Shown one piece after another: positions 1 through 64,000 of a DNA stretch of 64,000 nucleotides; positions within the stretch are counted from its first letter, which is position 1, and each line of letters starts with the position of its first letter. The notes beneath the pieces were generated by a model. The model was not told the DNA's origin and made no database searches. It was given only the letters and a program-made list of their open reading frames with translations. The position numbers were made by a program, and so were the translations under genes. Origin of the DNA: Streptomyces globisporus (lineage in GTDB: Bacteria > Actinomycetota > Actinomycetes > Streptomycetales > Streptomycetaceae); assembly GCA_014649555.1 (NCBI GenBank), contig BMTG01000005.1, forward strand, positions 1-64,000, read 5' to 3'.

Positions 1-186
1 TGTGTATTTCAAAAGGAACCGCGTCCCAGCATGATGCTGGAGACGGGGTATCAACATATTTGGCGTTGACTTTTGGCACGCTGTTGAGTTCTCAAGGAAC
101 GGACGCTTCCTTCGGTCCCGTATCACCGGGGCCCTCCGGGCGCTTCCCTTCGTTCTTCTTCTTTGTCTTGCTGTCTTGCGTTTCCG
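1..186 (-). ncRNA. rRNA operon leader (16S rRNA beyond the left edge)
   Basis: Read on the minus strand, this is the transcribed leader typical of Streptomyces rrn operons. The segment around 55-110 (minus reading GTTCCTTGAGAACTCAACAG and onward) is the conserved leader block I recall just upstream of 16S rRNA. A stretch that can pair with itself, with CCAGCAT and ATGCTGG arms, lies at 26-42. No 16S sequence is in the window. The call rests on recall of the leader plus the promoters behind it. Confidence 0.75.
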
Positions 187-420
187 ACTCTATCAGACTC
201 TTTCGTGTCCGATTCCCGGTCGAAGCAGGCCGTGCAGTTTTGCTTTCCAGGTTCTTCGCTTTCGCGTTTCCCTTTCCGGCGAGTCCGACTCTATCAGATC
301 CTTTCGGGCCTGATTCCCAGTCAGCGGGGCTTGTCTTCACGGCTGTTGGGCCGTTCCGACGCTCAAACTCTAGCGGATTCTCCCGGCGGCTCATAATCGG
401 GCCCTCGTCATGAATTCCGG
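187..420 (-). promoter_or_regulatory. Tandem rRNA promoters (three TAGAGT -10 boxes)
   Basis: On the minus strand the -10 hexamer TAGAGT occurs at 192-187, 293-288 and 372-367, about 100 and 80 bp apart. The first two are embedded in the same context, CTGATAGAGTCGGA, preceded by GGGAATC. The -35 regions are weak matches to consensus, as is usual for Streptomyces rrn promoters. The repeated block gives the operon several start sites. Confidence 0.7.
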
Positions 421-523
421 CATGCAGAAATCATCCCGAGTGGGAGATCGTGCTGAAGTTTGGTTGCCGCGTTCGCGGCGGGATGGCTGCCCCGGAACCG
501 TCGGCTCCGTGACAACTCGGAGA

Positions 524-552
524 ACTTTACGGATCCACCAGGGGAGTGTCAA
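524..552 (-). promoter_or_regulatory. Upstream-most rRNA promoter, TTGACA-17-TAAAGT
   Basis: The minus strand has TTGACA (552-547), 17 bp, then TAAAGT (529-524), near-consensus for the vegetative sigma factor HrdB. It faces the rRNA leader and begins 40 bp downstream of the marR-type gene, so it is most likely the first promoter of the rRNA operon. Confidence 0.7.
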
Positions 553-592
553 CCCTCCCCTGCGGTCCCGACCGTGACCTCCCGTGTGGACC

Positions 593-1150
593 TCAGTCCA
601 GGTCCGTGAGTCGCCCGCCGGCGTCCGGCTGGGCGTGCTCCACGCGGCGCAGGAGGCGGACCAGCAGCTCGCCGAGGACTCCCCGCTCGTCGCCGGACAG
701 ATCCTGGAGGAGGTCCTCCTCGAAGTCGCTCGCCATGCGCATCGCCTCGAGCCACTTCGTACGGCCCTCATCGGTCAGCTCGACGATGACGCGGACCCGG
801 TTGTTCTCGTCGCGGTCGCGGGTGACCAGGCCCTCGCCGGCCATCCGGTCGATGCGGTGGGTCATGGCGGCCGGGGTGAGTCCGAGGCGCTTCGCCAGTT
901 CGCCGGGGCCCAGGCGGTAGGGGGAGCCTGAAAGGACCAGGGTCTTGAGGACCTCCCACTCCGCGTTGCTGATGCCGAGCGCGGCGACCTGCCTCCCGTA
1001 CGCGACGTTCATTCGGCGGTTCAGGCGGCCCAGTGCGGAGACGACCTGCTCGACCTGGGGGTCGAGGTCGCGGAACTCGCGCTGGTAGGCGGCGATCTGT
1101 TCGTCGAGGCTCGGCTCGCTGGGGCCGGGCTCCTCGGTGCTCTCGGACAT
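593..1150 (-). CDS. MarR-family transcriptional regulator
   Basis: The protein has 185 aa. A winged helix-turn-helix spans about residues 45-145, with recognition-helix region LAKRLGLTPAAMTHRIDRM and the wing around RDRDENNRVRV, which is typical of MarR dimers. The N-terminal 40 residues are acidic and probably disordered. It is divergent from an MFS transporter across 114 bp, the classic layout for a repressor controlling its neighbour and itself. The ligand cannot be told from sequence. ATG at 1150 was chosen because the open frame has no better upstream start. Confidence 0.88.
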   Translation of the reverse strand: MSESTEEPGPSEPSLDEQIAAYQREFRDLDPQVEQVVSALGRLNRRMNVAYGRQVAALGISNAEWEVLKTLVLSGSPYRLGPGELAKRLGLTPAAMTHRIDRMAGEGLVTRDRDENNRVRVIVELTDEGRTKWLEAMRMASDFEEDLLQDLSGDERGVLGELLVRLLRRVEHAQPDAGGRLTDLD

Positions 1151-1216
1151 GGCGGGCAGTATGGCACGCCCTCACCACCCTTGAAGTCCTTCAGGCTGAA
1201 GTTTTCACCTTCTAAG

Positions 1217-1228
1217 TTTAGTGCTAAA
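1217..1228. promoter_or_regulatory. Candidate MarR operator in the divergent intergenic region
   Basis: TTTAGTGCTAAA has 5-bp inverted arms (TTTAG/CTAAA) and sits in a locally AT-rich patch between the divergent regulator and MFS genes. MarR proteins commonly bind such short palindromes overlapping both promoters. Inferred from position and symmetry only. Confidence 0.4.
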
Positions 1229-1264
1229 GTCTTCGAGTCTGATTCCTTCAAGATCTTGAGGTAG

Positions 1265-2617
1265 GTGAGTGTGACCAGGGAGATGGGCGCAGCGCTGCGG
1301 CGGATCCAGCTGGGCAGCGCGCTGAGCGCGTTCGGGCTCGGGTTCACCGTTCCGTATCTGTACGTCTACGTGGCGCAGGTGCGGGATCTGGGCGCCGGGA
1401 CGGCGGGGGTCGTCCTGGCGGCCTTCGCGATGGCAGCGCTGGCCGTTCTGCCGTTCACCGGGCGGGCCATCGACCGGCGGGGCCCGTTGCCCGTGCTGGT
1501 GGTGGCCTCCGTTCTGGCCTCTGTGGGCGCCGCCGCCCTGGGGTTCGCGAGCAGTGTTCCGGCCGCCGTGCTGGCCGCTGCGGTCCTGGGAGCGGGCACC
1601 GCCGTCATGCAGCCGGCCCTCGCCACGATGCTCGTGTGGTGTTCCAGCACCGCGACCCGTACGCGCGCCTTCGCCATGCAGTTCTTCCTGCAGAACCTGG
1701 GGCTCGGCCTCGGCGGGCTCGTCGGCGGGCAGCTCGTGGACGTGGACCGTCCGGCGAGCTTCACCATGCTCTTCCTGATCGAGGCCGCGATGTTCGTGGT
1801 GCTCGGTGTCGTCGTCACCACCGTGCGGATGCCCCGTACGGCTTCCCTCGGCGGGGCCAGGCCCTCGGACGGCGCTGCTGCCAAGGGCGGTGGGCTGCGG
1901 GCGCTGCTCTCGCACCGGGCCATGGTGCAGCTGTGTGTGCTGGGCTTCGTGCTGTTCTTCGCCTGCTACGGGCAGTTCGAGTCCGGGCTGGCCGCGTACG
2001 GCACGGAGGCCGCCGGGATCCAGCCCTCCACCCTCGGCTTCGCGCTGGCCGCCAACACCGCCGTGATCGTCGTCGCGCAGTTCGTCGTCCTGCGGCTCGT
2101 GGAGCGGCGGCGGCGCAGCCGGGTCATCGCCGCGGTCGGCCTGATCTGGGCGTTCGCCTGGATCGTGGCCGGGTACGCGGGGCTGGGCCACGGCAGCCAG
2201 ACCATGGCGACGGCCGCGTTCATCTCGACGTACGCGCTGTTCGGGCTGGGCGAGGCGATGCTGTCGCCGACCGTCGCCCCGCTGGTCGCCGATCTGGCGC
2301 CGGAGTCGATGGTCGGGCAGTACAACTCGGCGTTCGCGCTGTGCAAGCAGCTCGCGCTGGCGGTCGGTCCGGCCGTCGGCGGTCCGATGGGGGCGTCGCT
2401 GCACGGCCCGTACATCGTGACGTTCGTGCTGTTCTCGCTGGGCATCACCGTGCTCGCGCTGCGGCTGGGGCGCCGGCTCACCCCCGTACAGGATCAGCCG
2501 TCCCTGGCGGCCCTCCCCTCGCGGGTGGTGGCGGTGTCACTGCCCGAGGGTGCGGACGGCGCGACGCCCGTCAAGAACACCGCAGCCGCTCCCGCCCCGG
2601 CTCCCGCCGGTCACTGA
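1265..2617 (+). CDS. MFS transporter (drug efflux type)
   Basis: A 450-aa integral membrane protein with about 12 hydrophobic segments. The cytoplasmic loop after TM2 reads GRAIDRRGPLP, a version of the MFS motif A. The C-terminal 50 residues are hydrophilic and Ala/Pro rich. GTG at 1265 was taken as the start; ATG at 1283 is an alternative. It probably exports a small hydrophobic compound and is probably repressed by the divergent MarR protein. The substrate is unknown. Confidence 0.88.
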   Translation: MSVTREMGAALRRIQLGSALSAFGLGFTVPYLYVYVAQVRDLGAGTAGVVLAAFAMAALAVLPFTGRAIDRRGPLPVLVVASVLASVGAAALGFASSVPAAVLAAAVLGAGTAVMQPALATMLVWCSSTATRTRAFAMQFFLQNLGLGLGGLVGGQLVDVDRPASFTMLFLIEAAMFVVLGVVVTTVRMPRTASLGGARPSDGAAAKGGGLRALLSHRAMVQLCVLGFVLFFACYGQFESGLAAYGTEAAGIQPSTLGFALAANTAVIVVAQFVVLRLVERRRRSRVIAAVGLIWAFAWIVAGYAGLGHGSQTMATAAFISTYALFGLGEAMLSPTVAPLVADLAPESMVGQYNSAFALCKQLALAVGPAVGGPMGASLHGPYIVTFVLFSLGITVLALRLGRRLTPVQDQPSLAALPSRVVAVSLPEGADGATPVKNTAAAPAPAPAGH

Positions 2618-2638
2618 CCGGACCTGACGGAGAACGTT

Positions 2639-2671
2639 CGCCCTGCCGCCCTGCTTCACTGCGGCAGGGCG
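2639..2671. terminator. Bidirectional terminator hairpin
   Basis: An 11-bp perfect stem (CGCCCTGCCGC / GCGGCAGGGCG) with an 11-nt loop lies between the convergent MFS and SpoIIE-phosphatase genes and overlaps the phosphatase stop codon. No long T tract, as is common in Streptomyces. Confidence 0.65.
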
Positions 2672-4320
2672 AACTCGCACCAGACCGCCTTGCCGCCGCC
2701 GGGTGTGCGCCGGCTGCCCCACGAGGTGGCGATCGAGGCGATGATCGAGATGCCGCGTCCCGCCTCGTCGGCCGGTTCGGCCTGGCGGCGGCGCGGCAGA
2801 TGGTCGTCGCCGTCGGTGACCTCGATGATCAGCCGGCGGTCCGTACGGCGCAGTCCCAGGCGCATCGGCGGGGTGCCGTGCTGGAGGGAGTTAGCGACGA
2901 GCTCGCTGGTGGCGAGGACACCGAGGTCGCGGAGCTCGACGGGGAAGCGCCAGGAGCTCAGGACGCCGGTGGCGAAGGCGCGGGCTCGCGGGGCGGCCTC
3001 GATGCCGCCGAGGAGATCGAGCGCGGCGTTGTGGAACAGCTCCGCGTTCGTCCCCGTACGGGCGGGGTGCTGGACGACCAGGACCGCCACGTCGTCGTCG
3101 TGCTCGGCGGTCACGCCGAGGGAGCGGATCAGCCGGTCGCAGACCACCTGGGGTGATCCCTTGGCGCCGGAGAGGGCCCGGGCCAGGGAGGCGACGCCCT
3201 CGTCGATGTCCTCGCTGCGCCGTTCGACCAGGCCGTCCGTGTAGAGGACCGCGGTGGAGCCGGGCGGCAGCGCGATGGTGCCCGAGGTGTGGACCCAGCC
3301 ACCGGTACCGAGCGGGGGCCCTGTGGGGTCGGCGGCGCGGTGGACGGTGCCGTCATCGTCGCGGACGAGGATCGGGAGGTGTCCGGCGGAGGCGTAGACG
3401 AGCTGTCCCTCGTTCGGATCGTGGACGGCGTATACGCAGGTCGCGATCTGGCTGGCGTCGATCTCGGCGGCGAGGACGTCCAGCAGCTGGATCACCTCGT
3501 GCGGCGGGAGGTCGAGGCGGGCGTAGGCGCGGACGGCGGTGCGGAGCTGGCCCATCACGGCGGCGGCCCGGACCCCGCGGCCCATCACATCGCCGATGAC
3601 GAGGGCGGTGCGGCCCGCGCCGAGGGTGATGACGTCGTACCAGTCGCCGCCGACCGCGGCGTCGGTGCCGCCGGGCTGGTAGGTGGCGGCGATGCGGAGG
3701 TCGTCGGGCTGTTCCAGCTCCTGCGGGAGCAGGGAACGCTGGAGGGTGACGGCCGTTTCGCGGTGGCGGCGCTCGCTGGTGCGCAGGCGTTCGGCGGCTT
3801 CGGCGTGGTCGGTGACGTCGGCGGCGTAGACGAGGACGCCGTCCTCTCCGGCGATCGGGGTGCAGGTCACCGTGTACGAGCCGCCCTCGGTGGTTCTGCG
3901 GGACTTGACCGTACGGGGAGTGCCGCTGCGCAGGACCTGGTCGAGCAGGGGGAGGACGCTGAGCCGGTCGAGCTCGGGCATGGCCTCGGCGGCGGGGACG
4001 CCGGGCGGGCGGGGGCCGAACGCGGCCTCGTAGGCGTCGTTGACGTACGCGACGCGGTGGTCCGGGCCGTGCAGCAGGGCGACGGGGGCGGGCAGCCGGC
4101 CGAGGATCTCGCGGGCGGAGAGGTCGTCGAGGGCGGGCCCGGGGAGGCCCTCCGCCACCGCGGTGCCGGAAGGCGCCGGGGCGTCGTCGTCCGGCGGGGC
4201 GGGCGTGCCCTCGGTCCGGGCGTACTCGGCTCGGGCGGCCGGCACGGAACTGCGGTCGTCCCGCGCGGCGGCTCGGCGCTGCGTTCCGGGAAGGCGGGCG
4301 CTCCAACGCGTGAAGTTCAC
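2656..4320 (-). CDS. PAS / SpoIIE-type PP2C phosphatase / HATPase protein
   Basis: About 554 aa from GTG at 4320 (protein starts VNFTRWSARLPG, a start I recall for this family); the open frame reaches 4470 but the extra 50 residues are low complexity. Domain order: PAS-like sensor (about residues 72-175, AYVNDAYEAAFG), SpoIIE phosphatase (about 195-395, metal-site motifs GGDWYDV and IGDVMGRG), and a C-terminal histidine-kinase-like ATPase (about 415-554, N-box around ATSELVANSLQHG). Such proteins act on anti-sigma-antagonist switches; the ATPase domain resembles RsbW/SpoIIAB kinases. The cognate antagonist is not in the window. Confidence 0.9.
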   Translation of the reverse strand: MNFTRWSARLPGTQRRAAARDDRSSVPAARAEYARTEGTPAPPDDDAPAPSGTAVAEGLPGPALDDLSAREILGRLPAPVALLHGPDHRVAYVNDAYEAAFGPRPPGVPAAEAMPELDRLSVLPLLDQVLRSGTPRTVKSRRTTEGGSYTVTCTPIAGEDGVLVYAADVTDHAEAAERLRTSERRHRETAVTLQRSLLPQELEQPDDLRIAATYQPGGTDAAVGGDWYDVITLGAGRTALVIGDVMGRGVRAAAVMGQLRTAVRAYARLDLPPHEVIQLLDVLAAEIDASQIATCVYAVHDPNEGQLVYASAGHLPILVRDDDGTVHRAADPTGPPLGTGGWVHTSGTIALPPGSTAVLYTDGLVERRSEDIDEGVASLARALSGAKGSPQVVCDRLIRSLGVTAEHDDDVAVLVVQHPARTGTNAELFHNAALDLLGGIEAAPRARAFATGVLSSWRFPVELRDLGVLATSELVANSLQHGTPPMRLGLRRTDRRLIIEVTDGDDHLPRRRQAEPADEAGRGISIIASIATSWGSRRTPGGGKAVWCEFALPQ

Positions 4321-4632
4321 GGTATTTCTGGCCTCGTGTGTCGGTCTGGTCCGCTCGGGCGGGCTGCTTCTTCTGCCGTTTCCTCGGCCGTGTTCGGGGC
4401 TCCGGGGGCCGTACCCCCGGGAAGGCGCAGCCGGGCCTCGTCGTGCTGGTGGTGCATCGCTGCTGGTCACTGATGGTCACTGCCGACCGGGTCACTCTGT
4501 GCAGGTGTGGGCCCACCTATGGTCACACGTCCAGTGTGACCGACCGTACTGACAGTTGCCGCCGGGCCGCCTGGTGAACGGCCGTCAGCCGGCTCTCCGG
4601 CCCCACCGTCAGCTGTCGGTCCGGCCGGCCGG
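4321..4632. other. Intergenic region with repeated GGTCAC half-sites
   Basis: No gene seen. It is the upstream region of the SpoIIE-type phosphatase. GGTCAC occurs at 4465, 4475, 4490 and 4521, and the last is half of the perfect inverted repeat GGTCACAC-gtcca-GTGTGACC (4521-4541). A second short dyad, AGGTGTGGGCCCACCT, lies at 4503-4518. These look like regulator sites; the regulator is unknown. Confidence 0.5.
4521..4541. promoter_or_regulatory. Perfect inverted repeat, candidate operator
   Basis: GGTCACAC and GTGTGACC flank a 5-nt spacer. It lies about 200 bp upstream of the phosphatase start (4320) and about 90 bp downstream of the ndh stop (4633). TetR or GntR-type dimers bind sites of this geometry, but no binding protein can be assigned. 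Confidence 0.4.
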
Positions 4633-6105
4633 TCAGCCGTCGGTCCGGCCGTCCTTCGGCGCTTCTCCGGCGCCCCTCGGCGGTTCTCCGGGGCCTTTCG
4701 GGCGGCTGGGGCCGGGCAAGCCCGGGGTGCCGGAACCGCCGCCACCCGCCGCGAGTTCGAATTCGGCGCGGGGGTGCTCCAGCGAGCCGAGGGAGACGAT
4801 CTCGCGTTTGAAGAGTCCGGACAGGGTCCATTCGGCAAGGACGCGTGCCTTCCGGTTGAACGTCGGTACCCGGCTGAGGTGGTACGTACGGTGCATCAGC
4901 CAGGCGGGGTAGCCCTTGAGCTTGCGGCCGTAGACGTGGGCGACGCCCTTGTGCAGGCCGAGGGAGGCGACCGAACCGGCGTACGCGTGGCGGTACTCGG
5001 TGAGCGGCTTGCCGTCGACGGAGGCGAGGACGTTGTCGGCGAGGACCTTCGCCTGGCGCACGGCGTGCTGGGCGTTGGGGGCGGTCTCGCGGCCGGGTTC
5101 GGCGGCGGTCAGGTCGGGTACGGCCGCGGCGTCGCCCGCGGCCCACGCGTGCGGCATGTCCTCGACGCCGAGGGTGGTGGTGCAGCGGAGCCGGCCGCGT
5201 TCGGTGAGGGGCAGGTCGGTGGCGGCGAGCAGGGGGGCCGGTTTGACACCCGCGGTCCAGACGAGGGTGCGGGTGGGGAAGCGGGAGCCGTCGCTGAGGA
5301 CGGCGACGCGGTCCTCACAGGTGTCGAGGCGGGTCTCCAGGCGGACGTCGATGTTCCGGCTCCGCAGCTCGCCGATGGCGTAGGTGCCCATGGCCTCGCC
5401 GACCTCGGGGAGGATGCGCCCGGAGGCCTCGACGAGGATCCATTTCAGGTCGGCCGGCTTGATGTTGTGGTAGTACCGCGCCGTGTAGCGGGCCATGTCC
5501 TCCAGTTCGGCCAGCGCCTCGACGCCCGCGTAGCCGCCGCCGACGAAGACGAAGGTGAGAGCGGCGTCGCGGATCGCGGGATCGCGGGTGGCGGAGGCGA
5601 TGTCCATCTGTTCGATGACGTGGTTGCGCAGCCCGATGGCTTCCTCGACGGTCTTGAACCCGATGCCGAAGTCGGCGAGACCGGGGATCGGCAGGGTGCG
5701 CGACACGGACCCGGGGGCGATGACGATCTCGTCGTACCCGATCTCCAGGGCCCCGGTGCCGTCCTCACCGGTGGCGAGGGTGGTGACGGTCGCGGTCCGC
5801 TTGGCGTGGTCGACACGCTGGGCCTCACCGATGACGATCGTGCAGTCCTTGAGGACCCGGCGCAGCGGCACGACGACATGGCGGGGCGAGATCGAGCCGG
5901 CGGCCGCTTCGGGGAGGAAGGGCTGGTACGTCATGTAGGGCTCGGGCGTGACGACCACGATCTCGGCGTCGCCGCTCCTCAGTCTCTGCTTCAACTTCCG
6001 CTGGAGACGCAGCGCTGTGTACATCCCGACGTAGCCACCGCCGACGACGAGAATGCGTACACCTGGCCGGGTGCCGGGGGTCGTCCCCCGGGAATCTGGA
6101 GCCAT
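4633..6105 (-). CDS. ndh: Type II NADH dehydrogenase (NAD(P)/FAD oxidoreductase)
   Basis: About 490 aa from ATG at 6105, which has a GGGG ribosome site just upstream; the frame opens at 6144. The FAD dinucleotide fold ILVVGGGYVGMYTA lies near the N-terminus and the NADH fold FVFVGGGYAGVEA near residue 190. GDAAAVPDL and the following Pro-rich block match the C-terminal FAD contact region of NDH-2. The last 35 residues are a Gly/Pro tail, unusual but probably disordered. It oxidises NADH and reduces quinone at the inner membrane face without proton pumping. In S. coelicolor the ndh homologue next to atrA is SCO4119 by memory. Confidence 0.9.
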   Translation of the reverse strand: MAPDSRGTTPGTRPGVRILVVGGGYVGMYTALRLQRKLKQRLRSGDAEIVVVTPEPYMTYQPFLPEAAAGSISPRHVVVPLRRVLKDCTIVIGEAQRVDHAKRTATVTTLATGEDGTGALEIGYDEIVIAPGSVSRTLPIPGLADFGIGFKTVEEAIGLRNHVIEQMDIASATRDPAIRDAALTFVFVGGGYAGVEALAELEDMARYTARYYHNIKPADLKWILVEASGRILPEVGEAMGTYAIGELRSRNIDVRLETRLDTCEDRVAVLSDGSRFPTRTLVWTAGVKPAPLLAATDLPLTERGRLRCTTTLGVEDMPHAWAAGDAAAVPDLTAAEPGRETAPNAQHAVRQAKVLADNVLASVDGKPLTEYRHAYAGSVASLGLHKGVAHVYGRKLKGYPAWLMHRTYHLSRVPTFNRKARVLAEWTLSGLFKREIVSLGSLEHPRAEFELAAGGGGSGTPGLPGPSRPKGPGEPPRGAGEAPKDGRTDG

Positions 6106-6448
6106 CACCACCCCATGACGCAACGGAGTCAGTGGTTTGTCCACAGGCCCGGCAAATTGTGTGACCGGAGGACCGGCGGCGGCGCTCGGAGCCCGTCGCC
6201 GGTGGAAAGCGACAGCCGTGCAGGTCAGGCGCTACGCACGGGGTGAGTGGAGGGGCGATGTCCCGGCGCGGATCGGATCCCGGTCCGATCGGGGGGCGTG
6301 CCATGCGGAACAACCCCCTTCTGAATTGACGCGGGCTCAACTATGTTCGTTACCCGTCGGGGTGTCGGGTGCGGATTTCGTATGGCTCCGCTCCCCGGCT
6401 GAAACGGCGGGAAGTCTCCGGGGGGAGACGTCATAACCGGGGGAAGTT
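6106..6448. other. Divergent intergenic region between ndh and atrA
   Basis: 343 bp with no supported gene. It must contain both promoters. The GGGGGAAGTT ribosome site of atrA lies at its right end. TTGACG occurs at 6328 (plus) but no well-spaced -10 follows, so no promoter is claimed. Confidence 0.4.
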
Positions 6449-7366
6449 ATGCATATTCAGGATACTCATGGCCAGGCTGCGCTCTCGCGCCCTTCCGAGG
6501 ACAAAGGACGCCTCGGCTCCGTGGGCGCGCTGGGCGTCATGAGCTCGGCAGATGCCGTTCGTTCCGCGGCCGCGGTGAGTGCGGCGGCGCTGGGTTCGGC
6601 CGCTGCCGGGCCGGGCCCGAGCGGCGCGACGACAACGGGAACGGCGACGACGGGAGCCGCGGGCGCGCCGCGCTCGGCTCCGCTGCGGGTCGACGCACAG
6701 CGCAATCTGGAGCATGTGCTGCGGGCGGCCCGCGAGGTGTTCGGGGAGCTGGGTTACGGCGCCCCGATGGAGGATGTGGCCCGTCGCGCACGCGTCGGCG
6801 TGGGCACCGTCTACCGGCGGTTCCCGAGCAAGGACGTGCTGGTGCGCCGGATAGCCGAGGAGGAGACCGCCCGGCTGACCGAGCAGGCGCGTACGGCGCT
6901 GGGGCAGGAGGAGAAGCCCTGGTCGGCGCTGTCGCGCTTCCTGCGTACCTCGGTGGCGTCGGGCGCGGGCAGGCTGCTGCCGCCGCAGGTGCTGCGGGTC
7001 GGGGTCGACGGTGAGGAGCAGCCGGGTGCGCCGGCGGCCTCGGTGGACGAGACCCGGGTTCCGCAGCAGCGGCAGGGCGTGAGCCAGGACGACTTCCGTG
7101 CCGCCGGCCGGCACTCGGGCGGAGGCGGCGACGGGCTGGACGGCCTCGGCGAGGAGACCGGCGCGGTCGAGCTGCTGGAGGTCGTGGGGCGGCTGGTGGA
7201 CCGGGCGCGGGAGTCCGGCGAGCTGCGCCGGGATGTGACGGTGGCCGACGTGCTGCTGGTCATCGCCACGGCGGCTCCTTCGCTGCCGGACGCCGCCCAG
7301 CAGGCCGCGGCTTCGGCCCGGCTGCTGGACATCCTGCTGGAGGGTCTGCGGTCGCGGCCGGCGTGA
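6449..7366 (+). CDS. atrA: TetR-family regulator, AtrA orthologue
   Basis: A 305-aa protein. A long Ala/Gly/Thr-rich N-terminal extension (about 80 residues) precedes a TetR helix-turn-helix: FGELGYGAPMEDVARRARV, then GVGTVYRRFPSKDVLVRRI (about residues 97-135). The C-terminal ligand domain is all-helical with an extra Gly-rich loop. Divergent linkage with a type II NADH dehydrogenase is the arrangement of S. coelicolor atrA (SCO4118), the activator of actII-ORF4 and other antibiotic and GlcNAc genes. The name rests on that synteny and the family, not on an alignment. ATG at 6449 follows GGGGGAAG; in-frame ATGs at 6470 and 6539 are possible alternatives. Confidence 0.75.
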   Translation: MHIQDTHGQAALSRPSEDKGRLGSVGALGVMSSADAVRSAAAVSAAALGSAAAGPGPSGATTTGTATTGAAGAPRSAPLRVDAQRNLEHVLRAAREVFGELGYGAPMEDVARRARVGVGTVYRRFPSKDVLVRRIAEEETARLTEQARTALGQEEKPWSALSRFLRTSVASGAGRLLPPQVLRVGVDGEEQPGAPAASVDETRVPQQRQGVSQDDFRAAGRHSGGGGDGLDGLGEETGAVELLEVVGRLVDRARESGELRRDVTVADVLLVIATAAPSLPDAAQQAAASARLLDILLEGLRSRPA

Positions 7367-7585
7367 CGGCCGAGGCCGGCGGGCCCGCTCGTCCCGGGCC
7401 GCGCTCGTCCGTATCGCTCGGTCGAATCAACGGGGAGTGATTCCCCGAAAGAGGGCGCTCTAGTACTCACATTCGGGAAAACGCCCCGGATGAGTGGTTG
7501 GCGGGCATGAGGGGCCAACACGATTGAGCCATGTGGCAGTCTTGGCCGGTATTCGGGTCCGAGGGTGTATACGGGGGCTTCCGCG

Positions 7586-9583
7586 ATGAGCGGTAACGAG
7601 CAGCAGGAAGAGCCGCTCGGCGAGATCGCTGCGGCCGACAGGGACACGAAGGCGGACGGGCCGTCCGCCCGACAGGTGCCGGTCCAGGCCGGGCGCGGCC
7701 CGTCGGGCGGCGAGGCCCAGGGCGGCACCGTCCTGCCCGGCCCGTGGCCCGCCGTCGCCGAGGAGGACGCGTCCGACGAGGCGGCTGCGGGCGTCGGCGC
7801 GCACGCGGTTCCGCAGCAGCGCGCCGGTCGCAGCGGGGCCCCCGAGTCCGGTCTCTCCGACGCCCGGCTGATCGAGGACATGCGGGCGGGCGACGACCAG
7901 GCCTACGAGGAGCTGTTCCGGCGGCATTCGGGCGCCGTGCTCCGCTATGCCCGCAGCTGCTGCCGGGACGCGCACACCGCCGACGACCTGACGGCCGAGG
8001 TGTTCGCCCGCACGCTCCAGGCCGTACGGGGCGGGAAGGGGCCGACGGAAGCGGTCCGCGCCTATCTGATGACCGCCGTCCGCCATGTCGCCGCCGCCTG
8101 GACCAAGAGCGCCAAGCGGGAGCATCTGGTCGACGACTTCGCGGTGTTCGCCACGCAGGCGACCCGCTCCTCCGAGATCTCCGACGACGACACCCTCGAA
8201 CTCGGCGCCGATGTCCTGGCGATGCACGAGGCCGAGCAGACGATGGCGATGCAGGCGTTCCGGAGCCTCCCGGAGCGCTGGCAGGCGGTCCTGTGGCACA
8301 CCACGGTGGAGGAGGAGTCGCCGAGCGAGATCGCCCCGCTGTTCGGCCTCACCGCCAACGCCACCGCCGTGCTGGCCAGCCGGGCCCGCGAAGGGCTCAA
8401 GCAGGCGTATCTCCAGGCCCACGTCAGCCAGGCGCTCACCACCGGCGGGGACTGCGCGCAGTACGCCGACCGGCTCGGCGCCCACGCCCGGGGCGGGCTG
8501 CGGACCCGGGCCGAGCGCGGGCTGCGCAAGCATCTCGACGAGTGCGCCAAGTGCCGGGTGGCCGCGGGCGAGCTGGACCATGTGAACGCGGGCATTCCGG
8601 CGCTGCTGCCCGTCGCGGTCATCGGCTGGTTCGCCGCCGGATATTCGCTCAAGGCCGCGGGCATCGTGGCCGGCGGTGCGGCCGGGGCCGCCGGGGCGGG
8701 AGCCGCCGCCGCGGCCACCGGATCCGGCTCCACCGGCGGGGCCGCCAGTGGCGCTGCTGCCTCGGAAGGGCTCGGCGCGCCCGCCAAGGCGGGGATCGCC
8801 GCCGCCGTGGCGGTGGCCGCCGCGGCCGGTCTCGTGTGGGCGCTGGTCGGCGACGACCAGCCGAAGCCGGAGCCCAAGCCGGTCGCGAAGCCCCCGGCCG
8901 TGGCGCCCGCCGTGCCCACGCCACAGCCTCCTGCGCCCGCCCCGAAGCCGACGCCGAAGCCGCCCGCCGCTCCCGCACCGCCCGCGCCCCCGGCACCGGA
9001 CCCGTCCGAGCCGGCGCCGAAGCCCACGCCGAGCCCCACTCCCTCGCCCGAGCCGCCGCCGAAGCCCGCGCCCCCGGCGCCGAGCCCGCCGCCGTCCCCG
9101 AAGCCGACGCCCAAGCCGCCGAAGCCCACACCGCCGCCACCCGCGCCGGAGGTGTACCAGGTCAGCGAGTTGGCGTATTCGGTGTTCGGCGACCAGAGCG
9201 AGCCGGAAGTCGTGATGGGGCAGAGCAGTTGGGTCTGGCAGCGGTCGAACGTGTCGGTCGCCTCCACCCGTTACGCGCACGGGGTGACCGTGCACGCCCG
9301 CTCCTCGGTGACCATCCAGCTGAACCGGCCGTGCACGCGCTACGAGGCCATGGTCGGGGTGGACGACCTGACACTCGGGCTCGGCGCAGTGCGCTTCTCC
9401 GTGTTCAACGGGGACGGGGCCCGGCTGTGGCGCTCCCCGGTGATGGAGGGCGGCGAGCCCGCCGTCCCGGTGAGCGTGGGCATCGCGGGCCAGTCCTCGA
9501 TCCGCCTCGTGGTGGAGCCGGAGGGGCCGATGGGCGGGGTGGCCCTGGCCGACTGGGCGGAGTCCCGGATCAGCTGCACCTGA
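7586..9583 (+). CDS. Sigma factor fused to zinc anti-sigma-like, membrane and NPCBM-type domains
   Basis: About 665 aa from ATG at 7586 (GGGGG 8 nt upstream; GTG at 7565 possible). Residues 1-90 are low complexity. ECF region 2 is at about 92-155 (LIEDMRAGDDQAYEELF) and region 4 at about 220-280 (RSLPERWQAVLW, LASRAREGLKQAYL). Then comes a zinc-finger-like motif of anti-sigma ZAS type: Cys290, His316, Cys320, Cys323 (HLDECAKC). Hydrophobic segments lie at about 341-370 and 402-421, then about 110 residues of Pro/Lys repeats (a wall-spanning stalk). The final 140 residues resemble an NPCBM carbohydrate-binding module (HGVTVHARSSV, VGVDDL, ADWAESRI). The layout suggests a membrane-held sigma factor responding to a surface signal. 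I recall ECF families (ECF52/53 type) with such fusions; S. coelicolor SCO4117 is probably equivalent. Confidence 0.85.
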   Translation: MSGNEQQEEPLGEIAAADRDTKADGPSARQVPVQAGRGPSGGEAQGGTVLPGPWPAVAEEDASDEAAAGVGAHAVPQQRAGRSGAPESGLSDARLIEDMRAGDDQAYEELFRRHSGAVLRYARSCCRDAHTADDLTAEVFARTLQAVRGGKGPTEAVRAYLMTAVRHVAAAWTKSAKREHLVDDFAVFATQATRSSEISDDDTLELGADVLAMHEAEQTMAMQAFRSLPERWQAVLWHTTVEEESPSEIAPLFGLTANATAVLASRAREGLKQAYLQAHVSQALTTGGDCAQYADRLGAHARGGLRTRAERGLRKHLDECAKCRVAAGELDHVNAGIPALLPVAVIGWFAAGYSLKAAGIVAGGAAGAAGAGAAAAATGSGSTGGAASGAAASEGLGAPAKAGIAAAVAVAAAAGLVWALVGDDQPKPEPKPVAKPPAVAPAVPTPQPPAPAPKPTPKPPAAPAPPAPPAPDPSEPAPKPTPSPTPSPEPPPKPAPPAPSPPPSPKPTPKPPKPTPPPPAPEVYQVSELAYSVFGDQSEPEVVMGQSSWVWQRSNVSVASTRYAHGVTVHARSSVTIQLNRPCTRYEAMVGVDDLTLGLGAVRFSVFNGDGARLWRSPVMEGGEPAVPVSVGIAGQSSIRLVVEPEGPMGGVALADWAESRISCT

Positions 9584-9662
9584 CCCGTACGCGCGCCACA
9601 CGTCCTGGACGGCGGGTTCCGGCCCCGGCTGCCTGGTGAAGCGTTGCGACGGCGGGTTCCGG

Positions 9663-11774
9663 TCAGGGCTGGAGGGTGCGGCGGGCGGGGATCACTCCGC
9701 CCGCGACCGCGCGCTGGCGCGGGGCAGCCGTGCCCGTCCAGCAGGTGCCGCGGCGGGTCACCAGACGGCGCAGCCACAGTTCGGTGGAGGCCAGGTCCGC
9801 CAGGCCGTCCAGGGGCAGCGGTTCCCCCTCGGACGCGGCGCGCAGGGCCTTGCGGACCACCCGGGCCTCCACCAGGCCCGCGTCGGCGAGCAGCGGGGCG
9901 TCGAAGAGGGCCATCAGCTCGGGCAGCGCGGTGCGCAGGCCGGTCCGGGTGACGGCGGTGGAGGTGGCCTGGGAGGGCGTGCCCCAGCCGGGCGGCAGAT
10001 CGTGGATGCCCGCCCCGCCGAGCACCCGGCGCAGGATCGCGGCCCGCGCGCCGGGCTGGACGCGCAGCGACTCGGGCAGGGCGCGGGCGGCCCGGACGAC
10101 CTGGTTGTCGAGGAACGGGGCGTGCAGCCGCTGGCTGCGGATCTCGGCCGCCTGTTCCAGGATCCGGTGGTCGGCGGCTCCCCGGGCGAGGGCGGCGCGG
10201 GCGCGGGCCTCGCCCGGGCGCTGCACGGAGGTGGGCCGGATCGCCGCCTCCTGGAGGCGAACCGATACTTCGGCCAGTGCCTCCCCCGTCAGCCAGCGCG
10301 CCGCCGGTCCCGGGCGCGACCAGGCGAGAGCGGCGAGCGAGGCGTCGGCGGGGGTGGCGAGGTCGGGGGCGTGGCGGTTGGCGTCGGGGAGGAGCCCGGC
10401 GGCGGACTCCAGGCCGGTGCGGTACGACGTACGGGCCAGGCGGCGGGCGGCGCGGTAGACCGTCAGCGGGACGAACAGGGAGTGGGCCGTGGGGCCTTCG
10501 GCCTTGGTGAGGGCGGCGACGGGGCGCAGGAGGTGGCGTCTGCGCCGGTCCATCAGGAGGTCCGCGAGGCGGGCCGGGTGGGCGTCCAGGACCTGCCGGG
10601 CCCCGGTCCCGACGAGGTGGTCGGCGCTGCCCGCGGAGAGCCGGCGGCGGTGGCGTTCGGCGAGGACGAGGGAGGGGGCCGGTTCGTCGGTGAGCGGGCC
10701 GGTCTCCAACGAGGCGTACGGCAGGGCCTCTTCGCCCGCCGCGACGACCACGTGGTGCAGGCGCGGGTTGGCGGCGATGGAGCGGGCCCGCTCCATCTCG
10801 CCCTCGTTGCCGCGGGTGGTGAGGTCGTTGAAGGTGACGGCGAGCAGCCGCTCCCCCGCGCCGGTGCCGTGGCCGAGGAGGGTGCCGGGCAGTCCGGGCA
10901 GCCCGGAGGCGAGCAGGGCGAGGGTGGCGGACGCGCTGCCTCCGGAGAGGTCGGCGCCGATGCCCGCGACGGGTCCGCCCCGGGCGGCGCGCCGGTCGGC
11001 GGGGCCCATGCCGGGGACGGGCCCCGGGTCCTGCGGCATGCTCTCCGGCGCGTGGCGCGGGGCCGTGAGCCGGGCGCGTACGGCTTCGACGAGCGCGTCC
11101 CGTACGCCCTCCACCGCGTGCACCGGGTCGGCCTGGGGTGCGGCAACGGCGAGCGAGGCGACGGCTTCGTACCCGGTGATCTCCCGCGAGCCCTCGCGCA
11201 GGATCAGCGCGTGGCCCGGCGGGACCCGCCGCACACCCTCGTAGGGCGTGCCGTCGCCGAGGGCCTCGGGGGTCTCCGGGCAGGCGAGCAGGGCGGCGAG
11301 GTGCCCGATGTCGAGCTGCGCCTCGATGAGGTCGGCGAGCGGCAGGGCGGCGGTCGCGTAGGCGGTGCCGCCCGCCCAGGGGGTGTGGAAGACGGGCCGG
11401 GCTCCGGCGAGGTCGCCCGCGACGGTGATGCGGCGGCCGATCTGGACGACGGCGGTGTAACTGCCGGGCCAGGCGGTGAGATGGCGCATCGCGCCGCCGC
11501 GTGCGGAGAGCAGCCCGACGCGGAGCTGTTCGTCGGTGGCGCCGCAGCAGCCGAGGACCGCGAGGCGGGCGGTGGGGGCCCCTTCGGGGGTGGCGACGCC
11601 GATGACGCGGATCTCGTCGGGCCGCCAGTCGCCGACCGCCCACAGCGGATCCGGGTCGCCCCACAGGAGTTGGGAACCCACAGGGTGAACCGTGCGCCCC
11701 TCACCGCCGTTTCCGACGGCGCCGACGGTGCCGAAGCTCGCGGCGATACTGCTCCATCCCACCAACCAACGCAT
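9663..11774 (-). CDS. Asparagine-synthase-like protein, key residues altered
   Basis: About 703 aa from ATG at 11774 (protein starts MRWLVGW). The fold order matches class-B asparagine synthetases and lasso-peptide cyclases: N-terminal Ntn-like domain (about 1-200, with WPGSYTAVVQ and VAGDLAGARPVF), then an ATP-pyrophosphatase domain from about 255. The nucleophile Cys2 of glutaminases is absent (Arg2), and the PP-loop SGGxDS reads SGGSAS, lacking the Asp. It probably does not make asparagine by the normal route. It may be a degenerate amide ligase or a structural or regulatory protein. No RiPP precursor, RRE or protease gene lies nearby. Convergent with the sigma gene. Confidence 0.75.
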   Translation of the reverse strand: MRWLVGWSSIAASFGTVGAVGNGGEGRTVHPVGSQLLWGDPDPLWAVGDWRPDEIRVIGVATPEGAPTARLAVLGCCGATDEQLRVGLLSARGGAMRHLTAWPGSYTAVVQIGRRITVAGDLAGARPVFHTPWAGGTAYATAALPLADLIEAQLDIGHLAALLACPETPEALGDGTPYEGVRRVPPGHALILREGSREITGYEAVASLAVAAPQADPVHAVEGVRDALVEAVRARLTAPRHAPESMPQDPGPVPGMGPADRRAARGGPVAGIGADLSGGSASATLALLASGLPGLPGTLLGHGTGAGERLLAVTFNDLTTRGNEGEMERARSIAANPRLHHVVVAAGEEALPYASLETGPLTDEPAPSLVLAERHRRRLSAGSADHLVGTGARQVLDAHPARLADLLMDRRRRHLLRPVAALTKAEGPTAHSLFVPLTVYRAARRLARTSYRTGLESAAGLLPDANRHAPDLATPADASLAALAWSRPGPAARWLTGEALAEVSVRLQEAAIRPTSVQRPGEARARAALARGAADHRILEQAAEIRSQRLHAPFLDNQVVRAARALPESLRVQPGARAAILRRVLGGAGIHDLPPGWGTPSQATSTAVTRTGLRTALPELMALFDAPLLADAGLVEARVVRKALRAASEGEPLPLDGLADLASTELWLRRLVTRRGTCWTGTAAPRQRAVAGGVIPARRTLQP

Positions 11775-12627
11775 CGCCGCCTCCACAGGCTGTGGACAAA
11801 CGGCGTACGAGATGAACGGAAACGCCGCTGCGGGACATGCTGCCACGACAACGCCGCAGGAGAGGGTGTACGGGCAGCGCACGCCGGAAGAGCATGCGCC
11901 CCTGGCAAAGGCCCGACGCGGTCTTCACCGCGGCGACAGCAACGGAACTGCCGGTTCCGGGAGTTGTGGAGGCCGGACCGCGCGGTCGCCGCGCCGCCCC
12001 GGCCCGCTCCCCGGGAAGGGGAGGGGCCGGCGCCGCCCGGAAACAGCGGCGATATCCGGCCATAGTCGGACCGTTGGCCAGACCCTCACCGGACCGTCGC
12101 TATTCGGCCATTCTCTCGAAGTGCCGCCCTGCGCGCATACCGCGCCGCGCCCCCCCTGGCGACCCCTCCACGCACAGTCCGGGAGGTGGGCCTCACCTCC
12201 CGGACCGGTCCGCCGCCCGCGGGGAATGGAGCGGCGGTATCCCCCAGCCCACTGAGTCCAGTGCAGCGGGCCGACCCACGCAGGACTCAGCCAAGCGCCA
12301 CGCGACGGGACGGGCCAGAGCGCACGGCCGGGCGCACGGCCACACACCGGGAGCACGCCCCACCCCGGTCCGGACCGCCCGCCCCGAACACCCGGACCGC
12401 CCGCACGGACAACAATCCCGCCATCCGGACGTCTGCCCCTTAACGGTAGGGATAGGGAGAACTACGCTGTGTTTACTGTTGTTCTCGACAGGGGGCATAT
12501 TCCTCGGGGCTCGGCCACATGCGTGTGCAGGCGGAGTACGAGGGTTCGAACCTGGGGAGGCATCGGTACGAATGCCGCGCGCCGTCCTCGGTGACGCGGC
12601 GGCCGTCTGTGTGTCGAGGGGTGGCGC
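11775..12627. other. Long non-coding region upstream of the sporulation-type regulator
   Basis: About 850 bp in which every open frame has the codon character of antisense or random high-GC DNA. The stretch 12441-12505 is AT-richer (around ACTACGCTGTGTTTACTGTTG) and probably holds the regulator's promoter. The left end is the upstream region of the asparagine-synthase-like gene. No RNA gene or repeat was recognised. Confidence 0.45.
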
Positions 12628-14205
12628 ATGTCCAGGGAGCAACGCGGGCCGAACGAGAAGCTCGGCACGGTTCTCGCCCTCGCGGGAATCAGCAACGCCG
12701 GGCTCGCCCGGCGGGTCAACGACCTCGGAGCACAGCGCGGTCTGACACTTCGCTACGACAAGACCTCGGTGGCCCGGTGGGTCGCCAAGGGGATGGTGCC
12801 GCAGGGCGCGGCGCCGCATCTCATCGCGGCGGCGATCGGGGCCAAGCTCGGCCGCCCGGTGCCGCTGCACGAGATCGGTCTCGCCGACGCGGACCCGGCC
12901 CCGGAGGTCGGTCTTGCCTTTCCCCGGGACGTGGGCGAGGCGGTCCGGTCGGCGACCGAGCTGTACCGGCTGGATCTGGCCGGGCGGCGGGGCGGCGGCG
13001 GGATCTGGCAGTCCCTGGCGGGATCCTTCTCGGTGAGCGCCTACGCGACGCCCGCATCCCGCTGGCTGATAACCCCCGCCGACCCGTCGGTGGCCCGGGA
13101 TCCGACGGCGGCGCAGGAGGCGATCCTCGGCCCACGCGGCGGCGGGCCCGAAGGCTCCGGCGCGGCCGGAGCCCGGGGGCCGGGAACCGCACCGGACGCC
13201 CGGGGCGCACACATCCTCCACACCCCCGGCACGGCGGGCTCCGTCCCCGTACAGCCGGGACCCGATTCCGCGCCGGACGCCTCACCGCTCCGCGTCGGCC
13301 ACAGCGATGTGTCGAAGCTGCGCGAGGCGGCCCAGGACGCCCGGCGCTGGGACTCCAAGTACGGCGGCGGCGACTGGCGTTCCTCCATGGTTCCGGAGTG
13401 CTTACGCGTCGACGCCGCACCCCTGCTCCTCGGCTCGTACACCGACGAGGTCGGACGGGCCCTGTTCGGCGCCTCCGCCGAGCTGACCCGGCTGGCCGGC
13501 TGGATGGCCTTCGACACCGGTCAGCAGGAGGCCGCCCAGCGCTACTACATCCAGGCCCTGCGCCTGGCCCGGGCCGCCGCCGACGTGCCGCTCGGCGGCT
13601 ATGTCCTCGCCTCCATGTCCCTCCAGGCGACCTACCGCGGCTTCGCCGACGAGGGCGTCGACCTCGCCCAGGCCGCCGTCGAGCGCAACCGGGGTCTCGC
13701 CACCGCCCGCACCATGAGCTTCTTCCGTCTGGTGGAGGCCCGCGCCCATGCGAAGGCCGGCGACGCACCGGCCGCGGGGGCCGCGCTCAAGGGCGCCGAG
13801 AGCTGGCTGGAGCGGTCCCGGGCGGGTGATTCGGACCCGCCCTGGCTCGGCTTCTACGGCTACGACCGGTTCGCCGCCGACGCCGCCGAGTGCTACCGGG
13901 ACCTGAAGGCCCCCCGCCAGGTGCGGCGCTTCACCGAGCAGGCGCTGTCCCGGCCGACCGAGGAGTTCGTCCGCAGCCATGGACTGCGGCTCGTCGTCTC
14001 CGCCGTCGCCGAGCTGGAGTCGGGCAATCTGGACGCGGCCTGCGCGGCGGGCACCCGCGCGGTGGAGGTCGCGGGCCGCATCTCCTCGGCCCGCACCACG
14101 GAGTACGTGCGCGACCTGCTGCACCGCCTGGAGCCGTACGGGGACGAGCCCCGCGTCGCGGAGCTGCGCGAGCGGGCCCGCCCGCTGCTGGTCACCCAGG
14201 CCTGA
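12628..14205 (+). CDS. Sporulation-associated HTH/TPR regulator with a TTA codon
   Basis: A 525-aa protein. An XRE-like helix-turn-helix covers about residues 15-60 ([14 protein letters not shown], then [11 protein letters not shown]). A Gly/Pro/Ala-rich linker covers about 165-225, and the C-terminal 280 residues are helical repeats resembling TPRs ([16 protein letters not shown]). The domain plan and position correspond to the S. coelicolor 'sporulation associated protein' SCO4114, in the same broad family as NsdA-type regulators (from memory). Codon 259 is TTA (13402-13404), so translation should need the bldA tRNA, fitting a role late in development. The ATG at 12628 follows a GGGGTGG ribosome site. 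Confidence 0.82.
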
Positions 14206-14314
14206 GCCGGACACGACAGGCCGTAGGACCCGGGATGTGCGCCACGCCCTGCCCATCTCGGGTTTGAGCCGGTTGTCAGTGGGTCAGTGCACTATCGGGG
14301 TGGGAGGTGGCGTG

Positions 14315-15571
14315 ATGATGACGCACGCGGCGTACGACTGCGATGTGCTGGTGATCGGCGGCGGGATCGTCGGTCTGTCGACCGCGTATGCGCTGACCCG
14401 GGCGGCTCCGGGCACCCGGGTCACGGTCCTGGAGAAGGAGCGCGGCCCCGCCCGCCACCAGACCGGCCGCAACAGCGGCGTGATCCACAGCGGCATCTAC
14501 TACCGCCCCGGCTCCCTCAAGGCGCGGTACGCGCTGCGCGGCTCGGCGGAGCTCGCGGACTTCTGCGCGGAGCACTCCATCGCGCACGCCACCACCGGCA
14601 AGCTGATCGTCGCCACCGAGCGCTCCGAGCTGCCCCGGCTGCACGCCCTGGTGCAGCGCGGCCGCGAGCACGGGCTGCCCGTGCGGGAGCTGGGCCCGGC
14701 CCAGATCGCGGAGCACGAACCGGAGGTCCGGGGCCTGGCGGCGATCCGGGTCGGCACGACGGGCGTCTGCGACTTCACCGCCGTGGCCACCCGCTTCGCG
14801 ACCGAGGTCACGGCGGCGGGCGGCATCGTGCGGTACGGCGCGGAGGTCACCGCGATAGACCGGCGCCCCTGGGGCGTCGCGGTGCGCACGGCGGACGGCC
14901 TGGTCGTCCGGGCCCGTGTGCTGGTCAACTGTGCGGGGCTCCACTGCGACCGGGTGGCCCGCCTCGCCGGGGACGACCCGGGGGTGCGGATCGTGCCGTT
15001 CCGGGGTGAGTATTTCGAGCTGGCCCGCCCCGAGCTGGTGCGCGGCCTGGTCTACCCGGTGCCGGACCCGGCGTTCCCCTTCCTCGGCGTCCACCTCACC
15101 CGGGGCTTCGACGGCTCCGTCCACGTCGGGCCGAACGCGGTCCCCGCCCTGGCCCGCGAGGGATACACCTGGCCCCAGGTCCGCCCCGCCGAACTGCTGT
15201 CCACGCTGAGCTGGCCGGGCACCTGGAGAATCGCCCGCCGTCACTGGCGGTACGGGGCGGGCGAGGTGCACCGCTCGCTGTCCCGGTCCGCGTTCACCCG
15301 GGCCGTCCAGCGGCTGCTGCCCGCCGTCACCGAGGAGGACCTGCGCCCGTCACCCGCCGGAGTGCGGGCCCAGGCGGTGCTGAAGGACGGCACGCTGGTC
15401 GACGACTTCCTGATCCGCGAGGCCCCGCACACCGTGCATGTGCTCAACGCCCCGTCGCCCGCCGCGACGGCGTGCCTGCCCATCGGACGGGAGGTGGCGC
15501 GGCTCGCGCTGCGCCGGGCTCGGGGGACGGGGTGGAAGCCGCCCGCCGTAGAATCCGGTCATTGTGTCTGA
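14315..15571 (+). CDS. lhgO: L-2-hydroxyglutarate oxidase
   Basis: About 418 aa. FAD-binding DAO fold at the N-terminus (VLVIGGGIVGLSTAYAL), followed by RNSGVIHSGIYYRPGSLKA, the signature block of LhgO. It oxidises L-2-hydroxyglutarate to 2-oxoglutarate, a metabolite-repair step. ATG at 14315 was chosen because GGAGG ends 7 nt before it; GTG at 14312 and ATG at 14318 are also possible. It overlaps trmB by 8 bp, so the two are co-transcribed. Confidence 0.88.
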   Translation: MMTHAAYDCDVLVIGGGIVGLSTAYALTRAAPGTRVTVLEKERGPARHQTGRNSGVIHSGIYYRPGSLKARYALRGSAELADFCAEHSIAHATTGKLIVATERSELPRLHALVQRGREHGLPVRELGPAQIAEHEPEVRGLAAIRVGTTGVCDFTAVATRFATEVTAAGGIVRYGAEVTAIDRRPWGVAVRTADGLVVRARVLVNCAGLHCDRVARLAGDDPGVRIVPFRGEYFELARPELVRGLVYPVPDPAFPFLGVHLTRGFDGSVHVGPNAVPALAREGYTWPQVRPAELLSTLSWPGTWRIARRHWRYGAGEVHRSLSRSAFTRAVQRLLPAVTEEDLRPSPAGVRAQAVLKDGTLVDDFLIREAPHTVHVLNAPSPAATACLPIGREVARLALRRARGTGWKPPAVESGHCV

Positions 15572-16484
15572 GCAGCCCCTGAACCCCACCCCCGCCGGAT
15601 CCCCCGACGAGACGCCGACCGACGAGACGCCGACCGGCCCCGCGCGGACCGGCTCCACGGCGGCCGACGCGCTCGCCGACGCCACCGCCGAGGAAACCAC
15701 GACCGCCGACGAAGCCGCCGCGCTGCGGGCCGCCTCCTTCGAGCGTGCGCGCCGGCTGCGCATGGAGCCGCGCTTCCCCGGCGGTCCCGCCGCCGACCCG
15801 GCCGGTTCGCACCACGAGCGCCGGATCCGCAGCTTCCAGCCGCGCCGCAGCCGGGTCACCACCGGCCAGCAGGAATCCCTGGAGCGGCTGTGGCCGAAGT
15901 GGGGCCTGGACATCGACGGCCGGCGCGTCCTCGATCTGGCCGAGCTGTTCGACGGGCTGCCCGTGGTCCTGGAGATCGGCTTCGGCATGGGCGAGGCCAC
16001 CGCGCAGATGGCGGCCGACGACCCGGGCACCGGCATCCTCGCGGTCGACGTCCACACCCCCGGCCAGGGCAATCTGCTGGGCCTCGCGGACGCGGCGGGC
16101 TCGACGAACGTCCGGGTGGCCAACGGCGACGCGGTCATCCTGCTGCGCGAGATGCTGGCCCCGGAGTCCCTCGACGGCCTGCGGGTCTACTTCCCCGACC
16201 CCTGGCCCAAGGCCCGCCACCACAAGCGGCGGCTCATCCAGCCCGACTTCCTCGACCTGGTCGCCCCGGTCCTCAAGCCCGGCGCGATCGTCCACTGCGC
16301 CACGGACTGGGAGCCGTACGCCGAGCAGATGCTGGAGGTGCTCACCGCGCACCCCCGCTTCGAGAACACCGCGGCCGACGGCGGATACGCCCCGCGTCCC
16401 GCGTTCCGGCCGCTCACCCGCTTCGAGGGCCAGGGCCTGGACAAGGGGCACGTCGTCCACGACCTGCTGTTCGCCCGCGTCTGA
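15564..16484 (+). CDS. trmB: tRNA (guanine-N7-)-methyltransferase
   Basis: A 306-aa protein. The first 90 residues are an acidic Thr/Ala/Pro extension; the conserved core follows. SAM motif I is LEIGFGMGEATAQMA; DPWPKARHHKRRL is the TrmB signature; CATDWEPYAEQM lies near the C-terminus. It methylates G46 of tRNAs. GTG at 15564 overlaps the end of lhgO. Core length is normal; only the N-terminus is long. Confidence 0.92.
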   Translation: MSEQPLNPTPAGSPDETPTDETPTGPARTGSTAADALADATAEETTTADEAAALRAASFERARRLRMEPRFPGGPAADPAGSHHERRIRSFQPRRSRVTTGQQESLERLWPKWGLDIDGRRVLDLAELFDGLPVVLEIGFGMGEATAQMAADDPGTGILAVDVHTPGQGNLLGLADAAGSTNVRVANGDAVILLREMLAPESLDGLRVYFPDPWPKARHHKRRLIQPDFLDLVAPVLKPGAIVHCATDWEPYAEQMLEVLTAHPRFENTAADGGYAPRPAFRPLTRFEGQGLDKGHVVHDLLFARV

Positions 16485-16557
16485 CGCACCGCCCGGCGGC
16501 CGGGCGATGGCCGGATGCGCCATCGCGGCTGTCAGTGCTCCTCGTTAGGGTCGAGAG

Positions 16558-18102
16558 GTGTCCGACCCCTCCGTGCAGCAACAGCAGGCGCACCCGGCCG
16601 TTCCGGTCCTCCACGAGCAGCGGCTCGACGAGGTCCTGGGCGCCGCGCCGGAGCGTGGCCGGGCGCGTTACCGGCCGCACCGCGTCGGCATGGTGTGGCG
16701 CAGCAAGGTGTTCCGTGCCGGGGCCGTGATCGTGGCGCTCCTGCTGTGCGGTCTGGTGATCCTCGCGCTCGTCCGCGAACAGACCGGGCCCGAGGGGTTC
16801 CTGGTCGGCCTCGGCCTGGCGGTGCTGCCGGTGCCGCTGCTGATGGCCGCCTTCCGCTGGCTGGACCGGGTCGAGCCGGGGCCCTGGCGGAATCTGATCT
16901 TCTCCTTCGCCTGGGGCGCGTGCGCCGCCGCGCTCGTCGCGATCATCGCCAACTCCTTCGCGACGCGCTGGATAGCCACCGCGACGGCCGACACGGCGAG
17001 CGCCGACACCCTGGGGGCGACGGTGATCGCCCCCGTCGTCGAGGAGAGCGCGAAGGCGGCGGCCGTGCTGCTGATCTTCCTGTTCCGCAGACGGGAGTTC
17101 AGCGGGGTGGTGGACGGCATCGTCGTCGCCGGCTTCACCGCGACGGGCTTCGCGTTCACCGAGAACATCCTCTATCTGGGCAACGCCTTCGGCGAGGACC
17201 AGCAGCTCGGCAGCTCCGGGTTCGCCTCGGTGACGGCGGGGACGTTCTTCGTGCGGATCGTCATGTCCCCCTTCGCGCACCCCCTGTTCACCGTCCTCAC
17301 CGGTCTCGGCTTCGGCTTCGCGGCCGTCAGCGCCCGCCGCCACCGGGTCCGCCGGATCGCCCTGCCGGTGCTGGGTCTCCTGCTGGCGATGGGGCTGCAC
17401 GCCCTGTGGAACGGCTCGTCGGCCTTCGGCCCGTACGGCTTCTACGCGGTGTACGGGATCGTCATGGTCCCGGCGTTCGGCCTGGTGACCTGGCTGGCGA
17501 TCTGGTCGCGTCAGCGGGAACTGCGTACGCTCGCCGCCGAGCTGCCCGCGTATGCGGCGGCCGGCTGGCTCACCCCCGCCGAGCCGTCGGCGCTCTCCTC
17601 CATGCGGGCCCGGGGCATGGCCCGCGACCTGGCCCGCCACTGGCAGCAGGACCGGACCCGGGGCCGGGCGGCGGCCCGCGCGGTCGCGGAGTACGAGTCG
17701 TTCGCGACGTCGCTCGCGGGGCTGCGCCGCCGGGCCCGCCACGGCGCGGCGGGCCCGGACTTCGGCGCCCGGGAACGGGAGTTGCTGCACCATCTGTGGC
17801 AGCGCCGGGAGATCGCGGCCCCGGCCCTGACCCACGCGGCCCGCCTCACGTCCCACCGGGGTCCGCACCACGGCCGCCACGCCCACGCCGGCCGCCACGC
17901 GCCGATGCCGTACGGGCCCGGCCCGGGGCAGGGCTACGGCCCCGCACAGGGCTATGGCTCCGCGCCCGTGCCGGCCCCCGGAAACGGCCCCGGATACGGT
18001 CCGGCGTACGGACAGCAGCCGTACCCGTACGGACAGCCCCAGGCGCAGCCGTACGGATACGGATACGGCGACCCCGGCTCCGTCAGGCCGACGCCTCGGT
18101 GA
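16558..18102 (+). CDS. prsW: PrsW-family intramembrane metalloprotease
   Basis: A 514-aa protein with a 330-residue core of about eight membrane segments. The conserved acidic motif VVEESAKAAAV, the FAFTENILYL block and later helix histidines (PFAHPLFT, GLHALWNGSSA) are the PrsW/CPBP-type metal site elements. The C-terminal 150 residues are cytosolic-looking, ending in a tail rich in Tyr, Gly and Pro. In Bacillus PrsW cleaves the anti-sigma factor RsiW; the substrate here is unknown. The 3' end overlaps the convergent aldo/keto reductase by 20 bp. Confidence 0.85.
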   Translation: MSDPSVQQQQAHPAVPVLHEQRLDEVLGAAPERGRARYRPHRVGMVWRSKVFRAGAVIVALLLCGLVILALVREQTGPEGFLVGLGLAVLPVPLLMAAFRWLDRVEPGPWRNLIFSFAWGACAAALVAIIANSFATRWIATATADTASADTLGATVIAPVVEESAKAAAVLLIFLFRRREFSGVVDGIVVAGFTATGFAFTENILYLGNAFGEDQQLGSSGFASVTAGTFFVRIVMSPFAHPLFTVLTGLGFGFAAVSARRHRVRRIALPVLGLLLAMGLHALWNGSSAFGPYGFYAVYGIVMVPAFGLVTWLAIWSRQRELRTLAAELPAYAAAGWLTPAEPSALSSMRARGMARDLARHWQQDRTRGRAAARAVAEYESFATSLAGLRRRARHGAAGPDFGARERELLHHLWQRREIAAPALTHAARLTSHRGPHHGRHAHAGRHAPMPYGPGPGQGYGPAQGYGSAPVPAPGNGPGYGPAYGQQPYPYGQPQAQPYGYGYGDPGSVRPTPR

Positions 18103-19030
18103 GCAGCGCGAGTTCCCGGTCCGTCAGCCGCAGTTCGGCTACCGCGACGAGGGCGGGGAGCTGTTCGACCGTCCGGGCGGAGGCGATCGGGGCGGCGACG
18201 GTCGGCTGTGCGGCGAGCCAGGCGAGGGCCACCGTCGCGAGCTCGGCGTTCCGCTCCCCGGCCACCTGGTCGAGGGCGGCCAGCACCTTGCGGCCCTGCT
18301 CCGACTCCAGGTGCCCGCCCGCCTTCGTGGAGCGCGCGCTCTCCACCGTCGTACCGGGGCGGTACTTGCCGGTGAGGAAGCCGGAGGCGAGCGCGTAGTA
18401 CGGGACGGCGGCGAGGCCAGCGGCGGCCGCGGTGTCCTGGAGGGCGCCTTCGTAGGTGGAGCGGGAGACCAGGTTGTAGTGCGGCTGGAGCGCGACGTAC
18501 CGGGCGAGGCCCTCGCGCTCGGAGAAGGCGAGGGAGGCCGCGAGGCGCTCGGGGCTGATGTTGGAGGCGGCGATGTGGCGCACCTTGCCGTCCTTCACCA
18601 GCTGGTCGAGGGCGGTGATGATCTCCTCGACCGGGACGTTCTCGTCGTCGAAGTGCGTGTAGTAGAGGTCGATGTGGTCGGTGCCGAGCCGGCGCAGCGA
18701 TGCCTCGGCCGCGCCCTTGATGGTGGCGGCGGAAAGGCCCCGGAAGTCGGGGTGGGCGCCGGCCTTGGTGGCGACGACGATGTCGGACCGGTTGGAGCGG
18801 GAGGCGAGCCACTTGCCGATGACGGTCTCGGACTCACCGCCGTGGTTGCCCTCGACCCAGGCGGAGTACGCGTCGGCGGTGTCGATGAAGTTGCCGCCGG
18901 CCGCGACGTACGCGTCCAGGACGGCGAAGGACTGTTCCTCGTCCGCCGTCCAGCCGAAGACGTTGCCGCCGAGAGCGAGGGGGAAGACCTGGAGGCCGGA
19001 GGTGCCGAGGGGGGTGCGCGCGGAAGTCAT
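18083..19030 (-). CDS. Aldo/keto reductase
   Basis: About 315 aa from ATG at 19030 (MTSARTPLGTSGLQV). The catalytic tetrad of the AKR barrel is visible: Asp and Tyr in FIDTADAYSAW, Lys in VVATKAG, His in DLYYTHFDDEN. It reduces aldehydes or ketones with NADPH; the substrate is unknown. The frame extends 29 codons upstream, but homologues usually start near this Met. Confidence 0.9.
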   Translation of the reverse strand: MTSARTPLGTSGLQVFPLALGGNVFGWTADEEQSFAVLDAYVAAGGNFIDTADAYSAWVEGNHGGESETVIGKWLASRSNRSDIVVATKAGAHPDFRGLSAATIKGAAEASLRRLGTDHIDLYYTHFDDENVPVEEIITALDQLVKDGKVRHIAASNISPERLAASLAFSEREGLARYVALQPHYNLVSRSTYEGALQDTAAAAGLAAVPYYALASGFLTGKYRPGTTVESARSTKAGGHLESEQGRKVLAALDQVAGERNAELATVALAWLAAQPTVAAPIASARTVEQLPALVAVAELRLTDRELALLTEASA

Positions 19031-19133
19031 GTGAGGGTTCAACGGGCCGGTCGGGGGGCGGTATTCCGCCGCGTACTCCATCCGGTCCTGTCGCCTCGTC
19101 CTCCGCTCCTCTCCCACCCCTCCCCCGGACAGA

Positions 19134-19175
19134 CCGGCAGCCCTGACGTCGGGGGGTGTGCGTCAGGGCTGCCGG
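19134..19175. terminator. Terminator of the M23 peptidase gene
   Basis: A 15-bp perfect stem (CCGGCAGCCCTGACG / CGTCAGGGCTGCCGG) with a 12-nt loop, 65 bp beyond the peptidase stop codon on the minus strand. Confidence 0.7.
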
Positions 19176-19239
19176 GGTTTCGGGGCGGGCCGCCGGAGAA
19201 GGGCGGCCCGGGGCCGGCGGCGCGCGCCGGCCCGGGGGC

Positions 19240-20271
19240 TCAGACCGAGAGGCCCTTGCTGTTCAGCCAGGCCATCGGGTCCATCGCGGAGCCGCCCGCG
19301 GTGCGGACCTCCAGGTGGAGGTGGACGCCGGTCACGTTGCCGGTGGCGCCCATGCGGCCGATGGTCTCGCCGGTGGTGACCTTCTGGCCGACCGAGACGT
19401 CGATCGAGGACTGGTGGGCGTACCAGATCTCCGTGCCGTCATCGAGCTGGAGCACCGTGCGGTAGCCGTACGAACCGGACCAGCCGGCCGACGTGATCGT
19501 GCCGCTGTGCACGGCCTTGAGCGGCGAACCGGCCGCCCCGGCGAAGTCGAGGCCGGTGTGCTGGCCGGAGGACCACATCGCGCCGGACTGACCGTAGGTC
19601 GAGCTGATCGTGTACGAGGAGGCCGGCAGGGAGAAGCTCGCGGCGAGCTTGGCGAGACGCTCCTCCTCCGCCTTCTTCTTCGCCGCTTCCTCTGCCGCCT
19701 TCTTCTTCGCGGCGGCGTCGGCCTCGGCCTCGTCCTGCTGCTTCTTGGCCTCTTCCGCCGCCTTCTCGGCCGCTGCCTTCTCGGCTGCCGCCTTGGCCTC
19801 GGCGTCGGCGCTGGCCTGCTGCTGCTCGGCCTGCTGGAGGATCCGGGCGCGCAGTGCCTCGCCGGCGTCGGTGCCCTGCTCGGCCTCGGCGCTGGTGAGC
19901 CCGGCGGTGGTGAGCGGCGCGGCCGCGGCGACCGGTGCGGCCTCCGCGTCGTCGGACATGAAGGACCCGACGCCGGGAAGGGACTTGGCGTCGGGGAGGT
20001 TGTCCGCGATGGAATCGGGAAGAGAGATGGAGACGGGTGCCTTGTCCTGAGCGGTGGCCATGCCCCCCGCTCCGACGGCCGCTATGACGCCGACCCCGAG
20101 GACGGTGGAGCTACGGGCCAGACCACGCTGCTTGGCGACGCGGTGCCTGCCGCGCACGGGACGGATGGAGTCCTCGGTGGGATTCCACTCCCCCACGGAC
20201 CGCTCGGCGCCACCGTAGCTGTCGGTGCTGAAGGGTGACGGGGCCTCAGGGGCAGGCTTGTTGGACGCCAC
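19240..20271 (-). CDS. M23-family peptidoglycan metallopeptidase with coiled coil
   Basis: A 343-aa protein. It has a cytoplasmic N-terminal stretch, a single membrane segment at about residues 53-75 (STVLGVGVIAAVGAGGMA), a long Ala/Glu/Lys coiled coil (about 150-215), then a LytM domain at the C-terminus. Zn ligands are visible in QHTGLDFAG and GVHLHLEV. It probably cleaves stem-peptide cross-bridges during growth or germination. A c-di-AMP riboswitch lies in its leader, as for many Streptomyces wall hydrolases. Confidence 0.92.
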   Translation of the reverse strand: MASNKPAPEAPSPFSTDSYGGAERSVGEWNPTEDSIRPVRGRHRVAKQRGLARSSTVLGVGVIAAVGAGGMATAQDKAPVSISLPDSIADNLPDAKSLPGVGSFMSDDAEAAPVAAAAPLTTAGLTSAEAEQGTDAGEALRARILQQAEQQQASADAEAKAAAEKAAAEKAAEEAKKQQDEAEADAAAKKKAAEEAAKKKAEEERLAKLAASFSLPASSYTISSTYGQSGAMWSSGQHTGLDFAGAAGSPLKAVHSGTITSAGWSGSYGYRTVLQLDDGTEIWYAHQSSIDVSVGQKVTTGETIGRMGATGNVTGVHLHLEVRTAGGSAMDPMAWLNSKGLSV

Positions 20272-20296
20272 GTGGGCGCACTCCTTTCCTTCCTTC

Positions 20297-20432
20297 TCGC
20301 CTACCGGGTTAGCTGACGGGTTCGGAGCAGGAAGGTCTCCTACGGGCCCCTCCGCCTCTCACGAGACGCAGGCGTCCGATTCACCCCATGTAGTGGGTCC
20401 CCGGTTTCCTTGCGGAATTCGGCGCTCGCGCG
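20297..20432 (-). promoter_or_regulatory. c-di-AMP riboswitch (ydaO/yuaA type)
   Basis: On the minus strand the leader of the M23 gene shows the conserved blocks of the ydaO RNA in order: GGAAACCGGGGACCCA, GGGGTGAATCGG, then CCGAACCCGTCAGCTAACC followed by CGGTAGGCG. It ends about 25 nt before the ATG. In Streptomyces this class turns wall-hydrolase genes off when c-di-AMP binds. Boundaries are approximate. Confidence 0.85.
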
Positions 20433-20703
20433 CGGCGCCGTCCCTGACGACGGCTGTGACGACCGCGCTGCGTTATCGAACGTTAATAGACACCCGGGCC
20501 CGATTCCAAGCTGTTCCTGTTGATCATTAACGAACAGGAGCGGGAGGTACGGGGCACAAGCGGGCGGAATCGGGCGACTTGACCAGGGCTCAGCCACACG
20601 TCTTTTTCTGACGGTGTATCAAATGTTATGCGGAGCGGTGCGCTTCGATCACGCACCGTGCCATCGCTGCGAGTTCAGCGCGCCGGCAGACGTCCGCGTC
20701 ACC
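20433..20703. other. Promoter-containing spacer upstream of the riboswitch
   Basis: No gene seen. On the minus strand TTGGAA (about 20513) and TATTAA (about 20490) are 15 bp apart and could be the promoter feeding the riboswitch. The part near 20600-20640 is AT-rich for this genome. Confidence 0.4.
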
Positions 20704-21936
20704 TCAGCGGGCCGCGTCCTCGTCGCCCCGGCCCACGATCTTCACCGTCGTCCGGCGCACGGGCTGCCCCTCCGCCGGCCGGCCGACCGCGATCAGCGCC
20801 ATGTCGTCCGTGGCGCGCCCGCCTGTGTGCAGCCGTACGTCGTCGGTCAGCGCCGACAGCAGCTCCTCCGGCCCCGGGAAGATCCGGCCGCGCAGCCGGG
20901 CCGCCGGATCGTAGAAGACCCCGCTCGCGTCCCGGGCCTCGGACAGGCCGTCCGTGAAGGCGAGGAGCGTCGCCCCGGGCGGCATCACCCACTCGTCGGC
21001 GCGGTCCGGCCACACCCCGAGGTCCATCCCCAGCGGCAGGGCGGGCACCGAGGGCGCCAGCACCTCCAGGGCCCCGTCCGCGTGGAGCAGGATCGGCTCG
21101 GGGTGGCCGCGGTTGACCAGGCGGACCGTGGCCGCCCCGGGCGGGATCTCGCCCAGTACGGCGGTGATGAACCCCTCCATGGCGTCCAGCCCGTACTGCC
21201 GCGTCCCCTCCCGGGCCAGCGCCCGCTCCAGCCGCTGGGCCACGCCCTCCAGCGAACGCTCCTGTTCGGCGGCCTCCCGGAACGCGCCGATGATCACCGC
21301 CACCGCCCCGACGGCGTCCAGCCCCTTGCCGCGGACGTCGCCGACCACGACTCGCACGCCGTACGGGGTGTCCGCGACGGCGTACAGGTCGCCGCCCACG
21401 AACTCGTCCGCCTGCGCCGCCTCGTACCGTGCGGCCACCTGAAGTCCGCCGATCCGCTCGGCGGGCGTCGGCAGCACGGCCCGCATGGCGGTCTCCGCGA
21501 CGGCCCGGGCCGAGGCGAGCTGCTCATTGCCGCGCCGCACGACGCCGTTGATGACGAGGGCCAGGACCGAGCCCGTGAGCACGGTGATCATCTCGATGAC
21601 CGGGACGACCTGCGTGGACGTCCCGTCGGAGATCCGCATGACGATGACGGAGATGACCGCGGCGATTCCGGTACGCACGGTCCGGGACAGCGAGAAGAAC
21701 GGGGCGGCGATCAGCGGGGCCGCGACGAAGAGGGGGACGGCGGTGAAGTTGGGCGGGGCGAGCGAGTCGAACAGCAGTCCGCCGATGATCAGCAGGGCGG
21801 GCAGCATCCGGATGAACCGCCCGGTGCCCCGCCCGCCGCCGGATGCCAGCTCCCCCTCCCGGGAACCGAGCACCGCACGGCCCACGGCGTCCATGCTCCC
21901 CGCCGCTCCGCTGCGCCGTCCCTCGGCCATCCCCAC
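20704..21936 (-). CDS. Membrane-anchored SpoIIE-type PP2C phosphatase
   Basis: About 410 aa from GTG at 21936, with AGGAG 7 nt upstream; the open frame runs to 22380 but has no other supported start. Four hydrophobic segments lie in the first 140 residues (MLPALLIIGGLLFDSLAPP onwards). The SpoIIE phosphatase domain follows (about 185-385) with EFVGGDLYAV, VVGDVRGKGLDAV and LAFTDGLSEARD. There is no PAS or kinase domain, unlike the protein at 2656-4320. It probably dephosphorylates an anti-sigma antagonist in response to a membrane signal. Confidence 0.87.
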   Translation of the reverse strand: MGMAEGRRSGAAGSMDAVGRAVLGSREGELASGGGRGTGRFIRMLPALLIIGGLLFDSLAPPNFTAVPLFVAAPLIAAPFFSLSRTVRTGIAAVISVIVMRISDGTSTQVVPVIEMITVLTGSVLALVINGVVRRGNEQLASARAVAETAMRAVLPTPAERIGGLQVAARYEAAQADEFVGGDLYAVADTPYGVRVVVGDVRGKGLDAVGAVAVIIGAFREAAEQERSLEGVAQRLERALAREGTRQYGLDAMEGFITAVLGEIPPGAATVRLVNRGHPEPILLHADGALEVLAPSVPALPLGMDLGVWPDRADEWVMPPGATLLAFTDGLSEARDASGVFYDPAARLRGRIFPGPEELLSALTDDVRLHTGGRATDDMALIAVGRPAEGQPVRRTTVKIVGRGDEDAAR

Positions 21937-22070
21937 CTGTGTACTCCTGCCCGGTCCACCCACGGCTGCGGACGGTACCGCTCCCTGTCCAGGCTTCCCG
22001 GAGCCGCGCCGAGCGGCGACCGGGCATCGGCCGAATAGGGGGAATGCGGTGGCGGCCCGGCCGGCCGTGG

Positions 22071-22817
22071 TCAGTCGGAGAGCCGGTGCTGCGCGTAGAC
22101 CGTCAGTGCGTCCCGTACGAAGGCGGCGGTGCCGTCCCCGTAGCGATCGTAGTTCTTTCCGAAGCGCGGATCGGCGACATACATCTCCCCGAGCCCGATC
22201 ACGTACGAACGGCTGGGCTCCTTGGCCGAGGACAGCCAGGCGCAGTGCCGCCGCGCGAGCTCCTGCGCCTCGGGCCCGTCCGGGGCGAGCCCGGCCTCCC
22301 TGGCCCGGCCCCAGTCGCGCGCGATGGCCTCGTGCTCGTCCTGGAAGGCCTTCTTCTCCCCGTCCCCGAGCGAACGCCACCAGCGGTCGCCCTCCTCGTA
22401 CGCGTCCCGGCCCCAGCGCTCGGTGACCTCCTGCTCGTGGGCGGTGTGGTCGAAGCCGTCGAACACCTCAGCGGCCATGAGTTCCATCCCCTCCTGGGTC
22501 TTGTGGAGGGTGGTCCGCACCGAGGCGATCTGCCGTCCGATGCGCGCCTGCTCCTGTTCGAGCAGCCGCAGATGCGCCCGCAGCGCCACCGCCGTGTCCC
22601 GCTGCCCCTCCAGTACGTCCTTGATCGCGGGCAGCGAGAGCCCGAGCTCCCGCAGCAGCAGGATGCGCTGCAGCCGGACGAGGGCGTCCTGGTCGTAGTA
22701 GCGGTAGCCGTTGCTCCCGATCCGGCTCGGCGCGAGGAGACCGAGGTCCCCGTAGTGCCGGAGCGTGCGGCTCGTGGTGCCGGCCCGGCGGGCGATTTCC
22801 TGAATGGACCACTCCAT
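22071..22817 (-). CDS. MerR regulator with TipAS-like C-terminal domain
   Basis: A 248-aa protein. Residues 1-70 are the MerR winged helix (IQEIARRAGTTSRTLRHYGD, then NGYRYYDQDALVRLQRI), followed by the dimer helix to about 115. The C-terminal 130 residues align by eye with TipAS, the thiopeptide-binding domain of S. lividans TipAL (EVTERWG, GLGEMYVADPRF). The TipAL cysteine in CLGEMY that bonds thiostrepton is Gly here, so the ligand or binding mode probably differs. A MerR-type dyad lies just upstream. Confidence 0.88.
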   Translation of the reverse strand: MEWSIQEIARRAGTTSRTLRHYGDLGLLAPSRIGSNGYRYYDQDALVRLQRILLLRELGLSLPAIKDVLEGQRDTAVALRAHLRLLEQEQARIGRQIASVRTTLHKTQEGMELMAAEVFDGFDHTAHEQEVTERWGRDAYEEGDRWWRSLGDGEKKAFQDEHEAIARDWGRAREAGLAPDGPEAQELARRHCAWLSSAKEPSRSYVIGLGEMYVADPRFGKNYDRYGDGTAAFVRDALTVYAQHRLSD

Positions 22818-22833
22818 GCCGGAAACGCTAGAT

Positions 22834-22850
22834 CTTTACGTTGCGTCAAG
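22834..22850 (-). promoter_or_regulatory. MerR-type operator in the regulator's own promoter
   Basis: CTTTACG-ttg-CGTCAAG (plus strand) is a near-symmetric 17-bp dyad, 17 bp upstream of the MerR start codon. On the minus strand it fills the spacer between TTGACC and TCTAGC (17 bp), the usual placement for a MerR autoregulatory site. Confidence 0.6.
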
Positions 22851-22879
22851 GTCAACCCGGAACATGCCGGGGAACGACT

Positions 22880-22912
22880 CGGGCCCGGCACGCTGTCTGC
22901 GTGCCGGGCCCG
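22880..22912. terminator. Terminator downstream of tRNA-fMet
   Basis: A 14-bp perfect stem (CGGGCCCGGCACGC / GCGTGCCGGGCCCG) around a 5-nt loop, 10 bp beyond the 3' end of the tRNA on the minus strand. Confidence 0.7.
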
Positions 22913-22921
22913 GATCTTCAG

Positions 22922-22995
22922 TAGCGGGGACAGGATTTGAACCTGCGACCTCTGGGTTATGAGCCCAGCGAGCTACCGAGCTGCTCCACCCCGCG
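22922..22995 (-). tRNA. Initiator tRNA-fMet (CAU)
   Basis: 74 nt without encoded CCA. The anticodon loop is CTCATAA, between arms CTGGG and CCCAG, giving the three consecutive G:C pairs diagnostic of initiator tRNA. The first base pair is a C1-U72 mismatch, another initiator mark. T-arm: CAGGTTCAAATCCTG. Confidence 0.95.
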
Positions 22996-23092
22996 TCGAT
23001 GAACACAACTGTACGGCATTCCGGGAGTGCCGTTGACCAATAAGCGGGCCCCCTCCTCCGGTCCGCGTTCCCCCGCCCGGACGAGTACCTTG

Positions 23093-23109
23093 TTGCACAG
23101 AGTTTGCAA
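23093..23109 (+). promoter_or_regulatory. Inverted repeat in the tsaD promoter region
   Basis: TTGCA-cagagtt-TGCAA, a 5-bp dyad in an AT-rich island about 30 bp upstream of the tsaD start. It resembles the TTTGCAA-type sites bound by RamB-like regulators, a fragment of which survives downstream. The link is speculative. Confidence 0.35.
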
Positions 23110-23138
23110 TAACGATCACTGTGCGAGAAGAGGACCCC

Positions 23139-24215
23139 GTGCGGACTCCGGTGGTGCTGGGCATCGAGTCGTCGTGTGACGAGACGGGGGCGGGGATCGT
23201 CTCCGGCGGCCGTCTGCTCGCGCACGTCGTGGCGTCGAGCATGGACGAGCACGCCCGTTACGGCGGGGTGGTGCCGGAGATCGCCGCCCGGGCCCACCTC
23301 CAGGCGTTCACCCCCGTCGTCCAGAAGGCCCTGGCGCAGGCGGGGCTCGGGGTGCGGGACATCGACGCCGTCGCGGTGACCACAGGGCCCGGTCTGTCCG
23401 GGGCGCTTCAGGTCGGTCTGGCCGGCGCGAAGTCCCTGGCGTACGCGGCGGGGGTGCCGCTGTACGGGGTGCACCACCTGGCCGGGCACGTGGCCGCCGA
23501 CACCCTGGAGCACGGGCCGCTGCCCGACCCGTGCATGGTGCTCATCGTCTCCGGCGGCCACACCTCGCTGCTGCTCGTGCGCGACCTGGTGCGCGATCCG
23601 ATCCTGCACCTGGGCGACACCGTGGACGACGCCGCGGGCGAGTGCTTCGACAAGGTCGCCCGGGTCTTCGCGCTCCCGTACCCGGGCGGGCCGGCCATCG
23701 ACCGGGCCGCCCGCGAGGGAAATCCCTGTGCCGTCGCCTTCCCCCGGCCGCTGCTGGGGTCGAAGGACGACCCGTACGCGTTCTCCTTCTCCGGGCTGAA
23801 GACCGCCGCCGCCCGCTGGGCCGAGCAGCACCGGCTGCGCGGCGAGGACATCCCGCTGGCCGACGGGGCGGCTTCCCTCCAGGAGGCCGTCGCGGACGTC
23901 CTGACGCGCAAGGCGCTGGCCGCCTGCCGCCAGTACGACGTGCGCACCCTGGTCGTGGTCGGCGGGGTCGCGGCGAACTCCCGGGTCCGGGCCCTGGCCG
24001 AGGAGCGGTGCGCGGCGGCGGGCGTCGAGCTGCGGGTGCCGCCGCTGACCCTGTGCACCGACAACGGGGCGATGATCGCCGCCGTCGGCGACCTGTTGGT
24101 ACGAGCCGGCGCCGACCCGGCCCAGCTGAACGTGTCCTTCGACCCGTCGGCGCCGTTGGAGTACGCCGCGCTGCACCCGGTGGCCACGCCGGGACGGGCG
24201 GCGAGAGCCGCGTGA
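23139..24215 (+). CDS. tsaD: tRNA N6-adenosine threonylcarbamoyltransferase, probable paralogue
   Basis: About 358 aa from GTG at 23139 (AGAGGA just upstream; GTG at 23121 possible). All core motifs are intact: [10 protein letters not shown], metal-binding [39 protein letters not shown] and [10 protein letters not shown]. The family transfers threonylcarbamoyl to A37 of ANN-decoding tRNAs. By memory the housekeeping Streptomyces tsaD lies with tsaB/rimI near groES, whereas here it is followed 63 bp later by a full alanyl-tRNA synthetase. That points to a second, probably acquired copy. TsaB/E partners are not encoded nearby. Confidence 0.85.
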
Positions 24216-24278
24216 GCGGTGTGATGCCGCGCCCGGATTTCCCCTGGTGACCGACCGAAGGACTTAAGAGGACCGCTT

Positions 24279-26930
24279 GTGCGTACCGCCGACATCCGCA
24301 GCCGCTTCCTGGACTTCTTCGCCGCCCGGGGCCACACCGTCGTCCCCAGCGCGCCCCTGCCGACCCCCGACCCGACCCTGCTGTTCGTCAACGCGGGCAT
24401 GGTGCCGTTCAAGCCGTACTTCACCGGTGAGGCGGCCCCGCTGTGGGAGCGGGCCACCAGCGTGCAGAAGTGCGTGCGGACCCTGGACATCGAGGAGGTC
24501 GGCCGCACCACCCGGCACGGCTCGTTCTTCCAGATGAACGGCAACTTCTCCTTCGGCGACTACTTCAAGGAAGGGGCCATCGCCTACGCCTGGGAGCTGT
24601 CGACGAGCCCGCAGGGCGAGGGCGGCTACGGGCTGGACCCCGACAGGATCTGGGTGACCGTCCACCACTCCGACACCGAATCGCGCGGTATCTGGCGGCG
24701 GGTCGCGGGCCTGCCCGACGAGCGGATCGTGGACCGGGGCGACGAGGACAACTTCTGGTCCATGGGCGTCCCCGGACCGTGCGGGCCCTGCTCCGAGCTG
24801 TACTACGACCGCGGCCCGGCCCTCGGCCGGGAAGGCGGTCCGGCGGTCGACGAGGACCGGTACATGGAGTTCTGGAACCTGGTCTTCATGCAGTACGAGC
24901 GCGGCCCGGGCCCCGGCAAGTCCGGCTACCCGATCCTCGGGGAGCTGCCCCGCCGCAACATCGACACCGGCATGGGCCTGGAACGGATGGCGACCCTCCT
25001 CCAGGGCGTCGACAACCTCTACGAGATCGACGAGACCCGCCCCGTCCTCCAGCGCGCCGCCGACCTGGCCGACGTCCGCTACGGGGCTGATCCGGAGGCC
25101 GACGTACGGCTGCGGGTCGTCGCCGACCACGTCCGTACGGCCCTGATGCTCCTCGCCGACGGCACCACCCCCGGCAACGAGGGCCGCGGCTACGTCCTGC
25201 GCCGCATCCTGCGCCGCGCGGTCCGCTCCATGCGGCTGCTGGGCTACGAGGACCTGGCGCTGACCGAACTGCTGCCGGTGGCCCGCGACTGCATGGCGCC
25301 GAGCTACCCGGAGGTCGCCGACGCCTATCCCCGTATCGCCGATCAGGCCGGGGCCGAGGAGGACGCCTTCCGCTCCTCCCTCAAGCAGGGCACCACCGTC
25401 CTGGACACCGCCGTCGCCCGGGTCAAGGAGAGCGGCGGCCGGCTGCTGCCCGGCGCCCAGGCGTTCCTGCTGCACGACACGTACGGCTTCCCCATCGACC
25501 TGACCCTGGAGATGGCCGCCGAGCAGGGCGTCGAGGTCGACCGCGAGGGCTTCACCGCGCTGATGAACGAGCAGCGTGAGCGGGCCCGCGCGGACGCCCG
25601 CGCCCGCAAGGCCGGCGGGGCCGTGGACACCACTGCCCTGCGCCCGGTCCTGGACGCGCACGGGCCGACCGACTGGCGGGCCTGGGACACCCTGGAGACC
25701 GAGTCCCGTGTCCTCGCGCTGCTCGGCCCGGCCGGCCCGGTGCCGGTGGCCCGTACCGGGGACATCGTCACCGTCGTCCTGGACCGCACGCCGTTCTACG
25801 CCGAGTCCGGCGGCCAGGACAGCGACGCCGGGCTGTTGTCCGGTACGTCGGTCGAGGCCGAGGTCCTCGACGTCCAGCGCCCGCTGCCCGGCCTGGTCGC
25901 CCACCAGGTCCGGATCACCGCGGGCGAACTCGCCCTGGACGACACCGTGCACGCGGCCGTCGACGCCGAGTGGCGGCTCGGCGCCCGCCAGGCCCACTCC
26001 GGCACCCATGTCCTGCACGCCGCCCTGCGCGAGATCCTCGGCCCCACCGCGCTCCAGGCCGGGTCCTACAACCGGCCCGGCTACCTGCGCCTCGACTTCC
26101 CCTGGCGCGGCGGCCTGTCCGCGACCGTCCGCAGCGAGATCGAGGAGGCCGCCAACCGCGCCCTGCGCCGCGATCTGCCGGTCGGTGTGCGGTGGATGAC
26201 CCTGCCCGAGGCGAAGGAGATCGGCGCGCTCGCCCTCTTCGACGAGACGTACGGGGAGAAGGTGCGCGTCGTCGAGATCGGCGGGGCCTGGTCCCGGGAG
26301 CTGTGCGGCGGTACGCATGTGGAGCGGGCGGCCCAGATCGGCACGGTCGCGCTGACCTCGGAGGGCTCGGTCGGCGCGGGCATGCGCCGCCTGGAGGCGG
26401 CCGTGGGCATCGAGGGGTTCGGCTACCTGGCCCGCGAGCGGGACCTGGTGGCGCGGATCGCGGAGCAGCTCGGGGCACCGCGCGCCGAGCTGCCCGACCG
26501 GATCGCCGGCCTCCTGGACCGGCTCAAGGCGGCCGACCGGGAGAACGCCCGGCTCAAGCAGCAGGCCACCACCGCACGCGCGGGCGAACTCGCCGAAGCG
26601 GCGGGCGAGGCGAATGGCGTGCGGATCGTTACCACGACGGCGGACGGCAGCGCCCAGGAGGCCCGCGCGCTCGCCCTGGCCGTCCGCGACCGGCTGCCCG
26701 GCGGCGTACCCGGCGCGGTGGCGGTCGGCACGGAGGACGGGGCTCTCGTCCTCGCGCTGAACGGCACGGCCCGGGAAGCGGGCCTGAGCGCTTCCCGGTT
26801 GGTGAAGCAGCTTCTCGGCGGCCGCGGCGGCGGCTCCGCGGAGGTCGCCCAGGGCGGCGGTCTCGGGCCCGGCGGGGTCTCCGACGCGCTGGCGGCCCTG
26901 CCGGCGGTGATCGCCACCGCCACCGACTGA
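24279..26930 (+). CDS. alaS: Alanyl-tRNA synthetase, probable second copy
   Basis: An 883-aa, full-length enzyme. Class II motif 2 region is HGSFFQMNGNFSFGDYFKEG; motif 3 is GMGLERMATLLQ; the tRNA-recognition region has RRILRRAVR. The editing domain has intact zinc ligands HSGTHVLHA and CGGTHVE. The C-Ala coiled coil and domain are complete. GTG at 24279 has AGAGGA 6 nt upstream. The N-terminus MRTADIRSRFLDFFAARGH differs from the housekeeping Streptomyces enzyme as I recall it. The gene lies far from the usual alaS context, so it is inferred to be a paralogue, possibly drug-resistant or condition-specific. Confidence 0.88.
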   Translation: MRTADIRSRFLDFFAARGHTVVPSAPLPTPDPTLLFVNAGMVPFKPYFTGEAAPLWERATSVQKCVRTLDIEEVGRTTRHGSFFQMNGNFSFGDYFKEGAIAYAWELSTSPQGEGGYGLDPDRIWVTVHHSDTESRGIWRRVAGLPDERIVDRGDEDNFWSMGVPGPCGPCSELYYDRGPALGREGGPAVDEDRYMEFWNLVFMQYERGPGPGKSGYPILGELPRRNIDTGMGLERMATLLQGVDNLYEIDETRPVLQRAADLADVRYGADPEADVRLRVVADHVRTALMLLADGTTPGNEGRGYVLRRILRRAVRSMRLLGYEDLALTELLPVARDCMAPSYPEVADAYPRIADQAGAEEDAFRSSLKQGTTVLDTAVARVKESGGRLLPGAQAFLLHDTYGFPIDLTLEMAAEQGVEVDREGFTALMNEQRERARADARARKAGGAVDTTALRPVLDAHGPTDWRAWDTLETESRVLALLGPAGPVPVARTGDIVTVVLDRTPFYAESGGQDSDAGLLSGTSVEAEVLDVQRPLPGLVAHQVRITAGELALDDTVHAAVDAEWRLGARQAHSGTHVLHAALREILGPTALQAGSYNRPGYLRLDFPWRGGLSATVRSEIEEAANRALRRDLPVGVRWMTLPEAKEIGALALFDETYGEKVRVVEIGGAWSRELCGGTHVERAAQIGTVALTSEGSVGAGMRRLEAAVGIEGFGYLARERDLVARIAEQLGAPRAELPDRIAGLLDRLKAADRENARLKQQATTARAGELAEAAGEANGVRIVTTTADGSAQEARALALAVRDRLPGGVPGAVAVGTEDGALVLALNGTAREAGLSASRLVKQLLGGRGGGSAEVAQGGGLGPGGVSDALAALPAVIATATD

Positions 26931-26936
26931 TCCGCG

Positions 26937-27337
26937 CCACGGGTGCTGGTCCGGAGCGATCGCCAGTCGGCCGCCCGCCGGGGCCCGGGCCGGCGGGGCG
27001 CAGTCGCGGCGTTCGCAGACGCGGCAGCAGCCCGGGCCGATCGGGGTCGCCGCCCGGGAGTCGTCGAGGGCAACGCCTTCGGCGTAGACGAGACGGCGGG
27101 CGTGGCGGAGTTCGCAGCCGAGGGCGACCGCGAACTCGGCACGCGGGGCGTGGTGGCTGTAGCCGCCCCGGGTGATCGTGCGGGCGACCCAGAAGTAGCG
27201 CTTGCCGTCGGGCATGTCGGCGACCTGGCTCAGGGTGCGGCCGGGCGCGGAGAACGCCTCGTAGACCGTCCGCAGGGGACACGTACCGCCGAGGCGGGAG
27301 CAGGGGAAGTCGGTAGCGGACTGCCGTTTGGAGATGG
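26937..27337 (-). pseudogene. C-terminal remnant of a RamB/ScfR-type regulator
   Basis: About 130 codons read without a stop on the minus strand from KRQSATDFPCSRLGGTCPL through YEAFSAPGRTL, MPDGKRYFWVARTITRG and the Cys-rich end GCCRVCERRDCAPPA. This is the C-terminal (DUF2083) part of XRE/IrrE-type regulators of short-chain acyl-CoA metabolism. The HTH and central domains (about 350 residues) are gone; the left end runs into the 3' end of alaS, so the last residues are also lost. No usable start remains. Confidence 0.75.
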
Positions 27338-27346
27338 TCCCGGCCC

Positions 27347-27558
27347 GAGGCCCGCACCGACCCGGACTTCGTCCTCATCGCCCGTACGGACGCCATCGCG
27401 AACTCGGCTACCTGCTGATCGTCGTCCCCCCGAACCTCCAGCGCGCGATGATCACCGCGGTCCTGCGCACGCTGGGGGCCATCAACCGTGACCGCGACAG
27501 CGGCGCCGTCCGCGAGCGGATCGTGCGCACGGCGGAGTATCTGGCGATCGGGTCCTGA
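27347..27558 (+). pseudogene. Remnant of an isocitrate lyase / PEP mutase family gene
   Basis: The first piece, in one frame, reads EARTDPDFVLIARTDAIA (27347-27400), the conserved substrate-loop region of (methyl)isocitrate lyases. From about 27397 the next frame continues as RELGYLLIVVPPNLQRAM and on to a C-terminal stop at 27558. So both the N-terminal part and about 80 internal codons are missing, the latter with a frameshift. It starts 10 bp from the regulator remnant, head to head. Confidence 0.65.
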
Positions 27559-27588
27559 GCCGAGGGGAAGCGGGGTCGGCCCCCCGGG

Positions 27589-27846
27589 TCAGTTGCCGGG
27601 TGCCGGGGCGGCGCCGGAGTGGTCGATGACGTTGCCGTTGGAGCAGTTGTTCCGGTGGTCGCCGGTCCAGTCGCTGAGGGCGGGGACCACGGCGAGTTCC
27701 TGGATACACACGTCGGCGGCGGTGAAGTTCCAGTTGTTCGCCGCGTTGACCCCGCTTCCGAAGTTGCTGTCGTTGTCGGCGAAGGCGGGCGTGGCGGCGG
27801 AGAGAGCCGCGGCGGCCAGCAGGCCGCAGGTGATGATCTTTCGCAT
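27589..27846 (-). CDS. Small secreted protein with two cysteines
   Basis: 85 aa: a clear Sec signal peptide (MRKIITCGLLAAAALSAATPAFA) with cleavage about residue 23, leaving a 62-residue Asn-rich mature peptide with Cys in AADVCIQE and RNNCSNGN that could form a disulfide. It is chaplin-like in size but lacks chaplin motifs; I recall similar short Streptomyces secreted proteins of unknown function. No Pfam family recognised. Ribosome site weak. Confidence 0.7.
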   Translation of the reverse strand: MRKIITCGLLAAAALSAATPAFADNDSNFGSGVNAANNWNFTAADVCIQELAVVPALSDWTGDHRNNCSNGNVIDHSGAAPAPGN

Positions 27847-27935
27847 GCTTCATGAACGTGTCCCGCTCGCGCGAGTCACGCGGCGATCGACCGAATGGGA
27901 GGGGCCGGGCTCGCACGTGCCCAAGTAGCCGAAAT

Positions 27936-27963
27936 GCCTCGACCGGCCGGAGCCGGTCGAGGC
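27936..27963. terminator. Terminator originally behind tRNA-Lys
   Basis: A 12-bp perfect stem (GCCTCGACCGGC / GCCGGTCGAGGC) with a 4-nt loop, 40 bp beyond the left copy of the tRNA 3' end. It would have terminated tRNA-Lys before integration of the element. Confidence 0.65.
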
Positions 27964-28003
27964 ACTGAGGAGCAGCTCGGAGGAGGTTTCCTCGCTCTGC
28001 TGT

Positions 28004-28050
28004 CGGTAGGCCGTGTGGGACTCGAACCCACAACCAACGGATTAAAAGTC
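28004..28050. repeat. Attachment site copy (tRNA-Lys 3' fragment)
   Basis: 47 bp identical to 33791-33837, covering the tRNA-Lys T-arm, variable loop and anticodon region but no 5' half. This is the displaced 3' end of the target tRNA and marks the left junction of the integrated element. Sequence to the left of the two copies is also related but diverged. Confidence 0.9.
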
Positions 28051-28411
28051 GAGGAGCCCGAGTGATATCGGCTGGGGCCCCGTTCCTGTCCATGCCGTTC
28101 CGGCTGGTCAGAGCGGGTGCCCCAGCCACCCGACCACCGGCCCGTGACACCTCGTCCGTAGGCGTCCGGGCTCACACTGGGCTCACCTCAAAGCTGCTCT
28201 GACCTGGCCCGAAGGCCGACAGGCTCGCCTCCCGGCCTCAGGCAGCCACCCTCAAATGCTCTGCACACCGCCGGACGCACAACCACGCGACAAGAGGATG
28301 CCGCGTGAAGAGTCGGCTGACACAATGCCAGTCGAATCGACCGGCATAGGGGGTGCCGTTGCCGTGACTAGTTGCGATCTACCCCCTGTGCCAGCCAGGG
28401 GAGGGATCGAG
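28051..28411. other. Left arm of the element
   Basis: No convincing gene. The motif GGGCTCAC occurs twice close together (about 28175 and 28187) and also twice at the right end (about 33670-33690) in the same orientation. These could be arm-type integrase sites, or remains of a shared terminal sequence. Confidence 0.45.
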
Positions 28412-29218
28412 ATGGCAAGACCGCGGCTTAGGCGGTTGGCGAGTCCGGCTGTGCGCAGATTGCGCGGCCTTCAGCATGATCAGCCCGAGGGGCCGGGCGG
28501 TTCGCCGCTGAAGGACAAGAAAGCCTGGGTAACGGCCGTGGTGTTCCCCGCCATCATGGTCATCGTCGCTACCGCAGTCCCCGGGGGATGGGGTTGGTTC
28601 TCGGGTCTGTTCGCGGAACCGCCGAGTCTGAAGGCGTACTCCAGCGGTCCGGACGGGTGCGTTCCGCGCTACTCGGTACAGAGCCTCTCCGAGCTGAAAG
28701 CAAAGCCCGACGCTCTCAGGGCCGAGGGAGTTCCTGTGGCGGACCCACAGTGGGGAGAAGTCGTTTCCGCGCCACTCACGCTGCAAGCGAAGACCAATCA
28801 GAGCATCGTGGTGACGGGTGTACGCGTTGACGTGATCACTTCCAAACCTGTCCCGAGCACGGGGCAGGTGATCGATGCTTCGGATTGCGGAAGCGGAATC
28901 GACGTGCGGCCCTTTGACGTCGACTTGGCCAGTCAACCCGTAGCAGTGAAGCCAGCCGTTACCAAGGGAGCTGACGGCAGTCAGAAGCGTGGGCCTGGTT
29001 TCCCCTTCAAGGTCTCATCCGATGATCCGGAGCAGCTCGTCTTGATGTTCCCATCGGTGCAGGGAGACGTGCGGTTCTCCATCACCGTGGACTGGGTGTC
29101 CGAGGGGAAGCCGGGAAACGTCAAACTCGACAACGGCGGCGCCGGGTATCGCGTCATGGGGCTCGGGGGCCTGCCTCGTCATCCGTACTCAACTCTCTTT
29201 AAGCGGCCTACTCCTTGA
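28412..29218 (+). CDS. Single-pass membrane protein of the element
   Basis: About 268 aa from ATG at 28412 (GGGAGGGA 6-7 nt upstream). A basic N-terminus is followed by one membrane segment at about residues 42-65 (WVTAVVFPAIMVIVATAV), then a 200-residue extracytoplasmic domain with two Cys. No family recognised. Base composition is lower in GC than the core genes. Confidence 0.75.
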   Translation: MARPRLRRLASPAVRRLRGLQHDQPEGPGGSPLKDKKAWVTAVVFPAIMVIVATAVPGGWGWFSGLFAEPPSLKAYSSGPDGCVPRYSVQSLSELKAKPDALRAEGVPVADPQWGEVVSAPLTLQAKTNQSIVVTGVRVDVITSKPVPSTGQVIDASDCGSGIDVRPFDVDLASQPVAVKPAVTKGADGSQKRGPGFPFKVSSDDPEQLVLMFPSVQGDVRFSITVDWVSEGKPGNVKLDNGGAGYRVMGLGGLPRHPYSTLFKRPTP

Positions 29219-29374
29219 TTTCGTGGCGGCGCCCTACCTGCGTGGCGCCCATGCCACGTTTGCACGAGGTGGTGGGGAGACGCAGTGAGGCCGACACCCC
29301 ACACTCGGCCTGCCGCATCGGTACCGTGCTGATGAGCGACCATGGCCGGTCGCCCACGTGCAGGGGGTGTGCTG

Positions 29375-30604
29375 ATGTTGGAAGAAGCCGAGGAGATCGG
29401 CCGCCGCGTCCGCCGGGCGCGGCTGCGGCTCGGAATGCCGCAGGCCGACCTCGCTGCTGCCCTGGGGAAGACACAGGGTTGGGTGTCCAAGATGGAACGC
29501 GGCCTGATCGAACTGGACCGGGTCGGGCTGCTGAACCTCGTTGCCGCCGAGCTGCACGTGCATCCCAATGACCTGATCGGCCGGCCGTACGCGAGCAGCC
29601 CCGCCGAGAATCAGTGGCAGGTCTCGGCCGCCTCCATCCTGCGCGAGCTGCGCCGCTACGACCTGACGCCCGTGTTCAACGGCGCCCCCCGTCCGTCCAG
29701 CGAGCTGTGGCGGGACATGACCCGCCTGCACCGCCTGAGGGACGCAGCAGCCAACACGGCGATCCTCGCCACCCTGCCCGACCTGCTGCGCGAGGCCCGC
29801 GCCCTCGCCGAGGCCACCACCGGCCACGAGCGCGAGGAAGCGTTCGCGATCTATGCCGTGGCATGCAAGTTCGCCCACACCGCCGCCCACGCCCTCGGCC
29901 ACCCCGAGCTCGTCGCGATGGCAGCCGAGCGCGCCGCATGGGCTGCTCGACTGTCTGCCGACCCCGTCATGCCCGCGCTCGCCGACTGGATGCGCGTCTG
30001 GGACATGTGGGCCACTACCGATTGGGACGACTCGCTCACCCTGTCCGACAAGGCCATCGCCAGCGTGCAGCGCGAGTACGAGCTCGGTGACCCCCTCGCA
30101 CTGCGGATGTGGGGCACACTCCACCTGCGCGCGGCTGTCGCCGCGGCCCGCGCCGGCCGCCAGTCCGAGGCCGACGAGCGGATCGGCCACGCACGCGACG
30201 CTGCCCGCCGTATGACCGGCCACCGCAACCCGCCCGTCTACGACCGGCACTCGGTCACGTTCTCCCCCGGCAACGTCCAGATCCACGCCATCAGCGTGGC
30301 CCTGGAGACGGGCGAGCAGACCAAGGCCCTCGCCATAAACCGGCGCACCGCACCCGAGCTCGTCGCAGCTCTCCCGAACTCCCGCCAGGGTCACCACCAC
30401 ATGGACCTCGCCCGCGCTTGGCTGTGGGACGGCAACCGCGACCATGCGCTCGCCGAGCTGGAAACCGCCGAGCGGATCGCACCACAGCTCGTACGGAACC
30501 ATCCGATCGCCCGTTCGACCCTGCGCAGCATCGTCTACGCCGAGCGGATCACCACCCGCGAGAAGCTGCGCCGCATGTCAGACCGCTTCCACCTGGACGG
30601 ATGA
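29375..30604 (+). CDS. XRE-family regulator with TPR-like C-terminus
   Basis: About 409 aa. The helix-turn-helix is at residues 5-62 (IGRRVRRARLRLGMPQADLA, then KTQGWVSKMERG). The remaining 330 residues are helical TPR-like repeats. ATG at 29375 was chosen because the HTH starts directly after it; ATG at 29342 is possible. The architecture is common for actinobacterial regulators that sense a peptide or small molecule through the TPRs. It probably controls the small-gene set that begins 57 bp downstream. Confidence 0.85.
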   Translation: MLEEAEEIGRRVRRARLRLGMPQADLAAALGKTQGWVSKMERGLIELDRVGLLNLVAAELHVHPNDLIGRPYASSPAENQWQVSAASILRELRRYDLTPVFNGAPRPSSELWRDMTRLHRLRDAAANTAILATLPDLLREARALAEATTGHEREEAFAIYAVACKFAHTAAHALGHPELVAMAAERAAWAARLSADPVMPALADWMRVWDMWATTDWDDSLTLSDKAIASVQREYELGDPLALRMWGTLHLRAAVAAARAGRQSEADERIGHARDAARRMTGHRNPPVYDRHSVTFSPGNVQIHAISVALETGEQTKALAINRRTAPELVAALPNSRQGHHHMDLARAWLWDGNRDHALAELETAERIAPQLVRNHPIARSTLRSIVYAERITTREKLRRMSDRFHLDG

Positions 30605-30641
30605 GGGTGGTATTCCTCCGATTCATATTGAACCCCTGACA

Positions 30642-30660
30642 CGCCCCTAACTTCTGGGGC
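30642..30660 (+). promoter_or_regulatory. Hairpin abutting the start codon, probable leaderless start
   Basis: GCCCC-taacttct-GGGGC ends directly before ATG 30661, leaving no room for a ribosome site. TAACTT (30648-30653) is 7 nt before the ATG, as expected for the -10 box of a leaderless mRNA, with TTGAAC further upstream at a short spacing (14 bp). The dyad may also be the operator of the upstream XRE protein. Confidence 0.4.
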
Positions 30661-31101
30661 ATGACAGGACGAGCAACTCCCCGTCTCCCCTCGCAGGGCG
30701 GCGAGTTAGGCACGGCTGCCCCGTTCTACCCGCGCCTTGGCGATCTCGCTCGCGACACTGCCAAGGGCGGGCAGATCGGCGTCGTGGTCGCGCTCCCCGG
30801 CGTCGGCGGCGGCACGTACCACCTGAGCCCGCCCGGCGGCGGCGACAAGTGGACGGCGCCGGCCGACGGCACGACCTTGCGCCCCGTACCGGCTCAGGTC
30901 ACGCACATCACTCCGATACAGCGGGATGCCCTCTACGACCCCCGCGCGCAGCAGGGCGCCCTGCGGGTATCCGTCCACTACGAGGACGGAGGAACCGCCG
31001 AGTCCCTGCTCGTCCTCACGCCGGACCAGGTGGAGCTGTACGCGAGCCAGTTCGAGCGGATCATCGCCCAGCGCGAGCAGGCCAAGGAGGCCGCCGCGTG
31101 A
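30661..31101 (+). CDS. Element protein of unknown function with a TTA codon
   Basis: 146 aa, no transmembrane segment, no recognised family. Gly/Pro-rich middle, then a beta-rich region (ALRVSVHYEDGGTAESLLVL) and a C-terminal helix (QFERIIAQREQAKEA). Codon 16 is TTA (30706-30708), implying bldA-dependent translation. First gene of the cargo set; its stop overlaps the next start by 4 bp (GTGA). Confidence 0.75.
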   Translation: MTGRATPRLPSQGGELGTAAPFYPRLGDLARDTAKGGQIGVVVALPGVGGGTYHLSPPGGGDKWTAPADGTTLRPVPAQVTHITPIQRDALYDPRAQQGALRVSVHYEDGGTAESLLVLTPDQVELYASQFERIIAQREQAKEAAA

Positions 31102-31289
31102 GGGCTGGCCACGCAGCACAGCGCCGCACCACCACTCGCGATCCCTTCGGGGCCTTCCTGAGCTGGATGTGGGCCCTCGGCACCGTCGCGGGATTCGCCG
31201 CCCTGGCTGTCACTGGTACCGCCGAGCTCGGACGCTACGACGCCAGGCCCGCACTCTCCGCGCCCGACGCCCGCATTCCGGCGCTCTGA
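31098..31289 (+). CDS. Small single-pass membrane protein
   Basis: 63 aa from GTG at 31098, translationally coupled to the preceding gene. One membrane helix at about residues 18-42 (FLSWMWALGTVAGFAALAVTG). No family recognised. Small membrane proteins of this type are frequent in actinomycete ICE cargo. Confidence 0.65.
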   Translation: MRAGHAAQRRTTTRDPFGAFLSWMWALGTVAGFAALAVTGTAELGRYDARPALSAPDARIPAL

Positions 31290-31381
31290 TCTGCCCGCCC
31301 GCCGGGATGACCAGCACGGCCCCGCGCGGGCGGGGTGCACCACCGCACGTCCAGGCACCACTGACCAAGGAGGCAAGGACC

Positions 31382-31843
31382 GTGACCGTAATCCAGGAAC
31401 GTCCCGCGACGGACGCCCGGACACTGATCAGCGCCACGCTGCGCGCAACGCTCGCGTCCAACATGCAGGCCAAGTTCCCCGAGCTCAGCGACGACCAGGC
31501 CGAGCGCGGCATTGGCCAGATGCTCGCCTTCCTCGCGGCCGGCGCGCACAGCGACACCCCGCTCAGCCCGTCCCCGCTCGTTGACGACTTCTGGCACGCC
31601 TTCCTGCTGCACACGCAGGCGTACCAGGACTTCTGCGGGCAGACGCTCGGCAAGTTCGTCCACCACCAGCCCGGGTTCCTCGACAAGGAGGAGCACGGCG
31701 GCGGCAAGGCCCTGCGCGCCCGGACGGTCGACGCCATCGTCGCGGCCGGGTTCGTGATCGACATGGAGTTCTGGCCCGAGCTGGACCTCGCCGACTGCTC
31801 GCAGTGCCACGCCAACTGCCACAACAGCCCCAAGCACGCCTGA
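31382..31843 (+). CDS. Glycine-rich-domain-like protein with Cys/His tail
   Basis: 153 aa from GTG at 31382 with GGAGG upstream. The core contains VDDFWHAFLLHTQAYQDFC, which resembles the WH...LH...Y..FC block of GRDP-like proteins. The last 16 residues read ADCSQCHANCHNSPKHA, a dense CxxCHxxCH pattern that could bind metal or be modified. No function is known to me. It lies directly upstream of an APH-fold gene. Confidence 0.7.
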   Translation: MTVIQERPATDARTLISATLRATLASNMQAKFPELSDDQAERGIGQMLAFLAAGAHSDTPLSPSPLVDDFWHAFLLHTQAYQDFCGQTLGKFVHHQPGFLDKEEHGGGKALRARTVDAIVAAGFVIDMEFWPELDLADCSQCHANCHNSPKHA

Positions 31844-31855
31844 CGTACCGCCTGC

Positions 31856-31905
31856 GGCCGGTCCTCGGCTTGTGCCACGCTGTGGCCGAGCCGGGGACCG
31901 GCCCC
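31856..31905 (+). terminator. Hairpin between the Cys/His-tail gene and the kinase gene
   Basis: GGCCGGTCCTCGGCT and AGCCGGGGACCGGCC-like arms pair around GTGCCACGCTGTGGCC. Terminator or attenuator before the kinase gene; no T tract. Confidence 0.45.
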
Positions 31906-31929
31906 CTTTCTTGCACGAGGAGCACGCGG

Positions 31930-32733
31930 GTGGACCGCACCGCATGGCTTGAACTCCCGCCCGAGGCCCGTAGCGCTGCCGAGGCCTACACCAGCACGGT
32001 GGAGTACGCCGAGACCGCCGAGACCGGCGTCATGTCCCGACTCGCCTGCACCCTGCACACCACCACCGGGCGCGTGTTCGTCAAAGGCACCCGCAGCGAC
32101 GAGCCGGCCGCATGGATGTACGAGTACGAAGCACGCGTCACCCGCGTAGCGCCCTTGGCGCCCCGGGTGCTCTGGCAGGTCGACGCCGGCGGATGGCTAC
32201 TCACCGGCTACGAGTACGTGTTCGGCCTGCACCCGGACCTCGTCCCCGGATCGCCCGACCTCGGCCCCCTAATCAACGCGCTCACCACCATGGCGGCGGC
32301 CCCGTGGCCCGAGCAGGTCCGTAAGAAGCCGCTCCACATCCGATGGGCTGGGTTCTTCCCGACCGACCGTTGCCCCGACCTGGAAGGCCGGGCGCTCGTT
32401 CACAGCGACGTGTCGCCGCTCAACATGCTGGCCACCGATGACGGCATCCGTGTACTCGACTGGGCCTTGGCCTGCCCCGGTCCGGCATGGGCCGACACCG
32501 CATTCGCGATCCCCCGGTTCGTCCACGCCGGCCACACACCCGAGCAGGCCGAGGCACTCGCCCGAACCGTCCCCGCCTACCGCGCCGCCGCGCCCTCGGC
32601 CGTGAGCACCTTCGCGCAGACCCTGTGTGCCGTATGGGAGAGCCGCGAGGAGTCGGACCCCGCCCCCCACCGCGCTCCGCTCATCTCCGCGGCCCGAGCT
32701 TGGGCAGCCCATCGCGAGTACGCCAAGGTGTGA
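31930..32733 (+). CDS. Aminoglycoside-phosphotransferase-fold kinase
   Basis: About 267 aa from GTG at 31930, with GAGGAG 11 nt upstream. The APH catalytic loop is LVHSDVSPLNMLA (HxDxxxxN) and the following metal-binding Asp is in IRVLDWALA. A nucleotide-binding Lys is likely in GRVFVKGT. Substrates of this fold range from antibiotics to proteins and small metabolites; nothing here fixes it. As element cargo it could be resistance or part of a peptide- or RNA-related system. Confidence 0.8.
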   Translation: MDRTAWLELPPEARSAAEAYTSTVEYAETAETGVMSRLACTLHTTTGRVFVKGTRSDEPAAWMYEYEARVTRVAPLAPRVLWQVDAGGWLLTGYEYVFGLHPDLVPGSPDLGPLINALTTMAAAPWPEQVRKKPLHIRWAGFFPTDRCPDLEGRALVHSDVSPLNMLATDDGIRVLDWALACPGPAWADTAFAIPRFVHAGHTPEQAEALARTVPAYRAAAPSAVSTFAQTLCAVWESREESDPAPHRAPLISAARAWAAHREYAKV

Positions 32734-33200
32734 GGGGCCGCCTCGGGGCCGGCTTCTTGGCAGTCCCGCGCGCGGAGGGCGCTTCGACCGGTCGCGAGCC
32801 TGAGTCAGCACCCATGTGCGCGAGGCAGTAGGAACCGGTTCCGCGTGCGGGTTCACGGCGTTGTCAGTGCCCTGCTGTATTCGCGCACGCCCGCGCACAA
32901 GACGCGACCGGTCGCGGTCGGACAGTCCGATGCCATCGGGGGACGGGCGGGGACGCGGGGGACGGTATTGGCACTCTCCCCTCTCCTTCTTCTTTCCTTC
33001 TCTGAGTGAGACAGAGGAGTGAAGGGGTGGAGTCGTCCCCTGCGACCCACACATCGCCCCAGGGCAGCACCCGGCGGGGCAGGAAGGGGACGAGCGGAGG
33101 TTGACGTGCGTCCCCGTCGTCCCCTGGGCGTCCCCACATATCGAAGCATTTTGGAAAGACTGGCGCCGGTTCAGGCCTCCCTTCCGTCGATCACCCGAAG
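32734..33200. other. Non-coding region rich in GTCCCC/GGGGAC repeats
   Basis: No gene supported. GGGGAC or GTCCCC occurs repeatedly between about 32938 and 33135, around a pyrimidine tract (CTCTCCCCTCTCCTTCTTC, 32975-32995). In intact pSAM2-like elements similar sequence precedes the replication initiator gene, so this may be the remains of the origin. Confidence 0.4.
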
Positions 33201-33572
33201 CTAGTGCGGGTGGTTCTGGGCAACGATCGAGGCCACGTCTTGCCCCGGAGGAAGTCGCCACTCAACTACGTGAAGGCCAGCTAGGGCGATGACTTCCTCC
33301 GGCACACCCAGCCTGTGGAGAGGCGTGGCTCTATAGCGGTTAAGCCAAGCACTGCGTCTCTCTTGCTCACGCGGCTCAAGGTTTCGCCACGAGTCAAGGA
33401 ATACGCCCGGCGGCATCGACTCCTCTGACGACCGCTGCGCCACGATGTGTTGCACAAACGGGATGTACCCAGGATCACGTGCAAGCGCGACTAAGCACCA
33501 GGCTGTAGTTGGGGACATGGTCCCCCCATGAGCAGCAATGAGCCGTCGAGCCTTCCACTCCTCCATCACCAT
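33201..33572 (-). CDS. Hypothetical element protein with a TTA codon
   Basis: Up to 123 aa; start uncertain (ATG at 33572, 33566 or 33518). The part after MSPTTAW has protein-like composition (YIPFVQHIVAQRS, HRLGVPEEVIALAGLHVVEW). TTA at 33494-33492 (CLV). Its 5' part lies antisense to the integrase stub. No family recognised; it could be a truncated gene. Confidence 0.5.
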   Translation of the reverse strand: MVMEEWKARRLIAAHGGTMSPTTAWCLVALARDPGYIPFVQHIVAQRSSEESMPPGVFLDSWRNLEPREQERRSAWLNRYRATPLHRLGVPEEVIALAGLHVVEWRLPPGQDVASIVAQNHPH

Positions 33573-33690
33573 CACCTCAGACACGTACACCAGCGTCCTG
33601 CCCGAGGTCGCGCGGAAGGCTGCCGAGGCCGCGGTAAGGCTGGTCCCGCGGCAGGCCGTTCGTACCGCCGGGCTCACCTCGGGCTCACAT
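33553..33690 (+). pseudogene. C-terminal stub of a tyrosine integrase
   Basis: The frame reads HSSITITSDTYTSVLPEVAR then KAAEAAVRLVPR, the last part of pSAM2-like site-specific integrases. It contains the catalytic Tyr (DTYTSVLP), with the preceding GHSS block reading FHSS. Everything upstream, including both catalytic Arg regions, is absent. It ends about 100 bp from the right attachment site, the normal position for the integrase. Confidence 0.75.
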
Positions 33691-33720
33691 CAGGCCACCG
33701 GCCGCCCCGGGCACAGCAAA

Positions 33721-33751
33721 GCGCCCCACCCGAAGAAGTCGGATGGGGCGC
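33721..33751. terminator. Terminator of tRNA-Lys supplied by the element
   Basis: GCGCCCCACCCGA and GTCGGATGGGGCGC form a stem of about 13 bp with one mismatch and a short loop, 43 bp beyond the tRNA 3' end. Confidence 0.6.
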
Positions 33752-33790
33752 TAAGGCGCAGGTCAGAGGATGGTTCCTCCGCCTCGCGTG

Positions 33791-33837
33791 CGGTAGGCCG
33801 TGTGGGACTCGAACCCACAACCAACGGATTAAAAGTC
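33791..33837. repeat. Attachment site copy within intact tRNA-Lys
   Basis: Identical over 47 bp to 28004-28050. This copy lies inside the complete tRNA, so integration restored the gene with the element's own 3' end. Confidence 0.9.
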
Positions 33838-33867
33838 CGCTGCTCTGACCAATTGAGCTAACGGCCC
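33794..33867 (-). tRNA. tRNA-Lys (UUU)
   Basis: 74 nt. Anticodon loop CTTTTAA between arms GCGGA and TCCGT; acceptor GGGCCGT pairs with ACGGCCT (G1-U72 wobble); T-arm TGTGGGTTCGAGTCCCACA. It is the integration target of the adjacent element. Confidence 0.95.
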
Positions 33868-34025
33868 CTGCAACATCACCCCCCGAGCATAGCCCGCCCG
33901 GTCCCGGCAGCCGATCCGGTATCGGTCTTGGGCCCGTCGCGCCTGCTCCGGGAGCCCGACTCGGGCCCCGGGGAGGCGCGCCAGGGGGCCAGGAACACCA
34001 CGCGCACGGGGTCGGGAACAGCAAC

Positions 34026-34069
34026 AGGGCCCGTACATCACCGAGTCGGTTCGGTGGCGTACGGGCCCT
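34026..34069 (-). terminator. Terminator of the DEAD-box helicase gene
   Basis: AGGGCCCGTAC and GTACGGGCCCT form an 11-bp outer stem enclosing an inner CACCGA/TCGGTG hairpin, 50 bp beyond the helicase stop codon. Confidence 0.65.
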
Positions 34070-34118
34070 GCCGGTCTGTCAGGCGGACCTGCTCGGCCGG
34101 GGGTCGGCCGGGCCGGGG

Positions 34119-36260
34119 TCAGCCGTTGCGCTTCCAGCGCGGCTTGTCGTCGCGGCGGCCGAACGAGCCGGTGTTGGTTCCGGTGTTGGCGCCACGGTGG
34201 TCGTCACGGCGGCCGGTCGGGCGGTCGCTGCCGCCGGAGCGGAAGCCACCCGACGGGCGGTCGTCGCGACGGTCACGGTTGAACGGGCGGTCGCTGCCGC
34301 CGGAGCGGTAACCGCCGGAGGGGCGGTCGTCGCGGCGGTCGCGGTTGAACGACGGGCGGTCGTTGTCACGACGCTCGAAGGAACGGCCACCACGGTCATC
34401 GCGACGGTCGTTGCCACCGGAGCGGAAGCCACCCGACGGACGGTCGTCACGACGGTCGCGGTTGAACGACGGACGGTCGTTGTCACGACGCTCGAAGGAA
34501 CGGCCACCACGGTCATCGCGACGGTCGTTGCCACCGGAGCGGAAGCCACCCGACGGACGGTCGTCACGACGGTCGTTGCCTCGGTAGCCGCCACGGTCGC
34601 CACCGCGGTTGTCGCGGCGCTCGTAGTTGCCCCGCTCGTCGCGGCGCTGCTCGTCGCGGGCGGCCGGCTGCTCGGGGACGGAGGTGGCGGCCACCAGGGC
34701 GGCCTCCGCCTCGGCGGTGACCTCGGCCACCGCGGCCTCCGGGTCGTCGCCCCGCTCGCGGGCGGCACGGGCGACCAGGCGGTCGGCCTCCTCGCGCAGC
34801 TCGACGGCGCGGCGCTGGACGCGCTCCAGCTGCTTCGTCAGGTCGGCGGCCTCGCGCTCGGCCTGCTTGGCGGCGTTGTTCGCGGAGTCGGCCTGGACCT
34901 CGGTGAGCGAACGGGCGCCGGTGATCTCGGCGACCTCCGGCTCGAAGACGCCCGCGCCCTGGACGATGTGGCGCGAGGCGTCGACGCCCGCGTCCTCCAT
35001 CAGGCGGAAGATCTGGCGACGCTGGTGCGGGAGCGCCAGCGAGACGACGACACCGGACTTGCCGGCGCGGGCGGTACGGCCCGAGCGGTGCAGGTAGTCC
35101 TTGTGGTCGCCGGCCGGGTCCACGTTCAGGACCAGGTCGATGCCGTCCACGTGGATACCGCGGGCGGCGACGTCGGTCGCGACGAGCGCGTTGACGTAAC
35201 CCTTCTTGAAGTCCTCCAGGACCCGCGTACGGGCGCCCTGGGTCATGCCGCCGTGCAGCGCGTCGGCCTTCACGCCGGACTCGATGAGCTGCTCGGCGAT
35301 GCGGTCGGCGCCCAGCTGGGTACGGACGAAGATGATGGTGCGGCCCTTGCGGGCGGCGATGGCGGCCGTGACCGGCGCCTTGTCCTTCGGCTTCACGACG
35401 AGGACGTGGTGCGACATGGTCGTGACGTTGCCCTGGGCGCTGTCGACCTCGTGCGTGACCGGGTTGGAGAGGTAACGCTTGACCAGCGTGCCGATCTCGT
35501 TCTCCATGGTGGCGGAGAAGAGCATCCGCTGACCGCCGGCCGGGACCTGGTCCAGCAGCTCGGTGACCTCGGGCAGGAAGCCCAGGTCGGACATCTGGTC
35601 GGCCTCGTCGAGGACGGCGACCTGGACGTCCTCCAGGGAGCAGGCGCCGCGGTTGATGATGTCGCGCAGCCGGCCCGGGGTGGCGACGAGGACGTCGACG
35701 CCGCGCTCCAGGGCGTAGATCTGGTTGCCCATCGACGTACCGCCGCAGACGACCTTCATCTTCAGGCCGAGCACGTCGCCGTACGGCTGGAGGGCGTCCG
35801 CGACCTGCATCGCGAGCTCACGGGTCGGGGTGAGGATGACGGCGCGGGGCTTCTTCTTCTCGGTGCGGCCACCGGCCAGCGCGGCCAGGGTGGGCAGACC
35901 GAAGGAGAGGGTCTTGCCGGAGCCCGTACGGCCACGGCCGAGGATGTCCTTGCCGACCAGGGCGTCCGGGATGGTCGCCGCCTGGATCGGGAAGGGGGTG
36001 GTGACGCCGTTCTGCGCGAGCTTGCGGACGATGCCCTCGGGCAGGCCCAGGTCGCCGAAGGTGACGGTCGGCTCGGCGGAGGCCTCGGACACCTCGGCCT
36101 CGGGGGCCTCAGCAGCCACGGGGGCCTCGTCGGTCTTCTCGGCGGCCGGGGCGGTCGCACCGGCGGGGGCCTCGGTCACGGCGGACTCGACCAGCTCGGC
36201 GAGCTCGGCGTTGTCGACGTTCTCGGGCATGACGGTGCGGTCAGAACTGGAAATTGACAT
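34119..36260 (-). CDS. DEAD-box RNA helicase with RGG-like tandem repeats
   Basis: About 713 aa from ATG at 36260 (MSISSSDRTVMPEN). After an acidic 75-residue N-terminus, all helicase motifs are present: Q motif FPIQAATIP, GRGRTGSGKT, PTRELAMQ, DEAD in VAVLDEADQMS, FSATM, ARGIHVDGIDLV and HRSGRTARAG. Residues 465-550 form an Ala/Glu coiled stretch. The last 150 residues are Arg/Asp/Gly-rich repeats for RNA binding, including two nearly identical 39-residue units. It probably remodels structured RNA, as cold-shock or ribosome-assembly helicases do. A 200-bp leader precedes it. Confidence 0.92.
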   Translation of the reverse strand: MSISSSDRTVMPENVDNAELAELVESAVTEAPAGATAPAAEKTDEAPVAAEAPEAEVSEASAEPTVTFGDLGLPEGIVRKLAQNGVTTPFPIQAATIPDALVGKDILGRGRTGSGKTLSFGLPTLAALAGGRTEKKKPRAVILTPTRELAMQVADALQPYGDVLGLKMKVVCGGTSMGNQIYALERGVDVLVATPGRLRDIINRGACSLEDVQVAVLDEADQMSDLGFLPEVTELLDQVPAGGQRMLFSATMENEIGTLVKRYLSNPVTHEVDSAQGNVTTMSHHVLVVKPKDKAPVTAAIAARKGRTIIFVRTQLGADRIAEQLIESGVKADALHGGMTQGARTRVLEDFKKGYVNALVATDVAARGIHVDGIDLVLNVDPAGDHKDYLHRSGRTARAGKSGVVVSLALPHQRRQIFRLMEDAGVDASRHIVQGAGVFEPEVAEITGARSLTEVQADSANNAAKQAEREAADLTKQLERVQRRAVELREEADRLVARAARERGDDPEAAVAEVTAEAEAALVAATSVPEQPAARDEQRRDERGNYERRDNRGGDRGGYRGNDRRDDRPSGGFRSGGNDRRDDRGGRSFERRDNDRPSFNRDRRDDRPSGGFRSGGNDRRDDRGGRSFERRDNDRPSFNRDRRDDRPSGGYRSGGSDRPFNRDRRDDRPSGGFRSGGSDRPTGRRDDHRGANTGTNTGSFGRRDDKPRWKRNG
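34341..34574. repeat. Two tandem 117-bp repeats inside the helicase gene
   Basis: The units 34341-34457 and 34458-34574 are almost identical at DNA level and each encodes 39 residues (NDRRDDRGGRSFERRDND and onward). They are in frame, so copy-number change would lengthen or shorten the RNA-binding tail without breaking the gene. Confidence 0.85.
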
Positions 36261-36469
36261 GCGAAATGCGAAACCTTCCGGAGTCTCGGCACGCGCCCAT
36301 AACTCCGTGATTCGCAATTTCGACCGCCTCAATGCGGTCCAGCCACGGCAAGGGAGAGTACGCGCCACACGGCGCTCTTCTGTGTCGGCGCCGGGCAATG
36401 GGATCAAACGATCTACCACCATACGCACTCCCACCCACCTTGCGCAAACCGCCCTCGCTGTGACCCCGG

Positions 36470-37051
36470 CTACACCGGCCCCACCTGCGGCGATGCCTCC
36501 GGCGTCCGCAGTGGGCCGACCGGCTTCGGCCCGCCCGTCCCATGGGCCCGGAACTGCGCGGCGGGCGACGCCGACGGGGGCGGCTCCGGCGGATCGGTGG
36601 GCTCCGGCTCGGGGTCCGGGTCCGGGGCGGGCGTCGGCGGGGCCGGCGGCTCCGGGGTGACCGGCGGCGGCTCCCCCGGCCCCGGGGTCGAGGGCGTCGG
36701 CGTGGGCCGCACCCCGCCGCCGGCACGGGTGGGCTGCCCGGGGGCGGCCGGTTCCGGGCGGGCGTCCTCGGAGGTGGCCGACGGCTTCGCACCGGAAGCG
36801 TCGGGGCGCGGGCTGCTGCCGGGAACGCCCCGGTCCGAGTGGGGGTGGGCGCCCCCGCCGCGTCCTCCGGACTGCCCGGAGCCGGGGATCGTGTTCCCGG
36901 CCGGATCGGTCTCGGAACCCTTCGGCCCTGCGGACCTCGAGGGCCCCGGGCCTCCGGCGCCGTCCTCGCCGACGCTCATGCAGCCGGTGGTCGCGGCGAT
37001 CGTCAGCGCGGTGACGGCTGCCCAGCGGACAGGGGAAGGGAACTGGCGCAC
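36470..37051 (-). CDS. Pro-rich lipoprotein of unknown function
   Basis: About 193 aa from GTG at 37051 (GGAGG 8 nt upstream). A lipoprotein signal peptide ends in TIAATTGC, the Cys at about residue 24 being the lipidation site. The mature part is almost entirely Pro/Gly/Ser/Asp (PEPEPTDPPEPPPS), so it is a disordered stalk rather than an enzyme. No family recognised. Confidence 0.7.
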   Translation of the reverse strand: MRQFPSPVRWAAVTALTIAATTGCMSVGEDGAGGPGPSRSAGPKGSETDPAGNTIPGSGQSGGRGGGAHPHSDRGVPGSSPRPDASGAKPSATSEDARPEPAAPGQPTRAGGGVRPTPTPSTPGPGEPPPVTPEPPAPPTPAPDPDPEPEPTDPPEPPPSASPAAQFRAHGTGGPKPVGPLRTPEASPQVGPV

Positions 37052-37208
37052 GAGGGGCACCTCCGGGGCGAGGGAGCGGGAGCGTGGCGAGGGGTGGAGC
37101 CCGCGACGCCGGAGCGAGGCTTCGCACCGTGCCCAACTCCCCCGACCCCGCCGGAGACACGCCCGAAACCGCAACGCCCCGCACGTGCCCTCACCGCACG
37201 AAGCCCCG

Positions 37209-37583
37209 CTACCCCCCGAACCCGCCCGCCAGTTCCGCCCCCAGGAACACCGCACCCAGGCCCGCCAACAAGGACGCCAGCACATTGGCCGCGGCCAGGA
37301 AGGCGCGGCCCGTCTCGGCCAGGCGGAGGGTCTCGTACGAGAACGTCGAGTACGTCGTCAGCGCCCCGCACAGGCCCGTCGCCAGCAGGGCGTGCACCGG
37401 GGAGGAGACCGCGGCGCCGGTCAGCACGCCCAGCAGCAGACTGCCGGCGATGTTCGCCGTGAAGGTGCCCCACGGGAAGACGTACGGGACGCCCGGTCCC
37501 TGGTACGTCTGCACCGCACGGTCCGTCAGGTAGCGCAGGGGCGCGCCCACCGCGCCGCCGATCGCCACCAGCAGCCAGGTCAC
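37209..37583 (-). CDS. crcB: Fluoride efflux channel CrcB/Fluc, second subunit
   Basis: 124 aa with four membrane helices. Typical Fluc motifs: GGAVGAPLRYLTDR, FPWGTFTANIAGSLLLG, GLCGALTTYSTFSYE. GTG at 37583 overlaps the preceding gene by 4 bp. With its partner it probably forms a heterodimeric channel expelling fluoride. Confidence 0.92.
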   Translation of the reverse strand: MTWLLVAIGGAVGAPLRYLTDRAVQTYQGPGVPYVFPWGTFTANIAGSLLLGVLTGAAVSSPVHALLATGLCGALTTYSTFSYETLRLAETGRAFLAAANVLASLLAGLGAVFLGAELAGGFGG

Positions 37584-38047
37584 GCCGTCCGCCCCTCGGG
37601 TCGCGCGCCCCGGTCCAGCCAGGCCCGCGCGGCCACGGCCGCCGCCCACACCGATCCGAGCGCGGCCACCGCCGTAGCCACCGTGTACGCCATCGCCACC
37701 GCGATCTCCTGACGGACCAGCAGGCCCGAGACGTCCGCCGCGTACGTCGAGAAGGTCGTGTAACCGCCTAGCACCCCGACGCCGAGGAAGGGCCGCACCA
37801 GCGGGTGGGTGATCCGGCCCCGCTCGACGGTCAGGACCATCAGGACGCCGATGAGGGCGCAGCCGGTCACGTTGACGGCGAACACCGTCCACGGGAAACC
37901 GTGACCGGGTGCCGGCCAGAGCACCAGCGCCCCGTACCGGGCGAGGGCGCCGAGCGCGCCGCCGGCCGCGACCGCCGCCGGCACCCGGCCCTGCGGGGCG
38001 GACGGCGGGCCGGGTTCCGGCAGCTCCCGCGGTTCCTGCTCGCTCAT
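37580..38047 (-). CDS. crcB: Fluoride efflux channel CrcB/Fluc, first subunit
   Basis: 155 aa. After a 25-residue hydrophilic Pro/Glu leader come GGALGALARYGA, FPWTVFAVNVTGCALIG and GVLGGYTTFSTYA, the channel motifs of Fluc. It overlaps its neighbours by 4 bp on both sides (ATGA and GTGA), so stoichiometric expression with the second CrcB is expected. Confidence 0.92.
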   Translation of the reverse strand: MSEQEPRELPEPGPPSAPQGRVPAAVAAGGALGALARYGALVLWPAPGHGFPWTVFAVNVTGCALIGVLMVLTVERGRITHPLVRPFLGVGVLGGYTTFSTYAADVSGLLVRQEIAVAMAYTVATAVAALGSVWAAAVAARAWLDRGARPEGRTA

Positions 38048-38394
38048 CCGTACCCCAGGGCGTGCAGCCGCTCGTCGTCGATGCCGAAGTGGTGGGCGAT
38101 CTCGTGGACCACGGTGATCTCGGTCTCCGCGACGACGTCCTCCTGGGTCTCGCACATCCGCAGCGTCGGGCCCCGGTAGATGGTGATCCGGTCCGGCAGC
38201 ACTCCGGCGTACCACTCGCCGCGGTCGGTGAGCGGGGTGCCCTCGTAGAGCCCGAGCAGGTCGGGGTCGCCGGGGTCGGGTTCGTCCTCGACGAACACCG
38301 CCACGTTGTCCATCAGCCGCGTCAGCTCCGGCGGAATCCGGTCCAGAGCCTGGCTCACCAGCTCCTCGAACTGTTCGCGCGTCATCTCCAGCAC
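38044..38394 (-). CDS. Zincin-like metallopeptidase (DUF1025 type)
   Basis: About 116 aa from GTG at 38394 (ATG at 38385 also possible). The sole catalytic motif is HEIAHHFGIDDERLH, the extended HExxHxxGxxxxxH zinc site of metzincins. Small proteins of this family are widespread in actinobacteria with no proven substrate. It is the first gene of an operon with the two crcB genes. Confidence 0.85.
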   Translation of the reverse strand: MLEMTREQFEELVSQALDRIPPELTRLMDNVAVFVEDEPDPGDPDLLGLYEGTPLTDRGEWYAGVLPDRITIYRGPTLRMCETQEDVVAETEITVVHEIAHHFGIDDERLHALGYG

Positions 38395-38530
38395 CCGGCC
38401 ATTGTCCCGTACGGGGGCCGGGTACGGGCAGATGGCCACCGCCCGGCATCGCGGCGACCGGGTCCGTACGGACGCATGACCGGTGGAGCCGCCCGGCATG
38501 GCGGAGTCCGTACCGGGGCATACGGGCCCA

Positions 38531-40198
38531 ATGGTCCGCGTCCCGTTCCGTGCCGCAGCCGACCGCGTCCGGCACCGCCTCAGCCAGCTCGTCCGCCCGG
38601 CGTCCCGGAGCCGTACCGCCGCCCCGAAAGCCTCCCGCGCGACGGTCCGAACCGGCGCGACGGCCCCCGGCGGCCCGAAGGCACCCCACCTGGCGGCCCC
38701 CGCCCGCAGCCCCTGGCTCCGCGCGCTGGGCATGCTCGCCGTCGTCGTGCTGGGGGCCTGGCTGGGACTGCTCGCCGTGGGGTCCATCCGTACGCCGGTC
38801 GGCCCCATGGACACCAACATGACGCTCCGCCCCTCCCTCACCGGCGGCAGCAAGATCAACGTGGCCCCGCTCGGCGCACTGGAGCTGGACTCGCACATCG
38901 CGCCGCTGCGGCTCGACGTGGACGTGGACCGCCTCGACCCCGAGCGCTCCCAGGCCCTGGTCGACCAGCCGGAACGGTTCTCCGGCCTGGAGGACGAGGT
39001 GACCCGGGACGTCGCCGCCGGGACCAAGGAGCTGGCCGTGCGCTCCTGCGTCGCCGTGATCTCCGGCGCCACCGCCCTCGGCCTCGTCGTCTACCGCCGC
39101 CCCCGCCGCGCCCTGGCCGCCGGCGGGCTCGCCCTCACCCTGCTGGCCGCGTCCGGCGTCAGCGCGTACGCCACCTGGAACCCGAAGTCCGTGCTGGAGC
39201 CGAAGTTCTCCGGGCTGCTCTCCAGCGCCCCGTCGCTGGTCGGCGACGCCCGCTCGATCGTCACCGAGTTCGACATGTACCAGCAGGAACTGGCCCGCCT
39301 GGTCACCAACGTCACCAAGCTGTACGACGCGACCTCCTCGCTCCCCGTCTACCAGCCCGACCCCGGCACCATCCGGGCCCTGCACGTCTCCGACATCCAC
39401 CTCAACCCCGCGGCCTGGCACATCATCGCCTCGCTCGTCGAGCAGTACGAGATCGACGTGATCATCGACTCCGGCGACACGATGGACCACGGCTCCGCCG
39501 CCGAGAACGGCTTCCTCGACCCGATCCGCGACCTCGGCGCGCCCTACGTCTGGGTGCGCGGCAACCACGACTCGACCGTCACCCAGGACTACCTGGAGAA
39601 GTTCCGGAACGTCCGCGTCCTCGACGACGGCAAGGCGGTGAACGTCGGCGGGCTGCGGATCGCGGGCACCGGCGACGCCTCCTTCACCCCGGACCGGACC
39701 GGCCCCGGCGGCAACAAGGCGGCCGCCCAGCTGGAGGGCGCACGCCTGGCCACCGCGCTGCGCGACCAGGAGCGCGCGGGCACCCCCGTCGACATCGCCG
39801 TCGCCCACGACCCGAACACCGCCCGGGCGACCGACGGTACGGTCCCGCTGGTGCTCTCCGGCCACCTCCACCGCCGGATCAACGAACAGCTGAAGCTCGG
39901 CACCCGGCTGAAGGTCGAGGGCTCCACGGGCGGCGGCGGGCTGCGCGCCGTGCAGAACGAGAAGCCGGAGAAGGTGCACGCCTCGGTGCTCTACCTGGAC
40001 CGCTCCACCCGCCGGCTCCAGGCCTGGGACGAGATCACGCTCGGCGGTCTGGGACTGACGACTGCCGAGGTCAGCCGCCATCTCCCGGAGGAGAACCTGA
40101 AGAAGGACCCCCCCGGCTCGCCCTCGCCGACGCCGTCGTCCGCGTCCTCGTCGCCCTCCCCGACCCGCTCCCCGGGCCGCCCGACCCCATCGCCGTAA
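38531..40198 (+). CDS. Membrane-anchored metallophosphoesterase
   Basis: About 555 aa from ATG at 38531 (frame opens at 38483). Two membrane segments at about residues 60-85 and 195-220 flank an extracytoplasmic loop. The calcineurin-like phosphoesterase domain follows: ALHVSDIHLN, IIDSGDTMDHG, VRGNHDSTV and LSGHLHRRIN. A Ser/Pro tail of 35 residues ends the protein. It probably hydrolyses a phosphodiester or phosphoester outside or at the membrane; the substrate is unknown. Confidence 0.88.
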   Translation: MVRVPFRAAADRVRHRLSQLVRPASRSRTAAPKASRATVRTGATAPGGPKAPHLAAPARSPWLRALGMLAVVVLGAWLGLLAVGSIRTPVGPMDTNMTLRPSLTGGSKINVAPLGALELDSHIAPLRLDVDVDRLDPERSQALVDQPERFSGLEDEVTRDVAAGTKELAVRSCVAVISGATALGLVVYRRPRRALAAGGLALTLLAASGVSAYATWNPKSVLEPKFSGLLSSAPSLVGDARSIVTEFDMYQQELARLVTNVTKLYDATSSLPVYQPDPGTIRALHVSDIHLNPAAWHIIASLVEQYEIDVIIDSGDTMDHGSAAENGFLDPIRDLGAPYVWVRGNHDSTVTQDYLEKFRNVRVLDDGKAVNVGGLRIAGTGDASFTPDRTGPGGNKAAAQLEGARLATALRDQERAGTPVDIAVAHDPNTARATDGTVPLVLSGHLHRRINEQLKLGTRLKVEGSTGGGGLRAVQNEKPEKVHASVLYLDRSTRRLQAWDEITLGGLGLTTAEVSRHLPEENLKKDPPGSPSPTPSSASSSPSPTRSPGRPTPSP

Positions 40199-40278
40199 AC
40201 CGTTTTGGCGATAGCTCCACCCATCCCATATGCTTCTCACGTCCCCGACGCGCTGCAAAGCGAACCGGCGGGCCAATA

Positions 40279-40351
40279 GCCCTCATCGTCTAGTGGCCCA
40301 GGACGCCGCCCTTTCAAGGCGGTAGCACGGGTTCGAATCCCGTTGGGGGCA
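40279..40351 (+). tRNA. tRNA-Glu (UUC)
   Basis: 73 nt. Anticodon loop CTTTCAA between CCGCC and GGCGG; acceptor GCCCTCA/TGGGGGC; T-arm ACGGGTTCGAATCCCGT. First of a three-tRNA cluster. Confidence 0.95.
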
Positions 40352-40389
40352 CGTTTCACCGTGTGCGAGACTTGTTTCGCACATTGCTT

Positions 40390-40464
40390 GGTCCTGTGGA
40401 GCAGTTTGGAGTGCTCGCCACCCTGTCAAGGTGGAGGCCGCGGGTTCAAATCCCGTCAGGACCG
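40390..40464 (+). tRNA. tRNA-Asp (GUC)
   Basis: 75 nt. Anticodon loop CTGTCAA between CCACC and GGTGG; acceptor GGTCCTG/CAGGACC with G73, the aspartate discriminator base. Same sequence as the gene at 46994-47068. Confidence 0.95.
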
Positions 40465-40486
40465 CTTGCAGCCCCAGCGGCTGCGT

Positions 40487-40560
40487 GGCTGGGTAGCTCA
40501 GTTGGTACGAGCGATCGCCTGAAAAGCGATAGGTCGCCGGTTCGATCCCGGCCCCAGCCA
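40487..40560 (+). tRNA. tRNA-Phe (GAA)
   Basis: 74 nt. Anticodon loop CTGAAAA between ATCGC and GCGAT; acceptor GGCTGGG/CCCAGCC, A73. Last gene of the cluster. Confidence 0.95.
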
Positions 40561-40565
40561 CTTCT

Positions 40566-40596
40566 CGAAGGCCCCGTCCACCGGACGGGGCCTTCG
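40566..40596. terminator. Bidirectional terminator, tRNA cluster and ccdA
   Basis: A 14-bp perfect stem (CGAAGGCCCCGTCC / GGACGGGGCCTTCG) with a 3-nt loop between tRNA-Phe and the convergent ccdA gene. Confidence 0.75.
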
Positions 40597-40601
40597 CCGT
40601 G

Positions 40602-41474
40602 TCACACCTTCTCGGTCTCGGCCTGCTCCTTCTCCTCCGCCGGTACGTCGGAACCGCGCCGCCGCCAGGCCCGTACACCCAGGCCCAGCAGCGCCACGAG
40701 CACCACCGCGACCAGCGCCGCACCGTCCGGCACCCGTTCGCCGAGCTTCTGCGCCCACTGCTCGACCGCGAACGAGTCGTCGACCCCGAGCAGGCCGGGC
40801 AGCGCGGTCGTCCCGTCGTAGACGAGGAACAGCGCACCCAGGCCGATGAAGAACAGGCCCGAGAGCAGCGATGTGGTGTGCAGCTGGAACCGGCCGCCGA
40901 GCTGGACGGTCCGGCCGCGCAGCCAGGTGCGGCGGCCCAGGTCGAACCGCTCCCAGAGCAGGGCGAGGATGAAGAGAGGCACGGCCATCCCGAGCGCGTA
41001 CACCGCCAGCAGCAGGCCGCCGTAGACCGGGCTGCCGCTGACCGCCGCGACGGTCAGGACGCTGCCGAGGATCGGGCCCGCGCAGAATCCGGCCAGCCCG
41101 TAGACCGCGCCCAGTGCGTAGACGGAGAACGCCGTGGTGGGGCGGATCCGGCCGCTGAGCTCGACCATCCGCCGGGAGGCGAAGCCGAGACCGACGATCT
41201 GCGCGACGCCCAGCACGATGATCAGCCAGCCCGCGCCGGTGACGAGGGCGTCCCGGTGCCCGTAGAACAGCCGCCCGGCGTACGAACCGGCAGCGCCGAG
41301 CGGGACGAGGGTGGTGGCGAGCCCGGCGTAGAAGATGCCGGTACGGGCCAGCAGCCGGGAGGTGGAGTCGATGGAGTACGCGAAGAACGCCGGGAGCAGC
41401 AGGGCGCTGCACGGGCTGACCAGGGCGAGCAGCCCGCCGAGGAAGGCCGCGAAGTAGCCGATGTCCGCCGTCAC
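40602..41474 (-). CDS. ccdA: CcdA-type thiol-disulfide interchange membrane protein
   Basis: About 290 aa with six to seven membrane helices. The two redox cysteines of the family are in LVSPCSALLLPAF and AGFCAGPILG. It carries electrons from cytoplasmic thioredoxin across the membrane. GTG at 41474 overlaps the DsbA-like gene by 4 bp, so that secreted thioredoxin-fold protein is its likely partner. The C-terminal 25 residues are cytosolic and charged. Confidence 0.88.
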   Translation of the reverse strand: MTADIGYFAAFLGGLLALVSPCSALLLPAFFAYSIDSTSRLLARTGIFYAGLATTLVPLGAAGSYAGRLFYGHRDALVTGAGWLIIVLGVAQIVGLGFASRRMVELSGRIRPTTAFSVYALGAVYGLAGFCAGPILGSVLTVAAVSGSPVYGGLLLAVYALGMAVPLFILALLWERFDLGRRTWLRGRTVQLGGRFQLHTTSLLSGLFFIGLGALFLVYDGTTALPGLLGVDDSFAVEQWAQKLGERVPDGAALVAVVLVALLGLGVRAWRRRGSDVPAEEKEQAETEKV

Positions 41475-42280
41475 TTGGCGGGCTCCCCGGCCTGACCCGC
41501 GGTCCCCCTGGTCTTCGCCTGCTCGGCGGCGGCCTCGATGGCCCGGGTGAACGTCTCGTCCGGCTGGGCGCCGGCGATCGGGCGGCCGTTGATCAGGAAC
41601 GACGGGGTGGACGTGGCGCCGATCCCGTACGCCTGCTCCTGGTCCTTCTTGACCGACGCGCGGGCCGCGTCGCCGTCGAGGTCCTTCATGAACCGGTCCA
41701 GGTCCTTCACCCCGGCCTCCTCGGCGAGCGCCTTCACCCGGTCCTTGCCGAAGCCCTTCTCCTTCGCGCCCTCGGCGTAGGCGGCACGGTGGAACTCCCA
41801 GAAGCGGTTCTGCTGCCCGGCGGCCCAGGCACCGCGCGCGGCGTTCTCGGACTCCTCGCCGAAGATCGGGAAGTTGCGCCACTCGATGCGCAGCGTGCCG
41901 TCCTTCACGTACTTCTCGATCAGCTCCGGCTCGGTGTCCCGGGCGAACTTGCCGCAGTAGCCGCACTTGAAGTCGGCGTACTCGATCAGGACGACCGGGG
42001 CGTCCGCCGGGCCGATGGCCAGCTGGTCGTCCGCGTCCCGGCGGGCGAGCTTCGCCAGCTCCGGGTAGACGCCCTCGTTCGGGTCGGCGGAGACCTCGGC
42101 GGCGGGGCCGGTGGCGCTGGCGGTGGTGTCCTTCGAGGCGGTGTCGGGGGCGGTGGCCTTGTACGAGGCGAAGCCGAGGAGACCGGCCGCGACGACGATC
42201 ACCGCGCCGTAGACGAGGGGCTTGCGCGCGTTCGCGGACTTCGAGGACTGCGAGGGCTTCGGATTCTTGGGCGTGGGCAT
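41471..42280 (-). CDS. DsbA-family thioredoxin-fold protein, membrane anchored
   Basis: 269 aa from ATG at 42280 (GGAG 6 nt upstream). One membrane anchor at about residues 23-42 (PLVYGAVIVVAAGLLGFAS), then the thioredoxin fold. The active site is FKCGYCGKF (CxxC), with cis-Pro in TSTPSFLINGRP. It oxidises or isomerises disulfides in exported proteins, coupled to CcdA. Confidence 0.9.
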   Translation of the reverse strand: MPTPKNPKPSQSSKSANARKPLVYGAVIVVAAGLLGFASYKATAPDTASKDTTASATGPAAEVSADPNEGVYPELAKLARRDADDQLAIGPADAPVVLIEYADFKCGYCGKFARDTEPELIEKYVKDGTLRIEWRNFPIFGEESENAARGAWAAGQQNRFWEFHRAAYAEGAKEKGFGKDRVKALAEEAGVKDLDRFMKDLDGDAARASVKKDQEQAYGIGATSTPSFLINGRPIAGAQPDETFTRAIEAAAEQAKTRGTAGQAGEPAK

Positions 42281-42353
42281 GCGGCACTCCGTGCTGGTGA
42301 TGCGGGAGGAAGGGCGAAAGGCGCGGGGCGGGCGGGTGCCCGCCGGACACCTC

Positions 42354-42791
42354 CTACACCCGCAGCACGGAGAGTTCGACCGGGGTCGGGGTGTACGGGA
42401 GGGGGGCGCGGGCCCGTATCCCCGGCGGCGGCTCGGCCGGCAGCGCGCCCGTCGCGGCGGGCAGCCCCCACGGCGCGAGCCCCGGCGCGTGGTCGTGGGC
42501 GGACCGGGCGCGGGTGGGGACGGCGGGCTCACCGTCGTGATCACGGAGCTTCCCGCAGCCGGGGACCGGGGCGCGCTCGCCGGAGGCCTCGGCCACGGGG
42601 GCGTGGGCGCCGGCTTCGGCCACGGAGGCCGAGGCGTCAGCCTCTGCCTCGGCGGTCCGCGCCTGCGTCACGTGCGTCACCGTCGTGGCGGAGGCACCGG
42701 GGACGACCGCGGCGACCGCCCCCGGCCCGCACAGCAGCCCCAGCACCACCGCGAGCAGCGACGTCAGGCTCCACCACTGCGTACGGGACAC
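42354..42791 (-). CDS. Small secreted or membrane-anchored protein
   Basis: About 145 aa from GTG at 42791. Hydrophobic signal or anchor at about residues 7-30 (LTSLLAVVLGLLCGPGAVAAV), then an Ala/Glu/Pro-rich low-complexity segment with one further Cys. It precedes the dsbA-ccdA pair on the same strand by 73 bp. No family recognised. Confidence 0.6.
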   Translation of the reverse strand: MSRTQWWSLTSLLAVVLGLLCGPGAVAAVVPGASATTVTHVTQARTAEAEADASASVAEAGAHAPVAEASGERAPVPGCGKLRDHDGEPAVPTRARSAHDHAPGLAPWGLPAATGALPAEPPPGIRARAPLPYTPTPVELSVLRV

Positions 42792-42923
42792 GGGACCGGG
42801 CCTTTCTCGCGTGAGCGGTGGTGACGAGGCGTTCGACTGCCCGAAATGGTACGTGCCGCGTGACGCAGCCCGCGCGAAATGAGGTCGCCACTGGCCGGGC
42901 CCGGGTGAGATCCTGGGATCCGT

Positions 42924-45900
42924 ATGTCTACTTCCTTCGCCGATCTCCAGTCCCAGCTCGGTCAGCTCTCGCTCCGCGACGCGAACCGGCTCGGCCGGCG
43001 CCTCGAAGGAGCGCGCCGCATCCGCAAGCCCGAGGCCCGCCAGTCCGTGCTGGACGAGATCGCGGCCGAGGCGGGCAAGGCGGCCGAACGGCTCGCGACG
43101 CGCGCGGCCCGGCTGCCCGCCCTGTCGTACCCGGAAGAGCTGCCGGTCAGCCAGAAGAAGGACGAGATCCTGGAGGCGATACGCGACCACCAGGTCGTGA
43201 TCGTCGCCGGGGAGACCGGGTCCGGGAAGACCACACAGCTGCCGAAGATCTGCATGGAGCTGGGGCGCGGCGTCCGGGGCATGATCGGGCACACCCAGCC
43301 CCGCCGGATCGCCGCCCGTACGGTCGCGGAGCGCGTCGCGGACGAGCTGAAGACGCCGCTGGGCGAGACGGTCGGCTGGAAGGTCCGCTTCACCGACCAG
43401 GTGAACCCGGAGTCGACGTATCTGAAGCTGATGACGGACGGCATCCTGCTCGCCGAGATCCAGACGGACCGCGAGCTGCTGGCGTACGACACGATCATCA
43501 TCGACGAGGCCCACGAGCGGTCCCTCAACATCGACTTCCTGCTCGGATATCTGGCCCGGCTGCTGCCCCGCCGCCCCGATCTGAAGGTCGTCATCACCTC
43601 GGCGACCATCGACCCCGAGCGGTTCGCACGCCACTTCGGGGACGCCCCGATCGTGGAGGTCAGCGGGCGGACGTATCCGGTCGAGGTCAGGTATCGGCCG
43701 CTACTCGAAGGGGCGGACGAAGACACAGCGGACTCCGACCGCGACCAGATCACCGCCATCTGCGACGCCGTCGACGAGCTGGGCCACGAGGCCCCCGGCG
43801 ACGTCCTGGTCTTCCTCTCCGGTGAGCGCGAGATCCGGGACACCGCGGACGCCCTGAACAAGCGCAACCTCAGACATACCGAGGTGCTCCCCCTCTACGC
43901 GCGTCTCTCGCATGCCGAGCAGCACCGCGTCTTCCAGCGCCACACCGGACGCCGGATCGTCCTGGCGACCAACGTCGCCGAGACCTCGCTGACCGTCCCC
44001 GGCATCAAGTACGTGATCGACCCGGGCAACGCCCGGATCTCCCGCTACAGCCACCGCACCAAGGTCCAGCGGCTGCCGATCGAGCGGATCTCCCAGGCCA
44101 GCGCCAACCAGCGCAAGGGCCGCTGCGGCCGTACGTCGGACGGCATCTGCATCCGGCTGTACTCCGAGGACGATTTCGTCACCCGGCCGGAGTTCACCGA
44201 CCCCGAGATCCTGCGGACCAACCTGGCCTCCGTCATCCTCCAGATGACCGCCGCCGGGCTCGGCGACATCGAGAAGTTCCCCTTCATCGACCCGCCGGAC
44301 CACCGCAACATCCGCGACGGCGTCCAGCTCCTCCAGGAGCTGGGTGCGCTCGACCCGGCGGAGAAGGATCCGAAGAAGCGGCTCACCCCGCTCGGCCGCA
44401 AGCTCTCCCAGCTGCCCGTCGACCCGCGCCTGGCCCGTATGGTCATCGAGGCCGACAAGAACGGCTGCGCCCGCGAGGTCATGGTCATCGCCGCCGCGCT
44501 CTCCATCCAGGACCCGCGCGAGCGGCCCGCCGAGAAGCAGACGCAGGCCGACCAGAACCACGCCCGGTTCAAGGACGAGACCTCCGACTTCCTGGCGTAT
44601 CTGAACCTCTGGGCCTACGTCCGCGAGCAGCAGAAGGAGCGCGGCTCGTCCTCGTTCCGCCGGATGTGCAAGCAGGAGTATCTGAACTTCCTGCGCATCC
44701 GCGAATGGCAGGACATCTACGCGCAGCTGCGGACGGTCGCCAAGCAGATGGGCATCACCGTCGAGGAGCCCAAGGCGGAGGCGTCCATCCCCGAGCAGGC
44801 GGTGCACACCTCGCTGCTGGCCGGGCTGCTGTCGCACATCGGGCTGAAGGACACCGAGAAGAACGAGTATCTGGGCGCGCGCAGCGCCAAGTTCGCGATC
44901 TTCCCCGGCTCGGCGCTGTTCAAGAAGCAGCCCCGGTTCCTGATGTCGGCGGAGCTGGTGGAGACCTCCCGGCTCTGGGCGCGGGTCAACGCCAAGGTCG
45001 AGCCGGAGTGGATCGAACCGCTGGCCGGGCACCTGCTGAAGCGCACCTACAGCGAGCCGCACTGGGAGAAGGACCGGGCGGCGGTGATGGCGTACGAGCG
45101 GGTCACGCTCTACGGCGTGCCGATCGTCGCCCAGCGCAAGGTCAATTTCGGACGTATCGACCAGGAGGCCTCGCGGGATCTGTTCATCCGCAACGCCCTG
45201 GTCGAGGGCGACTGGCGCACCCACCACCAGTTCTTCCACGACAACCGCAAACTGCTCGGCGAGGTCGAGGAGCTGGAGCACCGGGCCCGTCGCCGCGACA
45301 TCCTCGTGGACGACGAGACCCTGTTCGACTTCTACGACCAGCGGATTCCCGAACACATCGTGTCCGGGGCGCACTTCGACTCCTGGTGGAAGCACAAGAA
45401 GCGCGAGGAGCCGGACGCGCTCGACTTCGAGCGCTCCATGCTCATCAACGAGAAGGCCGGGGCCGTCACCAAGGACGACTACCCGGACTCCTGGCGGCAG
45501 GGGAAGCTCAAGTTCAAGGTGACGTACCAGTTCGAGCCCGGCGCGGACGCGGACGGTGTGACCGTGCACGTGCCGCTCCAGGTGCTCAACCAGGTCACCG
45601 CCGAGGGCTTCGACTGGCAGATCCCGGGGCTGCGCGAGGAGGTCGTCACCGAGCTGATCCGCTCGCTGCCGAAGCCGATCCGCCGGCACTACGTCCCCGC
45701 GCCGAACTACGCCGACAAGTTCCTGGACCGGGCGGTCCCGCTCCAGGAGCCGCTGCCGCAGACCCTGGCGCGCGAGCTCCAGCGGATGGTCGGGGTCCCG
45801 GTCACGGCGGACGACTTCGACCTCTCCCGGGTCCCGGACCACCTCAAGATCACGTTCCGGATCGTCGACGAGCGGCGGCGCAAGGTCGCCGAGGACAAGG

Positions 45901-46865
45901 ACCTGGAGGCGCTGAAGCTCACGCTGCGTCCGAAGGCCCGTCAGGCGCTCTCCCAGGCCGCCGCGGCGACCGCGGGGCCCTCCGGGGAGTCCATCGAGCG
46001 CTCGGGCCTCACGGACTGGACGATCGGCACGCTGAACAAGGTCTTCGAGACCCGCAGGGCCGGGCAGCCCGTCAAGGCGTATCCGGCCCTGGTCGACCAG
46101 GGCGAGACCGTGGCCGTACGGCTCTTCGACACCGAGGCCGAACAGCAGCAGGCGATGTGGCGCGGCACCCGGCGGCTGATCATGCTGAACATCCCGGTGA
46201 ACCCGGCGAAGTTCGCGTCGGACCGGCTGAGCAATCAGCAGAAGCTGGCGCTGTCCCGTAATCCGCACGGCTCGGTGCAGGCCCTCTTCGAGGACTGCGC
46301 GACCGCCGCGGCCGACCGGCTGATCGCCGCGCACGGCGGGCCCGCGTGGGACGAGAAGGCGTTCCGGACGCTGTACGACAAGGTGCGCGCGGACCTGGTG
46401 GACCTCACCGTCCGCACGATCGACCAGGTGCAGCAGATCCTGGCCGCGTGGCAGGCCTGCGAGCGCCGGCTGAAGTCGACGAACAGCCTGGCGCTGGTGG
46501 CCAACGTCACGGACGTACGGGAGCAGCTGGCCCGTCTCGTACCGCCCGGTTTCGTTACGGCCACCGGGCTGCGCCGGCTGCCGGACCTGATGCGCTACCT
46601 CGTGGCGGCCGACCGGCGGCTCCAGCAGATGCCGACGGCCGTCCAGCGGGACACCACGCGGATGGAAAAGGTCCACGAGATGCAGGACGAGTACGCCTGG
46701 CTGCTCGAACAGTTCCCGCAGGGCAGGCCGGTGCCGCAGGAGGCGCTGGACGTCCGCTGGATGATCGAGGAGCTGCGGGTCAGCTACTTCGCCCATGCGC
46801 TGGGGACCGCGTTCCCCGTCTCGGACAAGCGGATCGTGAAGGCGATCGACGCCCTCGCGCCCTGA
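42924..46865 (+). CDS. hrpA: ATP-dependent RNA helicase HrpA
   Basis: A 1313-aa, full-length DEAH-box helicase. Walker A is GETGSGKTTQLPK; motif II is DEAH in IIIDEAHERS; then VITSATID, LATNVAETSLTVPG and QRKGRCGR. HA2 and OB-fold regions follow, and the long HrpA C-terminal domain fills the last 550 residues. In E. coli HrpA processes fimbrial mRNA and helps resolve stalled ribosomes. The ATG at 42924 is at the start of the conserved N-terminus. Confidence 0.95.
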   Translation: MSTSFADLQSQLGQLSLRDANRLGRRLEGARRIRKPEARQSVLDEIAAEAGKAAERLATRAARLPALSYPEELPVSQKKDEILEAIRDHQVVIVAGETGSGKTTQLPKICMELGRGVRGMIGHTQPRRIAARTVAERVADELKTPLGETVGWKVRFTDQVNPESTYLKLMTDGILLAEIQTDRELLAYDTIIIDEAHERSLNIDFLLGYLARLLPRRPDLKVVITSATIDPERFARHFGDAPIVEVSGRTYPVEVRYRPLLEGADEDTADSDRDQITAICDAVDELGHEAPGDVLVFLSGEREIRDTADALNKRNLRHTEVLPLYARLSHAEQHRVFQRHTGRRIVLATNVAETSLTVPGIKYVIDPGNARISRYSHRTKVQRLPIERISQASANQRKGRCGRTSDGICIRLYSEDDFVTRPEFTDPEILRTNLASVILQMTAAGLGDIEKFPFIDPPDHRNIRDGVQLLQELGALDPAEKDPKKRLTPLGRKLSQLPVDPRLARMVIEADKNGCAREVMVIAAALSIQDPRERPAEKQTQADQNHARFKDETSDFLAYLNLWAYVREQQKERGSSSFRRMCKQEYLNFLRIREWQDIYAQLRTVAKQMGITVEEPKAEASIPEQAVHTSLLAGLLSHIGLKDTEKNEYLGARSAKFAIFPGSALFKKQPRFLMSAELVETSRLWARVNAKVEPEWIEPLAGHLLKRTYSEPHWEKDRAAVMAYERVTLYGVPIVAQRKVNFGRIDQEASRDLFIRNALVEGDWRTHHQFFHDNRKLLGEVEELEHRARRRDILVDDETLFDFYDQRIPEHIVSGAHFDSWWKHKKREEPDALDFERSMLINEKAGAVTKDDYPDSWRQGKLKFKVTYQFEPGADADGVTVHVPLQVLNQVTAEGFDWQIPGLREEVVTELIRSLPKPIRRHYVPAPNYADKFLDRAVPLQEPLPQTLARELQRMVGVPVTADDFDLSRVPDHLKITFRIVDERRRKVAEDKDLEALKLTLRPKARQALSQAAAATAGPSGESIERSGLTDWTIGTLNKVFETRRAGQPVKAYPALVDQGETVAVRLFDTEAEQQQAMWRGTRRLIMLNIPVNPAKFASDRLSNQQKLALSRNPHGSVQALFEDCATAAADRLIAAHGGPAWDEKAFRTLYDKVRADLVDLTVRTIDQVQQILAAWQACERRLKSTNSLALVANVTDVREQLARLVPPGFVTATGLRRLPDLMRYLVAADRRLQQMPTAVQRDTTRMEKVHEMQDEYAWLLEQFPQGRPVPQEALDVRWMIEELRVSYFAHALGTAFPVSDKRIVKAIDALAP

Positions 46866-46993
46866 CGCGGGGCCGCCGCAGGGGCCCGGGAGGTGGGTGA
46901 CGGAGTCACCACCAGGAGTGAAGTCGACCTGGGCCTCCCACCTCCTGTACAGTCTGGTTTCGCAGCAAGCCGCAAGGCAAGCAGCGAAAACCT

Positions 46994-47068
46994 GGTCCTG
47001 TGGAGCAGTTTGGAGTGCTCGCCACCCTGTCAAGGTGGAGGCCGCGGGTTCAAATCCCGTCAGGACCG
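46994..47068 (+). tRNA. tRNA-Asp (GUC), second copy
   Basis: 75 nt with the same sequence as 40390-40464. A promoter-like TCGACC-18-TACAGT lies just upstream, downstream of a GGAGGTGGG/CCCACCTCC dyad that follows hrpA. Confidence 0.95.
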
Positions 47069-47075
47069 CAGTAGA

Positions 47076-47108
47076 AGAAAGCCCGGATCGTTTCGATCCG
47101 GGCTTTCT
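47076..47108. terminator. Terminator of tRNA-Asp
   Basis: A 15-bp perfect stem (AGAAAGCCCGGATCG / CGATCCGGGCTTTCT) with a 3-nt loop, 8 bp after the tRNA; ends in a short T run. Confidence 0.8.
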
Positions 47109-47221
47109 CGCGTCTTGACGGGCCCATCCGCCGCGGGTACCCCGTAGAAGCAGAGGCCGTATCCGTACCCTCGGCGCTTCTCGCGGCGGGGGACGGCCGG
47201 GCCCACCGGGAGGTGGCTCGT

Positions 47222-47452
47222 ATGTCCGCGTCCGCAGCACGACATGAGACCCGCGCGCTGCTGCGCGCCCACCTGGCGGCCGCTTCCGCCTATCGCCATC
47301 TCACCCGGCACTGCGCGGTCTGCCATCGCCTCCTGCGCCTCGCCATGGAGCCCGGGGCGACCGCGGAGCCCGACGGGGCGCCCGAGGCCCCTCAGGACGC
47401 CGACGGGAACGAGGACGAAAGACCCCCGGCGACACGACCATCGGCCGGGTGA
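47222..47452 (+). CDS. Small CxxC protein (DUF6274-like)
   Basis: 76 aa from ATG at 47222 with GGGAGG upstream. The N-terminal helix RHETRALLRAHLAAASAYRH is followed by HCAVCHRLL, a CxxC that may bind zinc, then an acidic Pro tail. I recall this as a conserved Streptomyces family (DUF6274) located near bldC; function unknown. Confidence 0.75.
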   Translation: MSASAARHETRALLRAHLAAASAYRHLTRHCAVCHRLLRLAMEPGATAEPDGAPEAPQDADGNEDERPPATRPSAG

Positions 47453-48035
47453 CTCCGCGTTCGGACAGTGGCAGGCTCGTAGTTGGCAAGCATCAGGTGA
47501 TGTGACGGTAGTCACCGAAAGAGTTTTCAGACCGGGGGATTTTACGCCTCCCCTACAACTGGTGAATTTAATATGTGCAATTGCACGGGGGCCGTGGAGT
47601 TGCGGGGACCGTTCCGTCCGGGGCTGTCCCACCGCGTCCGGGACGCTCACCCACACTCCCGCACAGACCCGCTCACAGACCCACGAACGCCCCCGTCGGC
47701 CCCCTGAAGCCGACCGACCGCCCGGTTCTGACTCCGGGCCGGTGCGGGCGCGGGAGCGGCCGGGAGGGCGCTGTCAGGGACCGTCCGGGCGGTCCGGGAA
47801 CCGGCCGGAGAGGCCCCTTCCGGGCACAAAAAAGATCGCGCTGGACCCGGCGGAGTCCAGCGCGATCGATACGACGAAAACCCGTGGGACACAGGTATGA
47901 CGCCCGTTGGGGCAGGCGTCCGTCGAGTGGAGCTATGGGTGGGCGACTGGGGTTGGGGGACCTGCCAGCTGCCCGGATGTTGTGCGGTGCTGCGGTACTG
48001 CTGTGCTGCTGTTATCGCTGGTCGGCAGGGGTGTG
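47453..48035. other. Region between the CxxC gene and bldC
   Basis: No gene supported. It contains the AT-rich patch 47560-47590 with the perfect palindrome GTGCAATTGCAC (47575-47586), an intrinsic terminator facing bldC (47828-47867), and about 170 bp that should form the bldC 3' UTR. Confidence 0.5.
47828..47867 (-). terminator. Intrinsic terminator downstream of bldC
   Basis: GATCGCGCTGGAC/GTCCAGCGCGATC stem (13 bp, 8-nt loop) followed on the minus strand by six T residues. It lies 170 bp beyond the bldC stop, giving the transcript a long 3' UTR. Confidence 0.8.
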
Positions 48036-48242
48036 TCAGGCCTCGCTGCGCTGCTGCGGAATACCCGCAAGCAGTGCGCGGACCTCTGCCTCGCGGTACC
48101 GGCGATGTCCACCGAGCGTGCGGATGGACGTGAGCTTGCCAGCCTTGGCCCAACGGGTGACCGTCTTCGGGTCCACGCGGAACATCGTGGCAACCTCAGC
48201 CGGGGTCAGCAGCGGCTCGGCATCAGGGGTGCGAGCGGTCAT
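48036..48242 (-). CDS. bldC: Developmental regulator BldC
   Basis: 68 aa, one MerR-like winged helix-turn-helix with no effector domain: LLTPAEVATMFRVDPKTVTR, WAKAGKLTSIRTLGGHRRYR. Length and sequence match BldC of S. coelicolor (SCO4091), which holds back sporulation by binding cooperatively to AT-rich direct repeats. Ribosome site GAGGAGG lies 6 nt upstream of ATG 48242. Confidence 0.96.
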   Translation of the reverse strand: MTARTPDAEPLLTPAEVATMFRVDPKTVTRWAKAGKLTSIRTLGGHRRYREAEVRALLAGIPQQRSEA

Positions 48243-48258
48243 GAGCGGCCTCCTCGGG

Positions 48259-48280
48259 AGAACCGAACCTTCTCGGTTCT
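48259..48280 (-). promoter_or_regulatory. Inverted repeat in the bldC 5' UTR
   Basis: AGAACCGA and TCGGTTCT, 8-bp arms with a 6-nt gap, 17 nt upstream of the bldC ATG and directly before its ribosome site. It could be an operator or an RNA hairpin affecting translation. Confidence 0.5.
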
Positions 48281-48897
48281 TTCCTCTAAATTCTGCACCT
48301 TGACCCGCGTTGCCCGAAATGGCGGACGCGGGCCGAGTCGGTTATAGGACGAACGGCTTGTCCTCGGCACTACAACTACACCATCCGTCCAGCCACGTCG
48401 GCCAAACCGATGGAATTGCCCTCCCAGGTGTTCATCAGCGACGGAAGCCGATGGACCATGCCATAGCGGACAGTCACGCCCCAGTGACGATCAGTCACAG
48501 AGCGATCAGGAGTCGTCAGACCCCCCATAGAGTGCAATGTCGAGCATTCTGCCCTTACTTGGACAGAAGGAGCCCTCCCCGGACTCCTTGTCCTATTTTG
48601 GCATGAGGGTTAGGGATAGGCGCAAGGGCCCCGTTAGTGCTGTCCATCACGCTTGAGGCAAAGGCCCGGTTCGGGACGTAGGTCCCGGGCCCAACGGCGT
48701 ACGGCCTGCCCCACCCGCCCCATGAGACCTCACGCGTCACACGGAACGCCGGTTCACAGAACACCGGTTCACGGATCGTCCGTCGGTTCACGGCCCGCCC
48801 GCTCCGCCTCCTCCCTCCTCCTCGCGTCCCGGCCTTTCGTCCTGGATGAAGGATGCCCCGGTTCCATCACGTTGATGCCGCTGTGGGTCTTTTCACG
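48281..48897. other. Long upstream region of bldC
   Basis: Over 600 bp with no gene and lower GC than its surroundings, as expected for a heavily regulated developmental promoter. A hairpin (GGACAGAAGGAG / CTCCTTGTCC) at about 48557-48590 may end transcription from either side or lie in an unannotated RNA. Confidence 0.45.
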
Positions 48898-49752
48898 TCA
48901 ATTGGTGAACTGAAGGTCCCGGACCGCCCGCCAGCGCTCCGCGAGCCGCGCGTACGCCTCCCCCGCGCGCTCGCTGTCGCCGTCCCGCAGCGCGGCGAGC
49001 CCCTCCGCCACATCCGCCGCCGACCGGTCCCCGGCGAGCCGGTCCGCCGGCAGCGCGTGGACGAGGCCCCCGTAGTCCAGCTCGACCAACGAGCGGGGAT
49101 GGAACTCCTCCAGCCAGCGCCCCACGTCCACCAGCCCCTCGGTCAGCGGCCCTTCCGGAACGCTCTCCCGCAGCGTCCGCAGCGCCCGCGCCAGCCGGCG
49201 CCGGGCCTCGACCATCGGCGTGCGGTAGCGCAGGAGGGGGCCCGCCCCCTCACCGTCGGCCGCCGCGTACTCCCGCTCCTCGTCGTGGAAGAGGACGAAC
49301 CAGCGCACCGGGACCTGCCACACCGTGGTGCGGATCCACGGCCGCGCGTCCGGGTGGAGCCGCTGCCAACGCTCGTGGTCCGCCGCCGCCTGGCCGCGCA
49401 CCACCGCGGGCAGCACGGCGTCGAGCACGTTGGCCGGAAACATGCCCCCCAGCTCCTCCAGGGCCAGCCAGCCCCGCAGCCGGGTCCGCCACGGACAGAC
49501 GCACACCACCCCGTCCAGCTCCGCCACGAACGCGTCGCCGCTCTCGTGCGCGGGCACCCCGACCGGCGGCGTCGACACCAAGTCGGCCAGCGAGCGGCGC
49601 AGTTCGTCCTGGGCCGTGGGGAGCTCCTCGCGTTGCGCGTAGCGCGCCCAGTGGCTGCGCTCGGGCTCCGCGAAGGCGGCGAGCGGCTCGTAGATCCGGA
49701 GGTAGGACGTGTAAGGGACGAGCACCGAAGACACCACCGACATGGAGCGCAT
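48898..49752 (-). CDS. Conserved Streptomyces protein of unknown function
   Basis: About 284 aa from ATG at 49752 (MRSMSVVSSVLVPYTSYLR). Soluble, rich in Arg, Glu and Trp; no membrane segment or catalytic motif visible. It is divergent from vdh across 166 bp, and I recall a homologue next to vdh in other Streptomyces. No function can be assigned. Confidence 0.75.
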   Translation of the reverse strand: MRSMSVVSSVLVPYTSYLRIYEPLAAFAEPERSHWARYAQREELPTAQDELRRSLADLVSTPPVGVPAHESGDAFVAELDGVVCVCPWRTRLRGWLALEELGGMFPANVLDAVLPAVVRGQAAADHERWQRLHPDARPWIRTTVWQVPVRWFVLFHDEEREYAAADGEGAGPLLRYRTPMVEARRRLARALRTLRESVPEGPLTEGLVDVGRWLEEFHPRSLVELDYGGLVHALPADRLAGDRSAADVAEGLAALRDGDSERAGEAYARLAERWRAVRDLQFTN

Positions 49753-49764
49753 CGTGTCATGGCC

Positions 49765-49785
49765 GATCACCCCCGGAGGGTGATC
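49765..49785. promoter_or_regulatory. Inverted repeat between the divergent genes at vdh
   Basis: GATCACCC-ccgga-GGGTGATC, perfect 8-bp arms, 13 bp upstream of the leftward gene and 134 bp upstream of vdh. A candidate operator for either promoter. Confidence 0.45.
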
Positions 49786-49918
49786 CTTCGCGCGGGGGCA
49801 GATACGCGCCGCCGGAGGACTTACGCTCTTGCCCATCGGACCGGCCGTGCCGGTCGGTCCGGGGTCCTCCCCACCCCCAGGAGGGCCTCCGCCGCTTCGT
49901 TCTTTGGGAGTCACCACA

Positions 49919-51010
49919 GTGACCGATGTGACTAGCGGGCACGTAGACGTACTGCAGACCCTGTTCCACTCGGATCAGGGGGGCCACGAGCAAGTCGTGA
50001 TCTGCCAGGACCGTGCCAGCGGCCTCAAGGCCGTCATCGCCCTCCACTCCACCGCCCTGGGCCCGGCCCTCGGCGGCACCCGCTTCTACCCGTACGCCTC
50101 CGAGGCCGACGCCGTCGCCGACGCGCTGAACCTGTCGCGCGGGATGTCGTACAAGAACGCCCTCGCCGGCCTCGACCACGGTGGCGGCAAGGCCGTCATC
50201 ATCGGTGACCCGGAGAAGATCAAGAGCGAGGAACTCCTCCTCGCCTACGGCCGGTTCGTCGCCTCGCTCGGCGGCCGCTACGTCACCGCCTGCGACGTCG
50301 GCACCTATGTCGCCGATATGGACGTCGTCGCCCGGGAATGCCGCTGGACCACCGGCCGCTCCCCCGAGAACGGCGGCGCGGGCGACTCCTCGGTGCTCAC
50401 CGCGTTCGGCGTCTTCCAGGGCATGCGGGCCTCTGCCCAGCACCTCTGGGGCGACCCGACGCTGCGCGGCCGCAAGGTCGGCGTCGCCGGGGTCGGCAAG
50501 GTCGGCCGCCACCTCGTCGAGCACCTGCTCTCCGACGGGGCCGAGGTCGTGATCACCGACGTCCGCGCGGAGTCGCTGCGCGCGATCACCGACCTGCATC
50601 CCGAGGTCACCGTGGCGGCGGACACCGACGCCCTGATCCGGACCGAGGGCCTGGACATCTACGCGCCGTGCGCGCTCGGCGGCGCGCTGAACGACGACAC
50701 CGTGCCGGTGCTCACGGCGAAGGTGGTGTGCGGCGCGGCCAACAACCAGCTGGCGCACCCGGGTGTGGAGAAGGACCTGGCCGACCGGTCGGTTCTCTAC
50801 GCGCCGGACTACGTGGTCAACGCCGGCGGCGTGATCCAGGTGGCCGACGAGCTGCACGGGTTCGACTTCGACCGGTGCAAGGCGAAGGCGACGAAGATCT
50901 TCGACACCACGCTCGAAATATTCGCACGTGCGAAGGCGGATGGGATTCCGCCGGCCGCGGCGGCCGACCGGCTCGCCGAGCAGCGGATGGCGGAGGCGCG
51001 CTCGCGCTGA
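49919..51010 (+). CDS. vdh: Valine (branched-chain amino acid) dehydrogenase
   Basis: About 363 aa from GTG at 49919 (GGGAG 9 nt upstream). The Glu/Leu/Val dehydrogenase signature holds the catalytic Lys in [11 protein letters not shown] and [14 protein letters not shown]; the NAD fold is [17 protein letters not shown]; the Asp-loop is [13 protein letters not shown]. It deaminates L-valine and related amino acids to oxo acids, feeding polyketide starter pools. By memory S. coelicolor vdh is SCO4089, close to bldC as here. Confidence 0.93.
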
Positions 51011-51290
51011 CGCCCGGCCGCCCGTGACCGCCGACCGGCGAGACAAGACTCACGCCGGTCGGCGGGTCGTACCTCCACAAGAGGTTAAAATCGCAGTTGA
51101 CCAGCGAGGACGGGGCTCCTCACTGGCCCTGTGCCGGGGACCGGAATGCGGGCGGCGTACCGTATGGCCACGGAAGCAGGTACCGTTAAAGCTCTACGGG
51201 CGCGGTCTCTCTGCCGAGAGTCCGTCCTGAAACATGAACGCGTGTCAAGACTCTGGGGCCGTCGAGCCCCGTCACCGAGGGGGTCGAGCC

Positions 51291-51548
51291 ATGGGGCGCG
51301 GCCGGGCAAAGGCCAAGCAGACCAAGGTCGCCCGCCAGCTGAAGTACAGCAGCGGCGGGACGGACCTGTCGCGTCTGGCCAATGAGCTGGGCGCATCGCC
51401 TTCGAGTCAGCCACCGAACGCAGAGCCGTTCGAGGACGACGACGAGGAAGATGACCCGTACGCACAGTACGCGGATCGCTACAACCAGGACGATGACGAC
51501 GATCAGGACGACCAGTCCGGTCCGTCGTCACAGCGCCGCGGCGCTTGA
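51291..51548 (+). CDS. DUF3073 acidic small protein
   Basis: 85 aa. A basic N-terminus (MGRGRAKAKQTKVARQLKYS) is followed by a very acidic tail (FEDDDEEDDPYAQYADRY, then a run of Asp). This is the actinobacterial DUF3073 family; function unknown, perhaps nucleic-acid or ribosome associated. The 280 bp upstream hold no gene. Confidence 0.88.
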   Translation: MGRGRAKAKQTKVARQLKYSSGGTDLSRLANELGASPSSQPPNAEPFEDDDEEDDPYAQYADRYNQDDDDDQDDQSGPSSQRRGA

Positions 51549-51565
51549 CCTCGCGCTGACACTTC

Positions 51566-51596
51566 AACCCGGTCCGGGCTCGCCCCGGGCCGGGTT
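51566..51596. terminator. Bidirectional terminator between DUF3073 and purM
   Basis: AACCCGGTCCGGG and CCCGGGCCGGGTT form a long stem with a 4-5-nt loop between convergent genes. Confidence 0.65.
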
Positions 51597-51686
51597 CTGT
51601 GTGTCCCGGTCCGGGTTGCCCGTGGTGTGCGCCGGTTTCCGTGCCGTGTGCGGTGGTGCGCCCGGCGCACCACCGCGTGAGCGTGA

Positions 51687-52760
51687 CTAGCGTACGTAGG
51701 CCCCGGTCAGCTCGGCGCCCGTCGTGTGGTCGCCGCGGTCGGTGATCTCACCGGCGACCCAGGAGTCGACCCCGCGGTCGGCCAGCGTCGTCAGGGCCGC
51801 GTCCACCGAGTCGGCCGGGACGATCGCGATCATGCCGACGCCCATGTTGAGCGTCTTCTCCAGCTCCAGCTGCTCGACCTGACCCGCCTTGCCGACCAGG
51901 TCGAAGACCGCGCCGGGTGTCCACGTGGAGCGGTCCACGGTGGCGTGCAGGCCGTCCGGGATGACCCGGGCCAGGTTGTTGGCCAGGCCGCCGCCGGTGA
52001 CGTGGCTGAAGCCGTGCACCTCGGTCGTACGGGTGAGGGCCAGGCAGTCCAGGGAGTAGATCCGGGTGGGCTCCAGGAGCTCCTCACCGAGCGTGCGGCC
52101 GAACTCCTCGACCTCGCGGTCCAGGGACCAGCCGGCCCGGTCGAAGACCACGTGGCGGACGAGTGAGTACCCGTTGGAGTGAAGACCGGAGGACGCCATG
52201 GCGATGACCGCGTCACCCTTGCGGATACGGTCCGGGCCGAGCAGACGGTCGGCCTCGACCACGCCCGTACCGGCTCCGGCGACGTCGAAGTCGTCCGGAC
52301 CCAGCAGGCCCGGGTGCTCGGCCGTCTCGCCGCCGACCAGGGCGCAGCCGGCCAGGACGCAGCCTTCGGCGATGCCCTTCACGATGGCCGCGACACGCTC
52401 GGGGTGCACCTTGCCGACGCAGATGTAGTCGGTCATGAACAGCGGCTCGGCGCCGCAGACGACGAGGTCGTCCACGACCATGCCGACGAGGTCGTGGCCG
52501 ATGGTGTCGTACACGCCCATCTGGCGGGCCAGGTCCACCTTGGTGCCCACACCGTCGGTGGCCGAGGCCAGCAGCGGGCGCTCGTAGCGCTTCAGCGCCG
52601 AGGCGTCGAAGAGGCCGGCGAAGCCGCCGAGTCCGCCGAGACCGGCGACCTCGGGGCGCTGGGTCTTCTTCACCCACTCCTTCATCAGCTCGACGGCGCG
52701 GTCACCGGCTTCGATGTCGACGCCGGCCGCCGCGTAGGAAGCACCTGTTGTCTCAGACAT
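51687..52760 (-). CDS. purM: Phosphoribosylformylglycinamidine cyclo-ligase (AIR synthetase)
   Basis: 357 aa. N-terminal SYAAAGVDIEAGDRAVELMK, then ATDGVGTKVDLA, VVDDLVVCGAEPLFMTDY and GGETAEHPG are standard PurM motifs. It converts FGAM to AIR with ATP. It follows purF by 60 bp on the same strand. Confidence 0.96.
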   Translation of the reverse strand: MSETTGASYAAAGVDIEAGDRAVELMKEWVKKTQRPEVAGLGGLGGFAGLFDASALKRYERPLLASATDGVGTKVDLARQMGVYDTIGHDLVGMVVDDLVVCGAEPLFMTDYICVGKVHPERVAAIVKGIAEGCVLAGCALVGGETAEHPGLLGPDDFDVAGAGTGVVEADRLLGPDRIRKGDAVIAMASSGLHSNGYSLVRHVVFDRAGWSLDREVEEFGRTLGEELLEPTRIYSLDCLALTRTTEVHGFSHVTGGGLANNLARVIPDGLHATVDRSTWTPGAVFDLVGKAGQVEQLELEKTLNMGVGMIAIVPADSVDAALTTLADRGVDSWVAGEITDRGDHTTGAELTGAYVR

Positions 52761-52820
52761 GGCCTGGGATCTTTCGTGTGGAGATACGGGGCTGGTGGGA
52801 GGGGCCGCGGTACGTCCGGG

Positions 52821-54347
52821 TCACGGACGGCGCAGCGCGTCGGCCGCGGCGGTCGCCGCGGGGCCCGCCGCCAGCTCGGTCTCCAGCAGCTGCTTGCCGA
52901 GCAGCTCCGGGTCCGGGAGGTCCATGGGGTACTCACCGTCGAAGCAGGCGCGGCAGAGGTTCGGCTTGTCGATCGTCGTCGCCTCGATCATCGCGTCGAT
53001 CGAGATGTACGAGAGGGAGTCGGCGCCCATGGAGGTGCAGATCTCGTCGACCGTCATGCCGTTGGCGATCAGCTCGGCGCGGGTGGCGAAGTCGATCCCG
53101 AAGAAGCAGGGCCACTTGACCGGCGGCGAGGAGATCCGGATGTGGATCTCGGCGGCGCCGGCCTCGCGGAGCATCCGGACCAGGGCGCGCTGGGTGTTGC
53201 CGCGGACGATCGAGTCGTCGACGACCACCAGGCGCTTGCCCTTGATGACTTCCTTGAGCGGGTTCAGCTTGAGCCGGATGCCGAGCTGGCGGATGGTCTG
53301 CGAGGGCTGGATGAAGGTCCGGCCGACGTAGGCGTTCTTGACCAGTCCGGCGCCGAAGGGGATGCCGCTGGCTTCCGCGTACCCGATCGCGGCGGGGGTG
53401 CCGGATTCCGGGGTCGCTATGACGAGATCCGCCTCGACGGGGGCCTCGGCGGCCAGCTTGCGGCCCATCTCCACGCGGGAGAGGTAGACGTTCCGCCCGG
53501 CGATGTCGGTGTCTGGGCGGGCCAGGTAGACGTACTCGAAGACACAGCCCTTGGGCTTCGCTTCTGCGAATCGCGAGGTGCGGAGACCGTTCTCGTCGAT
53601 GGCGACGAGCTCGCCCGGCTCGATCTCGCGTACGTAGCTGGCGCCGCAGATGTCGAGCGCGGCGGACTCCGAGGCGACGACCCAGCCGCGCTCCAGCCGG
53701 CCGAGGACCAGCGGGCGGATGCCCTGCGGGTCGCGGGCGGCGTAGAGCGTGTGCTCGTCCATGAAGACGAGCGAGAAGGCGCCCTTCACATCGGGGAGCA
53801 CCTTGGCGGCGGCTTCCTCGATGGTGAGCGGCTTGTCGTCCTCGTCGCGCTGCCCGGCGAGCAGTGCGGTCACCAGGTCGGTGTCGTTGGTCGCGGCGAC
53901 CTGGGTGGCGCGGCCGTCCTTGCGCGGGAGGTCGGCGACCATCTCCGCGAGCTGGGCGGTGTTGACCAGGTTCCCGTTGTGGCCGAGGGCGATCGAGCCG
54001 TGCGCGGTGGCACGGAACGTCGGCTGCGCGTTCTCCCACACCGAGGCACCGGTGGTGGAGTAGCGGGCATGACCGACCGCGATATGGCCCTGGAGGGAAC
54101 CCAGAGACGTTTCGTCGAAGACCTGCGAGACCAGTCCCATGTCCTTGAAGACCAGGATCTGGGACCCGTTGCTCACTGCGATGCCCGCGGATTCCTGTCC
54201 GCGGTGCTGCAGGGCATACAGTCCGAAATAGGTGAGCTTGGCGACCTCTTCACCCGGAGCCCAGACACCGAAGACGCCGCAAGCGTCCTGGGGGCCTTTC
54301 TCTCCGGGGAGCAGGTCGTGGTTGAGTCGTCCATCACCACGGGGCAC
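52821..54347 (-). CDS. purF: Amidophosphoribosyltransferase
   Basis: 508 aa. The glutaminase nucleophile is the Cys of DACGVFGVW, exposed after removal of a 22-residue propeptide; ALQHRGQESAGIA follows. The PRPP site is VVVDDSIVRGNTQ, and four cysteines for a structural Fe-S cluster are in keeping with the Bacillus-type enzyme (for example PCFFGIDFAT, NLCRACFDG). It commits PRPP to purine synthesis. GTG at 54347 lacks a ribosome site and may be leaderless. Confidence 0.95.
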   Translation of the reverse strand: MPRGDGRLNHDLLPGEKGPQDACGVFGVWAPGEEVAKLTYFGLYALQHRGQESAGIAVSNGSQILVFKDMGLVSQVFDETSLGSLQGHIAVGHARYSTTGASVWENAQPTFRATAHGSIALGHNGNLVNTAQLAEMVADLPRKDGRATQVAATNDTDLVTALLAGQRDEDDKPLTIEEAAAKVLPDVKGAFSLVFMDEHTLYAARDPQGIRPLVLGRLERGWVVASESAALDICGASYVREIEPGELVAIDENGLRTSRFAEAKPKGCVFEYVYLARPDTDIAGRNVYLSRVEMGRKLAAEAPVEADLVIATPESGTPAAIGYAEASGIPFGAGLVKNAYVGRTFIQPSQTIRQLGIRLKLNPLKEVIKGKRLVVVDDSIVRGNTQRALVRMLREAGAAEIHIRISSPPVKWPCFFGIDFATRAELIANGMTVDEICTSMGADSLSYISIDAMIEATTIDKPNLCRACFDGEYPMDLPDPELLGKQLLETELAAGPAATAAADALRRP

Positions 54348-54354
54348 GGCACCG

Positions 54355-54384
54355 AGTGTAGGCGAGGTCGGCCACTGGTCCGAA
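54355..54384 (-). promoter_or_regulatory. purF promoter, possibly leaderless transcript
   Basis: On the minus strand TTCGGA (54384-54379), 18 bp, TACACT (54360-54355), and the GTG start 7 nt later. No GGAGG-like site lies between, so the mRNA probably begins at or next to the start codon. Confidence 0.55.
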
Positions 54385-54678
54385 TTGGGGACCGGGGGGC
54401 GAACGCGCGGTGGAGCACGGGGAACGGGCCCGCCCGCCGCCCCGGGCGGGCGATTCGCGGGACTTCGATCAGTGACCCTGCGTGACGCCGGCCCGGAGGG
54501 TACCGGGCGTCCTGGGTGGACGCGGCGCTCCCTTCCGGGCCGAGCGGCTGGTTACCGACGGGTAGACGTGCCGGGCGGTGGGCGGCCGACCGTGGCGCTC
54601 GGTGAACCCGGCCGATCTTCGCCCGGGCGGCTGGCCGAACGCTCGTTTCGTGGTGAGCCTCACACCGAGGGGCCGGGT
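54385..54678. other. Spacer between purF promoter and META-domain gene
   Basis: About 295 bp, no gene or clear signal. It must hold the terminator of the META-domain gene; short GC-rich dyads are present but none is convincing. Confidence 0.35.
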
Positions 54679-55533
54679 TCAGCCGTGCTCGGAGCTGTTT
54701 TCGGCCCCGGCGGGTGCGGCTGTGGCGCCGATCCCCTTGCCGTCGTCGGCGGCGAGCGTGAGCGTGCTGCCCTTGATCGTGTACGTCTTCGTGCCCTTGA
54801 GGGCGGCGAGCACGGCGCGCTCCGTCTCCATCTCGGCCTCCGGGCACATCTTGCGGGTGCTGACCGTGGGCCCGAAGACGATTCGGGAGTCCTTGACCGT
54901 GGCCTTGCCGCTGAAGGAGTTGCAGCCGGCGTTGCCGCGTACGGTGCCGTCCTCGGCGAAGGTCAGGTGCGGCGTCCGCTCCTTCGGCAGGTCCGCCGGC
55001 ACGGTGGTGGCGGTCTTCCCGTCGAGCAGCGTGTTCACCGTCCACTTGGTGCCCACCAGGTCGGCCGGCTTCTCCTCGCTGAGCGCCATGGTGTCCCCGC
55101 CTTCCGTGGTGAGGGTCAGCTTGTCGCCGGAGAGCTTCGCGGTGTGCTCGCCGCCCATCGCGTCGATGGCGGCCTTCTCGAACCTCTCGATCTTCACGTC
55201 GCACGCCATCTGCGTGGTGACGGGCTTGCCCAGGGTGATCCGGTCGCCCTTCACCTGCGCGTCCACGCTGATGTGGTTGCAGCCGAAGTCCGCGGTGGCC
55301 CGGCCCTTCGGGTCGATCTCCAGGCGGGCCCCCGCCGGGGCCTCGGTCTTCTTCCCGCCGACGGTCACCGAGTCGACGCTCCACGCCACGCCGGTGACGG
55401 GGACATCGCTCTGCGCGGTGTCACCGCCGTCGCCGGATCCCTTGCCGGAGCCGGAACCCGACTCCGTACCGCAGGCGGCGAGGGCGAGGAGGGCCAGGAC
55501 ACTGACGCTGAGGGTCATCCGTTGTGTGTGCAT
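54679..55533 (-). CDS. Lipoprotein with two META/HslJ-like domains
   Basis: About 284 aa from ATG at 55533. The lipobox is LALAAC (Cys at about residue 21). Two repeats of the META domain follow: the first ends near DAMGGEHTAKLSGDKLTL, the second begins LVGTKWTVNTLLDG and contains GNAGCNSFSGKATVKDSRIVF. META/HslJ proteins are surface or periplasmic, linked to stress or motility in other bacteria; the role here is unknown. Confidence 0.85.
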   Translation of the reverse strand: MHTQRMTLSVSVLALLALAACGTESGSGSGKGSGDGGDTAQSDVPVTGVAWSVDSVTVGGKKTEAPAGARLEIDPKGRATADFGCNHISVDAQVKGDRITLGKPVTTQMACDVKIERFEKAAIDAMGGEHTAKLSGDKLTLTTEGGDTMALSEEKPADLVGTKWTVNTLLDGKTATTVPADLPKERTPHLTFAEDGTVRGNAGCNSFSGKATVKDSRIVFGPTVSTRKMCPEAEMETERAVLAALKGTKTYTIKGSTLTLAADDGKGIGATAAPAGAENSSEHG

Positions 55534-55629
55534 GGCGATGTGACGGTACGAGGGCCCGATCCGGTTCCGCCCGCTCCGCTTCGGGGTGTGCGCCACCGGC
55601 CCACCCGGCTTCGCCGCCGGGCGGCCGGC

Positions 55630-56427
55630 TCAGCGCAGCAGCGGAAGCAGCGCGGCCAGGTCGGCCCGCTCCCCACTGGCGCTGACCTCGGCTTCTTCCA
55701 GGGCGCGCGCCCACTCCGTACGCCCGGTGGCGAGCCGGATCCAGGTCAGCGGGGAGGTCTCCACGACGTTGGGCGGGGTGCCCCGGGTGTGCTTGGGCCC
55801 GCCGATGCACTGGACCACCGCGAACGGCGGGACGCGCACCTCGACCGAGCCGCCGGGGGCCCGGTCCGCGAGGGTGTCCGCCAGCAGCCGGGTGCACGCG
55901 GCCAGGGCCTGCCGGTCGTACGGGATCTCCAGCCCGAGCGCCTCGTTCAGGTCGTCCGTGTGGACGATCAGCTCGACGGTCCGGGTGACCATGTAGTCGG
56001 TCAGCCGCATGGAGCCGACCCGGGTGGGCAGCAGCCGGTCCCCGGTGCCGGAGGCGGGGACGTCCGCGAGGAAGGCCGCCTCCACCTCCCCGTACAGCGC
56101 GAGGAGATCGGGGCGGTCGGCCGCCGGGGCCGGGGCCTCGGGGTCCCTGACGACGGCCGCGACGGCCGGCGGCCACTCCAGGAGGGTGGTCGCGGGCTTG
56201 GGTCCCGGCGGCTCCGGCAGGGCCAGGTCCCGGCTGACCGAGCCGAGCCCCTGGGCGATGTGCGCGACCAGATCCCGCACCGTCCAGTCGCCGAGCCGGG
56301 TCGGCCGGTCGAGCTGCTGCGGCGTCAGCGCGGCGACGGCGTCGCGCACATGGGCGTACTGGGCGAGGACCGCCGTCCGGGTCCTGAGGTGGTCGTAGGT
56401 GCGCGGGCGCTTCTTGGCCGAAGGCAT
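55630..56427 (-). CDS. Maleylpyruvate isomerase-like (DinB-fold) protein
   Basis: About 265 aa from ATG at 56427 (MPSAKKRPRTYDHLR). The N-terminal domain has TRLGDWTVRDLVAHIAQG, the conserved block of mycothiol-dependent DinB-fold enzymes, with metal-ligand His residues in VAHIAQ and ELIVHTDDLNEALG. The C-terminal SCP2-like half is present. It probably uses mycothiol in detoxification; the reaction is not known. Confidence 0.82.
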   Translation of the reverse strand: MPSAKKRPRTYDHLRTRTAVLAQYAHVRDAVAALTPQQLDRPTRLGDWTVRDLVAHIAQGLGSVSRDLALPEPPGPKPATTLLEWPPAVAAVVRDPEAPAPAADRPDLLALYGEVEAAFLADVPASGTGDRLLPTRVGSMRLTDYMVTRTVELIVHTDDLNEALGLEIPYDRQALAACTRLLADTLADRAPGGSVEVRVPPFAVVQCIGGPKHTRGTPPNVVETSPLTWIRLATGRTEWARALEEAEVSASGERADLAALLPLLR

Positions 56428-56437
56428 GGGGCCGAGA

Positions 56438-57316
56438 CTAACCGGCGCCACCGACATCGCCCGGCCGGGCTTCCGCGACCCGCTCCTCCACGGTGAACGT
56501 CTCGCCGTTCGCCGGGACCCCGACGCCCCGCCAGGTGAACGGGACGCCCCGGGCGTCGTCGAGGTCCGGGCTGTCCATGAGGTGGACGTGGAGGTGCGGT
56601 TCGGAGCTGTTGCCGGAGTTCCCCACGCTGCCGATCCGCTGCCCGGCCCGGACGGTGTCCCCGGCCTTCACCCGGAGCGAACCGCGCCGGACGTGCGCGT
56701 AGGCGGCGTACGTGCCGTCGCCGAGGTCGAGGATCACATGGTTGCCGATCACCCGGCGCGCGCCGGCGATCGAGCGGACGTTGCCCTCGATGAGCATCAG
56801 GTAGACGAGCCCCAGGAGCGAGTTCCGGCTCAGGTGGTCGCGCTGGCCGTCGCTCGCCCGCACGACCGTGGCGTCGGCCACCGCGAGCAGGGGAGCACCG
56901 AAGGCCGGGAAGGCGTGGTTACGGCGGAAGAGCGGCCAGAACCAGCGGAACGCCGGCCGGGCCGGGGGCTCGCCCTCCGCCGTCTCCGGGTCGGCCACGA
57001 TGTCGATCGCGTACGTCTGCCCGTACACGTGCGTCCCATGGCTCGGCACCTTGTCCGCCGGGCTGTTGAGGGCGCTCCAGCGGCCGGTGACCGGCGGGTC
57101 GACCTCGACCGGGGGCCCCGGCTCGCCCCGGGGCTCGGCGGCCCGGGCCTGCAGGGCCGTCGTCGCCACCATGAGGGCGAGCACGACCATCGCCGGCAGG
57201 AAGGTGGTCGCCCAGCCCGGCCCGGGCAGATCCGTGACGAACTCGCCGATCATCAGCGCGAACAGGACCAGCCAGGACAGCCGCATGGCGACCGGGACGA
57301 CTTCGCGAACGGACAT
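56438..57316 (-). CDS. M23-fold peptidase, membrane anchored
   Basis: 292 aa. Two membrane helices in the first 55 residues, then an M23 domain: THVYGQTYAIDIV, GNHVILDLGDGTYAAYAHV and HLHVHLMD. The first zinc-ligand region lacks the canonical HxGxD and reads GQTYAID, typical of a divergent subgroup, so activity is less certain than for the peptidase at 19240-20271. Confidence 0.82.
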   Translation of the reverse strand: MSVREVVPVAMRLSWLVLFALMIGEFVTDLPGPGWATTFLPAMVVLALMVATTALQARAAEPRGEPGPPVEVDPPVTGRWSALNSPADKVPSHGTHVYGQTYAIDIVADPETAEGEPPARPAFRWFWPLFRRNHAFPAFGAPLLAVADATVVRASDGQRDHLSRNSLLGLVYLMLIEGNVRSIAGARRVIGNHVILDLGDGTYAAYAHVRRGSLRVKAGDTVRAGQRIGSVGNSGNSSEPHLHVHLMDSPDLDDARGVPFTWRGVGVPANGETFTVEERVAEARPGDVGGAG

Positions 57317-57363
57317 GGTCTTTCCCCCTGTTGTCTGCGGTTCTAGGGCTGTTGTCGGCGGTT

Positions 57364-57870
57364 CTACGGCCGCGCCGCCGTCAGCACCACCAGCAGCGGC
57401 ACGACCCGGGCGGGCGGCACCTCGTACTTGCCGCGCCCCGCCGCGTGCAGCCAGCCCGCGCCGGTCAGCTGGCGCAGGTGGTGGTAGATCTGGCCGGTGG
57501 TGCCGGCGCCGTCGAGCGCGGCCAGTTCGGCGGCCGTCCTCAGGCCGCCGAGGATCTCGCGGAGCAGGCGCAGCCGGACCGGGTGGCCCAGGGCGGCGAA
57601 CGACTCGGCGGCATCCGTCCAGTCCCCGTCGAACAGGGCCTCGGTGAAGGCGCCGTACTGCCAGCCGTACTGCTCACCGGTGGGCAGCCGGACCGAGCCC
57701 GTGTAGAGCACTCCCCCGTCGGCCCCGGCCTCCCCGACGTCGGCGAGCTGCTGTTTCAGCCCTTCCAACGCCCAGAAGTCGCCGTCGCCCAGCCGGGGGG
57801 ACTCGGAGTCCCGCCGCTCCAGCGCCGTGAGCCGCCGCTCCAGCTCGGCGACCCGCTGCTCCAGCTCCAT
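57364..57870 (-). CDS. ArsR-type winged-helix regulator
   Basis: 168 aa. N-terminal coiled coil (MELEQRVAELERRLTALE), then a winged helix in the C-terminal half (FAALGHPVRLRLLREILGG, GTTGQIYHHLRQLTGAGWL). A perfect 16-bp palindrome sits 10 bp upstream of its start. It may control the membrane M23 gene 47 bp downstream. Confidence 0.85.
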   Translation of the reverse strand: MELEQRVAELERRLTALERRDSESPRLGDGDFWALEGLKQQLADVGEAGADGGVLYTGSVRLPTGEQYGWQYGAFTEALFDGDWTDAAESFAALGHPVRLRLLREILGGLRTAAELAALDGAGTTGQIYHHLRQLTGAGWLHAAGRGKYEVPPARVVPLLVVLTAARP

Positions 57871-57880
57871 GACACCAACC

Positions 57881-57896
57881 TTACGTAATTACGTAA
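57881..57896. promoter_or_regulatory. Perfect 16-bp palindrome, autoregulatory operator
   Basis: TTACGTAATTACGTAA, immediately upstream of the ArsR-type gene start (57870). It is strikingly AT-rich for this genome, and its position over the promoter or ribosome site suggests repression by the gene's own product. Confidence 0.7.
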
Positions 57897-57925
57897 ATTT
57901 CATCAAGAGGTTCGGGGGGAAGACC

Positions 57926-57960
57926 GAAGCCCCCGCCCGGACGACCCGGGCGGGGGCTTC
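57926..57960. terminator. Terminator of the purSQL operon
   Basis: A 15-bp stem (GAAGCCCCCGCCCGG / CCGGGCGGGGGCTTC) with a 5-nt loop, 25 bp after the purL stop on the minus strand. Confidence 0.75.
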
Positions 57961-57984
57961 GTGAAACGCCGGTCGGCGCGCGGC

Positions 57985-60234
57985 TCAGGCGAGCAGCGCG
58001 GGGATCGTCGCCTCGTGCGCCGTACGGAGCTCGCTCAGCGGAATGCTGAACTCGCCCTGGATCTCGATCTCCTCGCCGTCCACGACACCGATGCGGGCGA
58101 CGGGCAGACCGCGCGCCCCGCACATGTCGGTGAAGCGGAGCTCCTCGCTGCGCGGGACCGCGACGACCGCGCGCCCCGCCGACTCGGAGAAGAGGAACGT
58201 GAACGCGTCCAGGCCGTCCGGCACGACCAGCCGGGCGCCGTTCCCGCCGCGCAGGCAGGACTCGGTGACCGCCTGGATCAGGCCGCCGTCGGACAGGTCG
58301 TGCGCGGCGTCGATCATGCCGTCGCGCGAGCCCGAGATGAGGATCTCCGCGAGCAGCTTCTCGCGGGCCAGGTCCACCTTGGGCGGCAGGCCGCCGAGGT
58401 GCTGGTGGACGACCTCGGACCAGGCCGAACCTCCGAACTCCTCGGCCGTGTCACCCAGCAGGTAGAGGAGCTGGCCCTCTTGCGCGAAGGCGACGGGCGT
58501 ACGCCGGTTCACATCGTCGATCACACCGAGCACGGCCACGACCGGCGTCGGGTGGATCGCCGTCTCACCGGTCTGGTTGTACAGCGAGACGTTGCCGCCG
58601 GTGACCGGGGTGCCCAGCTCCAGGCAGCCGTCCGCGAGACCGCGCGTGGCCTCGGCGAACTGCCACATGACGTCCGGGTCCTCGGGGGAGCCGAAGTTCA
58701 GGCAGTCCGAGATGGCCAGCGGCTTGGCGCCGGAGGCGGCGACGTTGCGGTACGACTCCGCCAGCGCGAGCTGTGCACCGGTGTACGGGTCGAGCTTGGC
58801 GTACCGGCCGTTGCCGTCGGTCGCCATCGCCACGCCCAGGTTCGACTCGGCGTCGATGCGGACCATGCCCGCGTCCTCGGGCATCGCGAGGACGGTGTTG
58901 CCCTGCACGAAGCGGTCGTACTGGTCGGTGATCCACGCCTTGGAGGCCTGGTTCGGGGAGGCCACCAGCTTGAGGACCTGCTCGCGCAGCTCGGCGGCGT
59001 TCGCCGGGCGGGCGAGCTTCCCGGCGTCGTCCGCCTGGAGCGCGTCCTGCCAGGAGGGGCGGGCGAACGGGCGGTGATAGACCGGGCCGTCGTGGGCGAC
59101 CGAGCGCGGGGGTACGTCGACGATCTGCTCGCCGTGCCAGAAGATCTCCAGCTGGGAGCCGTCGGTCACCTCACCGATGACGGTGGCGATGACGTCCCAC
59201 TTCTCGCAGATCTCCAGGAAGCGGTCCACGTGCTGCGGCTCGACGATCGCGCACATGCGCTCCTGCGACTCGCTCATGAGGATTTCCTCGGGCGAGAGGG
59301 AGGAGTCGCGCAGCGGCACGGTGTCCAGCTCGACGCGCATACCGCCGGAACCGGCGGAGGCCAGCTCGCTGGTGGCGCAGGAGAGCCCGGCGCCGCCGAG
59401 GTCCTGGATGCCCGCGACGAGCTTCTCCTTGAAGATCTCCAGGGTGCACTCGATGAGGAGCTTCTCCTGGAACGGGTCGCCGACCTGGACGGCCGGGCGC
59501 TTGGCCGGGCCGGTCGACTCGAAGGTCTCGCTCGCCAGCACGGAGACGCCGCCGATGCCGTCACCGCCGGTGCGGGCGCCGTACAGGATGACCTTGTTGC
59601 CGGGTCCGGACGCCTGCGCGAGGTGGATGTCCTCGTGCTTCATCACGCCGATGCAGCCGGCGTTGACCAGCGGGTTGCCCTGGTAGCAGGCGTCGAAGAC
59701 GACCTCGCCGCCGATGTTGGGCAGACCCAGGCAGTTGCCGTAGCCGCCGATGCCCGCGACGACGCCCGGCAGGACGCGCTTGGTGTCCGGGTGGTCGGCA
59801 GCGCCGAAGCGCAGCGGGTCGACGACCGCGACCGGGCGGGCGCCCATCGCGAGGATGTCGCGGACGATGCCGCCGATACCGGTGGCGGCGCCCTGGTAGG
59901 GCTCGATGTACGAGGGGTGGTTGTGCGACTCGACCTTGAAGGTGACCGCGTACCCCTGGCCGACGTCGACGACGCCCGCGTTCTCGCCGATGCCGACGAG
60001 CATCGCGTCGTTCTGGGGAACCTTCTCGCCGAACTGCTTGAGGTGGACCTTGCTGCTCTTGTACGAGCAGTGCTCGGACCACATCACGGAGTACATGGCG
60101 AGCTCGGCGCCGGTGGGACGGCGGCCCAGGATCTCGCGGATCCGGGCGTACTCGTCCTCCTTGAGGCCGAGCTCCTTCCAGGGCTGCGCGGCGTCCGGGG
60201 TCTCGGCCGCGTGCTTGACCGTATCCAGGCTCAT
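57985..60234 (-). CDS. purL: Phosphoribosylformylglycinamidine synthase, large subunit
   Basis: 749 aa from ATG at 60234, overlapping purQ by 4 bp (ATGA). Small-type Pur[67 protein letters not shown]. It converts FGAR to FGAM with ammonia delivered by PurQ, in complex with PurS. Confidence 0.96.
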
Positions 60235-60911
60235 GCGTTGACCAGCTTCTTGATGATCGAGGTGAAGAAACCGAGGCCGTCGGTGCGGCCGGTGCCGATG
60301 AGCGGCTCCACGGCGTGCTCCGGGTGCGGCATCAGGCCGACGATGTTGCCCGCGGCGTTGGTGATGCCCGCGATGTCGCGGAGCGAGCCGTTGGGGTTGC
60401 CGTCCAGGTAGCGGAAGGCGACGCGGCCCTCGGCCTCCAGCTCGTCGAGCGTGCGCTCGTCGGCGGTGTACCGGCCGTCCATGTTCTTGAGCGGGACGCT
60501 GATCTCCTGGCCGGCGCTGTAGTCCGAGGTCCAGGCGGTCTCCGCGTTCTCCACCCGCAGCGTCTGGTCGCGGCAGATGAAGTGGAGGTGGTTGTTGCGC
60601 AGCATCGCGCCGGGCAGCAGGTGTGCCTCGGTCAGGATCTGGAAGCCGTTGCAGATGCCGAGGACCGGCATCCCGGCCTTCGCCTGCTCGATGAGGGTTT
60701 CCATCACCGGCGAGAAGCGGGAGATGGCACCGGCGCGGAGGTAGTCCCCGTAGGAGAAACCGCCGGCCAGGACGACCGCGTCGACCTGGTGCAGGTCCTT
60801 GTCGCGGTGCCACAGGGACACGGGCTCGGCGCCCGCGATACGGACGGCGCGCAGGGCGTCCTGATCGTCGAGGGTGCCGGGAAAAGTGACGACGCCGATA
60901 CGGGTGGTCAC
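60231..60911 (-). CDS. purQ: Phosphoribosylformylglycinamidine synthase, glutaminase subunit
   Basis: 226 aa class I glutamine amidotransferase. Nucleophile Cys in [14 protein letters not shown]; His and Glu of the triad in [25 protein letters not shown] oxyanion region. It overlaps purS and purL by 4 bp each. Confidence 0.96.
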
Positions 60912-61159
60912 TTCTCCTCCTCCACCTTCACGACGAAGTCCTCGATGACGGTGTTGGCGAGGAACGTCTCGGCCATCTCGTTAATACGGGCGAGGGCGGC
61001 GTCGTCGACCGGCCCCTCGACCTCCAGCTCGAAACGCTTTCCCTGACGAACGTCCGCGATTCCCTCGAAGCCGAGACGGGGCAGTGCGCGCTGCACCGCC
61101 TGTCCCTGCGGGTCGAGGATCTCGGGCTTGAGCATGACGTCGACTACGACGCGTGCCAC
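60908..61159 (-). CDS. purS: Phosphoribosylformylglycinamidine synthase, PurS subunit
   Basis: 83 aa from GTG at 61159 (GGGAG 6 nt upstream). [20 protein letters not shown] and [13 protein letters not shown] are PurS motifs. It bridges PurL and PurQ in the active complex. First gene of the operon. Confidence 0.94.
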
Positions 61160-61579
61160 TGGCACTCCCGGTGTGGTGGTGTGGTGCGGCTGTCTCTCCG
61201 GGGGGTTCCCCAGACCCCCGCGGGTCCACTCAGCGTACCTGGCCGAAATTTCTACGCGGGTAGATATCGGGCAGGACGGCCCCGGTGAGGGCGGTGCGCG
61301 GATCACGTCCGTATATCGGCCGCGACACCGCACGGAAAAGCTCTGGGAAAAACCCGCCCGGATTGCACACGGATTGCACACGGACACGCGCACGTAATTG
61401 ACTGGGCTTCACAATGCGGCACCCACCGCTGTACAAATGATTACCGGGGAAAGCACCATTGCCCCGGGGACAACGGAACAGTCGACATCTCGTCGATCCG
61501 CTTCCTCCCGCCCGGCAGCCGGAAGGCCGGCATCCGCGCACGCAGAACGCGCCGGTGCCGCAGGAAAGGACCGATATCC
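61160..61579. other. Divergent region between purS and lsr2
   Basis: 420 bp, no gene. It holds the two promoters and a perfect 11-bp tandem repeat, GGATTGCACAC twice at 61360-61381. The stretch 61396-61450 is AT-rich, as expected for a promoter that Lsr2 itself could bind. Confidence 0.5.
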
Positions 61580-61915
61580 GTGGCTCAGCGCGTAGTGGTG
61601 ACACTCTCCGACGACATCGACGGGGGAGCGGCGGCGGAAACGGTGACCTTCGCCCTGGACGGGAAGACGTACGAGATCGATCTCAATCCCGCCAACGCGA
61701 AGAAACTGCGGAAGACCCTGGCGCCTTACGTGGCCGCCGGCCGAAAGCAGACAAATGCCAGTAAGCACGGCAGGACGCCCACGGCCTACCGCCACACCTC
61801 CCTCGCCCCGGACCCGGCGGCCGTCCGCGCCTGGGCCCGCTCGCACCGGATGGACGTGCCGGCCCGCGGCCGCATCCCGAAGAAGGTCTACGAGGCGTTC
61901 GCCGCGGCGGGCTGA
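61580..61915 (+). CDS. lsr2: Nucleoid-associated protein Lsr2
   Basis: 111 aa from GTG at 61580 (GGAAAGGA upstream). N-terminal oligomerisation domain (VVVTLSDDIDGG, TYEIDLNPANAKKLRKTL) and C-terminal AT-hook-like domain with the RGR motif in PARGRIPKKVYEAF. It silences AT-rich, horizontally acquired DNA and secondary-metabolite clusters. Streptomyces carry two such genes; this position matches lsrL or lsr2 near purS (SCO4076 by memory). Confidence 0.93.
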   Translation: MAQRVVVTLSDDIDGGAAAETVTFALDGKTYEIDLNPANAKKLRKTLAPYVAAGRKQTNASKHGRTPTAYRHTSLAPDPAAVRAWARSHRMDVPARGRIPKKVYEAFAAAG

Positions 61916-62018
61916 GCCGACGCCGTACGACGCTCCGTCAGGCGGCCCCGGGCGGACCGCCGGACGGCTCGTCGGCCGTCCTCACGGACCCGCTCACCGG
62001 GCTCCGCGGGGAGCCGAC

Positions 62019-62049
62019 TTGCGCGACACCCCCGCAGGTCGGATAGAGT
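62019..62049 (+). promoter_or_regulatory. Promoter of tRNA-Gly(UCC)
   Basis: TTGCGC (62019-62024), 19 bp, TAGAGT (62044-62049), 50 bp upstream of the tRNA. The -10 hexamer is the same as in the rRNA promoters. Confidence 0.55.
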
Positions 62050-62098
62050 CTGGAACACGCCGAGGGGCGAGGCCGCAAAGCCGAATCCCACGCAGCGT

Positions 62099-62170
62099 GC
62101 GGGTGTAGTTCAGTAGTAGAACAGCCCCCTTCCAGGGGGAAGGCGCAGTGTGCAATTCCTGTCACCCGCT
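62099..62170 (+). tRNA. tRNA-Gly (UCC)
   Basis: 72 nt. Anticodon loop CTTCCAG; acceptor GCGGGTG/CACCCGC; T73. The stem below the anticodon is short of one pair (G-A), which I take as real variation. Confidence 0.88.
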
Positions 62171-62181
62171 CTGCACGACTC

Positions 62182-62210
62182 TTCGGACCCCTTCGTGGAT
62201 CAGGTAGAGT
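62182..62210 (+). promoter_or_regulatory. Promoter of tRNA-Gly(GCC)
   Basis: TTCGGA (62182-62187), 17 bp, TAGAGT (62205-62210), in the 78-bp gap between the two glycine tRNAs. The second tRNA can therefore be transcribed alone. Confidence 0.6.
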
Positions 62211-62248
62211 GGTGCTCGCTCCACCGGTGAAAGCCGAGTGGCTGCACT

Positions 62249-62321
62249 GCGGACGTAGCTCAGTTGGTAGAGCGCAACCTTGCCAAGGTTGAGGTCGCCA
62301 GTTCGAACCTGGTCGTCCGCT
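62249..62321 (+). tRNA. tRNA-Gly (GCC)
   Basis: 73 nt. Anticodon loop TTGCCAA between CAACC and GGTTG; acceptor GCGGACG/CGTCCGC; T73; T-arm CCAGTTCGAACCTGG. Confidence 0.95.
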
Positions 62322-62327
62322 CAGAGG

Positions 62328-62360
62328 CAAAGGCCCCGATCGTTTCGATCGGGGCCTTTG
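62328..62360. terminator. Terminator of the tRNA-Gly pair
   Basis: A 15-bp perfect stem (CAAAGGCCCCGATCG / CGATCGGGGCCTTTG) with a TTT loop, 6 bp after the tRNA. Confidence 0.8.
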
Positions 62361-62449
62361 GCGTTCTTCCGCCACCCCATGACGTTTGTCATGAGCAGTG
62401 GTGACAGCGCGCACTGCTTCCGGGCCCGATCCGGCGGAACCCTTGAAGC

Positions 62450-63517
62450 ATGACCAGCGACGACTTTCTCAACGACCGACGCGACGGTGGCACGTTCCCG
62501 GTCACGGCCCCCTCGGGAGCCGTGACCGCGGAGACGGTGATCGCGGTGGACGGGGTTCGCCGCAGCTACAAGGACGGCTTCGAGGCCGTCTCCGGCGTCT
62601 CCTTCTCCGTCGCCCGCGGCGAGCTGTTCGCCCTGCTCGGGACGAACGGCGCGGGCAAGACCTCCACCGTGGAACTCCTCGAAGGACTGGCGCTCCCGAC
62701 CTCCGGGACCATCAAGGTCCTCGGCCACGACCCGTACCGCGAACGCGCCGCCGTCCGCCCCCGTACCGGCGTCATGCTCCAGGAGGGCGGCTTCCCCTCC
62801 GACCTCACCGTGCTGGAGACCGCGCGGATGTGGTCGGCGTGCACCACCGGCGCCCGCCCCGCCGGCGAGGCCCTGGAGATGGTCGGCCTCACCAGCCGGG
62901 CCAAGGTGCGGGTCAAGCAGCTGTCCGGCGGCGAGAAGCGGCGCCTGGACCTGGCGCTGGCCCTCACCTCGCGGCCCGAGGTGCTCTTCCTCGACGAACC
63001 GACCACCGGACTGGACGCCGAGGGACGGCGCGACACCTGGGACCTGATCCGGGCGCTCCGGGAGTCCGGCACGACCGTCCTGCTGACCACCCACTATCTG
63101 GAGGAGGCCGAGTCCCTCGCGGACCGGCTGGCGATCATGCACCAGGGACAGATCGTGACGGCCGGGACGACCGCCGAGGTCACCGCCGAGCACCCGGCCC
63201 GGATCCGCTTCACCCTGCCCGACGGAGTTGCGGCCGCACACCTTCCGCTCTCGCTCCGGGCCGGGGCGGAGGGGCAGCGGGTGGAGATCCGCACCCCCAC
63301 GCTCCAGGAGTCCCTGCACGAACTCCTCGGCTGGGCCAGGGAGTCGGGCGTGGAACTGCTCGGGCTCGACGCCCGCTCCGCCTCGCTGGAGGAGGCGTTC
63401 CTGCAGATCGCGAACACCCAGCTCCGCTCGCGGGCCGACGACCCGCGCCGGGTGGGACCCCGGCACGGGTCCGCCGACGGCAGCACCCCGAACGAGACGA
63501 AGAAGGTGACGGCATGA
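62450..63517 (+). CDS. ABC transporter ATP-binding protein (ABC-2 exporter)
   Basis: 355 aa. Walker A LLGTNGAGKTSTVE, signature LSGGEKRRLDLAL, Walker B VLFLDEPTTGLDAE, H-loop TTHYLEEAE. About 35 extra residues precede the domain. DrrA-like C-terminal region. It overlaps the permease gene by 4 bp (ATGA). Substrate unknown; DrrAB-type exporters often handle drugs or lipids. Confidence 0.92.
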   Translation: MTSDDFLNDRRDGGTFPVTAPSGAVTAETVIAVDGVRRSYKDGFEAVSGVSFSVARGELFALLGTNGAGKTSTVELLEGLALPTSGTIKVLGHDPYRERAAVRPRTGVMLQEGGFPSDLTVLETARMWSACTTGARPAGEALEMVGLTSRAKVRVKQLSGGEKRRLDLALALTSRPEVLFLDEPTTGLDAEGRRDTWDLIRALRESGTTVLLTTHYLEEAESLADRLAIMHQGQIVTAGTTAEVTAEHPARIRFTLPDGVAAAHLPLSLRAGAEGQRVEIRTPTLQESLHELLGWARESGVELLGLDARSASLEEAFLQIANTQLRSRADDPRRVGPRHGSADGSTPNETKKVTA

Positions 63518-64000
63518 CCACGCCCACCGCCCTCGCGGACGGCCGCACGGCCCCCGAGCGGTCCCCCTCCCCCTCCGGCCGGTCCGCCTCCTTCCGGCGG
63601 CTGAACGCACTGGCCCGCGCCGAGCTGATCCTGTTGATCCGCAACCGGTCCGCGATCTTCGTGGCCCTGGTGCTGCCGATCGTGATGATCTTCTCGATCC
63701 GGGCCTCGCTCGAACAGATCGACCTCGCCGGCACCGGACTCTCCGTCGCGGGCGCCGCCCTCACCGGCGGCATCGGCATCGTGCTGGTCCAGGTCGTCTA
63801 CATGAACCTCGTCACCGGTTACGTCACCCGGCGCGAGGAACTCGTCCTCAAGCGGCTGCGCACCGGCGAGGTCACCGACCAGGAGATCCTGATCTCCACG
63901 GCGCTGCCCTCCGTCGCGCTGGCGGTCCTCCAGAGCGTGCTGCTCGTCGTGGCGGGCGCGATCGCCTTCGACCTGAGCGCGCCGAAGCGGCCGGAGCTGT
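63514..64000 (+). CDS. ABC-2 type permease (cut by the right edge)
   Basis: The first 162 codons only. After a Ser/Pro-rich start, LLIRNRSAIFVALVLPIVMIF begins the first membrane helix, with further helices at about residues 78-100 and 130-150, as in DrrB-like permeases. Translationally coupled to the ATPase. Confidence 0.88.
   Translation, partial: MTTPTALADGRTAPERSPSPSGRSASFRRLNALARAELILLIRNRSAIFVALVLPIVMIFSIRASLEQIDLAGTGLSVAGAALTGGIGIVLVQVVYMNLVTGYVTRREELVLKRLRTGEVTDQEILISTALPSVALAVLQSVLLVVAGAIAFDLSAPKRPEL

Follow-up and report, generated by a model that had tools for sequence, protein, structure and literature searches.

A second tsaD-alaS gene pair behind a candidate Nur-type operator in Streptomyces globisporus, a probable nickel-limitation operon

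The window analysed here is a 64,000-nucleotide stretch of Streptomyces globisporus DNA (positions 1 to 64,000 of contig BMTG01000005.1, assembly GCA_014649555.1). It carries tsaD2 and alaS2, which encode a second TsaD and a second full-length alanyl-tRNA synthetase (AlaRS), respectively (Table 1). A sequence-only reading of this DNA had described the two genes as complete, co-oriented and 63 bp apart with intact motifs, and this description holds: TsaD2 scores 403 bits on TIGR03723 (curated NCBIfam cut-off 296) and AlaRS2 758 bits on TIGR00344 (cut-off 457), and the metal and catalytic motifs HLAGH, TDN, HSGTH and CGGTH are all present. TsaD2 passes the equivalog cut-off of the TsaD class and has the HxxxH and D metal ligands, and its best PDB matches are TsaD proteins. 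AlaRS2 likewise passes the equivalog cut-off of its class and has the zinc ligands of the editing domain. By inspection, the GTG at 23139 is a likelier start for tsaD2 than 23121, as it is preceded by an AAGAGGA-like ribosome site. The neighbouring tRNA gene was assigned to the initiator type, also by inspection, from C1 and the CTGGGCTCATAACCCAG anticodon arm. The debris that had been noted on the other side of the pair is real and represents the tail of a ScfR/RamB-type regulator, matching PF09856 with an E value of 1.4e-27 over profile positions 63-150 of 157 only.

Table 1. Features at the tsaD2-alaS2 locus, in coordinates of the window
Feature	Position	Strand	Basis or remark
tsaD2, second t6A transferase TsaD	23139..24215 (open from 23121)	+	TIGR03723, tree, identity
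alaS2, second full-length alanyl-tRNA synthetase with aminoacylation and editing domains	24279..26930	+	TIGR00344, tree, identity
Initiator-type tRNA-Met(CAT)	22921..22995	-	Neighbour of the operon, outside the module
ScfR/RamB-type regulator remnant, downstream of alaS2	26934..27215	-	PF09856; outside the module
Nur-type operator (candidate)	23090..23113		Core TTGCAC-AGAGT-TTGCAA at 23093-23109

Both genes are extra, accessory copies. Profile searches of the window genome (8.25 Mb, 58 contigs) with PF01411 for AlaRS and PF00814 for TsaD recovered a second full AlaRS at C8:329107, an ORF with the AlaRS catalytic domain only at C1:1234796, and a second TsaD at C1:978298, immediately preceded by a TsaB-like gene. 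The housekeeping tsaD and alaS thus lie on other contigs and apart from each other, as the sequence-only reading had expected for Streptomyces. TsaD2 is 62% identical to the housekeeping TsaD of the same genome, and AlaRS2 is 54% identical to the housekeeping AlaRS. In a tree of 78 TsaD proteins, obtained by a quick search without bootstrap, the TsaD2 proteins of Streptomycetaceae, Streptosporangiaceae, Thermomonosporaceae and Micromonosporaceae fall on one side of a branch with an SH-aLRT of 100, and 19 housekeeping TsaD proteins, several of them from the same genomes, fall on the other. A tree of 89 AlaRS proteins, built in the same quick way without bootstrap, unites AlaRS2 of Streptomycetaceae and of a Streptosporangium/Actinomadura group in one clade, which groups near AlaRS of Glycomyces, Micromonosporaceae and an Acidimicrobiales MAG and not with the Streptomyces AlaRS1; the AlaRS2 of Actinoplanes pairs with a Phytohabitans AlaRS. 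The module is old and patchily kept, and alaS2 was probably acquired from another actinobacterial line.

Among 150 genomes of Streptomyces, AlaRS of the window type (at least 78% identity) occurs in 11, the other listed matches lying at 53-55%, and TsaD of the window type (at least 78% identity) occurs in 39, so that the adjacency is not general in the genus. Ten of the 11 alaS2 genomes also have tsaD2 (hypergeometric P 5e-6, kinship ignored), and in eight the two genes are adjacent; one acetyltransferase gene separates them in G088, the pair is split in G051, and tsaD2 is missing from G094. The commoner form is tsaD2 without alaS2 (29/150 genomes, or 29 of the 39 with tsaD2). In a wider scan of one genome per species (first 80 loci), the pair was also found, among the matches listed, in Kitasatospora, Streptantibioticus, Actinomadura, Nonomuraea, Streptosporangium and Actinoplanes, and within Streptomyces the operon is also carried by S. 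cinnamoneus (L102) and S. abikoensis (L107). The gene order in the relatives is variable: several have tsaD2-GNAT-alaS2 (a GNAT gene stands between the two in eight loci examined), tsaD2 and alaS2 are divergent in Nonomuraea and Actinomadura litoris, alaS2 precedes tsaD2 in Actinoplanes, and in Streptosporangium it lies away from tsaD2. The linkage outlasts these changes of order, which argues for a shared role. Most of the other genomes have different genes beside tsaD2, and the recurrence of the pair in different neighbourhoods bears out the view of it as an accessory unit; the same recurrence takes away the ground for regarding the initiator tRNA as its typical insertion site.

A 24-bp palindrome, TTGTTGCACAGAGTTTGCAATAAC, ends 25 bp before the likely start of tsaD2 and is common to the upstream regions of tsaD2 and alaS2 in unrelated neighbourhoods. 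Nur belongs to the Fur family and acts as the repressor of nickel responses. The genes that it represses in its nickel-bound form are sodF and nikABCDE (PMC7055735), and its box is given as tTGCaa-N5-ttGCAA (PMC3919588). The core of the palindrome differs from the strict form TTGCAA-N5-TTGCAA at one position and in this sense matches the Nur box. Searching the window genome for this strict form with up to one mismatch returned the window site and C3:171851, a count no higher than that of the reversed control, and did not find the sites before the nikA-like and sodF genes described below. The strict consensus was consequently rejected as a search pattern, and the case for the operator rests on the wider palindrome. 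For the latter, the pattern was derived from tsaD2/alaS2 upstream regions alone, and the window site fits it with no mismatch. With up to three mismatches, it has only two other sites in the window genome, and the reversed-pattern control has none. One (two mismatches) is about 50 bp upstream of a gene that encodes a NikA-like binding protein, and the other (three mismatches) is about 40 bp upstream of sodF. Both proteins were named by inspection, and a homologue of the NikA-like protein (L220) has nickel_nikA as its best NCBIfam match, below the cut-off. Since the pattern was made from tsaD2/alaS2 regions only, its return to nikA-like and sodF genes is an independent result.

The wider test extended this result, with a site in 38 of 43 genomes scanned. 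The first-listed sites in 29 of these 38 genomes stand before tsaD2 (10), sodF (8), a sodF-like fragment (1), a NicT-type nickel transporter gene (3), a NikA-like gene (2), a CbiM-like gene (1), a CooC/ArsA-like ATPase gene (2), an ABC ATPase gene (1) and nothing (1), the downstream genes having been named by inspection and checked by model for examples only; the CbiM-like match is below its cut-off, and CooC-like is a name given by no model. Eight of the ten sites before tsaD2 come from genomes that had been selected because they carry the operon, and the other two (L230, L235) arose in genomes picked for being without alaS2. Matches with three mismatches over the 43 genomes number 129 against 43 for the reversed pattern, and about a third of them are thus expected by chance. 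Among the tsaD2-only genomes, 28 of 29 have a called start, and the box (score at least 13) is present in 28 of 28, in varied contexts, compared with 6 of 636 other upstream regions reaching this score. At four loci with a stand-alone alaS2 the box is clear in two (L040, L114), weak in one (L119) and absent from one (L042). Altogether, the operator persists through changes of gene order and across four families.

These observations bear on the idea that a second AlaRS gives resistance to an AlaRS inhibitor, which the sequence-only reading had put forward. In its wider form, AlaRS2, together with TsaD2 and the GNAT protein, would withstand an antibiotic resembling alanyl-adenylate, as AcmD does in the ascamycin producer. 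AcmD is described in the available part of its source as a resistant second AlaRS (PMC12945691), and a GNAT gene between tsaD2 and alaS2 would also suit such a module. However, the operator is the one found before nickel genes, tsaD2 mostly occurs without alaS2 and then has the box wherever this can be checked, and no recurrent biosynthetic neighbours were seen in a comparison of flanks of about 5-10 kb. Because operator, neighbours and tsaD2-only genomes all point elsewhere, we regard resistance as very improbable.

In several relatives, the pair is accompanied by genes for superoxide dismutase, nickel transport or peptide deformylase. In Actinoplanes (L125), a divergent peptide deformylase gene is followed by alaS2 and tsaD2 with a small ORF between them, then by a ureG-like gene and sodF and, after a further small ORF, by a FecCD-type ABC transporter. 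Weak boxes (scores 12-13) stand upstream of alaS2, of sodF (at 45 bp) and of the ABC genes (at about 420 bp). In Nonomuraea, the peptide deformylase gene overlaps the end of tsaD2. A NicO-family nickel transporter gene follows alaS2 in Streptantibioticus, and homologues of this transporter and of sodF lie downstream in Kitasatospora, with a box nearby. In Actinomadura litoris, alaS2 is followed by a Fur-family gene with a weak box of its own, and the best PDB match of its product is 3EYY, the Nur of S. coelicolor (E 2.8e-9, the next match having 1.8e-7). The sequence-only reading had noticed neither the nickel-type operator nor the association with sodF, nickel transporter and peptide deformylase genes.

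A natural experiment is offered by a lineage that keeps the second TsaD only and has no Nur-type operator. Housekeeping tsaD was not found in four genomes, G135, G113, G157 and G167, the first two being drafts of 550 and 480 contigs, respectively. In G135 and G113, another gene follows tsaB-rimI at the place of tsaD1, in G135 near a contig end, and both genomes also lack housekeeping alaS. This gene is cleanly missing, its upstream neighbours and ruvX standing side by side on one contig; in G043 and G121, alaS lies directly before ruvX. The box is present in all 44 genomes that have two tsaD copies, where it stands upstream of tsaD2 or, for Actinoplanes, upstream of the operon, and absent from 4 of 4 genomes with tsaD2 alone (Fisher p 5e-6 without correction for kinship), where "two tsaD copies" means, for the genus genomes, two matches among the matches listed. 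This table of 48 genomes excludes G078 (no tsaD2 start called) and G158 (tsaD2 fragment) and includes G174 and G172, which were added by hand from their box readings; the tsaD1 comparison leaves out G150-G152, G154, G155, G159-G163, G165 and G166. No operator match was found anywhere in the four genomes, and among the 43 scanned only G031 was likewise without one. The four group together as a single clade among the AlaRS2 proteins, and the TsaD2 tree places them as two pairs, with weak support at the forks; they are probably one clade, and the 44/4 split may therefore represent one event. We also considered whether the box is lost wherever AlaRS is single, and rejected this since alaS1 is retained in G157 and G167, which have no box, and G156, in which only alaS2 was seen, keeps the box. 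The split follows tsaD1, not alaS1.

The regulator itself was sought in one of these genomes. In G005, the gene at the expected place of nur matches 3EYY with an E value of 4.5e-83, and nur was thus found there. In G167, it was not found at the syntenic place (C9:540001-1736474, about one fifth of the genome; best tblastn E 0.64), where genes from 25 kb to one side of the G005 nur are present in order and those of its other side were also not found in the region read, one flank alone anchoring the place. The Ni-SOD motif HC[DE]LPCG was not found in C9:560001-1736474 of G167, and the gene may be elsewhere in the genome. A simple story would be that Nur control was lost, that tsaD2-alaS2 was then permanently on, and that the housekeeping genes could go. 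On this account, the general function would have to be within the capacity of TsaD2 and, in two genomes, also of AlaRS2. Indirectly, the position of TsaD2 as the sole TsaD found in G135, G113, G157 and G167 is consistent with its making t6A in the cell. The absence of the box from just those genomes in which tsaD2 is the sole copy found, and its retention across gene orders and four families, also speak against the pair being an ordinary passenger, that is, laterally acquired, of no special role and with a promoter resembling a Nur box by chance. Such an origin would suit the patchy distribution and the decaying copies (an alaS2 interrupted by a stop codon in the L115 genome and an incomplete tsaD2 in L101), yet we consider it extremely improbable.

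Taken together, tsaD2-alaS2 is quite likely a nickel-limitation operon, in which ancient, patchily kept and working isoenzymes of TsaD and AlaRS would be released by Nur when nickel is scarce. With nickel plentiful, Ni-Nur would occupy the palindrome and repress the operon, and housekeeping TsaD and AlaRS would do the work. With nickel gone, Nur would let go of the operon along with sodF and the nickel uptake genes, and TsaD2 and AlaRS2 would then take over or top up t6A synthesis and the charging of Ala-tRNA. The sequences place both genes as extra, intact and anciently diverged copies tied to a Nur-type operator; the binding of Nur, induction by low nickel and the reason for the nickel link are what we infer from them. 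The earlier suggestion that the pair alters decoding under stress survives only in so far as the predicted stress is nickel limitation. As the available part of one source puts S. griseus sodF under the control of SrnR/SrnQ (PMC7055735), the protein that binds the box could differ in some species.

The leading explanation for the nickel link, drawn by analogy with the change from Ni-SOD to Fe-SOD, would be a metal swap, in which the second enzymes use a metal state that the housekeeping ones cannot keep up without nickel, whether by use of a different metal, by binding it more tightly or by being present at a higher dosage. Both TsaD and peptide deformylase are metalloenzymes, and a zinc site is present in AlaRS; we know of no link between nickel and TsaD or AlaRS. 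We looked for lost zinc or iron ligands in TsaD2 and AlaRS2 and found none lost, all known metal ligands being kept. With the ligands intact in both copies, the sequence cannot show a change of metal, and any change would lie in metal choice, affinity, stability or dosage. An N118H replacement beside the metal ligands is fixed in TsaD2, but it was rejected as a guide to metal choice, as solved TsaD structures show NHVEAH (u106510) as well as HHMEGH (u74629). A bolder version, in which housekeeping TsaD and AlaRS, and also peptide deformylase, would be nickel-loaded or nickel-supported in the cell and Nur would swap in nickel-free isoenzymes when the metal is scarce, is speculative and on balance unlikely.

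The retention of all metal ligands would also be expected if the second copies had the same metal chemistry and merely added dosage, nickel depletion marking late growth and Nur acting as a timer for t6A and Ala-tRNA capacity. Nur derepression in later phases of batch culture is described in the accessible part of one paper (PMC3919588), and a dosage role has been proposed, in the available text of another, for certain Zur paralogs in which the zinc ligands are retained (PMC2770081). Against this, the deep divergence of the copies (62% and 54% identity and the TsaD2 branch with a support of 100) and the change of sole copy in one lineage suggest distinct enzymes, which makes a timer quite improbable.

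The main rival to a metal swap is an oxidative back-up. In this explanation, Ni-SOD fails without nickel, superoxide hits translation enzymes that depend on mononuclear iron or thiols, namely peptide deformylase, TsaD and AlaRS, and Nur turns on sturdier copies together with sodF. Peptide deformylase is an oxidant-sensitive iron enzyme, and its linkage to the pair in Nonomuraea and Actinoplanes would fit, as would the operator shared with sodF and the co-location of sodF in Actinoplanes. A cysteine near the metal site is found in 16 of 19 TsaD1 and in none of 59 TsaD2, and another, at a position that we take to lie in motif 2, is found in 23 of 27 AlaRS1 and is rare in AlaRS2 (2/35). However, this latter cysteine is also missing from 4 of the 27 AlaRS1, and two other cysteines are characteristic of TsaD2 (52/59 versus 4/19 TsaD1, and 55/59 versus 0/19). 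Cysteines as the full explanation were rejected, since the pattern is mixed and runs in both directions between TsaD1 and TsaD2. We regard an oxidative back-up as possible, although unlikely.

If the nickel-limitation operon works as proposed, it would be a nickel counterpart of the zinc spares discussed below, and nickel status would reach actinomycete protein synthesis at the level of tRNA modification, tRNA charging and sometimes peptide deformylation. Should the bolder version hold, nickel would be a cofactor of essential protein-synthesis enzymes. A testable question raised is which metal is really used in the cell by TsaD, AlaRS and deformylase.

The closest known parallels are spare enzymes under the control of Zur. 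In the accessible text of two papers, these include paralogs of PyrC, HemB, HisI, ThrRS, CysRS, QueD and DksA, with ThrS1/ThrS2 of Anabaena among them (PMC2770081, PMC4787780). As far as these texts go, they resemble tsaD2-alaS2 in being second copies of essential metal enzymes behind a Fur-family metal regulator, in including aminoacyl-tRNA synthetases and a tRNA-modification enzyme, and in that several keep their metal ligands. Unlike them, tsaD2-alaS2 has an operator of the nickel (Nur) type and actinomycete hosts, and its enzymes, which are not among the Zur spares listed there, are TsaD, AlaRS and sometimes peptide deformylase. The Nur regulon of S. coelicolor (sodF and nikABCDE, with sodN indirectly) shares the operator sequence, and in relatives tsaD2-alaS2 is physically linked to sodF and nickel uptake genes, the kinds of gene that make up that regulon. 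In contrast, the Nur targets described in the available part of PMC7055735 are superoxide dismutases and nickel transport, not enzymes of protein synthesis. An extra AlaRS in Streptomyces, like alaS2, is also known from AcmD/AcmF of the ascamycin cluster, again from the accessible parts of the sources (PMC4257720, PMC12945691). AcmD belongs to a nucleoside cluster and serves self-resistance, whereas alaS2 is paired with tsaD2 downstream of a nickel-type operator, and no cluster of that kind was seen next to it. Compared with the housekeeping TsaD and AlaRS, the second copies are of the same families and have the same catalytic motifs and metal ligands, but TsaD2 forms a separate ancient branch and AlaRS2 groups away from the Streptomyces AlaRS1. 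Our literature search, with most subscription journals outside its reach, found no report of second TsaD or AlaRS enzymes under Nur or nickel control. Metal-regulated spare enzymes are known for zinc, and a nickel case with TsaD and AlaRS appears to be new.

The debris that the sequence-only reading had noticed beside the extra tsaD and alaS copies (tsaD2 and alaS2) proved to be a truncated regulator of the ScfR/RamB type, and a MerR regulator lies on the side of the initiator tRNA (table below).

Features flanking tsaD2-alaS2 in the window, and the third AlaRS-like ORF of the same genome (G000)
Feature	Position	Strand
MerR regulator with TipAS antibiotic-recognition domain, adjoining the initiator tRNA	22071-22817	-
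ScfR/RamB-type short-chain acyl-CoA regulator, tail only, remainder absent	26934-27215	-
Third AlaRS-like ORF, 398 aa, catalytic part only	L003:1480-2676 = G000:C1:1234796-1235974	

The neighbourhood of tsaD2 varies among the extracted loci. A GNAT acetyltransferase gene lies between tsaD2 and alaS2 in eight of them (e.g. L097:9372-9947), and is also found 3' of tsaD2 in some genomes devoid of alaS2 (L279, L295, L297, L298 and L300). In ten Streptomyces loci (L041, L044, L104, L107, L108, L110, L111, L288, L296 and L298), tsaD2 and genes resembling cobalamin methyltransferases, whose family names were assigned by inspection, lie back to back; this site is perhaps the older tsaD2 location in part of Streptomyces.

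Decaying copies were also encountered: alaS2 carries an internal stop in the L115 genome, and the tsaD2 of L101 is partial. Additionally, genome G167, which has no operator match, retains a CooC/ArsA-like ATPase (G167:C9, ~881264); ATPases of this type adjoin the nickel-type operator elsewhere in Streptomyces (L217, L224).

The S. alkaliterrae genome (G157) encodes a very divergent third full-length AlaRS (L210 = G157:C21:6273-7940), with an end branch of 1.4 changes per site in the AlaRS tree. Short AlaRS-like ORFs resembling the 398-aa one of G000 are present in genomes G150, G152 and G155. No ascamycin-type cluster was seen within the 4.2 kb examined around the G000 ORF, which is nevertheless similar in build to AcmF (370 aa), the AlaRS-related protein of ascamycin synthesis.
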